This document shows, piece by piece, positions 1 to 38,177 of a DNA stretch of 38,177 nucleotides. The stretch spans positions 1 through 38,177 of the IMG/VR virus record IMGVR_UViG_3300040801_001118; one strand, given 5' to 3'. A program made the translations under genes and the position numbers. The stretch comes from a virus. The notes beneath the pieces are model-generated. The model was not told the DNA's origin, searched no databases, and saw only the letters and a list, made by a program, of their open reading frames with translations. Positions within the stretch are counted from its first letter, which is position 1. Each line of letters starts with the position of its first letter.

Positions 1-108
1 AAAGATGGCGATACACTTAACAACGAAATTTCAAACTTAGAGTTGATGACAAAAAGAGAGCATAATCAATTGCACACAAAAGATAACATCCACAAAAGAT
101 GGCAATGA
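1..108 (+). CDS. HNH endonuclease, C-terminal fragment
   Basis: The reading frame is open from base 1 and ends at TGA 106-108, so only the last 35 residues are present. They include a short D-G-D-x-L-N-N segment, an N-L-E-L-M-T-K motif and a conserved H-N-Q-L-H. This is the typical C-terminal pattern of HNH nucleases (the N-L-E-x-L-T-x-x-E-H signature). HNH nucleases encoded next to terminase genes assist DNA packaging in many phages, and this one overlaps terL, which fits that role. The zinc/metal-binding core lies outside the window, so function rests on the short tail motif and the position. A free-standing homing endonuclease is the alternative. Confidence 0.6.
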   Translation, partial: KDGDTLNNEISNLELMTKREHNQLHTKDNIHKRWQ

Positions 109-1466
109 CATACACACCACTACCATCACAAGAGAAGTTTCACAATGCCAATGAGATATTCAGACTTTTTGGCGGGAGTGCTGGTCCGGGAAAGAGTCAT
201 GCTTTAAGAATGGAGGCTGTAAGGCAGTGTATTACAACCCCAAACATAAAGGGGTTGGTTTTAAGGCGTACATTCTCAGAGCTTGAAAGCTCGATTGTTT
301 TTCCTCTATTAGCAGATATACCAAGAGAAATAGCAGAATATAATTCATCAAAACACATATTAAGATTCAATAATGGATCAATGATATTCTTTGGACATTG
401 CCAATATGACAAAGATGTATTCAAATATCAGGGAGCTGAGTATTCATTTATAGCCATAGATGAGCTTACCCATTTCACAGAGTTTCAATATAAATACCTA
501 TTATCTCGTTTGCGTACAACACAAGAGGGCGTAATACCAAACTTTTTTTCTACGACAAATCCCGGTGGTATAGGTCATTCATGGGTAAAAAGATTGTGGA
601 TAGATCGTAATTTTAACCAAGGTGAAGAGCCTAATGAATACAAGTTTATACCAGCAAGCGTATATGATAATCCATACTTGATGGAGCAAGACCCAGCATA
701 CATAAAACGACTTGAAGCCTTACCTGAAAATCAACGTAGAGCATTACTTGAGGGTGATTGGAATGTATTTGATGGGCAATTCTTCAAAGAATTTAGGCAC
801 GACATACATGTTATCGAACCAGTTATGCCATGTGACGAAATGGGAATAAAACGAATCATAATATGTGGCGATTACGGGTTTGCAAACCCTTCCGCAATAT
901 ACTTTCTAGCAGAAGACAATCAAGACAATGTATACTGTTACAAGGAATTATATGCCTCTGATTTGACGTACAAGGATTTAGGTACTAAAATTAGGGCAAT
1001 GTGTACAGACTATGAATGGGAAAAAAGCGGTGGAATGTTCTTTCTTGATCCAGCCGTAGTAAATAAATCAAACGAAATAACAAGAACAACCTGCAAAGAC
1101 GAACTGGATAGTCAAGGCTTTACAGTATATGGAGCAGACAATAATCGTATCAAAGGAGCTATGATTATTAGGGAGTATTTAAAGCCCTATGAAGACCCAA
1201 ACACAAAAGAACTAACATCAAAGTTAAAAATATGCAATAATTGTACTAACCTTATAAGAATACTCCCAGAGCTTATACATGATGACAATAATGTTGAGGA
1301 TGTTATGAAGAAGGGAGCAGAAGACCATGCTTATGACGGTCTAAGATATGGGCTTGCGGCACTAGCGGATGGAGAGGCAACTAGAGAGGGAAGCAAAAGA
1401 CTATATACAGGAGCAAGCAAAAAAGTTAGAATTAGTAAAGACAATATTATCCGTAAAACCTTCTAA
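99..1466 (+). CDS. terL: terminase large subunit (ATPase-nuclease packaging motor)
   Basis: This is the motor that pumps DNA into the prohead and cuts it. Visible motifs, in order: Walker A GGSAGPGKS (residues 25-33), Walker B IAIDE (118-122), the coupling motif TTNPGG (152-157), then an RNase H-like nuclease with candidate metal ligands D258 (in GDYGF), D317 (in FLDPA) and D413 (in AYDGLRYG). At 455 residues it is a full-length two-domain TerL. There is a second ATG at 105. That start would give a 4-base ATGA overlap with the upstream HNH stop and is at least as plausible as 99. Its stop overlaps the portal start by one base (TAATG), suggesting translational coupling. Identity is secure; the exact start is not. 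Confidence 0.95.
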   Translation: MAMTYTPLPSQEKFHNANEIFRLFGGSAGPGKSHALRMEAVRQCITTPNIKGLVLRRTFSELESSIVFPLLADIPREIAEYNSSKHILRFNNGSMIFFGHCQYDKDVFKYQGAEYSFIAIDELTHFTEFQYKYLLSRLRTTQEGVIPNFFSTTNPGGIGHSWVKRLWIDRNFNQGEEPNEYKFIPASVYDNPYLMEQDPAYIKRLEALPENQRRALLEGDWNVFDGQFFKEFRHDIHVIEPVMPCDEMGIKRIIICGDYGFANPSAIYFLAEDNQDNVYCYKELYASDLTYKDLGTKIRAMCTDYEWEKSGGMFFLDPAVVNKSNEITRTTCKDELDSQGFTVYGADNNRIKGAMIIREYLKPYEDPNTKELTSKLKICNNCTNLIRILPELIHDDNNVEDVMKKGAEDHAYDGLRYGLAALADGEATREGSKRLYTGASKKVRISKDNIIRKTF

Positions 1467-3904
1467 TGTTTGAAAAAATTAAAAAATCTATTTTCAAGGA
1501 GACACCTATAAACAAGATGTCAAAACCTATTGGAAAATCAGGTACAACAGTTTCACAAGGATATATCACAGACGATTACAACGGTTCATTGCAGGGAAAG
1601 AACGGATATACAACCTACGACGAAATGTTCAGGTCAGACGCACAGGTAAACGCTACCGTGCATCTTTGCATTAATACCATATTGGGTGCCGACTGGTACA
1701 TTGAGCCAGCAGTAGACGAAAACGGTGAAGTAACAAAGGAATACCAAGAACAAGCCGACTTTATAGACCGTGCCTTATTTGAAGACATGGATCTTACATG
1801 GGAGCAAACACTATATGAAACATTGATGTGCCTACCATTCGGATTTTCAGTATTAGAAATAATCCTAAAGCTAAACGAAGACGGACAAATCATAGTAAAG
1901 AAACTATCAAGCCGTAAACAAAACACAGTTGAGAAGTTCGAAACAATGGACGGAAAACCTGGAATAACTCAAAACGTATCGCCTACAATGTGGGATTACG
2001 ACAAGAAAACAAACTACCTTGTATCAATACCAGAAGACAAACTACTTATATTCACACACAACAAGCAAGGTGACAACTACGAGGGAATCTCAATGCTACG
2101 ACCAGCCTACCGTAACTGGTTCATTAAGGGTGAACTATTAAAATTCGACTCAGTAAGACATGAAAAACTAGCAATGGGAGCATACATCGGTAGATGCCCA
2201 AAGAATACGCCAGAAGAAGAAAAAGAAAACTTCCTAGCAGACATTATGCGCCTACGAGTAAGCGAAAACTCAGCCGTATTATTACCAGGAACAAAAGAAG
2301 ACGGCTGGGATGTTGAAGTAATCGACACTACCAAAGGAAACGGTACAGACATATTCGAGTCAATCAAATACCACGACGGACAAATCCCAAAGGTAGTACT
2401 TGCTAACTTTATTGACCTTGGAAGCTCAGACACTGGATCAAGAGCAATGGACGAATCAAAGAAAGCACTATTCCTACAAGCATTAGAGGCAACAGCAAAG
2501 AACATAGCTTCAGTATACAACCGTAAACTTATCAGAAGACTTGTTGACTATAACTTTAAAACAGACGCATACCCAATGCTAAAGTTTAAGTCAATGGAGG
2601 ACAACGACAATGAAAAGTTCTCAACAATCTTAAAGTCACTATTCGACGCTGGTGCAATAACATCAGACATGGAAACAGAGCAACATATTCGAGGTATGAT
2701 TGACCTACCGCCTAAATCAAAGGAAGCTATCGAACAAGCTGAAGAGATGCGTCAAAACCTACTACAGCCAGATGTAATGTACGACGATGAAGAGGACGAC
2801 AGCACATCAAGCGAAAGCGATGAAGTGTCAGACTCAGAAAAAGACGACATGGAAGAAGGAGACGAATCAGAGTTCAGCGATTATCTAAACCTCGCTAAGC
2901 ATGTAAACAATAAGTTTATAATAGGCTTACAAAACGAATGTGGCACTTCTGAAGAATATCAGGAGTTAAAAAAAAAAGGATATAGATTAAACGACTACGA
3001 AAAGAAAGCGTGGCGACCTATGACATTTGCCGAACGAAAGGTAAACTTCAATTCATTAGACAAAACAATGAAGCAAGCCAAAGGAAGCCTCAAGAAATCA
3101 GTTGATGACATAACAAGGAAACAAAAAGAAGACCTTATTAAGCAAATCAAGAAAGCCGTTGACAACAACGATCCTGAATCCCTTGGAAACATCTCTATTA
3201 AGTACAAAGGAGAATTAGCTCAAGCAATAACAGACCTGCAAAAGGATATGTTCGAGGTAGGTAAAAAAACAGCCGCTACTGAGATGGGAGTAAAAGTACC
3301 ACCTACAAAGAAAGAGGTTAGAGGCGCAATGCGTGTACAAAACGACGCTATAGTCAATGACATGACTACCAGAATGGAGAACGAGGCAAAGCTTGCTACT
3401 AGCCAACTCATCAATCAACGAGGTGGATCAATTACAGCAGTAAACTCAACAACGGCAGGAGTAGCAGCCGGAAAGGCTATGACAAATGTAGCAACAAAAG
3501 CTACAAACCAATTAATTACGTACGGAATAACAGGCTCAATCAATGTGGGGCGTGGTTCAATCTTTGACCTATACCCAGAACAAATCTATGCCGTTCAGTA
3601 TTCTGCAATCCTAGACGGAAAAACATCAAACAGGTGCCTATCACTAGACGGCAGGGTAGTAAAGTATAAATCACAGGACTACTACAATTACAGCCCACCT
3701 CAACATTTTAATTGTCGTTCTATTTGGGTTGAGATATTAAAAGAAGAGCAATTCAAGCCAGACATTGGCAAGATACCAAAGTCAATTCCACCCTCAACAA
3801 ACATAAATACATCACAGAACCTAAAGAAGCCTATACTCAACAGAAACAGCCCAGCAAGCAAAGAAATAAAGCGCAGAAGAGACGTTGAGAAGTTAATGAA
3901 TTAG
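1466..3904 (+). CDS. portal protein fused to MuF-type head morphogenesis domain
   Basis: Residues 1 to about 440 resemble the DUF935/Mu gp29 portal family, the dodecameric ring through which DNA enters the head. A very acidic D/E/S-rich linker follows (about 430-475). The second half is a helical MuF-type region ending in the Phage_Mu_F signature: an ILDGKTSNRC segment, then PPQHFNCRS near 743-752. Portal-MuF fusions of about 800 residues are known, and in other phages the two parts are separate genes (Mu gp29 and gp30). The MuF part probably enters the head as a minor protein. An A10 homopolymer at 2968-2977 lies at the border between the two halves (see findings). The gene starts inside the terL stop codon. 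Confidence 0.9.
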   Translation: MFEKIKKSIFKETPINKMSKPIGKSGTTVSQGYITDDYNGSLQGKNGYTTYDEMFRSDAQVNATVHLCINTILGADWYIEPAVDENGEVTKEYQEQADFIDRALFEDMDLTWEQTLYETLMCLPFGFSVLEIILKLNEDGQIIVKKLSSRKQNTVEKFETMDGKPGITQNVSPTMWDYDKKTNYLVSIPEDKLLIFTHNKQGDNYEGISMLRPAYRNWFIKGELLKFDSVRHEKLAMGAYIGRCPKNTPEEEKENFLADIMRLRVSENSAVLLPGTKEDGWDVEVIDTTKGNGTDIFESIKYHDGQIPKVVLANFIDLGSSDTGSRAMDESKKALFLQALEATAKNIASVYNRKLIRRLVDYNFKTDAYPMLKFKSMEDNDNEKFSTILKSLFDAGAITSDMETEQHIRGMIDLPPKSKEAIEQAEEMRQNLLQPDVMYDDEEDDSTSSESDEVSDSEKDDMEEGDESEFSDYLNLAKHVNNKFIIGLQNECGTSEEYQELKKKGYRLNDYEKKAWRPMTFAERKVNFNSLDKTMKQAKGSLKKSVDDITRKQKEDLIKQIKKAVDNNDPESLGNISIKYKGELAQAITDLQKDMFEVGKKTAATEMGVKVPPTKKEVRGAMRVQNDAIVNDMTTRMENEAKLATSQLINQRGGSITAVNSTTAGVAAGKAMTNVATKATNQLITYGITGSINVGRGSIFDLYPEQIYAVQYSAILDGKTSNRCLSLDGRVVKYKSQDYYNYSPPQHFNCRSIWVEILKEEQFKPDIGKIPKSIPPSTNINTSQNLKKPILNRNSPASKEIKRRRDVEKLMN

Positions 3905-3953
3905 ACACAATTAAAATATTACATTATAATTAAATAGCATTTAAAATACTTAA

Positions 3954-5312
3954 ATGAATACAGTGGTATTAGATAAGACAAAACAACAAAGCAAAAAATC
4001 CTCATTCAGCGGACAGTTTTTTGCTGAATTACACTTGGATAAAGACTTCAATGCAGGTGACTTGATTGATATCCAAGTTATGAGAAAAGGAGAGTGGAAC
4101 CACCCAATCTATGGAAAAATAGAGGTGACTAGTGACACTTTATCGGAAGTACTAGAAAATTTTTATTCTCGCCAACGTGGAGTTGACCTAGCTCTTGATG
4201 AAAATCATGAGCCAGACCATAAAGCCCTTGGTTGGTTTAAGGAATTGTACTTATTGGGGAGCGAAAATTTATATGCTACTATAGAACTGACTCAAAGAGG
4301 TGCCGAGCTTCTGAAGGAAGGCGCATATAAATACTTCTCCCCTGAAATTATCTTCAGCGGTGAAGACGAAGAAACAGGCGACGAATATAGTAATTTGTTG
4401 ATTGGTGGAGCTATCACAAATAGACCATTTTTCAAAAATATGGAGCCACTTATGGCTAGTGAAGTTACCAACGATTACCAAACACAGAGTCCAACATACT
4501 TATTATTAACAGAAGACACTATGAAAGATTTACTTAATCTTGCAGACTCATTGAACTCTAAGGAGACAATCAGTTTGTCAGAAAAGGAAAGCTTAACACA
4601 GGCGTTCAACCAATTATCAGCAGATAAACAGGTTCAAGCAAAAGGTATTGTAGATACTTTATTGAAAAAGTTTAACGACGAAGAAGAGGTTGAGGCAGTT
4701 GAGGAGGTTGTTGAAGAAGAGGCTACTGAAGAAGTAGTTGAAGAATCAGCAGACGAAGAAACAGAGGAAGTATCAGAAGAGCCAGAAGTGGCTACAGAGG
4801 TACAAGCTTCAGAAGACGAAACAGCTGAAGAGGTTGAGGAGTTAGAAGAAGAAAAAGAAGAAGAGGTTGACCCAGAAGTTGAAGGTGACGAGGAAACACC
4901 AGTAGTTCAAGAGCCTGTACAGGCTTCTGAAAAGATTACAGTTGAAGCTTCATCATTTAGCGAACTTCAAGCAGAAGTATCAAAACTTCGTAAGGAATCT
5001 CATGACAGAATGGTACAAGACAAGGTTGATGCATTGATTTTCAGTGAGGCAACTAAGACTGGTTCTGTTCTACCAAAGAATAGAGACACATTGGTTGGTA
5101 TATTCTCTGACATGTCAGAAAAGCATATCGGTCAAGTAACTAAGTTCTTAAAAGATAATCCAGTTGTAAGCTTTAGCGAGATTGGATCAGACAAGGAGGT
5201 TGAGAACAAAGTTGACGAGGAATTAGTTTCAGTATTCGAAAAGAATGCAAACCTACCTCGTGAGTACGCAGAAAAGGCAGCAGAAGAGTTTGCAAAAAGC
5301 AAACAAAAATAA
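3954..5312 (+). CDS. Mu I-like prohead protease fused to acidic scaffold region
   Basis: The first roughly 190 residues match the phage Mu I-protein protease pattern: an N-terminal strand-rich segment, a DENHEPDHKALGW motif, then a YKYFSPE motif and an LIGGAITNRPF motif. This group releases the scaffold during head maturation. Residues about 235-330 are almost entirely Glu/Val/Ala/Asp and would act as scaffold. The last 120 residues are a predicted helical segment that could bind the capsid shell. In Mu the scaffold is made as an internal product of the same gene; an internal start, such as the ATG at codon 188 (4515), could do the same here, but that is inference. Position between portal and capsid genes supports the call. 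Confidence 0.85.
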   Translation: MNTVVLDKTKQQSKKSSFSGQFFAELHLDKDFNAGDLIDIQVMRKGEWNHPIYGKIEVTSDTLSEVLENFYSRQRGVDLALDENHEPDHKALGWFKELYLLGSENLYATIELTQRGAELLKEGAYKYFSPEIIFSGEDEETGDEYSNLLIGGAITNRPFFKNMEPLMASEVTNDYQTQSPTYLLLTEDTMKDLLNLADSLNSKETISLSEKESLTQAFNQLSADKQVQAKGIVDTLLKKFNDEEEVEAVEEVVEEEATEEVVEESADEETEEVSEEPEVATEVQASEDETAEEVEELEEEKEEEVDPEVEGDEETPVVQEPVQASEKITVEASSFSELQAEVSKLRKESHDRMVQDKVDALIFSEATKTGSVLPKNRDTLVGIFSDMSEKHIGQVTKFLKDNPVVSFSEIGSDKEVENKVDEELVSVFEKNANLPREYAEKAAEEFAKSKQK

Positions 5313-5338
5313 TTTATTTATAATTTAACTTAATTTAC

Positions 5339-5809
5339 ATGGCAGCAAATACAGCAGCTAGGGATACAAATAGAGCAGACGGTAAGTTGCTTTCAATCCC
5401 AGTTCAAAACGCATGTACTATTTACAAGGGAGACTGGGTTATCTGTGATACAGATGGATTCGCTCAAACTAACGATGGTACTACAACAACTCTTGCAGAT
5501 GGAGACATCTTCATGGGAATCGCAGCAGCAACTGTTGACAATTCATCAGGTTCTGACGGTGACGTAGAAGTAGAGGTATTCACTACTGGTGAATTCTTAC
5601 TACCTTGTGCAGCTACAGCTTCTCAAGCTCTAGTTGGAAACAGTGTATACATCAACAACACAGGTGACTCAGGAGCATTAGCTATCGCAGCTATTACAGA
5701 CGCCCCAGAGTGTATCGTTGGAATGTGTACAGCTTTCGAATCAACTACTTCAATTCGTGTACGTATTGATAATGCAGTTGGAAACTTGGCTACAACAACA
5801 GCTTCTTAA
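5339..5809 (+). CDS. head decoration / DUF2190-like capsid protein
   Basis: A 156-residue, small-residue-rich (Ala, Thr, Gly, Asp) beta-type protein without signal peptide or membrane segment. It sits directly between protease/scaffold and major capsid protein, where many Mu-like and lambda-like phages encode a decoration protein. The central D-G-D-I-F-M-G-I-A segment and the later alternation of 'GNSVYINN' and 'ECIVGMC' blocks resemble DUF2190 (capsid-associated beta-sandwich) proteins, which carry a 'VGDPVYL...G.a' pattern. It probably binds the capsid outer face and stabilises it. Codon use is like that of the capsid gene, suggesting high expression. The family assignment is by pattern and place, not by a catalytic motif. 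Confidence 0.65.
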   Translation: MAANTAARDTNRADGKLLSIPVQNACTIYKGDWVICDTDGFAQTNDGTTTTLADGDIFMGIAAATVDNSSGSDGDVEVEVFTTGEFLLPCAATASQALVGNSVYINNTGDSGALAIAAITDAPECIVGMCTAFESTTSIRVRIDNAVGNLATTTAS

Positions 5810-5848
5810 TCAGAACAATTTAAAAATATTATTTAATAATCTATCAAA

Positions 5849-6760
5849 ATGATAACTAGAACAGATATTCCAGCTTTCATGGATGTAGGTATGAAGACAA
5901 ACTTCATGATGGGATTTGAAGGAGTAGATTCTATCTACGAGAAAGTTTGTATGACTATCACATCTGACAAAGATGAGGAGAAATACCCATTCCTAGGAGC
6001 TACAGCAGGACTTCGTGAATGGAAGACAGAAAGACAACACAAAGATATTGCAGAGTACTCATTCACTATCGTGAATAAGGACTACGAGGATACTATCTCA
6101 GTTTCTCGTAATGCAATTGACGACAACCAATACAAACAGTACTTTACTCAAGCTCTATCAATGGGTGCAGAGGTTGCACGTTCTTACGACGTAATCTTCG
6201 CAGCTCATGTTGAAGCTGGTACAAGTACTACTTGTTACGATGGTCAATACTTCTTTGACACTGATCACAGCTCAAAGAACTCAGGAACTCAATCAAACTA
6301 CGACAATTCAATCGCTCTTTCAGCTACAAACGCAAAAACTGCAATTACAGCTATGCAAAGTTTCAAAGACGATCAAGGTGTAGTTATGGGTGCTAACCCT
6401 ACTCATGTTATGGTACCAACTGGACTTGGATTCACAGCAATGGAAGTATTCAACCCAGCACCATTATCAGCAGGAGCTACAGAGCCAGATGAGAAAGTAT
6501 TGAGTGGTTGGTTGCAAGTTATTGTAAACCCTTACATGACTACTAACGCAACTCCATCAATCTCTAACTGGATTCTTCTTGACCTTTCTAAGCCAGTTAA
6601 GCCTTTTGTTTTCCAAAACAGAAAGCCAGCTACTTTTGAAGTAATGGATTCAGGAGATGACGCATTCGAACGAAACATCATCAAGTATGGTGTACACGCT
6701 CGATTCGCATACGGATACGGTGAGTGGAGATACGCATACTTGTGTAACGACACTAATTAA
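5849..6760 (+). CDS. major capsid protein, Mu gpT-like
   Basis: A 303-residue protein of the Mu-like major head subunit (gpT) family, HK97 fold by family knowledge. Supporting motifs are the N-terminal helix with conserved 'FMMGFEG', the central CYDGQYFFDTDH block (gpT proteins characteristically have a D-G-x-x-F-F-x-x-x-H segment), and the C-terminal stretch ending ARFAYGYGEWRYAY. Length agrees with gpT (about 300). It lies where the capsid gene is expected and is followed by a perfect 8-bp GC-rich hairpin at 6776-6799. The start is the only plausible ATG, with an AT-rich leader and no Shine-Dalgarno. It should be one of the most abundant virion proteins. Confidence 0.92.
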   Translation: MITRTDIPAFMDVGMKTNFMMGFEGVDSIYEKVCMTITSDKDEEKYPFLGATAGLREWKTERQHKDIAEYSFTIVNKDYEDTISVSRNAIDDNQYKQYFTQALSMGAEVARSYDVIFAAHVEAGTSTTCYDGQYFFDTDHSSKNSGTQSNYDNSIALSATNAKTAITAMQSFKDDQGVVMGANPTHVMVPTGLGFTAMEVFNPAPLSAGATEPDEKVLSGWLQVIVNPYMTTNATPSISNWILLDLSKPVKPFVFQNRKPATFEVMDSGDDAFERNIIKYGVHARFAYGYGEWRYAYLCNDTN

Positions 6761-6775
6761 TCTTAATTGATTTGA

Positions 6776-6799
6776 GGAGGGGTGAGCAATTACCCCTCC
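6776..6799 (+). terminator. GC-rich hairpin after the capsid gene, no U-tract
   Basis: A perfect 8-bp inverted repeat, GGAGGGGT at 6776-6783 and ACCCCTCC at 6792-6799, with an 8-base loop. It starts 15 bases after the capsid stop. No run of T follows, so it is not a classical intrinsic terminator. It could be a U-less terminator, an mRNA-stabilising 3' end or a processing site. Confidence 0.6.
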
Positions 6800-6828
6800 A
6801 ACTGACTAATTAATAATAATCCACCAAC

Positions 6829-7173
6829 ATGAAAACAGTATGTATAAAGATTAAGGACAATCACCCAGCAGGAGTTCGTAACCGTGCAGGGTTTAGTTTC
6901 TCAAAGACACCTCAACAAATAGAAGTTACTGACGAAGAGCTAAAGATCCTAAAAGCTGACAAAGAGCTTATTTTCTGTAAAAAGAAACTAGATATTGAAA
7001 ACTCAATAGACGGAGAAAAGGTTTATGAAACAAACACAGTAAGCAAAGAATCAATTATGGCAGAACTAGATATGAAGGGAATCAAATACCGAAAGACTCT
7101 ATCAAAGTCAAACCTAGTTAAATTATTAGAAGAATCAGAAGTTATACCAGAATTAAATGAAGACAATGAGTAA
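6829..7173 (+). CDS. FluMu N-terminal / HeH-like head protein
   Basis: A 114-residue protein. The N-terminus (about 1-45) reads 'KIKDNHPAGVRNRAGFSFSK' and resembles the short domain found in HI1506-like proteins of Mu-type prophages, including an arginine before 'AGF'. The last 40 residues (MAELDMKGIKYRKTLSKSNL, followed by an L-L-E-E stretch) look like a HeH/LEM helix-extended-helix module of about 35 residues, which in phages is tied to DNA or protein contact. In Mu-like phages this protein is encoded immediately after the major capsid gene, as here. Its precise role (head-tail joining or capsid accessory) is unknown. It overlaps the next gene by up to 17 bases. Confidence 0.6.
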   Translation: MKTVCIKIKDNHPAGVRNRAGFSFSKTPQQIEVTDEELKILKADKELIFCKKKLDIENSIDGEKVYETNTVSKESIMAELDMKGIKYRKTLSKSNLVKLLEESEVIPELNEDNE

Positions 7174-8311
7174 GCTATCAAGCCTTGAATTAGCAATACA
7201 AGCATTAAACGAAGAGATAGAAAATAAGCAATCAAAAGTTGCTGAGTTTAAATCTATATTATCATCACTAGAGAACAAGGCTGATTCGATTGAGGTATAT
7301 ATTGAAGAGAAAAAGAATGTTGCACTACAAATAGATAAAGCAAATCAGGAGCTAGAAAAGCAAAACGAGGAATTGCAAAAACAAACACAAAAAGCAATAA
7401 ACCAAGCAAAACAAAAAGTAAAAGCAGAAACAAAGATCCTTTCTTCTTTATCAGAAAAAAACGAAAAAGAGTTAGCTAAACTAAACAGTCTAAAATCTGA
7501 ATTATCTGATAAAGAACAATCACTTGCAACTCAAAGCAAAAAACTACAAGAAAAGGAATTAGAACTAGAAAAGAAACTAGCAGAATCAAACAAGACTAAA
7601 AACCCTGATACTAAACTAGCCTCTAAAATGGCCTCAGAGATTAAAAAACTTGAAAACAATATAATCACTAAACAAAGTGAGTTGAAGGCTCTAACGCAAT
7701 CCTGTGAAGAATTAAAGGACACTCAAGTAGAACAAGCCAACGAGTATAATAAAAATATGCTTCAAACCTTATTAGAAAAAGAATCACAGCTAAAATCAAA
7801 GGAATACGAACTAAAACAACAATCAAAAGAAATAACAGAATCACAAAAAGAAATAAATAAGCAAAAGGACAATCAAAAAGAACTTCAAGAAAAAGCAAAC
7901 AAACTCATAGAAAAGGAAAACAACATCAAGCAACTTGAGGCTAAGTTCAATAAAGACAATCATTATTTCTCTATTAAGCTTTCCGAAATACTTCAAAAAG
8001 AAAAGGAATTAGAAGTAAAAGAACTACAACTTATTAGCAGAGAATCAGCAGCAAACAAGGCAATAAAAGAATCTCAACTAAATATTGATTTATATAATGT
8101 AAAATATGGTAATATTAATAAGGAAAAGGACGAGAACATAAAATTGATAAAAGATATTATAAAAGAGAAACAAGCTTTAGAGAAAATACAAGAAAGCAAC
8201 GCAGTAGAACTAGCTAAAATAAACGGACACCTCAACAAACTAGAACGAACAAAGATAGAACTAGAAAAGAAGGAAAAGGAAATAGAGCAACGAGAATTAC
8301 AACTAAAATAA
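7157..8311 (+). CDS. long coiled-coil structural protein
   Basis: A 384-residue protein made almost entirely of Lys, Glu, Gln, Leu, Asn and Ser in heptad-like order, so predicted to be one continuous coiled coil of several hundred angstroms. No Gly/Pro-rich break, signal peptide or membrane segment is seen. Two ATG codons are possible: 7157 (17-base overlap with the previous gene) and 7166 (8-base overlap). It lies between the FluMu-like gene and fibre-like genes, so it may form the stalk of a head fibre or an internal head filament. No family is recognised; compositional bias makes database matches to myosin-like or SMC-like proteins uninformative. Confidence 0.6.
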   Translation: MKTMSKLSSLELAIQALNEEIENKQSKVAEFKSILSSLENKADSIEVYIEEKKNVALQIDKANQELEKQNEELQKQTQKAINQAKQKVKAETKILSSLSEKNEKELAKLNSLKSELSDKEQSLATQSKKLQEKELELEKKLAESNKTKNPDTKLASKMASEIKKLENNIITKQSELKALTQSCEELKDTQVEQANEYNKNMLQTLLEKESQLKSKEYELKQQSKEITESQKEINKQKDNQKELQEKANKLIEKENNIKQLEAKFNKDNHYFSIKLSEILQKEKELEVKELQLISRESAANKAIKESQLNIDLYNVKYGNINKEKDENIKLIKDIIKEKQALEKIQESNAVELAKINGHLNKLERTKIELEKKEKEIEQRELQLK

Positions 8312-8315
8312 ACAA

Positions 8316-8684
8316 ATGGCAACCTCTCAAACAGCACAGCTAACAAAGAACGACTTACCGATAGCAATAGCAGAGCAACAGTTGAGAGGTAAGACAGCAG
8401 TAAAGTCAGCCCCTTTGGCTGATACTGAATACGCTATTCAAATACCTGCAAAGACATCAAAAATTACATTTAAGTTAAGAGATTCAGATGCAACATTCAA
8501 GTTCGCACTTGGATCTCTTTCAGATGCTGGAATATTATCCGGTACTGACTGGGATCAAATGGATGGTGGCGATGTTTACTATGAAACAGGAATAAACTGC
8601 GGAGACGACCAATATATATACTTTTCATCAACTTCAGCAAGCCAAGTTGGCGTTCTTCACTATTGGTACAATGAAATGCAATAA
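8316..8684 (+). CDS. small beta-rich structural protein
   Basis: A 122-residue protein not confidently assigned. After a 35-residue N-terminal segment it alternates hydrophobic and polar residues as a beta-sandwich would (AIQIPAKTSKITFKLR, then a GDDQYIYFSS block near the end). It carries three Trp/Tyr-rich turns and no Cys pair. It follows the coiled-coil gene by four bases and precedes fibre-like genes by 11, so it is most likely another virion component, perhaps a small cap or adaptor of the same appendage. Start context is A-rich (AAACAAATG) without a Shine-Dalgarno. Confidence 0.45.
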   Translation: MATSQTAQLTKNDLPIAIAEQQLRGKTAVKSAPLADTEYAIQIPAKTSKITFKLRDSDATFKFALGSLSDAGILSGTDWDQMDGGDVYYETGINCGDDQYIYFSSTSASQVGVLHYWYNEMQ

Positions 8685-8695
8685 CTAATCATTAA

Positions 8696-9349
8696 ATGGC
8701 TATTAGAAGAAAAGTCTCAGGCGGGCTAAACTATCTCGGAACATGGGATGCAGATACAAATACACCAAATTTGTCAGATGGTTCAGGAAGTAATGGTGAT
8801 TATTATATTGTTTCAGTTGCTGGAATAACTACTATTGATGGCGAGAGTGATTGGGATGTAGGTGATTGGATAATTGCAAACGATACAAAATGGCAGAAGA
8901 TAGATAATACAGATGCAAAGTCATTGAATGACTTAACAGATGTAGCTATATCATTACTTCAAAACGATGACCTTTTAAGGTATAATAGCGATACAAGTTT
9001 ATGGGAGAATGAATCACAAATTGAATCCTACTTACCATATCTAGACGGTAAAACGATAGTTTCTGAAGGAAAAAAAGGACAATGGAGTTTCGGGGATGGT
9101 GTTTACTGGGTTTGTATAGGTTCTGACACGTGGATTTCACTAACTACCGCAGAGCAACTTAATGAAATATTAGCACTATATTCATTAGTATCTGAGAAAA
9201 TCGAATCGTTCGTACCAGCTAATAGTATAACTGACCAAGACTCAACAGGAGTTAAAGGGCAGTGGAGCTATTCTGCAGGCTATAGATACGATTGTATAGC
9301 TACTAATACATGGATAAGACAAGCGGTAGCAACTACATTCACTAAATAA
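8696..9349 (+). CDS. fibre-like protein with GTWDA and LNDLTDV modules
   Basis: The 217-residue protein begins with YLGTWDADTNTP and GDYYIVSVAG, a module frequent in phage fibre and baseplate-associated proteins, followed by VGDWIIAND. Around residue 80 comes SLNDLTDVAI, the short repeat typical of trimeric head or tail fibres, with 'DDLLRYNSDTSLWEN' after it. Two related Trp-rich units close the protein: KKGQWSFGDGVYWVCIG (about 124-140) and VKGQWSYSAGYRYDCIA (about 186-202), each ending in 'TW'. They look like tandem copies of a small fibre-tip domain. It likely builds a trimeric appendage; location in the head module suggests a head fibre rather than a tail fibre. Confidence 0.65.
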   Translation: MAIRRKVSGGLNYLGTWDADTNTPNLSDGSGSNGDYYIVSVAGITTIDGESDWDVGDWIIANDTKWQKIDNTDAKSLNDLTDVAISLLQNDDLLRYNSDTSLWENESQIESYLPYLDGKTIVSEGKKGQWSFGDGVYWVCIGSDTWISLTTAEQLNEILALYSLVSEKIESFVPANSITDQDSTGVKGQWSYSAGYRYDCIATNTWIRQAVATTFTK

Positions 9350-9355
9350 AAAATT

Positions 9356-11098
9356 ATGGCATTATTCAAAACAACACCTGACCTAGCGGTAAAAAAAGAT
9401 AACAGTTTGTTCTCAGGAACTATAACCTTAGACTTTGGGGTTGCTCAATGGGATTATGGAGATGGTTCTGCTATTGATATAACAAATACACCGAGTAATG
9501 TATTTAGTGATGTGCCACCATATTTAATAAACTTGATTGATACTCCTACCTCTTATTTTAGCAGAGTGACAGGAATAGACCTCAATAACAAAAATCTTAC
9601 TGGGTTTAATCTTTCGAGATTTCCAAACATCTTAACTATAGATGTTAGTGATAATTCATTATCATCAAGCGAGTTATGCACGATGTTTACAGACCTTGAT
9701 GGTTTTGGACTAAGTAATGGGACACTAGATTATGAGAATAATACCGAAGAATGTGAAACTGGTACGGGTAGAGATGCTTATGACAGTCTATTAGCAAAGG
9801 GGTGGACAATTACAGGTGACGTTCCGCTTTCTAGTTTTATCATTACGGTAAAATCTGATAATTCTGGGACTTCAAACAATGACCAATTCACTTTGCCTCT
9901 ATTAACAACGTCTGGCAATTTAGACTTATTTTATGATGGCACAAGCACACTGGGTGTAAGTGCTTCAACCACAATAACTTTTCCAAGTGGAGCAGGGACG
10001 TATGAAATTAAAATTAAATCAAACTCTTATGTAGGGGCAGTTATTTTCGCCTCTGCTGGTGACAAAGACAAAATACTAGATATTACACAATGGGGTAGGG
10101 ACTTTCAATGGGGTGCGAACCTATCAAATGCTTTTGCTAATTGCGATTCCTTGACGGTAATATCAGCTAGAGACTACCCAGATTTTTCTGGAGTGACCTC
10201 TGTTTTCAGAATGTTTAATGCTGTAGACGAGTTGACGTATATTAACCTGACAGGTTTAGATACCAGCAACATGACTAGCTTTTATGGGATGTTTGAAGGT
10301 GCAAATAAACTTGCGTATATTGATGGGACTGGGACTTGGGATACGTCTTCTTGCACATCTTTTAATAGCATGTTCCGTAGCTGTAATAAATTAAAAGCTA
10401 TTGACTTATCAAATTGGGATTTGTCTTCGGCTACAAACATAGGAAATATGTTCAACGCTTGTTCTTTATTGACAACAATTGATGTTTCAAACTGGGATAC
10501 GTCTCATGTAACGGATTTTAGTAGTGTTTTTATCAGTTGTACATCATTAACAACTTTGGACGTATCAGGTTGGTTAACTGACAATGTGACAAACATGAGT
10601 AACATGTTTAGCGGTTGCTCATCATTAACATCAATAGATTTATCTAATTTTAGCACACTGTCACTTACGAATATGGCTAATATGTTCTCTACCTGTTCTC
10701 AGCTAACTTCTATAGATATTTCAACCTTTAGTGGGACAATGACTTTATTCCAGACATTTACAAATTGCACTAATCTGACTTCAATTACTTTCCCTGCTTC
10801 AGGACTAGCAGTGACAAGTTTTAGTTCATCTATGGTTAATTGTTCTTCACTAACAACGGTTACAAACTTGGGTAATGTTGATATAACAGGTCTTACGTCA
10901 GCCATAGACATGTTCACGAATTGTACTTTAGATACTGCAGAGTATGACGAAATACTAATAGGTTGGGAAGCACAAGCATATCCTTCAGGGATAACATTCT
11001 CAGGCGGAAACAGTACCTATTCAGCAGGTGCAGCAGCAACTGCTAGAGCTAATCTAGTAGCTGCAGGATGGACAATTACGGACGGTGGTCTAGCTTAA
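9356..11098 (+). CDS. DUF285/BspA-type repeat adhesin
   Basis: A 580-residue protein. Residues about 250-525 contain at least ten copies of a roughly 22-25-residue repeat with the DUF285 pattern: M-F-x-x-C-x-x-L-x-x-I-D-L-S-x-W-D-T-S. Examples are MFSGCSSLTSIDLSNF and MFNACSLLTTIDVSNWD. These fold as leucine-rich-repeat-like solenoids in bacterial and phage surface proteins. The N-terminus has a 'YGDGSAIDIT' block and a GWTITGD end. The C-terminus has an 'ARANLVAAGWTITDGG' tail, common in Bacteroidota and phage BspA-like proteins. It is probably a receptor- or surface-binding appendage. There is no signal peptide, so it is a virion protein, not a secreted host protein. Confidence 0.75.
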   Translation: MALFKTTPDLAVKKDNSLFSGTITLDFGVAQWDYGDGSAIDITNTPSNVFSDVPPYLINLIDTPTSYFSRVTGIDLNNKNLTGFNLSRFPNILTIDVSDNSLSSSELCTMFTDLDGFGLSNGTLDYENNTEECETGTGRDAYDSLLAKGWTITGDVPLSSFIITVKSDNSGTSNNDQFTLPLLTTSGNLDLFYDGTSTLGVSASTTITFPSGAGTYEIKIKSNSYVGAVIFASAGDKDKILDITQWGRDFQWGANLSNAFANCDSLTVISARDYPDFSGVTSVFRMFNAVDELTYINLTGLDTSNMTSFYGMFEGANKLAYIDGTGTWDTSSCTSFNSMFRSCNKLKAIDLSNWDLSSATNIGNMFNACSLLTTIDVSNWDTSHVTDFSSVFISCTSLTTLDVSGWLTDNVTNMSNMFSGCSSLTSIDLSNFSTLSLTNMANMFSTCSQLTSIDISTFSGTMTLFQTFTNCTNLTSITFPASGLAVTSFSSSMVNCSSLTTVTNLGNVDITGLTSAIDMFTNCTLDTAEYDEILIGWEAQAYPSGITFSGGNSTYSAGAAATARANLVAAGWTITDGGLA

Positions 11099-11112
11099 TT
11101 TAACCAAAAATA

Positions 11113-11334
11113 ATGTCAATTATAACTAAAAATAACGGAGTATCAAATTGCATATGCAACGGTGAGTGCTGGCTATTAGTACATAAAGATAGTCTATACA
11201 AATTCCATGGGCAACATCGAGGGGTAACAACATCAATACATGATATTGAATACTTCAACACAGAACAGGAGATGCTTGATAGAGCAACAGAGCTTGGGGT
11301 TGAAATACCAGTAGAAGAAGACTTAACTGAATAA
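11113..11334 (+). CDS. small hypothetical protein
   Basis: A 73-residue protein with an early CICNGEC cluster (three Cys within seven residues) and an acidic C-terminus. No family is recognised. The leader 'AACCAAAAATAATG' is close to the accessory-gene leader described in the findings. It sits between the adhesin and a decayed small gene. Both begin with Ser-Ile-Ile after the start position, which may reflect an ancient duplication or only chance. It could be a small structural or chaperone-like factor for the neighbouring fibre proteins. Confidence 0.5.
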   Translation: MSIITKNNGVSNCICNGECWLLVHKDSLYKFHGQHRGVTTSIHDIEYFNTEQEMLDRATELGVEIPVEEDLTE

Positions 11335-11336
11335 AA

Positions 11337-11501
11337 ATTTCAATAATTTTAAAAAGTGGTAGCACTTACGCACCAGCAAACAATCAAGGGCTAGACCTTA
11401 CATGAAGTGATTACTATGAAATAATTGATGAGCTTTCACAAGCTTACTTACTAGCACTATCTGATGATAAATTATCAGATTGGCAAAGTGATGAGGTTTA
11501 A
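11337..11501 (+). pseudogene. decayed small gene: lost start codon plus in-frame TGA
   Basis: A 55-codon frame runs from ATT (11337-11339) to TAA (11499-11501), with protein-like composition (SIILKSGSTYAPANNQGLDL, then SDYYEIIDELSQAYLLALSD). It is interrupted by TGA at 11403-11405, between 'LDLT' and 'SDYYE'. The first codon is ATT where an ATG would be expected, directly after the previous gene. Two single-base changes (ATG to ATT and, for example, TGG to TGA) would restore an ordinary gene. The frame also fills an otherwise unexplained 196-base gap in a densely packed genome. Alternatives: ATT initiation with TGA readthrough, or sequencing error. Confidence 0.55.
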
Positions 11502-11530
11502 TATATAATATAATTAATTAATAATTTTAT

Positions 11531-12511
11531 ATGGCTTACACAGACGCATCACTGATAACATGCGGATCAGCTGAGATATTGGGTAACTACATTCTTGATG
11601 AGACTGGTGTAGCTGGTGACTATACTACAGTTAGTGGATTTACTTGGTCACTTGGAAAAACATATTCAGTAAAATTTAAGTGTACAACTGATGGTACATT
11701 TATTTTCTCTCTTTACCATGGAAATACTCTTGTATGTGGTGATAATCCATTTTCAACAGATGTATCTAATAGAATAATATTCAACTTTAACACTGGGGGA
11801 ACTATTTATGAGTATAAGTATAAAACATCAGGTGGTAATTCTATTGCTAACTGGACTGAAGATGATGTATTTACTTTTTCTATTAGTTCTGCTGGTGCTG
11901 TATCTATATTAAAAAATGGTGCTGGTATTACAATAGCAGATCCTTTTACATTAACAGAAGACACAACTTTTATATTTGGAAACCACGGAAGTGCAAGGGT
12001 ATTGATAAAAGAAATATTAGTTGATGATGGTTCTGATATTGCAGCTGAAGCAGTTAATACATTCACAACAGTAGAAAGAGTACGTTCAGAAGCTGGATTT
12101 GATGCAAACTCACTCGTTACTGACGCAACAATACAAGAATACCTAGATCAGGGGCATGCAATAGTACTTGGTGTTGTAGCTGGTGTTTATAGCGTTAGCA
12201 GTCTTGCCGGAGTACTATTCACAGGATCACACGCAGAGGACTATTTAAAGCGAGCTGAAGAGCTTATTGCAGCAGGTTATCTACTACAAAAAGATTATGG
12301 ATCTCAAGAGTTTGACACAGACAAAGATGGTATCCGTAAATTTCAAGAAGGAATGGACAGGCTTACAGCTCTAACAGAAGAGCCACCAGTTCGCCTATTA
12401 GATGTAAACAACGACGAGTTCACAAGGGTATCACCAACAATAGCAGGCTCACCAGTTGCAGGAATATCAAGCTCATCAACAGCTAAGTTTTCAGTCGATG
12501 ACACTTACTAA
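11531..12511 (+). CDS. head-tail connector, Mu gp36 (DUF1320)-like, with N-terminal beta domain
   Basis: From about residue 178 the 326-residue protein shows the DUF1320/gp36 adaptor pattern: an early 'TTVERVRSEAGF' helix, 'DATIQEYLDQGHAIVLG', a 'RAEELIAAGYLLQKDYG' helix and 'GIRKFQEGMDRLTAL'. Such adaptors bind the portal and start the head-tail neck. Residues 1-175 are an added beta-rich, Thr/Gly-rich domain resembling carbohydrate-binding jelly rolls; ordinary gp36 proteins are about 140 residues and lack it. It therefore probably projects from the neck. The stop overlaps the next start by one base (TAATG). Confidence 0.75.
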   Translation: MAYTDASLITCGSAEILGNYILDETGVAGDYTTVSGFTWSLGKTYSVKFKCTTDGTFIFSLYHGNTLVCGDNPFSTDVSNRIIFNFNTGGTIYEYKYKTSGGNSIANWTEDDVFTFSISSAGAVSILKNGAGITIADPFTLTEDTTFIFGNHGSARVLIKEILVDDGSDIAAEAVNTFTTVERVRSEAGFDANSLVTDATIQEYLDQGHAIVLGVVAGVYSVSSLAGVLFTGSHAEDYLKRAEELIAAGYLLQKDYGSQEFDTDKDGIRKFQEGMDRLTALTEEPPVRLLDVNNDEFTRVSPTIAGSPVAGISSSSTAKFSVDDTY

Positions 12512-12999
12512 TGCAAATAAAGTTTGAAGTAAATGGCGTAACACAATTATCAAGAAGCTTGAGAATATTAGCTGATGATATTAGTGACTTAAAAGAATTT
12601 ACTCAAGAAGCGGTCGACATAGTAAAAGACCGCTCAGATGATATATTCAAACAAAAAGGAAAGAATGTAAAGAAGGCTCCAAAGTGGGCGCCACACTCTC
12701 CCACTACAATTGCTATGAGAAAAGCTCGTAAAGGTCATTATAAAAAAACACCGTCAAAGCCAAGCTTAATGCGATGGACTGGTAGACTTCAGGAGGATGT
12801 TACAAAAAAGGCAGACGACAAAGAAGGTTCACTTACTTACAATGCTCCATACGCAAAGAAGCTTGCAGAGGGTGATCCATCAAAGAATCTTCCACCACGT
12901 GCAATTATTGATTTAGATAGAACAACAAATGAAAAGCTTGTTAAGGCTTTGCAAAAGAAAGTAAATAAAGAAATAGGAATCTTCAACCGACAATATTAA
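12511..12999 (+). CDS. tail completion / virion morphogenesis protein (Mu gpG, Phage_tail_S-like)
   Basis: A 162-residue basic protein. The core segment 'PKWAPHSPTTIAMRKARKGH' followed by 'LMRWTGRLQEDVTKKAD' and then 'YNAPYAKKLAEG...PPRAI' is the Phage_tail_S / Mu gpG (virion morphogenesis) signature: 'W..ls..T...k.......L..tG.L..si....d...v..g....YA..hq.G....PpR'. Family members complete the neck between head and tail. Gene order (gp36-like adaptor, then this, then terminator) matches that role. It starts within the previous stop codon. Confidence 0.85.
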   Translation: MQIKFEVNGVTQLSRSLRILADDISDLKEFTQEAVDIVKDRSDDIFKQKGKNVKKAPKWAPHSPTTIAMRKARKGHYKKTPSKPSLMRWTGRLQEDVTKKADDKEGSLTYNAPYAKKLAEGDPSKNLPPRAIIDLDRTTNEKLVKALQKKVNKEIGIFNRQY

Positions 13000-13057
13000 G
13001 TTGGACAAACCACATACTATATTGATACAATAAGCATACTTACTTATTTGTTTATTT

Positions 13058-13795
13058 ATGAATGAAATTATCAACGCTATAAAGCAACTCCTAGAGACTT
13101 CAGTAGCGCAAACAGGTCAACCATTAGATGACATTCTCCGTGTTTACAACGGCGATCCTATTCGCGTACCTAACGAAAATCTTCCTTGCCTCATTATTAA
13201 AAGAGGTAACACAGAATACGTAATGAGAGGTTCACGATATGATGAGAAAATTCATAATGTACAAATAATTCTACTATATAATCAATCACAGTTCTTCAGC
13301 CACAACGTAGGAACATTAAAGACAATCACAGATGCTTCATGGAGCGCAAACGAAGCTACATTCACAATAGTCGGGCATGGTTATTCAGTTGGTGAAGAAG
13401 TAAATATACAAAACATTGATCCTACTGGATACAATGGATTCCACACAATCACAGCAAAAACAGACGACACTTTCACAGTAGCAATGACATTAGATCCAGG
13501 AACTTACTCAAGCGGAGGTACTGCGTCTTTAACAACTGACGATATTGTTCACATTGAAGTAGACGCAAGCAAAAAGGTTGGAAATACTACAAATAAAGAA
13601 GTAGACCAATATACAATCTGCGGTACAATTCAAAACAACCTTTCACTTCCTTATACAGCAAGCGGAACGACAACAAATCAAGTAGATATTGCTAGAGTAG
13701 TTGGTGTTGAATACATTGGCTTAACAGAATCAAGAGGATGGCGTGCTTACGAGGTTGTTGTAAATATTGAAGCAAAAGTAATAGGCGATAGATAA
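13058..13795 (+). CDS. tail terminator-like protein with inserted beta domain
   Basis: Residues 1-85 and 160-245 together look like a tail terminator/minor tail protein: an N-terminal helix 'INAIKQLLETSVAQ', an ENLPCLIIKRG strand and a C-terminal 'RGWRAYEVVVNIEAKV' strand. Between them (about 86-158) sits an independent domain with the pattern 'ATFTIVGHGYSVGEEVNIQN', 'YNGFHTIT', 'DDTFTVAM'. This is a small beta domain that recurs in many phage structural proteins. The terminator caps the growing tail tube. The placement just before the tail tube gene supports the assignment. Confidence 0.65.
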   Translation: MNEIINAIKQLLETSVAQTGQPLDDILRVYNGDPIRVPNENLPCLIIKRGNTEYVMRGSRYDEKIHNVQIILLYNQSQFFSHNVGTLKTITDASWSANEATFTIVGHGYSVGEEVNIQNIDPTGYNGFHTITAKTDDTFTVAMTLDPGTYSSGGTASLTTDDIVHIEVDASKKVGNTTNKEVDQYTICGTIQNNLSLPYTASGTTTNQVDIARVVGVEYIGLTESRGWRAYEVVVNIEAKVIGDR

Positions 13796-13814
13796 TAATA
13801 TTTAATTAATCACT

Positions 13815-14003
13815 ATGAAGGTAAAGAATAATTCAAAAACGGTTCAAATGCTTCCAAACTTCAAAGCATTTGAGGCTGGTGAGGAAAGAATTGTTTCAAA
13901 AGAAGAGTCTGAAATAATCTTGAGAAACAGTAACTTTTCAGAGGTAAAAAAAGAAGTTAAGTTAGAGAAGACCGAGAAAAAATCAAAATCATTTAATTTA
14001 TAA
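13815..14003 (+). CDS. small hypothetical protein, tail module
   Basis: A 62-residue protein with a strongly basic, Lys-rich C-terminus and a short N-terminal segment 'QMLPNFKAFEAGEERIVSKE'. That segment resembles the short strand-turn-helix found in small FluMu-type structural proteins. It ends three bases before the tail tube start codon, so the two are likely translated together. Function unknown. It is retained as a gene because it exactly fills the space between two well-supported genes and has a clear start. Confidence 0.5.
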   Translation: MKVKNNSKTVQMLPNFKAFEAGEERIVSKEESEIILRNSNFSEVKKEVKLEKTEKKSKSFNL

Positions 14004-14006
14004 ACC

Positions 14007-15254
14007 ATGGCAAGTACAAGACAGTCCTATCTAGTAGTAGGGCGTGAGGCAACTACTGCAACAGCGGTTAAACCTACACACCCACTAAGATACAAAAGCG
14101 GAGATATTCAATACAATCTTGAAGTAATCGCAAACAATCCTATTCAAGGAGTACGTTGGGGAGCTATCAACGCAGTTGACGGAAAAGTAACTACTGACGG
14201 AACATACGAGAACGACCTAGACTACAACGATGGAGTTCACTTCATCTCAGCAGCACTTGGATCAATGGTATCGGCAGACATTTCATCAGCAACTGATGGA
14301 TCTGTATACAGCCATACAATCAATACAAATACTTCATTACCTTCACTTACTATTGAGCAAGGAAAGGGTAATCTAGACAGCACAGCAAACAATCTACAAA
14401 ACTATGAAGTATCTCGTGCATTCGGTGTACTAGTAGATAAGTTTACTCTTGAAGGTTCTGACGGAGTTATGGCTATGAATGTTGATGTAAAAGCTCATGG
14501 AGTATTCAACAAAGCTGACCTTATTTCAGATGCTACAGCCGGATCTTCAGTTGACATTGAACTAAACACAGTTGCAGGGCTTACAACAAGCGACACAGTA
14601 AACATCTACGACACAACACCACAAAACGAAACAGACGCAGTTGCAGCAATCGGAGCTTCACCAGCAAACACAATTCAAATCGCAACTCTTGGAAACAGCT
14701 ATACAGTAGCAAATGGTGCAAAAGTGGAACTAGTTCCTCAAACACCTTCATACTCTACAGCGGCACTAGTTGCTTCATTCACACACGCTTCATTCCAATT
14801 CGGTGATACAGCGGTTGCAGCAGCTTCAGCAGCAGAAGAGAACATTGAAGACTGGTCATTCGAGTACATGAACAACCTAGAAGAAAGGTTCGGATCACTT
14901 CGTTCAACTCCTTCTGTAATCGCTCCAAAAGCGGCAGAAGCTAAGCTTACTTTCACTAAGTACTTTGAGAACGTAACAGACCGTGACCGTTACCTAGACC
15001 AAACACCAAAGTACGGAATCCTTACAGTTACAAACAACGAGATAATCTCAGCTACAGACACAAACCAAGCTAAGTATCAAATGCAAATTACAATGAATAA
15101 AGTAATCTTCACAACTTACGACATGCCTACAGGTACAGATGACCTTTATGCAGCAAGTATCGAAGCAGACTTGTTCTACAACGAAACAGACGGTAAAGCG
15201 TTGCAAATCGTATTCCAAAACGGAAACGCAGGAACTGTTTACACAACAGCCTAA
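14007..15254 (+). CDS. major tail tube protein (Phage_tube_2-like) with inserted domain
   Basis: The 415-residue protein starts with 'RQSYLVVGREATTATAVKPT', a pattern typical of siphovirus tail tube proteins of the Phage_tube_2 type. Conserved-looking blocks are 'GRxG..' replacements such as 'VDGKVTTDGTYENDL', the internal 'LDKFTLEGSDGVMAMNVDVK'-like strand pair and the C-terminal 'ATFYNETDGK' region. Residues about 175-250 form an inserted beta domain (SSVDIELNTVAGLTTSDTVN, later a GAKVELV end) that would decorate the tube surface. Codon use is capsid-like, suggesting high expression. Tape measure chaperones follow immediately, and a GC hairpin lies just after the stop. Confidence 0.8.
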   Translation: MASTRQSYLVVGREATTATAVKPTHPLRYKSGDIQYNLEVIANNPIQGVRWGAINAVDGKVTTDGTYENDLDYNDGVHFISAALGSMVSADISSATDGSVYSHTINTNTSLPSLTIEQGKGNLDSTANNLQNYEVSRAFGVLVDKFTLEGSDGVMAMNVDVKAHGVFNKADLISDATAGSSVDIELNTVAGLTTSDTVNIYDTTPQNETDAVAAIGASPANTIQIATLGNSYTVANGAKVELVPQTPSYSTAALVASFTHASFQFGDTAVAAASAAEENIEDWSFEYMNNLEERFGSLRSTPSVIAPKAAEAKLTFTKYFENVTDRDRYLDQTPKYGILTVTNNEIISATDTNQAKYQMQITMNKVIFTTYDMPTGTDDLYAASIEADLFYNETDGKALQIVFQNGNAGTVYTTA

Positions 15255-15266
15255 ACAATAAAGCCC

Positions 15267-15285
15267 GAGGGGAGCTTATCCCCTC
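15267..15285 (+). terminator. GC hairpin after the tail tube gene, no U-tract
   Basis: Perfect inverted repeat GAGGGG (15267-15272) and CCCCTC (15280-15285) with a 7-base loop, starting 13 bases after the tail tube stop. No T-run follows. It is the same type of element as the hairpin after the capsid gene. It may lower transcription into the less-needed chaperone genes or protect the 3' end of the abundant mRNA. Confidence 0.55.
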
Positions 15286-15308
15286 ACTATCAACCATAAC
15301 TTATTCAA

Positions 15309-15632
15309 ATGATTAAATTCGGAGATACAAGAAAGACCGTTACAATAGAGCTAGAATCTTATAAAGGAACTGAGGTTGTAGTTTATACAAAACTACAAAC
15401 TTGCCAACAAAGAGACTTGCTTAAATCTCATCCAGATGTTGCGAATGACCCTGCACAGCAAACAGATTTTGCAATTTCAATGGCATTATATGCAATAAAG
15501 GAATGGAACTTCTCAGATGAGAACGACAAACCATTAACTCCTTCAAAAGAAATATTAGAGCAATTACCAATATCAGATCTTATGCAGATTACAGAATGTG
15601 TAAAAATGGCAGAAGATGATAAAAAAAAATAA
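15309..15632 (+). CDS. tail assembly chaperone (gpG-like), zero-frame product
   Basis: The 107-residue product of the unshifted frame; it ends at TAA 15630-15632 right after an A9 run. The sequence 'GDTRKTVTIELESYKGTEVVV' and 'LMQITECVKMA' is compatible with the small chaperones encoded between tail tube and tape measure genes in siphoviruses. These coat the tape measure protein during tail assembly and are absent from the finished particle. In lambda the equivalent is gpG. Identification rests on position, size and on the frameshift fusion described next, not on a catalytic motif. Confidence 0.8.
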   Translation: MIKFGDTRKTVTIELESYKGTEVVVYTKLQTCQQRDLLKSHPDVANDPAQQTDFAISMALYAIKEWNFSDENDKPLTPSKEILEQLPISDLMQITECVKMAEDDKKK

Positions 15633-15868
15633 TTGATAAATCAAAGATTTTCGATTCATTATTAGCTGGTCGCTCTATAAAGCCAATAACAGAATTTCAA
15701 GTAGAAGTAGCAGAAAGATTCTCAGATATTCAATTGTATAAAACTTTCGGATGGACACCTCAACAGGTTGACGAAATACCATTTGACATAAGGCAAGACA
15801 TTATACTTATTTTAAACAAAGAAGCAGCAATGCAGAATAAGGAAATGAAAAAAGCAAGAAAGAAATAA
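15629..15868 (+). CDS. -1 frameshift extension of the tail chaperone (gpGT-like)
   Basis: A frame with no ATG near its beginning runs from the end of the A9 run (15621-15629) to TAA 15866-15868. Reading it in -1 from GAT AAA AAA AAA gives 'IIDKSKIFDSLLAGRSIKPI', then 'FQVEVAERFSDIQLYKTFGW' and 'QQVDEIPFDIRQDIILILNK', a plausible helical protein of about 79 residues. Slippage on A-AAA-AAA would make a fusion of about 186 residues. This fills the whole 245-base space before the tape measure gene. The lambda G/GT pattern, a programmed -1 shift producing a minor fused chaperone that binds the tape measure, is a well-established feature of siphophages. Confidence 0.85.
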   Translation: MIDKSKIFDSLLAGRSIKPITEFQVEVAERFSDIQLYKTFGWTPQQVDEIPFDIRQDIILILNKEAAMQNKEMKKARKK

Positions 15869-15877
15869 TCAATTCTA

Positions 15878-18619
15878 ATGGCAGATCCAGTAAAATTCAT
15901 AGTAAGGGCAGTCGACGAAGCATCTCAAACAATAGATAAAATAGGAAAAAGCATTTCTACAATGTCTAAGAATGCTGAAGCTTCTTCAAAGAAACTTGCC
16001 ATAGGATTAGCAGCAGTAGGGACTGTTGTCGCTGGTGTAGGAATAAAGGCAATAGCATCTGCATCAGAGTTTGAAAAGTTGCGTATATCTTATGTGACTC
16101 TTTTAGGTGATAGCGAAGAAGCTGCTGACTCACTACTAGCTCAATTAGATAAATTCGCAGCAACAACTCCATTCCAATTAAAAGACCTGCAACAAATGGC
16201 ACCTGCTTTTATAGCGGCAGGAGTACCAGCAGGGGAGATTGTTGGACATATGCAAAATCTTGGTGATATAGCAGCAGGAACAAACGCAGACCTTGGGCGT
16301 TTAGTAACAAACTTTTTGCAAATAAAGACTGTTGGTAAGGCGTCAATGATGGATATTAGGCAGTTTGCAATGGCTGGTATACCTATTTATGATGCATTAT
16401 CTCAATCAATGGGTAAAACTAATGATGAGATTTCAGACATGATAACTAAAGGTACTATAGGATTTAAAGAAATAAATGATGCAGTTAAATTATTAACTGA
16501 TCCAGGTATTAAAAACGCAGAGGGTGGATTCCTAAAGTTTGGAGGTCTTATGCAGGCACAATCAGACACAATTGCTGGAGCATGGAGCAACATGCAAGAT
16601 TCAATCACAATTAAAATGCGTGAACTTGGATTCTTCTTAATAGATACATTTGAAGAAATTGGTATTGATATTAAACAAATAATAAAAAATATAGCTGACT
16701 CAATCAGCAATCTTGATTTTAATGCATTTAAAAAATCATTAAAAGAAAATGCTGTTCTAGTAGTTGCATTAGCTGGTGCAGTTACATTTGCTTTATTACC
16801 AGCATTAGCAGCAGCAGCTACAGCGGCATGGGCATTAATAGCACCATTGATTCCATTCCTTGCTATAGGAGCGGCGGTCGGTGTACTTGTATATGAACTT
16901 GCTGAATCATTCGGATTAAGTTTTGGAGATATGAAGGATATTGCAGTTGGAACATTCAAAGTAATATCAATAGCATTAAAAAAGTTCGGTCAATTCATGT
17001 TTGCTGGATTTAAGATGATACAAATAGGAATACAAGCATTAGTTACTGGATTTGTACAAATGGCAAAATGGGGAGTACAGTTTGCAAATCTTTTCGGTGC
17101 TGATATGGATACCTCAGGACTTGATGCTATGGTTACAAATGGCGTAAATAGAATACAAGAACTAGGATCTGGATTTGTTGATTTATCAGTAGACATTTAT
17201 TCATTTGGCGAAGAAACAAAATCTTCAGCAACTAAAACATCAGAGGGATTTAGTTTAATGTCAATGGCAGGAGATACATTTTCAAAAGTAATGCCAGCAA
17301 GTTTAACTAAGGTTGCAGACTCAAGCAAGGCAACAACAAAATCATTAACTGAAGATACAGATAAAATAAAGGATAACACAAAAGGTGCTTCAGGTTCTTA
17401 TAAAAACGCTAATGAACAAATATCAAAGGAATTAGATTCATTAACTACAAAGCATGAAAGTGCAATGACAAAGCTTCAGGATGGAATGAAGAAGACAAAG
17501 GCTGAACTGCAAAAGCTTATTAGTGAATTTAAAAACTTTGGAAAGACACAGGGTGAAGACTTTGGATCAAAATTCCAAGAGAATGCACAAGCAATAAAAG
17601 AACTTGAGGATGAAATATCAAAAGGATTAAAAGGAGATGACAAAGAAAGAATAACATCTGACGAGCTACAAGAAAAAACAGCACAACTTGAAAAGTTAAA
17701 ATCTGCTCAAAGAGAATTTAATGAATTCGTAACAATGTCAGACGAGCAAAGAAATGCCCAAAGAATACAATCAGAAAAAACACTATTCGCAAAACAAAGA
17801 GAGCTTCAACAAATAAAAGGAGAAGAAGATTCAATATTTAGACAGGGTCAGATTCAAAATGAAATAGACGAACTAAACAATAAAATACAATTCCTTTCTA
17901 TTAGAGAAGATCAATTTAAGCAATTCCAAATAGATGCTAGTACTGGTGTTGCAAAGGCGAAGAAAGCAAACGAAAGAGGCACAATGTCTGTATTCCTTTC
18001 TAACTGGCAAACAAAAGTTGCAAAAGAAACTCAAAAATTCAATATGGATATGCAACGTATTGTTGAAGAGGTTACTCAAAACAAACTTGCACAAGCAGAG
18101 CAATTAAAAGACTTCAACGCAGCTAAGGACGCAATGATTTCTAAAACAATAGAGTCAGGGCAAGTATTTGCAAAGGTTCAAGAATCAAATAAGCAAAATA
18201 TGACAGCAGCATCAAACTCAATAGTTTCAGATTTAGGTAGAGTAACAGATGCAGCAAATGGAGCAAATGTAGCTCTTGGAATGTCATTTCAATCTGCAGC
18301 AGATAGAGCTAATTTTACGCCAGTAAGAGACTTCACACCAGTACAATACGGAGCGAGTGGAAGCTTTGCAACTGGTGGTATAGTAAAGGGCTCAAATGGA
18401 CTTGATAACCTAACAGCTAATGTATCAGCAGGAGAATTAATCCTAAACAAAGCACAACAATCAAACCTTGCAAGCAATATGACGCAAGGCGGAGGAAACA
18501 ACGTAACAATCAATATAAGTGCTGGAAACGTAGTTGGAGACCTAGACGAATTTGCAGATACATTGGGTGATAAAATCCTAAAGACATTCCAACAACACAC
18601 AGCATTCCAAAGCTTCTAA
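15878..18619 (+). CDS. tape measure protein
   Basis: The largest protein here (913 residues); it sets tail length and helps DNA ejection. The N-terminus has 'DEASQTIDKIGKSISTMSKN' and 'ASASEFEKLRISYVTLLGDS', the usual tape-measure N-terminal pattern (TMP/tape_meas_nam families). A hydrophobic stretch near residues 290-340, rich in Ala, Leu and Val, could be membrane-inserting. Long helical, Lys/Glu-rich segments follow (about 500-700). The C-terminus 'GGIVKGSNGLDNLTANVSAG' with 'ELILNKAQQSNLAS' is typical of tape measures. If the usual 1.5 angstrom per residue holds, the tail would be about 130-140 nm, consistent with a siphovirus. Confidence 0.92.
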   Translation: MADPVKFIVRAVDEASQTIDKIGKSISTMSKNAEASSKKLAIGLAAVGTVVAGVGIKAIASASEFEKLRISYVTLLGDSEEAADSLLAQLDKFAATTPFQLKDLQQMAPAFIAAGVPAGEIVGHMQNLGDIAAGTNADLGRLVTNFLQIKTVGKASMMDIRQFAMAGIPIYDALSQSMGKTNDEISDMITKGTIGFKEINDAVKLLTDPGIKNAEGGFLKFGGLMQAQSDTIAGAWSNMQDSITIKMRELGFFLIDTFEEIGIDIKQIIKNIADSISNLDFNAFKKSLKENAVLVVALAGAVTFALLPALAAAATAAWALIAPLIPFLAIGAAVGVLVYELAESFGLSFGDMKDIAVGTFKVISIALKKFGQFMFAGFKMIQIGIQALVTGFVQMAKWGVQFANLFGADMDTSGLDAMVTNGVNRIQELGSGFVDLSVDIYSFGEETKSSATKTSEGFSLMSMAGDTFSKVMPASLTKVADSSKATTKSLTEDTDKIKDNTKGASGSYKNANEQISKELDSLTTKHESAMTKLQDGMKKTKAELQKLISEFKNFGKTQGEDFGSKFQENAQAIKELEDEISKGLKGDDKERITSDELQEKTAQLEKLKSAQREFNEFVTMSDEQRNAQRIQSEKTLFAKQRELQQIKGEEDSIFRQGQIQNEIDELNNKIQFLSIREDQFKQFQIDASTGVAKAKKANERGTMSVFLSNWQTKVAKETQKFNMDMQRIVEEVTQNKLAQAEQLKDFNAAKDAMISKTIESGQVFAKVQESNKQNMTAASNSIVSDLGRVTDAANGANVALGMSFQSAADRANFTPVRDFTPVQYGASGSFATGGIVKGSNGLDNLTANVSAGELILNKAQQSNLASNMTQGGGNNVTINISAGNVVGDLDEFADTLGDKILKTFQQHTAFQSF

Positions 18620-18628
18620 TCAAAATAA

Positions 18629-21274
18629 ATGTTATTAGTACTTGCCAACGGCATAGACATCACGACATCAGTTGAGAAGAATTCAATAAAAATAACTGAA
18701 CAGCTAAACAATCGAGTTGATACATGCTCATTCACAGTAAATGAAACAAGTATTACAGAAGGGCAAGACATAAAGATTTATGAAGGCTTCAGCTTAACGG
18801 CTGAAGCTAGTTCAGGGCAAGCAGTTCTAAACGTAGATGATACATTTGAATGGGAGGACAAGTTCAGGGTAGGAGATACCATTATTCTTAATATAAATGA
18901 GGCTACAGAGACGAAAGCAACAATATTAAGTATTAATCACTCTGCTAAAACAATAACGCTTACAGCTAATTTAAATGCCACGTTTCCAATAAGAGCAAAG
19001 TGCGGTCGTTTGATATATGCTGGTACAACTCTAAGAAACCCAGAAAGCGAGATTGGATACTCTAACACTTTTTCATATAGAGTTTCTTGTTCTGATTATA
19101 CAAACCTGCTAGACCGCCAAATAGTTGTTGAAACATTCTCAAACCAATACTCAAGAGAAATAATCGGACGTTCAGTTTATGAGTTCGCAGCTAATGATAC
19201 TGAAACTACGCTTGACCTATTTGAATCAGCTTGGACAGAATCAGGAGTTGCACTACCAATGACAGACGATACATCAGATAGAATTGAAGGTACAAAATCA
19301 CAACAAACAGGAACAAGCGCAGCAGGTACAGCCATTTGGACAAAGACAATAACGTCAATAGACTTAACAAACTATAATGACGATATAAGAATATGGAAAA
19401 AAATAGCAGAAGACCAAGGTGTATCAGAACTAGCATTCAAGTTTAGAGTAGGTACAGACTCATCAAATTATTATGAATGGAATTCTAACTTTATCGGAAA
19501 TGATAATCATGGTTGTTGGCATTATCTAAATGGAAAGTTTAACAATCCAACCGTAACCACTGGAAGCCCTAATATTACAGACATAACATGGCTACAGCTT
19601 GAGATTCAATGTAATGCAGCAATGCCATCGACAAGCATACACTTTGACCATATGCTGGCTACAACAGGAGGATTCACACTATCAAACGTAATACGTGGAC
19701 AAAAGCAATTCGATGATGTGCGTGTACAATATAAGAAGCCATCAGTAATGATTGAAGAGCTTGCAAAGTTACAGGGATATTTCTGGTACGTTGACAATGA
19801 ACGTGATATTAACTTTTTTACAAACTCTCAAACACCTGCGCCATTCGATATAACAACAAACTCTGAAAACTTTTCAAACCTTGTAATATCAGCAGATATA
19901 ACAAATCTAAAGAACAGGCAAACAGTAAGGGGAGGTATTGCACCATCAGAAGTAATCTATATACAACAAGAAGTTGCAGATGGTGTAATGGAATCTTGGA
20001 ATCTTAACTATCCACCAAAAGATCTAACAGTAGAAGTAGATACAGGAGGTGGTTTTGTATCACAAACAGTTGGAGTTGAAAATCTAGTAGACGAAACTAC
20101 CGTAGATTATGTTTTCAATTTCAGCGAAAAAGTTGTAAGGCGTGCAAGTGCAACTGTCTTAAATAGTGGAGATATCATAAAAATAAGTTACTACCCTTAT
20201 AAGAATATAAGAGTACGTACAAAAGACACAGCTTCAATAGCAGCAATGAAAGCATTGACTGGTGGTGACGGTGTATACGACGGAGCAGTAATAAACGACC
20301 TTGGTATTCGTTCATGGGAAGAAGCCCGTGACCGTGCAAATGCTGAAATAGCAGCATATTCAAACGCAGTACTAACAGCCACATTCGAAACAGAAAAAGA
20401 CGGTTTAAAAGCCGGACAAGTTATAGGAATAGAAGATACAGACCGTGGAATCAGTGAAGACTTCTTAATTCAAAAAGTTCAACTATCACAAAAGACAGAT
20501 GAACGCTTTAAATATAAAGTTACATGCGGATCAACAATGTTCGGGCTTATTGAATTTTTCCAACTACTACTAAAACAAACAGGAAAGCTAATAATCGACG
20601 TAGCAGAAATAGTAGACATTGTACAAAACATTGACGAAGTAATATCAATTGATGAACTTTATTCTTTTATTAGCAAATCAACTACAAGTAAGACTGGAAC
20701 AAGGCAAGTTTACAAATACGACTTTATTCAACTAGCAGGATCAAGAACTACAAGCGGATGGCTTATGAATCAACCATATAAAACACAATGGCAAGCAACA
20801 TTCGCAGGTACGGAAACTGGTACGCTTGAGATAGATAAAGCATCACGATACAATGACGGTTCAGCTTTAAAGCTAACAACAAGCACAGGAGGAACAAGCA
20901 ACAGCCTAACAGCAAGCCTTACAGTTAGACCATCTTTAAAAGCCTCAACAGATTTTGATCTATCAGCAGACATTGAAATATTATCAGAATTAGCAGGCGG
21001 AAACGGATTTACAATAAGATTAAAAGAATACGCAGCAAAAACCGGAGGCGCAGCATTAGCAACAACAAACATAGTAAGCGGAATAAGTGCGATTCAGGAC
21101 TTCACAGACCACGCTACAACCTTTACAAGCAATGCAAGCACGGGTTACTATGATATTGAGGCAATTATAGACGAAAGCACAGGAAGCGTATCAATATCAG
21201 ACATAATAGTAAGCGAAATAGCAGCTGATCCACTATCAGACGTTGCAGTCACAGATTTTTGCGAAACAATTTAA
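18629..21274 (+). CDS. tail tip / baseplate hub protein with beta-domain inserts
   Basis: An 881-residue protein encoded directly after the tape measure, the position of distal-tail/hub proteins. The N-terminal 'ITEQLNNRVDTCSFTVNETS' and the later 'DYTNLLDRQIVVETFSNQ', 'GYFWYVDNERDINFF' and 'FSNLVISADITNLKNR' blocks look like the beta-rich ring core of tail hub proteins. Inserted modules include a small beta domain (about 48-135, 'VGDTIILNI' to 'ITLTANLNATF') and a jelly-roll-like region (about 190-350) with a second near the C-terminus (about 700-878), resembling carbohydrate-binding modules. No peptidase or lysozyme motif is seen. It likely carries receptor-binding and tip functions; the exact split between Dit-like and Tal-like roles is unknown. 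Confidence 0.7.
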   Translation: MLLVLANGIDITTSVEKNSIKITEQLNNRVDTCSFTVNETSITEGQDIKIYEGFSLTAEASSGQAVLNVDDTFEWEDKFRVGDTIILNINEATETKATILSINHSAKTITLTANLNATFPIRAKCGRLIYAGTTLRNPESEIGYSNTFSYRVSCSDYTNLLDRQIVVETFSNQYSREIIGRSVYEFAANDTETTLDLFESAWTESGVALPMTDDTSDRIEGTKSQQTGTSAAGTAIWTKTITSIDLTNYNDDIRIWKKIAEDQGVSELAFKFRVGTDSSNYYEWNSNFIGNDNHGCWHYLNGKFNNPTVTTGSPNITDITWLQLEIQCNAAMPSTSIHFDHMLATTGGFTLSNVIRGQKQFDDVRVQYKKPSVMIEELAKLQGYFWYVDNERDINFFTNSQTPAPFDITTNSENFSNLVISADITNLKNRQTVRGGIAPSEVIYIQQEVADGVMESWNLNYPPKDLTVEVDTGGGFVSQTVGVENLVDETTVDYVFNFSEKVVRRASATVLNSGDIIKISYYPYKNIRVRTKDTASIAAMKALTGGDGVYDGAVINDLGIRSWEEARDRANAEIAAYSNAVLTATFETEKDGLKAGQVIGIEDTDRGISEDFLIQKVQLSQKTDERFKYKVTCGSTMFGLIEFFQLLLKQTGKLIIDVAEIVDIVQNIDEVISIDELYSFISKSTTSKTGTRQVYKYDFIQLAGSRTTSGWLMNQPYKTQWQATFAGTETGTLEIDKASRYNDGSALKLTTSTGGTSNSLTASLTVRPSLKASTDFDLSADIEILSELAGGNGFTIRLKEYAAKTGGAALATTNIVSGISAIQDFTDHATTFTSNASTGYYDIEAIIDESTGSVSISDIIVSEIAADPLSDVAVTDFCETI

Positions 21275-21283
21275 TCAAAACAA

Positions 21284-21829
21284 ATGGCAATTGAAAAAGA
21301 AATATCATTGAAAGCAAACTACAAATTCACCATTGCAAGCATGGAGATACTTGATAAGATTGCAAAGGAACTTAATGTAGATATTAAAGATGTCGCTTCA
21401 TACCTTAGAAGCTATAATGGAGAATACCTAGATGAGCTAAGAATCCACGAAGGGCATAACCTTGTGCCAAGTATATTGCGTGATTCCCTTGCTTTACTTA
21501 TTAGCGGTACAACAGTAACACCAACATTCAAAGCAAACTACATAGCACTAGGAAGCGACTCAACAGCAGCAACAAATGATGACGTAAAACTAGGAACAGA
21601 AACAATTAGAAGCCAATTTGATGACCGTTCAGCGGTAGACAACATAGCTTACTTGGACAAGTTCTTTAATGCTTCAGAAGTTGGGGGAAACACATATGTT
21701 GAAGCTGGCGTATTCGTTGACGGTACTGCAAGCACAGATTCAGGATACTTACTTTCAAGGATAATCATGAATGAAACAATGACTTCAACTGAAAGCTTAA
21801 CCGTGAACGTGACGATTACAATAAACTAG
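21284..21829 (+). CDS. tail tip/fibre-associated protein
   Basis: A 181-residue protein. The middle reads 'ANYIALGSDSTAATNDDVKL', followed by 'GTETIRSQFDD' and 'NIAYLDKFFNASEVGG', then 'YVEAGVFVDG'. This 'ALGSGTTAA...LGTE..R....', 'FF...EA' and 'EAGLF' pattern recurs in phage proteins that cap or connect tail fibres. A strand-rich C-terminus (ESLTVNVTITIN) completes it. It is placed between the hub and two receptor-type proteins, so a fibre-base or adaptor role is most likely. There is no sign of enzymatic function. Confidence 0.6.
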   Translation: MAIEKEISLKANYKFTIASMEILDKIAKELNVDIKDVASYLRSYNGEYLDELRIHEGHNLVPSILRDSLALLISGTTVTPTFKANYIALGSDSTAATNDDVKLGTETIRSQFDDRSAVDNIAYLDKFFNASEVGGNTYVEAGVFVDGTASTDSGYLLSRIIMNETMTSTESLTVNVTITIN

Positions 21830-21857
21830 TCTATAATATAAATAATAATTCAATCGT

Positions 21858-22184
21858 ATGGCACAACGAACAAACTCAACAAATTGGAGTAACGCTGAAA
21901 ATGTTACTGGCGCAAGAATGCAAGATTTCAACGATGATCTTGATGTGCTATTTGAGATTGGTTGTTCAGAAAATGTTTCAATTACTTGGGACACAATAAA
22001 CAATAGAATCACATCATTTGTTGACAATGAAAATTCTATTACTTACACAGTGGATTGGTCAATGTTTAATAATGCAACAACACCTTATTTTGAAGTTACC
22101 GATGACACAGCAGCCACAAACACATGGCGTTTCAGTTACAGTGCTGTAACAACTTATTTCACAGGTGTTGCTTTACAACCTTAA
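21858..22184 (+). CDS. small tail-fibre-like protein
   Basis: A 108-residue protein; its start 'STNWSNAENVTGARMQDFND' with 'DLDVLFEIG' resembles the opening of tail fibre proteins that list 'VTG.RMQDFN' motifs. The remainder is beta-type with several Trp/Tyr residues. It lies between the fibre-associated gene and the large receptor-type gene, so it probably joins or primes the fibre. It may be a separate chain of the same appendage, since long fibres are often split into consecutive genes. Confidence 0.5.
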   Translation: MAQRTNSTNWSNAENVTGARMQDFNDDLDVLFEIGCSENVSITWDTINNRITSFVDNENSITYTVDWSMFNNATTPYFEVTDDTAATNTWRFSYSAVTTYFTGVALQP

Positions 22185-22204
22185 TTAAAAATTAACTTAC
22201 AACA

Positions 22205-23926
22205 ATGGGAATGCAATTTACAGTTCCAGCGACAAATGTCGCGGCTGGCGGAGGTGGATCAAGCGCTGCTGACTATAGTACAACGATTGGATCATTATAT
22301 AATGTTTACGATTTTACAATCAAATCAATTGGTTTTGATGGAGCTATTACAGTAGATACAAATGATTCAGCTTTATTCTGGGGATTACAAATCACAGATC
22401 GTGACACACAAAATAATGCTTACATAGCTGGTAAAAACTTAGTACAAAATGAACTATCAGGAGTTGGAGCGGTTACAACTCACTCATACACAGGAGAATT
22501 CACACAGAGCATATCAAAAATCAGTATTGGTAATTTCGATTATGCACATGGTTACACAGTAGACACAACAGCCACAGCAGAAAAAGCAACTGTAAAAATA
22601 GACAGTACAGTGCTTACAACAAACGAAACAGACTTTGCAATCACCGCTTCATCTTACCAACAGGATGCGACAATAGATTCAGCAAATTATGGGAATGATG
22701 GTAACCCATCATTTACAATAACATCAGGTGGAAATCAATATATATTAAAACCAACAAATCCAGCGACATATACATCAGCAATCGAATCAAGAGCTATTGA
22801 TGCAAATGGAGTAGCAGATAGCACAGTTGTTGATACTTTATCATTAACAGTTGTTGATTCAAATGTTAATCAATACCAAGTTTGTGCAGTTGTTGCAGTT
22901 GAAGGAAATAAATTCTGGGTTGTAAAAAGCAGTGCTGGAAAACATACAACTGGTACAGATTCGTTTTATCATAGTTGTGGAATATCTCTTTGTTCTATTG
23001 ATTCATCAGGAGTAATGACAGAAGACTATACAAGTGTAATAGAATCAGCATATACTGGAAGTGGTGGAATCGTTGATTGGGGACTTGTAAGTAAAGGTAT
23101 TTCTTTCCACAGAGAAGGAAATGATTGCTACTTCTTTTCAAGTACATCACTTAATGACAACTATGGTCATACATTTTCAAGAAACCATGTTGTTAAAATT
23201 GATCTATCAACAACAACATCAGTAGCTTCAACATACCTGAATGTTTATGGTGGAGGGTCAAACACATATGGTTATGCTGGAAATAATGCTCTTTATTATG
23301 ATTCAGTTAATGGAAGAATATATGCTTACGAATATCTTTACATTTCATCTTGGGCAGCTAGATGGGTTTATTGGGATGACACAACTCCAGGAGGATATAC
23401 TTATGATGGGTTAATACCAGAAACAACAGACAAGGGTGCAATCTACAATACAATGACAACTGATGGAGAAATATCAACAACTTATTTCAGAGGTCTTGCA
23501 ACTGGTGTAAATGGATTATTTGTTAGTGATTCAAACAATGTAGGTGATTATTGGTATGTTACAACAAGCGACACAGTTGGATCACATGTAGACATTGATA
23601 ACCGAATCACACTAACAACAACTTACGAAATAAATGATGTTCTTCACAACACAACTGTCCTTCCATATCAGACATTTTTTATAGCTAATGGAAACACAGT
23701 TTGGAGTCCGGTCGGTTTTGCAATTTCAAATGCAACTTTAAATGCAACAAGAATCCACACAGAATTAATCAACACAATGGCGTTCACAGGATCATGGGTT
23801 GAAACTGACGGATCTGGATTTGCAGCATCAGAAGTCCTAACTAAATCAGTTTACGATTCATATGGTGGATCATACGCTTCACCAACATGGACACACTATC
23901 GTTCAGATATGTTCTTACAAACTTAA
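22205..23926 (+). CDS. tail-tip receptor-binding protein, beta-propeller-like
   Basis: A 573-residue beta-rich protein with abundant Gly, Thr, Ser and aromatic residues. Its first 25 residues are Gly/Ala-rich. The middle and C-terminal parts repeat blade-like segments with strands ending in turns, such as 'NKFWVVKSSAGKH', 'NDCYFFSSTSLN', 'NGRIYAYEYLY' and 'GLFVSDSNNVGDYWYV'. These are consistent with a propeller or a similar closed beta fold. There is no signal peptide. It is the last gene of the tail module before lysis, the usual place of the receptor-binding protein. The specific fold and sugar specificity cannot be read from sequence alone. Confidence 0.55.
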   Translation: MGMQFTVPATNVAAGGGGSSAADYSTTIGSLYNVYDFTIKSIGFDGAITVDTNDSALFWGLQITDRDTQNNAYIAGKNLVQNELSGVGAVTTHSYTGEFTQSISKISIGNFDYAHGYTVDTTATAEKATVKIDSTVLTTNETDFAITASSYQQDATIDSANYGNDGNPSFTITSGGNQYILKPTNPATYTSAIESRAIDANGVADSTVVDTLSLTVVDSNVNQYQVCAVVAVEGNKFWVVKSSAGKHTTGTDSFYHSCGISLCSIDSSGVMTEDYTSVIESAYTGSGGIVDWGLVSKGISFHREGNDCYFFSSTSLNDNYGHTFSRNHVVKIDLSTTTSVASTYLNVYGGGSNTYGYAGNNALYYDSVNGRIYAYEYLYISSWAARWVYWDDTTPGGYTYDGLIPETTDKGAIYNTMTTDGEISTTYFRGLATGVNGLFVSDSNNVGDYWYVTTSDTVGSHVDIDNRITLTTTYEINDVLHNTTVLPYQTFFIANGNTVWSPVGFAISNATLNATRIHTELINTMAFTGSWVETDGSGFAASEVLTKSVYDSYGGSYASPTWTHYRSDMFLQT

Positions 23927-23935
23927 TAAACAAAC

Positions 23936-24118
23936 ATGGCAACTAAAGTACCTACAGTAAAAAAGACAGTTACAAAATGGGTTGAACCAGAAATGGTTCA
24001 GCCTGAGCCAACTGTATTAGAAATAATCACTAATGAAATTAATGAAATAAAAATAAAGGTAGTTAATGACGAAGCAACTGACGAAGAAATAGAGAAACTA
24101 AAACTATTAACACTTTAA
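23936..24118 (+). CDS. small hypothetical protein
   Basis: A 60-residue protein: a basic Lys/Val/Thr-rich N-terminal third, a Pro/Glu turn, and an acidic amphipathic helix at the C-terminus (roughly residues 30-58) rich in Ile, Glu and Lys. No family is recognised. It ends four bases before the XhlA-like gene, so it may belong to the lysis cassette or be the final small tail protein. The compact spacing supports it as a real gene. Confidence 0.45.
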   Translation: MATKVPTVKKTVTKWVEPEMVQPEPTVLEIITNEINEIKIKVVNDEATDEEIEKLKLLTL

Positions 24119-24122
24119 AAGC

Positions 24123-24455
24123 ATGGAAGAAAGAAGAGAGTATGACAGATTATTAGAGAATAAGTTCGACATGATTGAAAAGCTTTTCAATGAGAAGTTT
24201 GATCGACTCCATGATATTTCAGAACAAACGCTTGCACAAGCCAAAAAAACCAATGGTAGGGTAACAAAGGCAGAGGATGTAACAATACCAGAGCTAGAAA
24301 ATAGACTACTTAAAAAGATCGACAAGATAAAGGATGAGACAGAGACTATAAGATTTATAGGTAAACGTAAGTGGGCATTAGGTATTATAATCGTAATAGC
24401 TTATGCAATTTCAATAAAAGAATTCAGAGATTTATTATTAGATGTATTTCTATAA
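24123..24455 (+). CDS. XhlA-like lysis accessory membrane protein
   Basis: A 110-residue protein with a charged helical N-terminal part (about 1-75, 'ENKFDMIEKLFNEKFDRLHD' and 'VTIPELENRLLKKIDK') and a single membrane segment near the C-terminus, 'WALGIIIVIAYAISI' (about 84-98). This cytoplasmic-coil plus C-terminal TM topology is that of XhlA/hemolysin-type phage proteins, which cooperate with a holin. The following endolysin and holin-like genes make this a lysis cassette. A role as a tail- or membrane-associated factor cannot be excluded. Confidence 0.6.
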   Translation: MEERREYDRLLENKFDMIEKLFNEKFDRLHDISEQTLAQAKKTNGRVTKAEDVTIPELENRLLKKIDKIKDETETIRFIGKRKWALGIIIVIAYAISIKEFRDLLLDVFL

Positions 24456-24464
24456 TCATAATAA

Positions 24465-25061
24465 ATGAAACCAGCCATTGACAGAGACATATCAAAGCTA
24501 CCTGAACCATTCCAAACGAAAGTAAGAATGTTTCTTGGTAGATGCCCTCAAATCTTTGTAACAGAAGCCCTAAGAAGCGCAGAGTTACAAAATTGGTATT
24601 ACAAGAACAAACCAGGAAGCACAACAAAGGACGGATACAACAATCTATCACAACACCAAAAAGGTCTAGCAATAGACATAGCATTTCACGGAGCAGAGTT
24701 ATACCCTAAAAACTTTCAAGCTTGGAGAGAGGTGGCAAACATAGCAAAGGATTGCGGATTAGATTGGGGATACGATTTATGGTATCTTAAGTATAATTTT
24801 GATGACAAACCCCACTTTCAAGACAATGGACAACCAATTAATAATAAAAGTATGGATAAAGATTTTATTTCACTATGTGATGAATACGTAGGAAACAGTA
24901 CAATATGGACAGATAAAAACTCCTACTCAGGAGAAAATACAATGTCAAGAGGCCAGATAATGGCAGCAATAGACCTTGCAGCTTGGAAGAATAGACAGAA
25001 AATAGCAGAAGAAATAGCTGACAAGGTGTTTGAAAAGATTTTACAAAAACTAACAAACTAA
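24465..25061 (+). CDS. endolysin, M15 family peptidase
   Basis: A 198-residue cell-wall peptidase. It has 'VTEALRSAELQNWYY' (the R-S-x-x-x-Q pattern), the zinc-binding motif SQHQKGLAIDIA with H64 and D71, then 'GLDWGYDLWY' and the second zinc histidine H117 in DDKPHFQD. These are the hallmarks of M15-type (VanY/L-alanyl-D-glutamate) endolysins. Such enzymes cut the peptide stem of peptidoglycan. Residues 120-198 have no recognised wall-binding domain; the end is a helical tail (about 160-198). No signal peptide is present, so export by a holin is expected. It lies between XhlA-like and holin-like genes. Confidence 0.9.
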   Translation: MKPAIDRDISKLPEPFQTKVRMFLGRCPQIFVTEALRSAELQNWYYKNKPGSTTKDGYNNLSQHQKGLAIDIAFHGAELYPKNFQAWREVANIAKDCGLDWGYDLWYLKYNFDDKPHFQDNGQPINNKSMDKDFISLCDEYVGNSTIWTDKNSYSGENTMSRGQIMAAIDLAAWKNRQKIAEEIADKVFEKILQKLTN

Positions 25062-25062
25062 C

Positions 25063-25305
25063 ATGAACGAAATTCTTATAATCATAGTAGGTATTATAAT
25101 GCCACTACTAACAGCTTCAGCAAAGAAATGGGGACTTTCTCCAAGGACAGCTACATTAACTATGTCAATTATTATTGGAGCAGCTTATGTTGCATTCCAA
25201 CAATATTTCCCAACTTCACTTAAAACAGAAGTAATTCAATTCACAACTCAAGTATTTACTATTGGTTGGGTTGTTTATAACTTTCTAATTAAAGATAATA
25301 AATAG
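25063..25305 (+). CDS. holin-like small membrane protein
   Basis: An 80-residue protein with two or three hydrophobic segments: 'ILIIIVGIIMPLLTA' (about 4-18), 'ATLTMSIIIGAAYVAF' (about 30-45) and 'TTQVFTIGWVVYNFLI' (about 61-76), a basic loop (AKKWGLSPR) and a charged end. This size and topology fit a class II-type holin. It starts one base after the endolysin stop. Holins trigger lysis by opening the inner membrane. No specific family motif is seen. Confidence 0.6.
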   Translation: MNEILIIIVGIIMPLLTASAKKWGLSPRTATLTMSIIIGAAYVAFQQYFPTSLKTEVIQFTTQVFTIGWVVYNFLIKDNK

Positions 25306-25344
25306 TAAAAAACTATTGTTTAATACAAAAAAATAATTTATAAT
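25305..25344 (+). promoter_or_regulatory. conserved 40-base promoter module, copy 1
   Basis: Element GTAAAAAACTATTG at 25305-25318 overlaps a -35 TTGTTT (25316-25321). A 17-base spacer follows, then -10 TATAAT (25339-25344). It aligns without gaps with 31285-31324 and 35035-35074. It drives the lipoprotein gene at 25365. Confidence 0.8.
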
Positions 25345-25364
25345 ATTAATAAATAATCAACCAA

Positions 25365-25706
25365 ATGAAAAGATTAATTTTAGCAGTAATGATAATTTCA
25401 TTACTAGGAATATTACAAAGTTGTGGAACAGCCCATGCTTATGAAACAATGTCTACTAGACAATCAGAAAGAATGGCTATTCAAAAAAATGATTTTCAAT
25501 CAAAGAAGGTTCAAAATCAAATACCATTTAAGTTTAAAAAATCAGAAGCTACAATATTCCAAAAGTTCGCTTTCTTAGGTGAAAATAACTTTAGAAATAG
25601 AATGCTTATTGGATTACAAGCAGCATTATTGAACAACATTAGAAAGAACGGTAGAACCTTTGATGCATATTTTAGAGCAGACTCAGCATATATGAGTAGT
25701 AAATAG
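25365..25706 (+). CDS. small lipoprotein
   Basis: A 113-residue protein with a clear lipoprotein signal: MKR, a hydrophobic core 'LILAVMIISLLGIL', then the lipobox L-Q-S-C at about 17-20. The mature chain is about 94 residues, basic and helical. It has its own promoter of the shared type and lies after the lysis cassette. Possibilities are an outer-membrane spanin subunit or a superinfection-exclusion lipoprotein. The separate promoter, shared with SSB and the accessory operon, argues for early synthesis and therefore exclusion, but this is inference. Confidence 0.6.
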   Translation: MKRLILAVMIISLLGILQSCGTAHAYETMSTRQSERMAIQKNDFQSKKVQNQIPFKFKKSEATIFQKFAFLGENNFRNRMLIGLQAALLNNIRKNGRTFDAYFRADSAYMSSK

Positions 25707-25717
25707 TTGATTATTGA

Positions 25718-25783
25718 ACGTTCTGCATTGGTTGATGCTTCGTGGCTAATATGCATTAAATCCACGGCGGCAGTGTAGAACAT
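25718..25783 (+). ncRNA. candidate structured RNA / 5' leader of the SD-led cassette
   Basis: Arm GTTCTGCATTG (25720-25730) pairs with CAGTGTAGAAC (25771-25781) along all 11 positions, two of them G-U wobbles (725/776 and 728/773). The wobbles work only on the + strand RNA. Inside is a second 5-bp stem CGTGG (25741-25745)/CCACG (25762-25766). An inverted repeat TTAAG/CTTAA (25791-25795/25801-25805) follows before the AAGGAG of the first cassette gene. It could be a leader that regulates the cassette or an independent small RNA. Confidence 0.4.
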
Positions 25784-25837
25784 CCAGTTATTAAGGATTA
25801 CTTAACAACTGAACTTTAACAATAAGGAGATAGAATA

Positions 25838-26023
25838 ATGATTTCAGTAAAGCAGATACCAGTAACCCCAGAAATAGAATGTAGTTGTTGTTATGCACTT
25901 GCAGAGTATATCTTTACAAGTAAGGATGAGAACGACGACGTTATACATAGTTTTTCATGTGCAAATCCACTGTGTTATGATGATGCAGAGGCAATGGTAA
26001 GTAACAATCATTTGGAGGATTAA
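25838..26023 (+). CDS. small Cys-pair (zinc-ribbon-like) protein
   Basis: A 61-residue protein with 'ECSCCY' near residue 15 and 'SCANPLCYDD' near 45, so two Cys pairs that could bind one zinc ion. It has a real Shine-Dalgarno (AAGGAG at 25825-25830, eight bases before ATG), unlike most genes in the window. It is the first of four SD-led micro-genes that overlap or nearly touch. Small zinc-binding proteins in phages often modulate host enzymes; no specific partner can be assigned. Confidence 0.6.
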   Translation: MISVKQIPVTPEIECSCCYALAEYIFTSKDENDDVIHSFSCANPLCYDDAEAMVSNNHLED

Positions 26024-26024
26024 G

Positions 26025-26174
26025 ATGAAGATTTGTGAATATTGCGGTAGTACAAAGGATAATGCTGATGTAACACTGAGTAGTGGACAGGAGTTTTCTA
26101 TTTGTGATGAATGTATCAATAAATTGAAAATTGATTTACCTGATGAAAACTTCATAACATTTGAAGTACTCTAA
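26025..26174 (+). CDS. small zinc-finger protein, ClpX-type Cys4 pattern
   Basis: A 49-residue protein reading MKICEYCGSTKDNADVTLSS and ending with a second pair, 'CDECINK'. The CxxC-x20ish-CxxC spacing resembles the treble-clef zinc finger at the N-terminus of ClpX. It is preceded by GGAGG (26014-26018), starts one base after the previous stop, and its TAA overlaps the next ATG (TAATG). It may be an adaptor-like or anti-host microprotein; this is inference from the fold type only. Confidence 0.6.
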   Translation: MKICEYCGSTKDNADVTLSSGQEFSICDECINKLKIDLPDENFITFEVL

Positions 26175-26353
26175 TGGCTGATCTAGTTATCTATAGGATA
26201 AAAGAAAATCACAGTTACACTTGCGATAAATGCGGATGCTTTGCTATATACAGAATATTGAGTAGTTTCAGAGAAGCTTTTTGTTGTAGCGGACTTAACT
26301 GCTACTCTATTATTTATGACTATGTTAAAGGAGATATTGATGAGATACCGTGA
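26174..26353 (+). CDS. small Cys-rich protein
   Basis: A 59-residue protein with 'TCDKCGCF' and 'CCSGLNCY' clusters, a likely zinc ribbon. It ends at TGA 26351-26353, which supports TGA as a stop in this genome. Its start lies in the previous stop (TAATG) and its end overlaps the next gene by 14 bases, so the cassette is translationally coupled. No function is recognised beyond probable metal binding. Confidence 0.55.
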   Translation: MADLVIYRIKENHSYTCDKCGCFAIYRILSSFREAFCCSGLNCYSIIYDYVKGDIDEIP

Positions 26354-26534
26354 TGTAAGAGAAAGGAGAAGCAATAAGCCTATCCATAAAATTATCAACG
26401 ATAATGTTACAGAGTCTTCAAAAGAAGAAGTTACAAGGATAATAAAGATTATCGAGGATGATAGAGAGCTTCTAAAAGAGATTGATAAGAAGTTAAAGGA
26501 AGCCATTAGTCTTTTTGATAAAAGACACAAATAA
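26340..26534 (+). CDS. small helical charged protein
   Basis: Start chosen at 26340 because AAAGGAG (26327-26333) lies six bases upstream; an earlier ATG at 26316 has no such signal. The 64-residue product is basic at the N-terminus (MRYRDVRERRSNKP) and then forms a long amphipathic Lys/Glu helix (about 25-64), suggesting a coiled-coil or nucleic-acid-associated microprotein. It is the last gene before the intrinsic terminator at 26540-26565. No family is recognised. Confidence 0.55.
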   Translation: MRYRDVRERRSNKPIHKIINDNVTESSKEEVTRIIKIIEDDRELLKEIDKKLKEAISLFDKRHK

Positions 26535-26539
26535 AAAAA

Positions 26540-26565
26540 GATCCCCAAATTAATGGGGGTCTTTT
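26540..26565 (+). terminator. intrinsic terminator, likely bidirectional
   Basis: GATCCCC (26540-26546), 8-base loop, GGGGGTC (26555-26561), then TTTT. A run of A upstream of the stem gives a U-tract on the minus strand as well. The hairpin separates converging cassettes: the + strand micro-genes and the - strand genes at 26564-27500. Confidence 0.85.
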
Positions 26566-26809
26566 ATTTAATTAAAGCAAAGATTCTCATCTCTGTTTCT
26601 ACAGCACACTCAAGACAGTTGCAGGCATACAAATAATAACCCTCACCAGTCTTTTCATTATAACCTTCAAACCTATATAAAACATTTCCATTACAGACAT
26701 CACATGATTCATCTGTATTATTATGTTCTTTAGTTATCCAAAGTTTTATGTGAAAGTTCTTTTTCGGGTCGCCTATCCCCTTTCTTACCGCCTTGCTCTT
26801 ATTAGACAC
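26564..26809 (-). CDS. zinc-ribbon protein (minus strand)
   Basis: An 81-residue protein with CDVCNG (about 36-41) and 'CNCLEC' (about 64-69), a Cys4+ zinc ribbon, and a basic N-terminus (MSNKSKAVRKG). It starts with GTG, with GGAGG (plus-strand CCTCC at 26815-26819) five bases upstream: a strong Shine-Dalgarno. A palindrome TAATAGT-n4-ACTATTA (26821-26838) lies next to the ribosome site and overlaps a possible -10. This is a regulated small gene in the opposite direction to nearly all others. Its role is unknown. Confidence 0.65.
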   Translation of the reverse strand: MSNKSKAVRKGIGDPKKNFHIKLWITKEHNNTDESCDVCNGNVLYRFEGYNEKTGEGYYLYACNCLECAVETEMRIFALIK

Positions 26810-26820
26810 AATAACCTCCG

Positions 26821-26838
26821 TAATAGTTATTACTATTA
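26821..26838 (-). promoter_or_regulatory. operator-like palindrome upstream of the minus-strand zinc-ribbon gene
   Basis: Perfect inverted repeat TAATAGT (26821-26827) and ACTATTA (26832-26838) with a 4-base centre. On the minus strand TATAAT (plus 26835-26840) overlaps its edge, with a weak -35 TTTCCT 17 bases further up. It is positioned where a repressor would block the -10 or the ribosome site. Confidence 0.4.
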
Positions 26839-27357
26839 TAGAGGCTTTTTGTTTAATAGGAAATCAATTCTTGGTTTATTCCACTTTTTAATTACAAAAT
26901 CATTTATTTTATTAGCTTTTTCCTTCAGTGCCTGAACAATCTGTGGTCGTGTGAGATCAGCCAAAACAAACGAATTACATTTTCCTCTATCTAGAATCCC
27001 CCTACTCTCTAAATGTTTTGCGAGTTTAACTGATTTATTGTGGGCAATGCCAAAGTAATTCTTAACATGCACCTGACGGAAGCTTTTGAACTTAACCAGA
27101 TACTCTACCAGCTCATGAATTTCTATTCCGAACACTAATTCCGATTTCCTATTCGGTTTTATTTTTTTTATTATGGCATTGCAGAGTTTGAGCAAGTTCT
27201 TTCTATACTTTACCAGAACAATTGCTACAAGGCATTTAAACGCTATAAAATGATAGAAACTTGCCAAGGCGATTAATATACTAGGTTTTGCCATAAAAGC
27301 CGTTAAAACTAAGATGAGGGCGAAATAAGGCATGTTCTGTAGTTGTTTGCTACTCAT
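26836..27357 (-). CDS. membrane-anchored winged-helix protein, FtsK-gamma-like
   Basis: A 173-residue protein. The first 50 residues hold two hydrophobic segments ('YFALILVLTAFMA' and 'HFIAFKCLVAIVLVKY'). A basic linker follows, then a winged-helix region (about 85-150) with 'HELVEYLVKFKSFRQVHVKN' and 'AKHLESRGILDRGKCNSFVL'. That region resembles the C-terminal gamma domain of FtsK/SpoIIIE, which reads DNA polarity signals. The AAA motor between membrane part and gamma domain is missing. It may tether DNA or act as a membrane-bound regulator. The start is inside the stop codon of the small gene upstream (TAATG). Confidence 0.6.
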   Translation of the reverse strand: MSSKQLQNMPYFALILVLTAFMAKPSILIALASFYHFIAFKCLVAIVLVKYRKNLLKLCNAIIKKIKPNRKSELVFGIEIHELVEYLVKFKSFRQVHVKNYFGIAHNKSVKLAKHLESRGILDRGKCNSFVLADLTRPQIVQALKEKANKINDFVIKKWNKPRIDFLLNKKPL

Positions 27358-27500
27358 TATATTAAGTTAATTGTAATTAATATAATTGTTTGAATTGCGG
27401 CGCAAATTCCTACCACCATATAAAAGTCTTTATCTGATACATTGTTTTCTCTGTTAATCATCTCAATGATTGCGATGTCGTGTAATATTTGGTTTTTCAT
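27357..27500 (-). CDS. small membrane protein (minus strand)
   Basis: A 47-residue protein with an N-terminal soluble stretch (MKNQILHDIAIIEMINREN) and one C-terminal membrane helix ('GICAAIQTIILITINLI'). Its stop shares one base with the start of the winged-helix gene, so the two are coupled. The leader AACCAAAACAACT precedes the ATG, like the accessory-gene leaders on the plus strand. A minus-strand promoter with 17-base spacing lies 40 bases upstream. It could be a partner subunit of the membrane-bound regulator. Confidence 0.55.
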   Translation of the reverse strand: MKNQILHDIAIIEMINRENNVSDKDFYMVVGICAAIQTIILITINLI

Positions 27501-27539
27501 AGTTGTTTTGGTTATTTATTTTTATTAAACTATACTATA

Positions 27540-27568
27540 ATTATAACATAATTTACTACAAAACACAA
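27540..27568 (-). promoter_or_regulatory. sigma-70-type promoter for the minus-strand cluster
   Basis: On the minus strand: -35 TTGTGT (plus 27563-27568), 17-base spacer, -10 TATAAT (plus 27540-27545). It faces left, about 40 bases before the ATG at 27500. It is divergent from the rightward replication operon that starts at 27662. Confidence 0.65.
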
Positions 27569-27598
27569 GCCTTTTTAGTTGTTTTTAACAATAAATAC

Positions 27599-27627
27599 TT
27601 GTTTTTAGTTATAATTTATGATAAGAA
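27599..27627 (+). promoter_or_regulatory. possible promoter for the replication operon
   Basis: TTGTTT (27599-27604), 17-base spacer, TAAGAA (27622-27627). The -10 is weak. TTGTTTTTA occurs twice (27579-27587 and 27599-27607), so the first copy may be an operator repeat. Divergent arrangement with the minus promoter suggests a switch region. Confidence 0.35.
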
Positions 27628-27661
27628 TTAAACACAATCAAAATCAACTAACCAAAATAAA

Positions 27662-28417
27662 ATGATTGAAATAAAGAAATACTCCCCTACCGACCACAAG
27701 GTAAAGGCAGTAATTTACGGTAAGTCTGGATCTGGAAAGACTACATTTGCGGCAACAGCCCCAAAGCCAATCTTCGCCAGTGCAGAACAAGGACTATTGT
27801 CCATCAGGGACAACAATATTGACTACGTTAATATTACAACCCTAGCAGAGCTACAGGAATTGATTCTATTCTTAAAGAAGGGCGAGCATGATTACGAAAC
27901 GCTTGTCATTGACTCAATAAGCGAAATAAACGAAATCATAAAGGCAGGAATTGAAAAAGGAGGTAGAGCAATGCAGCTTCAGGACTGGGGTACATTAGCA
28001 CGTGAAATAAGAAACCTTCTTATGAAGTCAAAAATGCTTGATATGCACATCCTATTTATAGCTCAGGAAAAGGTAATTGAGGTTGAAGGAGATAGACCAA
28101 CAAAGATGCCTTCAATGAATGGTAAGGCAGCTGGTGATATATGTTACGCCATGGACATCGTAGGATACGCTCACGTAAACAAAAACGGTGAACATAAGAT
28201 AATCACATCAGCACACCCAGATCTACACACAAAAGACCGTTCAGGGCTTATAGGAGTAGACAACAACGCAAACTTCTCAGAGTGGGTTGAGAGAATCTCA
28301 AAGATTAAAATAGGAGAGGAGAAGGTGGAAAAGGTTGTTGATCCAATCAAAGCAATGAAGGATGAGGCAATTAACGCCCTTCCAGACAAGGAGGTTACCC
28401 CTAAAAAGGATAAATAA
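27662..28417 (+). CDS. Sak4-like AAA ATPase (single-strand annealing/recombination)
   Basis: A 251-residue RecA-fold ATPase of the phage nucleotide-binding (AAA_24/Sak4) type. Walker A is GKSGSGKT (20-27), Walker B is LVIDS (81-85), and the 'LFIAQEKV' strand with 'GKAAGDICYAMDIVGY' follows near residue 140-170. Sak4 proteins work with phage SSB in homologous DNA annealing. It is the first gene of a rightward operon that continues to DnaB and SSB. The acidic/basic C-terminus (KKDK) after residue 220 is disordered. Leader AACCAAAATAAA is the accessory type. Confidence 0.85.
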   Translation: MIEIKKYSPTDHKVKAVIYGKSGSGKTTFAATAPKPIFASAEQGLLSIRDNNIDYVNITTLAELQELILFLKKGEHDYETLVIDSISEINEIIKAGIEKGGRAMQLQDWGTLAREIRNLLMKSKMLDMHILFIAQEKVIEVEGDRPTKMPSMNGKAAGDICYAMDIVGYAHVNKNGEHKIITSAHPDLHTKDRSGLIGVDNNANFSEWVERISKIKIGEEKVEKVVDPIKAMKDEAINALPDKEVTPKKDK

Positions 28418-28452
28418 CCTAAATAACCGAGTAAATAACCAACTAAATAACC
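28412..28452 (+). repeat. four tandem AAATAACC repeats
   Basis: AAATAACC begins at 28412, 28421, 28433 and 28445 (periods 9, 12, 12). The first copy overlaps the Sak4-like stop codon, and the array fills the gap to the next start codon at 28460. It resembles a multiplied form of the AACC-type leader, or a small protein-binding array. Confidence 0.6.
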
Positions 28453-28459
28453 AACTATC

Positions 28460-28726
28460 ATGATTTACCTAATTATAATTACACTGTTAATCTCACTTAT
28501 TACGTTGATAGTAACAGTCAAGAATTATAGAGATAATACTTTATTATTCGAAATAGTAGAATCACAGAATGAAAACAACATAGACATGTTCTCAGAAATA
28601 GGAATGCAACGAAAAATAGACTTAAAAAAGCAAAGAGAGTTCGCTGAAAAACATTACAGCAATGAAAGTCAAAAGCTAATTAAAACATTTCTAAATCAAT
28701 ATCAAGAATTAACCAAAACAAAATGA
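28460..28726 (+). CDS. small membrane-anchored helical protein
   Basis: An 88-residue protein with an N-terminal membrane helix, 'IYLIIITLLISLITLIVTV' (2-20), followed by a helical, Lys/Glu/Gln-rich domain. Topology would place the helical domain in the cytoplasm. It stops at TGA 28724-28726 within ATGA, overlapping the next gene by four bases. It lies between the Sak4-like and HTH genes, so it may anchor or regulate the replication complex at the membrane. No family is recognised. Confidence 0.5.
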   Translation: MIYLIIITLLISLITLIVTVKNYRDNTLLFEIVESQNENNIDMFSEIGMQRKIDLKKQREFAEKHYSNESQKLIKTFLNQYQELTKTK

Positions 28727-28890
28727 TTTTATACACACTAGAGGAAGTTTCGGAAATCCTCAAAATAGAAGTCCAAACAGCTAGAAAGCTAATTGATTCT
28801 GGACTACTAAAAGCAAAGAACATAGGAACAGGAGAAAGAAATATTTACAGAGTATCTCTAGAAGATTTACAAGAATTTATTAATCAATAA
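28723..28890 (+). CDS. excisionase/MerR-type helix-turn-helix protein (HTH_17)
   Basis: A 55-residue DNA-binding protein: MILYTLEEVSEILKIEVQTA followed by 'RKLIDSGLLKAKNIG' and a wing-type end 'RNIYRVSLEDLQEF'. This is the compact winged-helix layout of HTH_17/excisionase domains. Members act as directionality factors or small regulators. It is coupled to the upstream gene by ATGA and followed three bases later by another HTH gene. Confidence 0.75.
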   Translation: MILYTLEEVSEILKIEVQTARKLIDSGLLKAKNIGTGERNIYRVSLEDLQEFINQ

Positions 28891-28893
28891 ATT

Positions 28894-29172
28894 ATGGAAG
28901 AGAAGATAATGGCATCAGTTTGGGTTAGATTGCCAAATGTAGAGACAGCGGCTATTTACAATATACTATTGTACCTATGCCACCAACACGGAGGTACTTG
29001 TTACCCATCAATAAAAACATTATCAGAGTATACAAAAATGGGTAATAAAAGAGTTTCAAAGAACCTGAATAAACTTATAGAAATTGGAATAATACAAAAG
29101 AAAACCCGTTTCAATAAGAGTACAATTTATAGAGTTTTAGAACCAGAACAGGCACTTGAAATATTAAAATAA
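28894..29172 (+). CDS. winged-helix protein, candidate replication initiator (HTH_36-like)
   Basis: A 92-residue protein with 'AAIYNILLYLCHQHGGTCYP' and 'SIKTLSEYTKMGNKRVSKNL' followed by 'NKLIEIGIIQKKTRF', i.e. the HTH_36-type winged helix used by many phage replication initiators and plasmid Rep-like proteins. It stands alone; no ATP-loading or DnaD-type domain follows. A noncoding stretch with repeated GTCnAwwyGAC sites (29190-29307) lies immediately downstream, then DnaB. That order suggests it binds those sites and loads the helicase. A pure transcription factor is the alternative. A second in-frame ATG is at codon 6. Confidence 0.65.
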   Translation: MEEKIMASVWVRLPNVETAAIYNILLYLCHQHGGTCYPSIKTLSEYTKMGNKRVSKNLNKLIEIGIIQKKTRFNKSTIYRVLEPEQALEILK

Positions 29173-29420
29173 TAGTTAGTTTTAGTGCGGTCAATTCGAC
29201 TGTAGTCAATTTGACATCAGTACTTATGAATAGTCACTCATTAGTACGTAGAGGTCAAAACGACATTCTATATTATATTATATAATATAATAGTGTGTCG
29301 ATTCGACATCACTAACTATTTACAGAGTATTTTAATTAGTTTGCCTTGTTCCACATTGCCCCTAAGGGGGGCAAGTGAAACAATCGCAAACGAGAGAAAA
29401 ACAAAGCTAATCAACCAAAC
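29173..29420 (+). other. candidate replication origin: iteron-like sites around an AT palindrome
   Basis: This 248-base gap has no gene. It contains four copies of an 11-base imperfect palindrome GTCnAwwyGAC at 29190-29200, 29205-29215, 29254-29264 and 29297-29307. Between the third and fourth lies a perfect 22-base palindrome made only of A and T (29271-29292, half-site TATTATATTAT). A long hairpin (29346-29383) follows. Placement between a winged-helix initiator-like gene and the DnaB gene, with an easily melted AT core, is the layout of many phage and plasmid origins. Confidence 0.6.
29346..29383 (+). other. long imperfect hairpin before dnaB
   Basis: Paired arms TTGTT/AACAA, CAC/GTG and TTGCCCC/GGGGCAA, with one mismatch and one bulge, form a 15-bp stem with a 5-base loop (29363-29367). 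No T-run follows. It could regulate dnaB expression, act as a U-less terminator, or serve as a single-strand initiation structure in the origin. Confidence 0.5.
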
Positions 29421-30695
29421 ATGCTAGATAAAAAACATATATCGGAAAAGCTTGTATTGAGTTGTTTAATCCAACTGGGTTTTGATGAATCAAACCTTGA
29501 AGACCTAAAGGAATACACAAAGCAATTAAATACTGACTTGTTTATCTACCACAAACACAGCAAAATATTTGCAGAGGTAAACAAAAGTATTGAATCAGGG
29601 CAAACAGTAGACCTACTTGACCTTGATAATAAGTTTCCAGAATCAGGTATAACAAACCTAACCGCATTTGTAGATCTTACTTCATTTGCAAGTACAGCGC
29701 ATTTGAATCATTATATAAAGAGTTTAATAGTTGAGTACAAGAAACACGAGTTTAAAAAGCTTGGTGAGGCGCTTGTATCAGATAAAGAAACATCAGAAGA
29801 TAAACTCGCTTTAATGGAATTCTCAAAGGATAAGTTCATAATCGGAGAAGAGGTAATGGCAATTAAGCCAGTAATTGATCTCTATGACAAATGTACACAA
29901 ATAACGGAAAAACACCCATGTTCTTATCAGCAACTAGACACGATATTAGGAGGCGGATTTGAGCGTAAAAGACTCTACACAATAGCAGCACGTACAGGTT
30001 GCGGTAAAAGTACAATGTTACTAAACCTAGCCCATAACTTTGCACAGAACAACCTAAAGGCAGTATTCCTCACACTGGAAATGCCCGAGGAACACACAGT
30101 ACGCAGCTTTGCAATAAGACTAACATACAAGACAAACACCAAAAACGACATAGAGTTAATGAACGAGGCAAAAACCAATCCTTCCTATCAAGCAATCAAT
30201 CAAAATCTAAGCATAACAGAACTGGGAAATAACATAGAAAGCATAAAACAACTATGCAGCGATTTCGATGTGGTCTTAATTGACCAGCTATCATTCATGC
30301 GCACAAACAAGAAGACAGAAACAAGAAGTCAGGAAGTATCAACAATAGTCCACGACCTCAAGGAATACGCCGTAAAACACAATAAGATTGTCTTACTAGC
30401 AGCCCAGATAAACCGTGAGGGAGCAAACCACAAGGGTGAAACACCACAATTACATCATTTAAAGGAGAGCGGAGGCGTAGAAGAAAGTAGTGACGTAGTA
30501 TTACTAATGCACATAGATAGCGATAAGCCAGACATATTAAACGTGAATGTAGCAAAGAACCGTACAGGAGAAAAGAAAATGCTACACATGAAAGCAAACT
30601 TTGCAAAAGCAAAGATAGACGAAATACAAAACTATAATGAAGAAAAGCAAGAGCCAGATGAATACGATATTTTGAATGACAAAGACTTCCTATAA
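29421..30695 (+). CDS. replicative DNA helicase, DnaB family
   Basis: A 424-residue helicase. The N-terminal domain begins 'SEKLVLSCLIQLGFDES' and includes 'FIYHKHSKIFAEV'. The RecA-like motor contains Walker A ARTGCGKS (190-197), 'FLTLEMPEE' (H1a-like) near 216-224, Walker B 'VVLIDQLSF' (284-292) and 'LAAQINREG', 'HLKESGGVEESSDVVLLMH' (DnaB motif 4 region). Length matches DnaB. It unwinds the fork and moves with primase; no primase gene is visible here, so host primase is likely used. It directly follows the origin-like stretch. Its presence with SSB and Sak4 shows the phage provides its own replisome parts. Confidence 0.95.
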   Translation: MLDKKHISEKLVLSCLIQLGFDESNLEDLKEYTKQLNTDLFIYHKHSKIFAEVNKSIESGQTVDLLDLDNKFPESGITNLTAFVDLTSFASTAHLNHYIKSLIVEYKKHEFKKLGEALVSDKETSEDKLALMEFSKDKFIIGEEVMAIKPVIDLYDKCTQITEKHPCSYQQLDTILGGGFERKRLYTIAARTGCGKSTMLLNLAHNFAQNNLKAVFLTLEMPEEHTVRSFAIRLTYKTNTKNDIELMNEAKTNPSYQAINQNLSITELGNNIESIKQLCSDFDVVLIDQLSFMRTNKKTETRSQEVSTIVHDLKEYAVKHNKIVLLAAQINREGANHKGETPQLHHLKESGGVEESSDVVLLMHIDSDKPDILNVNVAKNRTGEKKMLHMKANFAKAKIDEIQNYNEEKQEPDEYDILNDKDFL

Positions 30696-30700
30696 AACAA

Positions 30701-30734
30701 ATACACCCTTAACTTTTAACGGCTAAGGGTGTAT
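30701..30734 (+). terminator. 11-bp hairpin after dnaB, no U-tract
   Basis: Perfect inverted repeat ATACACCCTTA (30701-30711) and TAAGGGTGTAT (30724-30734), 12-base loop, six bases after the dnaB stop. No T-run follows, so termination is uncertain. It could also limit readthrough into the homing endonuclease gene. Confidence 0.5.
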
Positions 30735-30764
30735 AGTGTTAATGACTAAATTAACACAAACATC

Positions 30765-31274
30765 ATGTCAGAAATTTGGAAAACAATCAAGGAATACCCA
30801 TCTTATCAGGTGAGTAATTTTGGTAATATAAGGAGCATTAACTATAAGTTAACTGGCAAAACACAAGAGCTAAAACAAAAGACAGACAAAGACGGGTATA
30901 AATCAGTACACATTTTTAATAATGGAAAAGGCGGGCATTTAAGAACACACAGGCTAGTAGCTTGTACGTTCTTAAACGAAGACATTAAAACAAAGCTATG
31001 CGTATGTCATAAGAACGATATACGAGACGATAATAGATTAGACAATCTCTTCTTTGGAACAAATGCAGAAAACATAAAAGACATGAAAGATAAAAAAAGA
31101 CATCCGCATGGCATGAAACAAGGAAGAGCAAAGCTAAACAACAAACAAGTAAGAGTTATTAGGCATTTATATGCTATTGGCAACACAACTCATAAAAGAA
31201 TTGCTGAATTATTTAATGTTAGCAAGGCTGTAATTGGAAGAGTTGTTAATAAAAAATCATGGACGCATTTGTAA
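30765..31274 (+). CDS. NUMOD4/HNH homing endonuclease
   Basis: A 169-residue endonuclease: the NUMOD4 start 'IWKTIKEYPSYQVSNFGNIR', a GYKSVHIF segment, the HNH core with 'LRTHRLVACTFL' and 'CHKNDIRDDNRLDNLFFGTN' followed by 'AENIKDM', and a C-terminal DNA-binding segment (NUMOD/HTH-like, 'HKRIAELFNVSKAVIGRV'). Free-standing homing endonucleases cut alleles lacking them and spread by repair. No intron boundary is visible around it; dnaB and ssb on both sides are intact, so this copy is a free-standing insertion between two replication genes. Confidence 0.88.
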   Translation: MSEIWKTIKEYPSYQVSNFGNIRSINYKLTGKTQELKQKTDKDGYKSVHIFNNGKGGHLRTHRLVACTFLNEDIKTKLCVCHKNDIRDDNRLDNLFFGTNAENIKDMKDKKRHPHGMKQGRAKLNNKQVRVIRHLYAIGNTTHKRIAELFNVSKAVIGRVVNKKSWTHL

Positions 31275-31284
31275 AGTATTAATT

Positions 31285-31324
31285 GTAAAAAACTATTGCT
31301 TTCTACAAAAATATAATGTATAGT
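31285..31324 (+). promoter_or_regulatory. conserved 40-base promoter module, copy 2 (ssb)
   Basis: GTAAAAAACTATTG (31285-31298) overlaps -35 TTGCTT (31296-31301); 17-base spacer; -10 TATAGT (31319-31324). The inverted repeat GTAAAAA...TTTCTAC has one mismatch. It restarts transcription for ssb after the homing endonuclease gene. Confidence 0.8.
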
Positions 31325-31354
31325 GAACATACCATATCAACTAACTAAAATATT

Positions 31355-31768
31355 ATGGCAAGCCTAAATCAAATCACATTAATCGGGAATCTAACAAAAG
31401 ATCCCGAGACAAAGACGTTCGAGAATGGAGGTTCAGTAACCAACATCTCAGTCGCTACAAACTACACTTACAAACGTAAGGATGGTGAGAAGGTAGAAGA
31501 GACAGAGTTCTTCGACTGCGTACTAAACGGACACAGCGCAAAGTTCGCACAAGACTACGCTCACAAAGGAATGAACGTATTCGTTCAAGGTAGATTAAAG
31601 ACAGACACCTACGAAAAAGACGGAGTTACACAATACCGTAAGAAAGTACGAGGTGATCAATTCTCAATCTTGGGAAATAAAAGTGACAACTCGACTCAAG
31701 ATAATAACTACGAGGCAAGTTCTACTGAAGCAAAGACAGACGTGGAAACGGAGTTCGATAAACTCTAA
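31355..31768 (+). CDS. ssb: single-stranded DNA-binding protein
   Basis: A 137-residue SSB: 'NQITLIGNLTKDPETK', 'VTNISVATNYTYKR', 'ETEFFDCVLNGHSAKFAQDY' and 'KGMNVFVQGRLKTDTYEKDG' form the OB-fold. The tail is acidic and Ser/Thr/Asn-rich, ending EFDKL. It lacks the exact DDIPF tip of bacterial SSBs but is acidic enough to recruit partners. It coats single strands for DnaB and Sak4. It has its own copy of the shared promoter. Confidence 0.93.
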   Translation: MASLNQITLIGNLTKDPETKTFENGGSVTNISVATNYTYKRKDGEKVEETEFFDCVLNGHSAKFAQDYAHKGMNVFVQGRLKTDTYEKDGVTQYRKKVRGDQFSILGNKSDNSTQDNNYEASSTEAKTDVETEFDKL

Positions 31769-31815
31769 GAACTACGCAAGGATAGAAGAACTATACAAAT
31801 TATTAATCTAATACT

Positions 31816-32043
31816 ATGGGATATTTTTCAGACATACACGCTCAAAAGCACGGATACTTTGAGAACGAGAAACGCCAAGCCCAGAAGGAAATGCAACAAG
31901 CAAACACACCAACCAATGACGACAGACCAACAACAGAAGACCGACCAGATGAATACCTACAAGAACGTAAAGCACACCAACACAGATTAAGCATAGAAAA
32001 CGAAATGATAAACAGAGCCGTAAATAGAGGCAGTCACTGGTAA
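31816..32043 (+). CDS. small hypothetical protein
   Basis: A 75-residue, very polar protein rich in Glu, Gln, Arg and Asn (MGYFSDIHAQKHGYFENEKR, then 'PTNDDRPTTEDRPDEYLQ'). It has no membrane or Cys motif and is probably partly disordered. It lies between ssb and a structured RNA-like element. No family is recognised. Confidence 0.5.
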   Translation: MGYFSDIHAQKHGYFENEKRQAQKEMQQANTPTNDDRPTTEDRPDEYLQERKAHQHRLSIENEMINRAVNRGSHW

Positions 32044-32077
32044 AACCAACCAAGCACCTTAACATCTCGGAAACCAC

Positions 32078-32291
32078 ATCAAGGGTTTAAGGCTGTCGCA
32101 TAGGGGCAGTGGTAGGGAACTGGTAAGCCCTACTGTAAAATATAGCTTACCACAACATGTTGAAACAATATGATTGGCAAAAACCAAAGTATTGTTCGGG
32201 TACTCACAAGCCCGTATAGCTTGTGTTATCGCTTTTGGGCACCCCCGAGTTTTAGTTACATTTTACTCGGGGTCAGCCTCAAGCCCTTGAT
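32078..32291 (+). ncRNA. candidate structured noncoding RNA closed by an 18-bp stem
   Basis: In a 271-base gene-free gap, ATCAAGGGTTTAAGGCTG (32078-32095) and CAGCCTCAAGCCCTTGAT (32274-32291) pair at 17 of 18 positions (one G-U, one A-C mismatch). Inside are stems AACAATA/TATTGTT (32164-32170/32190-32196) with an inner TTGG/CCAA, CACAAGC/GCTTGTG (32205-32211/32219-32225) and CCCCGAGT/ACTCGGGG (32243-32250/32265-32272). Also present are GTAGGG/CCCTAC (32112-32117/32128-32133) and TGGTAAGC/GCTTACCA (32121-32128/32145-32152), which cross and could form a pseudoknot. The sequence is less AT-rich than its surroundings. I do not recognise it as RNase P, tmRNA, 6S or a group I intron. Strand is inferred from gene direction. 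Confidence 0.6.
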
Positions 32292-32314
32292 AAAAATAAA
32301 ATTAAAGAAACAAA

Positions 32315-32692
32315 ATGTCAGTAGTAAATCCAACAAAAGAATTTGTTAACGCAGCCAAAAGAGCAAAGGATCGAGCAATGATTAGGGATAAGCAATCAAA
32401 GCATGGATTCCTAAGATTAAAAAGATGCTCTAAATGTTATCTGTGGTTCCAAACAAAATGGAATAGATACTATCAAAAGGGCGGAGCCTATAAAGCAGAA
32501 TGCCCACTATGTTTATGCGAAAGCAACAAGAAGTATAAAGAAAAACTACTTGAAGACCAACCAGATTATAAAGCATTCTATAATAGGAAGGTAAAAGAGC
32601 ATTTACATAAGTTAGAAGAGTTGAAACGTGAAAACGAAGCACAAGGAATAAAGGTAACTGGTTCAATGGAATGCAAAAGAAAATTAATTTAA
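32315..32692 (+). CDS. zinc-finger hypothetical protein
   Basis: A 125-residue basic protein with 'RCSKCYLW' (about 37-44) and 'CPLCLCES' (about 62-69), forming a likely zinc ribbon, flanked by Lys/Arg-rich helices. Such small basic zinc proteins in phages are often nucleic-acid binding or nuclease-related (HNH-like Cys clusters), but the histidine-rich core of HNH is not visible. It starts right after the structured RNA element. Confidence 0.6.
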   Translation: MSVVNPTKEFVNAAKRAKDRAMIRDKQSKHGFLRLKRCSKCYLWFQTKWNRYYQKGGAYKAECPLCLCESNKKYKEKLLEDQPDYKAFYNRKVKEHLHKLEELKRENEAQGIKVTGSMECKRKLI

Positions 32693-32702
32693 ACCAACCA
32701 AA

Positions 32703-32978
32703 ATGAATATCGAAATAATAAATATAATTATTTACATATTAGCTGGATTATTAGTTGGAGCCGCATTAGGATTCCACATAACAGCAAAAAAATTAGCAAG
32801 AATAGTAACTGAAAAGCAAAAGAAAGCCTATTCTGAAGGAAAAAAAGATGGTATTGAACAATTAATTGACCACCTAAACAACGAGATAGAAGGAATTGAG
32901 GTAGTCAAAATTGACGACAAACCAAAGAAAAAGCCAATAAAAAAGGTCACAAAGAAAAAATCAACTAACAATAAATAA
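32703..32978 (+). CDS. small membrane protein with N-terminal TM helix
   Basis: A 91-residue protein: membrane helix 'IINIIIYILAGLLVGAALGF' (about 5-24), then a charged helical region and a very basic Lys-rich C-terminus. The leader AACCAACCAAA (32692-32702) abuts the ATG. Its stop overlaps the next start (TAATG). It and the TM2-like gene may form a membrane pair, perhaps for superinfection exclusion, but no evidence beyond topology supports this. Confidence 0.55.
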   Translation: MNIEIINIIIYILAGLLVGAALGFHITAKKLARIVTEKQKKAYSEGKKDGIEQLIDHLNNEIEGIEVVKIDDKPKKKPIKKVTKKKSTNNK

Positions 32979-33196
32979 TGCCAAAGAAGAAACCAACAGT
33001 ATATGGAGTACCAGCATTAGTATCAGCAATTTGGCCTGGAATTGGTCAGATTATGAAAAAGGAAATAGGAAAGGGGATAATGATAATGACAGCATACTTC
33101 ATGGCAATACTGCTATGCTTTGTCCTTATCGGATTTTTCCTACTACCAATAATCTGGATCTACGGAATATACGACGCTTACAATACAGAGGTATAA
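32978..33196 (+). CDS. TM2-like membrane protein
   Basis: A 72-residue protein of TM2/DUF5683-like pattern: 'PALVSAIWPGIGQIMKKEIG' and 'KGIMIMTAYFMAILLCFVLI' followed by 'PIIWIYGIYDAY'. Two membrane helices with a short basic loop are typical of the TM2 family, whose members recur in bacteria, archaea and phages with unknown function. It is coupled to the upstream membrane gene through TAATG. Confidence 0.65.
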   Translation: MPKKKPTVYGVPALVSAIWPGIGQIMKKEIGKGIMIMTAYFMAILLCFVLIGFFLLPIIWIYGIYDAYNTEV

Positions 33197-33204
33197 AAGA
33201 AAAA

Positions 33205-33224
33205 AGGGCGGAATCAACCGCCCT
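33205..33224 (-). terminator. terminator-like hairpin facing the minus strand
   Basis: AGGGCGG (33205-33211), 6-base loop, CCGCCCT (33218-33224): a perfect 7-bp stem. On the minus strand it is followed by six T; on the plus strand it is followed by CAAAAA, not T. As an intrinsic terminator it would stop leftward transcription, yet no leftward gene lies nearby. Confidence 0.5.
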
Positions 33225-33260
33225 CAAAAACAAATGCTATGCAGACTATAACACAAGCGC

Positions 33261-33635
33261 ATGGCAAAACAAAACAAAAGCACAGAAAAAGAAATAGAAA
33301 GGAGCATTGTTGATTATTTAAGACTAAAAGGATTTTGGGCAGAAGCAATGCAAAGTGGAAGTATTGCAGTCGCAAATGCAAACGGTGGATATAGACGGGT
33401 CAATATGTGTTCAGCTGGTGTACCAGATGTGATTGCATGTGTTAGGGGGGTATTTCTAGGAATAGAAGTAAAAAAGGACGCCAAGGAGATAGCAAAATGG
33501 CGCAAACAATCAGATAAGAGGTCACAAGACCAACACAGACAAAAGGACATGATTATGGGAGCAGGGGGAAAGTTTCTCATAGTTTCAAGCGTAGAGGACG
33601 TAGTGCAAGACCTACACACATTAGGATTAACATAA
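33261..33635 (+). CDS. VRR-NUC domain nuclease
   Basis: A 124-residue nuclease: an N-terminal helix 'TEKEIERSIVDYLRLKG', the catalytic region 'CSAGVPDVIACVRGVFLGIE' with the PD...ExK-type residues (D in GVPDV, E and K in IEVKK), then 'QDQHRQKDMIMGAGGKFLIV'. That is the VRR-NUC fold, found as a small free-standing nuclease in many phages, which can resolve branched DNA. It may take part in replication-linked processing or host DNA breakdown. Confidence 0.85.
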   Translation: MAKQNKSTEKEIERSIVDYLRLKGFWAEAMQSGSIAVANANGGYRRVNMCSAGVPDVIACVRGVFLGIEVKKDAKEIAKWRKQSDKRSQDQHRQKDMIMGAGGKFLIVSSVEDVVQDLHTLGLT

Positions 33636-33643
33636 CAACAACA

Positions 33644-34045
33644 ATGCAAACACTAAAGATATTCAAAACAGCGTACCCAGAAGAGTACGAAGTTTATAAA
33701 GCAGAGATTGCAGACATCTTTGGAGACGAAACATTGCAAACCTTGGTAGCACGATACGAGCAAGGTCATAAACTAACAGAGGTAATAGACAGCGACATAA
33801 GGCGATTCTATACCTATCAAAAGCACATTAGCTGCTTAAAGCTAATCAGCAAATACATACCATTAGAAATAAGCGTTACTTTTTACGAGGACTTAATGAA
33901 TTACCTTCTTATTAGAAAAACCGAAGAAGTAACTGTAAAACGTAAAAGACAATTAGACTACCTAGTCAAAAAACTAGAGGCTGAAGCGCTTAAAGATAAA
34001 GCAGTGGCAAAGGGCTTTATAAAAACATTTGCCAATTACTATTAA
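33644..34045 (+). CDS. hypothetical protein
   Basis: A 133-residue helical protein with 'YPEEYEVYKAEIADIFGDET' and a Lys/Glu-rich C-terminal helix (about 85-120, 'EEVTVKRKRQLDYLVKKLEA'). No signal, membrane or metal motif is visible. It follows the VRR-NUC gene closely (8 bases). Possibly a DNA-associated or host-takeover factor; function unknown. Confidence 0.5.
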   Translation: MQTLKIFKTAYPEEYEVYKAEIADIFGDETLQTLVARYEQGHKLTEVIDSDIRRFYTYQKHISCLKLISKYIPLEISVTFYEDLMNYLLIRKTEEVTVKRKRQLDYLVKKLEAEALKDKAVAKGFIKTFANYY

Positions 34046-34057
34046 AAGTAAAACAAA

Positions 34058-34258
34058 ATGACATTACGAACAATTATAAAATTCCGTGACAACAGAGAAC
34101 CAATGCAGATAATGGAGAGTTACGAGGAGGCAATGGCAAGGTGTAAGGAAATAACATATCCAAACCTATTAATTCCATTTAGGGCTTATGAGCCAGATCA
34201 TGGAGAGGTTGACAGGGCAGTTATACTAGGAGACATTAAGGAAATAATAAGATATTAA
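34058..34258 (+). CDS. hypothetical protein
   Basis: A 66-residue protein of mixed alpha/beta pattern (MTLRTIIKFRDNREPMQIME, then 'YEEAMARCKEIT' and 'RAVILGDIKEIIRY'). Short size and central conserved-looking turn suggest a small globular domain. No family is recognised. It lies between an unknown helical gene and a membrane microprotein. Confidence 0.45.
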   Translation: MTLRTIIKFRDNREPMQIMESYEEAMARCKEITYPNLLIPFRAYEPDHGEVDRAVILGDIKEIIRY

Positions 34259-34270
34259 TAACCAATCAGA

Positions 34271-34432
34271 ATGAAAAAACAATCAATGACATTTACAGGA
34301 AATGGATGGGAAGTAACAGGAATGAACTTCTTGTTAGCAATTCTTACTGGATTTACTTTCGGTATTGCATTACCATATCAAATAATGTGGAATGTAAAAT
34401 ACTACATAGAGCATACAGAAATAAATAAATAA
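34271..34432 (+). CDS. membrane microprotein with DUF898-like segment
   Basis: A 53-residue protein: 'MTFTGNGWEVTGMNFLLAIL' runs into a membrane segment and then 'FTFGIALPYQIMWNVKYYIE'. The 'FTG.G.E' opening followed by a hydrophobic helix and a 'P(W/Y)....K..Y' end resembles half of a DUF898/YjgN-type repeat. The leader AACCAATCAGA abuts the ATG, supporting a genuine start. Function unknown. Confidence 0.55.
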   Translation: MKKQSMTFTGNGWEVTGMNFLLAILTGFTFGIALPYQIMWNVKYYIEHTEINK

Positions 34433-34443
34433 CAAAAATCATT

Positions 34444-34941
34444 ATGAAAATTTCTAAAAGAACAATGGAATACCTATACGGATTCATGTCAAACCATGTA
34501 CCAGCTAACCTTGAGAACATTGCAGAGGTAAGCGAATCATTTGAATTACTAGAGGAGCCAATGATTGAGTACCAGAAGAAAAAGGACGCAATCCTTACAC
34601 CGCTCGAAGGATTAAAGGGAAACCTGCAGAATGCACGTATTATGCTTGCACAGCCTGAAATGCCAGGAAACGACGAGTACAATAAAAAGCTAGAGGACAA
34701 CAGAAAGCAAATTCCAAAGCTAGAGGCTGACGTACAAGCAGTGTACGATGAGATCAACCCACTAGCCGAGGAAAAGATCAATATTAAGTTTTCAAGTACA
34801 TTTGAGACTTATTTGGGTGATTGTATTGCTCAATTCCTTGATGAAAACAAAGCTAATCCAGACAGAGACTTTACAGGAGCATTAGGAAGTGTAGACACAA
34901 AATGCCTAACTGAAATACTATCTCAACTAAATATGGTATAG
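34444..34941 (+). CDS. coiled-coil hypothetical protein
   Basis: A 165-residue acidic/basic helical protein with long amphipathic helices (about 10-110), including 'EEPMIEYQKKKDAILTPLEG' and 'NRKQIPKLEADVQAVYDEIN'. It ends 'DTKCLTEILSQLNMV'. No enzymatic motif is visible. An intrinsic terminator starts 29 bases after its stop, so it closes the operon. Confidence 0.5.
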   Translation: MKISKRTMEYLYGFMSNHVPANLENIAEVSESFELLEEPMIEYQKKKDAILTPLEGLKGNLQNARIMLAQPEMPGNDEYNKKLEDNRKQIPKLEADVQAVYDEINPLAEEKINIKFSSTFETYLGDCIAQFLDENKANPDRDFTGALGSVDTKCLTEILSQLNMV

Positions 34942-34970
34942 TTTATTCGTCCATTGGTTGGTTGGACTAT

Positions 34971-34995
34971 AAAAGCACTCGAAAGGGTGCTTTTT
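34971..34995 (+). terminator. intrinsic terminator
   Basis: AAAAGCACTC (34971-34980), GAAA tetraloop, GGGTGCTTTTT (34985-34995): GC-containing stem with a U-tract. It ends the operon that includes the VRR-NUC gene. The next promoter module begins 40 bases later. Confidence 0.85.
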
Positions 34996-35034
34996 ATATT
35001 ATAAAACAAAACTTAAAGTTAACTACACTTATTT

Positions 35035-35074
35035 GTAAAAAACTATTGCTTTTTACAAAAAAGTACGCTATAAT
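35035..35074 (+). promoter_or_regulatory. conserved 40-base promoter module, copy 3
   Basis: GTAAAAAACTATTG (35035-35048) over -35 TTGCTT (35046-35051), 17-base spacer, -10 TATAAT (35069-35074). The inverted repeat GTAAAAA...TTTTTAC (35035-35041 and 35050-35056) is perfect here. It drives the accessory operon starting at 35105. Confidence 0.85.
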
Positions 35075-35104
35075 TAAATTACAAAGTTAAATAACAAAAG
35101 AATC

Positions 35105-35260
35105 ATGGAACCAATTAAAACAGGAAAAAAATGTAGTTGCGGTGGAGATATAAAGGAATACAAGCTATTGGATGGACTAACAAAGGAAATTATAAAAGTT
35201 TATCACATGTGCAGCGAATGCGGGCTAGATTGGAAACAGTTTGATCCATTTAAAAAATAA
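35105..35260 (+). CDS. zinc-ribbon microprotein
   Basis: A 51-residue protein with 'KCSCGGD' (about 9-15) and 'CSECGLDW' (about 36-43), the CxC/CxxC layout of a small zinc ribbon. It is the first gene after the third promoter module. No clear family; probably a zinc-binding regulator. Confidence 0.6.
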   Translation: MEPIKTGKKCSCGGDIKEYKLLDGLTKEIIKVYHMCSECGLDWKQFDPFKK

Positions 35261-35281
35261 TATAAATTTTAACCAACCAAA

Positions 35282-35674
35282 ATGTCAGTACAAGTAATCG
35301 AGACCGAGAGAATGAACGACCTACTAACAACGCTAAAATGTCATCAGGTAATCACAGGGAGAGATGGATTAAGCGGATTCCATAGCAAAACGTATTTATA
35401 CGCACAAGCTAGAGGATGGAAGATAGAAGATGCACTAGAAGCAATGATAGATGCAAAAGCGGTTGAAAATAGAATAGCAGCTTCATTAAGATATAACGAG
35501 GAAATGAACGTAAGACACTACACACACACAGAAGGCGATGAGATGTGCATAGAAGACACATTAGAACTAATGAACTTAATAGATTACAACTGCGACGTTT
35601 ATAAGAACAAAGAACTAGACGAGGTTTGGCAAGAGGTAAAGAACAGAATCAAGGATGTATTATTAAGAAACTAA
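35282..35674 (+). CDS. hypothetical protein
   Basis: A 130-residue, mostly helical acidic protein with a conserved-looking middle segment 'YAQARGWKIEDALEAMIDAK' and 'MCIEDTLELMNLIDYNCDVY'. The leader AACCAACCAAA (35271-35281) abuts the ATG. No signal or metal motif is visible. It lies between two small zinc or helical proteins in the accessory operon. Confidence 0.5.
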   Translation: MSVQVIETERMNDLLTTLKCHQVITGRDGLSGFHSKTYLYAQARGWKIEDALEAMIDAKAVENRIAASLRYNEEMNVRHYTHTEGDEMCIEDTLELMNLIDYNCDVYKNKELDEVWQEVKNRIKDVLLRN

Positions 35675-35682
35675 CAATCAAA

Positions 35683-35696
35683 CCCCCGAAAGGGGG
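35683..35696 (+). terminator. CCCCC-GAAA-GGGGG hairpin
   Basis: A perfect 5-bp GC stem with a GAAA tetraloop (stem 35683-35687 and 35692-35696) nine bases after a stop codon. No T-run follows, as for the other U-less hairpins after 6760, 15254 and 30695. Confidence 0.45.
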
Positions 35697-35711
35697 CAGT
35701 AATCAACTATT

Positions 35712-35951
35712 ATGAAACACGATGATAAGTTCAAGGAATACGTAAAAGCTTGTATTTCTAAAAAAACAAATGCAATAGGTGTAGCCAATATTAATATCTT
35801 GGGAGACACAATAGAGGAGATAGACAAAAATATTAAAATTGCATTAAAAAATTCTAAAGTAATCTTTGTTTGCAATCATGAATATGTAATTCAAAAAATG
35901 CCAGAAGATGATTATTTTTTAGAAAAAGAAGAAGAATTTATTGAGAATTAA
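35712..35951 (+). CDS. small hypothetical protein
   Basis: A 79-residue protein of alpha/beta type with central hydrophobic strand 'KVIFVCNHEYVI' and an acidic tail. It has only one Cys pair partner (two Cys, about 14 and 53), so zinc binding is unlikely. No family is recognised. Confidence 0.5.
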   Translation: MKHDDKFKEYVKACISKKTNAIGVANINILGDTIEEIDKNIKIALKNSKVIFVCNHEYVIQKMPEDDYFLEKEEEFIEN

Positions 35952-35967
35952 AAATTAACAAATAAAA

Positions 35968-36174
35968 ATGAAACAAATTCAATGCACAAATTGTGGATCA
36001 TTCAAAATATCAAGTATCAGATCAATTTTACTAATTATGGGTTCATGTTTACTTGCTGGATGCATTCTAATAATTACAATACCGTTATTCTTTCCAGTTT
36101 CAATGATGTGCTTTTTATTGGCGCCATTTATACGAGGTCATATGTGTTTAACATGTAACAAAAAAATATCATGA
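35968..36174 (+). CDS. zinc-ribbon/membrane microprotein
   Basis: A 68-residue protein with 'CTNCGSFK' at the N-terminus, a hydrophobic stretch 'SILLIMGSCLLAGCILIITI' with a second 'PLFFPVSMMCFLLAPF' segment, then 'CLTCNKK' at the end: a Cys4 ribbon split by two membrane helices. Its TGA overlaps the next ATG (ATGA), evidence that TGA is read as stop. Confidence 0.6.
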   Translation: MKQIQCTNCGSFKISSIRSILLIMGSCLLAGCILIITIPLFFPVSMMCFLLAPFIRGHMCLTCNKKIS

Positions 36175-36389
36175 AACAAACATGTAAACAATGTGGAAAG
36201 AATTACACAAACCTATTAGAGGGAAAGTGTTTCGTGTGTAATTGGAAGAATAGACCAGAAAGAATATCAAACTGCTGCGGAGCCGAATTGATAATGGACG
36301 AAGGATGCACAAATACAGCAATGTGTTCAGAGTGCAATGAGTGGTGTTCCGTAGTAATAACCAATACAAATGAAACTAACAACAGATAA
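36171..36389 (+). CDS. Cys-rich zinc protein
   Basis: A 72-residue protein with nine or more Cys: 'CKQCGKN', 'CFVCNWK', 'NCCGAEL' and 'MCSECNEWC'. Four pairs suggest two zinc sites (tandem ribbons). It is coupled to the upstream gene by ATGA and overlaps the next by 20 bases. Related 'NCCGAEL...C..C...' ribbons are common in phage accessory genes with unknown roles. Confidence 0.65.
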   Translation: MKQTCKQCGKNYTNLLEGKCFVCNWKNRPERISNCCGAELIMDEGCTNTAMCSECNEWCSVVITNTNETNNR

Positions 36390-36561
36390 TCTAAAGGAGG
36401 CTATTAGTAAGATTAAAGACATCCAAGAAAACCCAATACAACTATATTGTCCATGGTGTGGGGTTCCTACAACTACATATGCAGGAAAGCTTAAAGAGAT
36501 ACCTACATGTATAAATTGTACAGAAATAATAAAAACATTTTTAACCAACACAAATGAATAA
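36370..36561 (+). CDS. zinc-ribbon microprotein
   Basis: A 63-residue protein: a helical N-terminus then 'YCPWCGVP' and 'CINCTE', a Cys4 ribbon. The leader AACCAATACAA (36359-36369) abuts the ATG even though it lies inside the previous gene, which supports this start. The end overlaps the next gene by eight bases. Confidence 0.6.
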   Translation: MKLTTDNLKEAISKIKDIQENPIQLYCPWCGVPTTTYAGKLKEIPTCINCTEIIKTFLTNTNE

Positions 36562-36958
36562 ATACACAAGTTTAGAATTCAGTAAGAAGTTAGCAGAGGT
36601 TGGGTTTGATAGGGGAACAATATTTGTTTATGCTAAAGAGATAAGCTCAAATATCTATAAACTTCTTATCAGTACTAGCGAAAATGATTCTGGTGATGGT
36701 TATTATCTTGATGAACACGGTACTATACACTACAGTAATCACTTCGACAATGAAATCAAAACCTACGACATCCTCAACGACCTATGTGTTAAGTACGCTA
36801 AGGAGGTTTGGGGGGATAAAGACATATGCTTCCCAGATAAGTTTGATAGTAATGCTATAAGTGTGTCCTACATAGTTAGATTACTGCAACAAGGCAAGCA
36901 AGACGAAGCAGAGCAGTACATAGAAGAGAATAGTATATTATTTAACCAACACAAATGA
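36554..36958 (+). CDS. hypothetical protein with LLQQGKxxEAExYI motif
   Basis: A 134-residue protein with 'IKTYDILNDLCVKYAKEVWG' and the C-terminal 'RLLQQGKQDEAEQYIEENSI'. This pattern recurs in small accessory proteins of Bacteroidota-type and environmental phages, based on recollection of family appearance rather than a search. Leader AACCAACACAA (36543-36553) abuts the ATG. Its TGA overlaps the following ATG by four bases. Function unknown. Confidence 0.55.
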   Translation: MNKYTSLEFSKKLAEVGFDRGTIFVYAKEISSNIYKLLISTSENDSGDGYYLDEHGTIHYSNHFDNEIKTYDILNDLCVKYAKEVWGDKDICFPDKFDSNAISVSYIVRLLQQGKQDEAEQYIEENSILFNQHK

Positions 36959-37218
36959 ATGAATTATATATAGAAGATAGCAACGGGCTAAAGCCTTATG
37001 CTATTGGTGACTATAAAGATGATAGATTTGAGGCAAAAACAGTAGCTATTGGAGACAACGCACAGGCAAAAGAAATGCAAATAGTGATTGGTGACAATGT
37101 TGATACTAATAATCCAAAAGACTCTATTGTAATAGAGTTAGATGGAGGCTGGACGTTATTCATAGGTAGAGAGTTATTTGGAAACGATATAGGATTGCAT
37201 AAAAGATTAGGATATTAA
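36955..37218 (+). CDS. small hypothetical protein with repeated IGDN motifs
   Basis: An 87-residue beta-type protein with three related turns, 'YAIGDYK', 'VAIGDNAQ' and 'IVIGDNVD', spaced 14-22 residues apart. It resembles a short beta-roll or left-handed helix. Leader AACCAACACAA (36944-36954) abuts the ATG. No family is recognised. Confidence 0.5.
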   Translation: MNELYIEDSNGLKPYAIGDYKDDRFEAKTVAIGDNAQAKEMQIVIGDNVDTNNPKDSIVIELDGGWTLFIGRELFGNDIGLHKRLGY

Positions 37219-37227
37219 CCAAGAGAA

Positions 37228-37890
37228 ATGAATAAAGAAGAGATAAAAGAGATAGTTCGGGAGGTGTTAGGTGAATTAGAGCAAGAAAAGTTTAATAACC
37301 ATTTAAAAATTAAATGTGGGGCTGGTTATGTATGCTATCAGGAAAAAGAGGAACACCAAGACATAACATATTCAAAAACACCAAAAGGAAATACTTTTGA
37401 TTTTCCAGATGATGAAAAGAAGGAAAAGCCAGATAACATTATTCTGGGTACGTGGTGTGGAGACCCTAGGCTAGACCCAGATAATAAGAAGGAATCAACT
37501 ACCGAGGAATGCTCGACAGTTGAAAAGAAAGTTATTGGGACAGATTGTAGCAATGGTTGTAAGTGCTTAAAAAAATTTCCACAGGAGGGAGATAAGTATT
37601 GGGCTTTTGAAGGAAGTGGTGGAGTATTTGAATCAACCATAAAAGATTCTTTCGATTTTGCTTGGATAAATGCAGGGAGTGGATTCCAAACCAAAGAAGA
37701 AGCAGAAGCAGTCAGAGATTTAAGGAAGCATGAGGCATTGCACAAAGAGTGTAAAACTGAAATAAGCTTACTTGGAGTTCCAAGAGGTAACACAAAGGTT
37801 GAGATAATACTTGAGTTTGAAAATGGAGATGATGCTATAGAGCGTGCAGAGATACTCAAGAGATTAGCAAAGATTAGGGGGTTGATTTGA
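37228..37890 (+). CDS. hypothetical protein with acidic and Cys-rich middle
   Basis: A 220-residue protein: an amphipathic N-terminal helix (MNKEEIKEIVREVLGELEQE), a disordered acidic middle with six Cys in 'GTWCGD', 'EECSTV' and 'CSNGCKCLK', then an alpha/beta C-terminal domain ('YWAFEGSGGVFESTIKDSF', 'TKEEAEAVRDLRKHEALH'). The leader AACCAAGAGAA abuts the ATG. TGA 37888-37890 is its stop; reading through it would run into the next promoter. Function unknown. Confidence 0.55.
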   Translation: MNKEEIKEIVREVLGELEQEKFNNHLKIKCGAGYVCYQEKEEHQDITYSKTPKGNTFDFPDDEKKEKPDNIILGTWCGDPRLDPDNKKESTTEECSTVEKKVIGTDCSNGCKCLKKFPQEGDKYWAFEGSGGVFESTIKDSFDFAWINAGSGFQTKEEAEAVRDLRKHEALHKECKTEISLLGVPRGNTKVEIILEFENGDDAIERAEILKRLAKIRGLI

Positions 37891-37915
37891 TCAAACAAAG
37901 TTTGTGTACTATACT
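37887..37915 (+). promoter_or_regulatory. sigma-70-type promoter before the methyltransferase-like gene
   Basis: TTGATC (-35, overlapping the upstream stop), a 17-base spacer and TATACT (-10). An inverted repeat CAAAC-AAA-GTTTG lies in the spacer, a possible operator. It differs from the three shared modules. Confidence 0.55.
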
Positions 37916-37940
37916 ACGTACATATCACTAACCAACCAAC

Positions 37941-38177
37941 ATGTACCATTCTGCCGTAAAGTCTTTCGGATGTATTGAGGCAAAAGACTGTTTTCACTAC
38001 AAAGACGATAGCATAGAAGCTATGGTCTTTGACGTTGAGCTAGACGAAATTCCAGAGGCATTTTATAGGGCAGACTTTATCTATTGTGAACCACCATGGA
38101 AAGCAGGATATAAAGTATTCAATGAAAGATGTAACAAAGAGGGGGCAGGTATTGATCACCTTATTAGAAGAGCAATA
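37941..38177 (+). CDS. DNA methyltransferase-like protein, N-terminal part
   Basis: A partial gene cut by the window end (79 codons visible). The motif 'ADFIYCEPPWKAGYKVF' resembles methyltransferase motif IV (D/N/S-P-P-Y/F/W), with Glu in place of the usual Asp, as in some phage enzymes. A methyltransferase could protect phage DNA from host restriction. The leader AACCAACCAAC (37930-37940) abuts the ATG. The catalytic assignment is tentative because only one motif is seen. Confidence 0.5.
   Translation, partial: MYHSAVKSFGCIEAKDCFHYKDDSIEAMVFDVELDEIPEAFYRADFIYCEPPWKAGYKVFNERCNKEGAGIDHLIRRAI

What the first reader, a model, noticed from the sequence alone, without database searches (positions are those of the whole stretch)
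32078..32291. Unrecognised structured RNA candidate closed by an 18-bp stem
Seen directly: two 18-base arms 178 bases apart pair at 17 of 18 positions, and five shorter perfect stems lie between them. Two of these (GTAGGG/CCCTAC and TGGTAAGC/GCTTACCA) cross as in a pseudoknot. The element occupies a gene-free gap in a genome that otherwise packs genes tightly, and it is richer in G and C than its flanks. It matches none of RNase P, tmRNA, 6S RNA or group I intron cores as I know them. It lies just downstream of ssb and one small gene, so it may be an early phage RNA acting on host translation, packaging or defence.
Basis: partly seen in the sequence, partly recalled or inferred. Interest (0 to 1): 0.75.

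Follow-up and report, generated by a model that had tools for sequence, protein, structure and literature searches.

The report
Orphan phage RNA with twin pseudoknots
Between two genes of a little-known phage lies a 214-base stretch that very probably folds, as RNA, into a closed ring holding two related knot-like structures; no relative is known, and it most likely helps control the phage genes around it.

Summary
Arms 32078-32095 and 32274-32291 pair at 17 of 18 positions as RNA (16 Watson-Crick, one G-U), enclosing hairpins and a crossing pair of stems. The element is among the most stably folding regions of the record (z about -4.7 to -6 on +, -5.6 to -5.9 on -). It is gene-free and matches no Rfam family.

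New here: the + strand holds two H-type pseudoknots, not one. PK1 (32112-32152) and PK2 (32197-32225) look like diverged copies: identical letters sit at the stem junction and in the loops, while distal pairs differ by compensatory changes (four pairs by hand, three in the tool's alignment). One of 4000 shuffles holds two such pseudoknots. Loop lengths favour the + strand, which is also the gene strand.

No homologue was found in phage, plasmid, IMG/VR or 395 Bacteroidota genomes, so cross-species covariation is untested. The element lies in an ssb-led operon, 23 bases before the start of a 125-codon gene, with UAAA/UUAAA repeats between. My best reading is a cis-acting, protein-bound intercistronic operator working like the T4 gene 32 operator (about 0.38); the main rival is an excised trans-acting RNA (about 0.30). 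STAXI RNA, tandem pseudoknots near ssb, is the closest known kind, but its model does not match.

The parts
32078..32095 (+). P1, 5' arm of the closing stem
32274..32291 (+). P1, 3' arm of the closing stem (16 Watson-Crick + 1 G-U + 1 mismatch with the 5' arm)
32112..32152 (+). PK1, H-type pseudoknot: S1 32112-32117/32128-32133 (6 bp), L1 32118-32120, S2 32121-32127/32146-32152 (7 bp), no L2, A-rich L3 32134-32145
   Evidence: strongest such pseudoknot on the + strand of the record
32164..32196 (+). P4 hairpin: 32164-32170/32190-32196 with inner stem 32174-32177/32184-32187
32197..32225 (+). PK2, H-type pseudoknot: S1 32197-32200/32211-32214 (4 bp), L1 32201-32204, S2 32205-32210/32220-32225 (6 bp), no L2, L3 32215-32219 (TATAG)
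   Evidence: diverged copy of PK1
32243..32272 (+). P2 hairpin CCCCGAGT/ACTCGGGG, 14-nt loop
32292..32314 (+). Unstructured UAAA/UAAA/UUAAA-bearing translation initiation region of the 125-codon gene
   Evidence: most TAAA words of all gene starts checked
32315..32692 (+). Downstream 125-codon gene, lysine-rich with paired cysteines (zinc-ribbon-like by eye), candidate regulated gene; no family or phage match
   Evidence: single-sequence fold unusable
31296..31324 (+). Putative operon promoter TTGCTT-17-TATAGT, one of three copies of a 27-nt promoter-like repeat (25305, 31285, 35035)
31355..31768 (+). ssb, first gene of the operon (phrog_44)
31816..32043 (+). 75-codon gene before the element
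34971..34994 (+). Terminator-like hairpin that would end the operon transcript

Best explanation
The 214 nt are a + strand RNA domain inside the polycistronic mRNA that starts before ssb. Shown by sequence and statistics: P1 closes a ring containing PK1, hairpin P4, PK2 and hairpin P2; PK1 and PK2 are similar H-type pseudoknots. Inferred: the two pseudoknots are duplicated binding sites for one protein, which reads the conserved junction, L1 (AC) and L3 (UAUAG) letters. Also inferred: binding to this platform spreads to, or blocks, the unstructured UAAA/UUAAA-rich stretch between P1 and the AUG at 32315, so that translation of the 125-codon gene and the genes after it is set by the amount of that protein. 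The protein could be the phage SSB made upstream or the 125-aa protein itself. This works like the phage T4 gene 32 operator, where a pseudoknot nucleates binding and UUAAA/UAAA repeats next to the start codon are then covered (PMC535899). It is not claimed to be related by descent.
For: Structure beyond chance. Two H-type pseudoknots within 115 nt: 1 of 4000 dinucleotide shuffles has two, 4 have one of 13 bp or more; only nine such hits (some overlapping) on the whole + strand. Junction-anchored letters agree at 14 of 18 positions between PK1 and PK2, against 0.04% of random pseudoknot pairs. Compensatory changes between the copies: U124-A149 to C207-G223, G123-C150 to A206-U224, G122-C151 to C205-G225, and A114-U131 to C197-G214 by hand; sliding the partner by 1 or 2 columns leaves none. 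Position: inside the ssb operon between a promoter-like repeat and a terminator, ending 23 nt before an AUG whose leader has the most TAAA words of all starts checked. The mechanism has a phage precedent (PMC535899).
Against: No homologue, so no cross-species covariation and no proof of selection. Nothing shows binding or regulation. The SSB is bacterial-type, not gp32-like. In T4 the operator precedes the gene of the binding protein; here ssb is upstream. Two rows give little power: 69 of 500 column shuffles reach the same covariation. Nested folding alone prefers another central pairing (-79.1) to the nested part of this fold (-65.2); adding the S1 stems brings them roughly level by hand estimate only. 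The nested fold is equally stable on the - strand. The pseudoknot descriptor was chosen after seeing PK1.
Confidence: 0.38

Rival explanations
1. A stable trans-acting RNA. The long P1 stem is cut (for example by RNase III) out of the operon transcript, releasing a ring-like RNA of about 200 nt whose twin pseudoknots bind or mimic a host factor, for instance as a decoy in the manner of phage RNAs that imitate type III antitoxin pseudoknots.
For: Compact closed domain with short unstructured flanks on both sides; own G+C content; twin pseudoknots, as in antitoxin repeat arrays (PMC5086642); phage precedent for pseudo-ToxI decoys (PMC3475682, abstract).
Against: No own promoter or terminator found flanking it; P1 is shorter than typical RNase III substrates and has a mismatch; the modules are separated by P4 and are not head-to-tail repeats; no toxin or defence gene match among the genes tested.
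Confidence: 0.3
2. A DNA element that works as a folded single strand during replication or entry, such as a primosome or SSB-related site or a single-strand promoter of the kind found next to ssb in plasmid leading regions.
For: The nested fold is equally good on both strands and significant with DNA parameters (z -4.32); neighbourhood of ssb, DnaB and an O-like initiator; the same idea was raised for STAXI (PMC2864571).
Against: Loop lengths of both pseudoknots (L1 3-4 nt, L3 12 and 5 nt) suit the + strand; on the complement a 3-nt loop would have to span a 7-bp stem. A better origin candidate lies at 29173-29335. The phage genome is presumably double-stranded.
Confidence: 0.12
3. A neutral or generic spacer: strong RNA structure that merely insulates genes or stabilises mRNA, with no specific ligand, the likeness of PK1 and PK2 being coincidence or a recent duplication.
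For: No homologue anywhere searched; descriptor chosen after the fact; weak power of a two-row covariation count.
Against: Combined rarity of two H-type pseudoknots and their shared junction letters; compensatory differences instead of decay.
Confidence: 0.15

Closest known systems
STAXI RNA motif (RF01728; PMC2864571)
   Same: Tandem pseudoknots, often near genes for single-stranded DNA-binding protein; function unknown, RNA or single-stranded DNA debated.
   Different: The STAXI model finds nothing in this record even at E 10; STAXI is reported from Enterobacteriales, with UUCG tetraloops inside its repeats. Here the modules are separated by a hairpin and enclosed in an 18-nt closing stem.
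Phage T4 / RB69 gene 32 translational operator (PMC535899)
   Same: Pseudoknot in a phage intercistronic region followed by an unstructured UUAAA/UAAA stretch and a start codon; connection with an ssb gene.
   Different: T4 has one pseudoknot of about 28 nt directly before the ssb gene itself; here there are two in a 214-nt closed domain, downstream of ssb and before another gene; the SSB is bacterial-type.
Type III antitoxin RNAs (ToxI, CptI, TenpI) and phage pseudo-ToxI decoys
   Same: Repeated H-type pseudoknots in one transcript.
   Different: No toxin gene or head-to-tail repeat array; modules 83 nt apart and of different length.
tmRNA
   Same: A stem-closed ring with several H-type pseudoknots (from general knowledge).
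   Different: No tRNA-like domain or tag; ARAGORN and Rfam negative.

Membership tests
STAXI (RF01728) | Match to the family covariance model (gathering score 40.5 bits) | tested here: not met
   no match at E <= 10 in the whole record (no control genome passed the cut-off either)
STAXI (RF01728) | Pseudoknot repeated at least twice | tested here: met
   two H-type pseudoknots
STAXI (RF01728) | Near ssb or other DNA-handling genes | tested here: met
   ssb 31355-31768; HNH and DnaB genes upstream
STAXI (RF01728) | UUCG tetraloops within the repeats (frequent, not universal) | tested here: not met
   the only TTCG (32195-32198) lies at the P4/PK2 border, not in a hairpin loop
T4 gene 32-type operator | Pseudoknot upstream of the initiation region | tested here: met
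   PK2 ends 89 nt and P1 ends 23 nt before the AUG at 32315
T4 gene 32-type operator | Unstructured UUAAA/UAAA repeats next to the start codon | tested here: met
   weak, the genome is AT-rich
T4 gene 32-type operator | Controls the ssb gene itself | tested here: not met
   the next gene is the 125-codon gene; ssb lies upstream
T4 gene 32-type operator | Bound by the phage SSB | not testable with these tools
   needs a binding assay
Type III antitoxin RNA | Tandem repeat array of short pseudoknots followed by an endoribonuclease toxin gene | tested here: not met
   no array, no toxin family match downstream
tmRNA | tRNA-like domain and tag reading frame | tested here: not met
Any Rfam 15 family (RNase P, 6S, group I intron and others) | Match above the gathering score | tested here: not met
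   only a chance PsrR1 hit at E 4.4 outside the element

The most novel reading that the evidence does not exclude
A new class of phage RNA: a stem-closed ring with two paralogous pseudoknots, released from an ssb operon, that binds a host or phage protein in trans.
Probability: 0.2. Interest if true: 0.7.

Novelty: new variant of a known kind. Interest (0 to 1): 0.42.

Why it matters
Large structured RNAs in phages are rarely recognised, because they need many relatives for covariation. Here an apparent duplication inside one molecule supplies some covariation of its own, so a single orphan genome already gives a testable pseudoknot model. If the operator reading is right, it would be a second design for pseudoknot control in an ssb operon, in a phage whose genes start without Shine-Dalgarno sequences. 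If the excised-RNA reading is right, it is a new phage RNA class.

Tried and rejected
Pattern scans of IMG/VR with the P2 hairpin, the 5' joining strand, the 3' joining strand and the shared pseudoknot motif gave only chance matches on inspection and with the covariance model. The covariance model R1 from the single sequence found nothing in 395 Bacteroidota genomes, in 10 SSB- or pattern-linked phage records and 2 bacterial genomes or in 38 terminase-related phage records. BLASTN against phages and plasmids, and protein searches for the terminase and both flanking genes, gave no close relative; the best terminase relatives are about 40% identical. Mobile element considered: the letters just outside the P1 arms show no target-site duplication. 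AlphaFold of the 125-aa protein was useless (mean pLDDT 44). Reading it as a protein frame was rejected. The other structured gap (29173-29335) is not a second copy of this element.

Full report
The window is the whole of one IMG/VR virus record, 38177 bases, linear. It encodes terminase, portal, tape measure, Sak4-like protein, DnaB-like helicase, HNH endonuclease and SSB. Its genes run almost entirely on the + strand, and only 2 of 52 starts have a Shine-Dalgarno-like word, against 17% in random windows. Its host is unknown. Terminase relatives reach only about 40% identity, and the genes either side of the element have no match in phage records.

Observation. The closing stem has 16 Watson-Crick pairs, one G-U and one mismatch on either strand. 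The fold of 32070-32296 has z -4.74 on + and -5.61 on -. In a scan of 636 windows on both strands it is exceeded only by the gap before dnaB. Nothing in Rfam, tRNA or tmRNA matches, and no reading frame runs through it.

The + strand holds a second H-type pseudoknot, PK2, 83 nt after PK1, with the same layout: S1, short L1, S2, no L2, L3. The two modules share GGG/CCC next to the junction in S1, ACT at the end of L1, AAG/CUU next to the junction in S2, and UAUAG at the end of L3. The pairs further from the junction differ, but by changes on both sides: three pairs in S2 counted by the tool and one in S1 (A114-U131 to C197-G214) counted by hand. In 4000 dinucleotide shuffles of the element, 92 had at least one such pseudoknot, one had two, and four had one of 13 bp or more. 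Limits: the descriptor was set after PK1 was known, and two rows give little covariation power (69 of 500 shuffles).

Strand. Nested folding does not decide it; the - strand is as stable and better defined. The loop lengths do favour +: L1 of 3 and 4 nt can span the deep groove of S2, and L3 of 12 and 5 nt the shallow groove of S1 (established H-type geometry, from general knowledge). On the complement a 3-nt loop would have to span a 7-bp stem. The descriptor finds both pseudoknots on + and none on -. The genes around it are on + too.

Energy. The nested part of the drawn fold scores -65.2 against a nested optimum of -79.1 kcal/mol. The S1 stems add duplex energies of -8.1 and -4.9 including initiation. 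By hand estimate the pseudoknotted fold is then about level with the nested optimum; no pseudoknot-aware program was available, so energetics neither prove nor exclude it.

Context. A 27-nt promoter-like sequence occurs three times on the + strand, at 25305, 31285 and 35035, with none expected by chance. In each copy TTGCTT or TTGTTT lies 17 nt before TATAAT or TATAGT. The middle copy precedes ssb. A terminator-like hairpin stands at 34971-34994. The likely transcript is therefore ssb, the 75-codon gene, the element, the 125-codon gene and on to about 34990. The element ends 23 nt before the 125-codon gene. That leader holds UAAA, UAAA and UUAAA, the most TAAA words of all starts checked (3 against a mean of 0.73).

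Interpretation. The closest working precedent is the T4 gene 32 operator: a pseudoknot that nucleates binding of the phage SSB, followed by unstructured UUAAA/UAAA repeats at the start codon (PMC535899). I infer a cis-acting intercistronic operator read by SSB or by the 125-aa protein (0.38). A released trans-acting RNA is the main rival (0.30), then an unselected or generic structure (0.15) and a single-strand DNA element (0.12). The closest known kind by anatomy and address is STAXI, tandem pseudoknots near ssb (PMC2864571), but the STAXI model does not match and its frequent UUCG loops are absent, so it is not filed as STAXI.

Homologues. IMG/VR patterns, protein-led scans, BLAST of phages and plasmids, and the single-sequence covariance model in 395 Bacteroidota genomes and 48 phage records all came back empty. 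The tools warn that records very near the window may be left out, and a model from one sequence has limited reach, so absence is not shown. The record stays an orphan and the decisive test, covariation across relatives, is open.

Noticed in passing
29173-29335: Strongest structure of the record (z -11 on -, -7 on +): four palindromic repeats of the type GTCAATTCGAC, a 22-nt AT-only palindrome and outer arms TAGTTAGTTTTAGTG/CACTAACTA, between an O-like initiator gene (28894-29172) and the DnaB gene; probable replication origin.
   Followed up: partly
29341-29390: Long hairpin (GTTTGC..TTGCCCC/GGGGCAA..GCAAAC) directly before the DnaB gene.
   Followed up: no
25305-25344, 31285-31324, 35035-35074: Three near-identical promoter-like repeats GTAAAAAACTATTGyTT..TACAAAAA with TATAAT/TATAGT 17 nt after TTGyTT; probable co-regulated phage promoters; the one at 35035 carries a TTGTAAAAA/TTTTTACAA dyad.
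   Followed up: partly
whole window: Gene starts lack Shine-Dalgarno words and often read like TTAACCAACAAATG (2 of 52 SD-like); host phylum not identified.
   Followed up: partly
26024-27661: Region with leftward reading frames (26183-26548, 26564-26809, 26836-27357 on -) in an otherwise rightward genome, with a terminator-like hairpin at 26536-26565; possible regulatory or lysogeny module.
   Followed up: no
33261-33635: 124-aa protein with an Hjc-type Holliday junction resolvase match in Pfam and an endonuclease PHROG.
   Followed up: no
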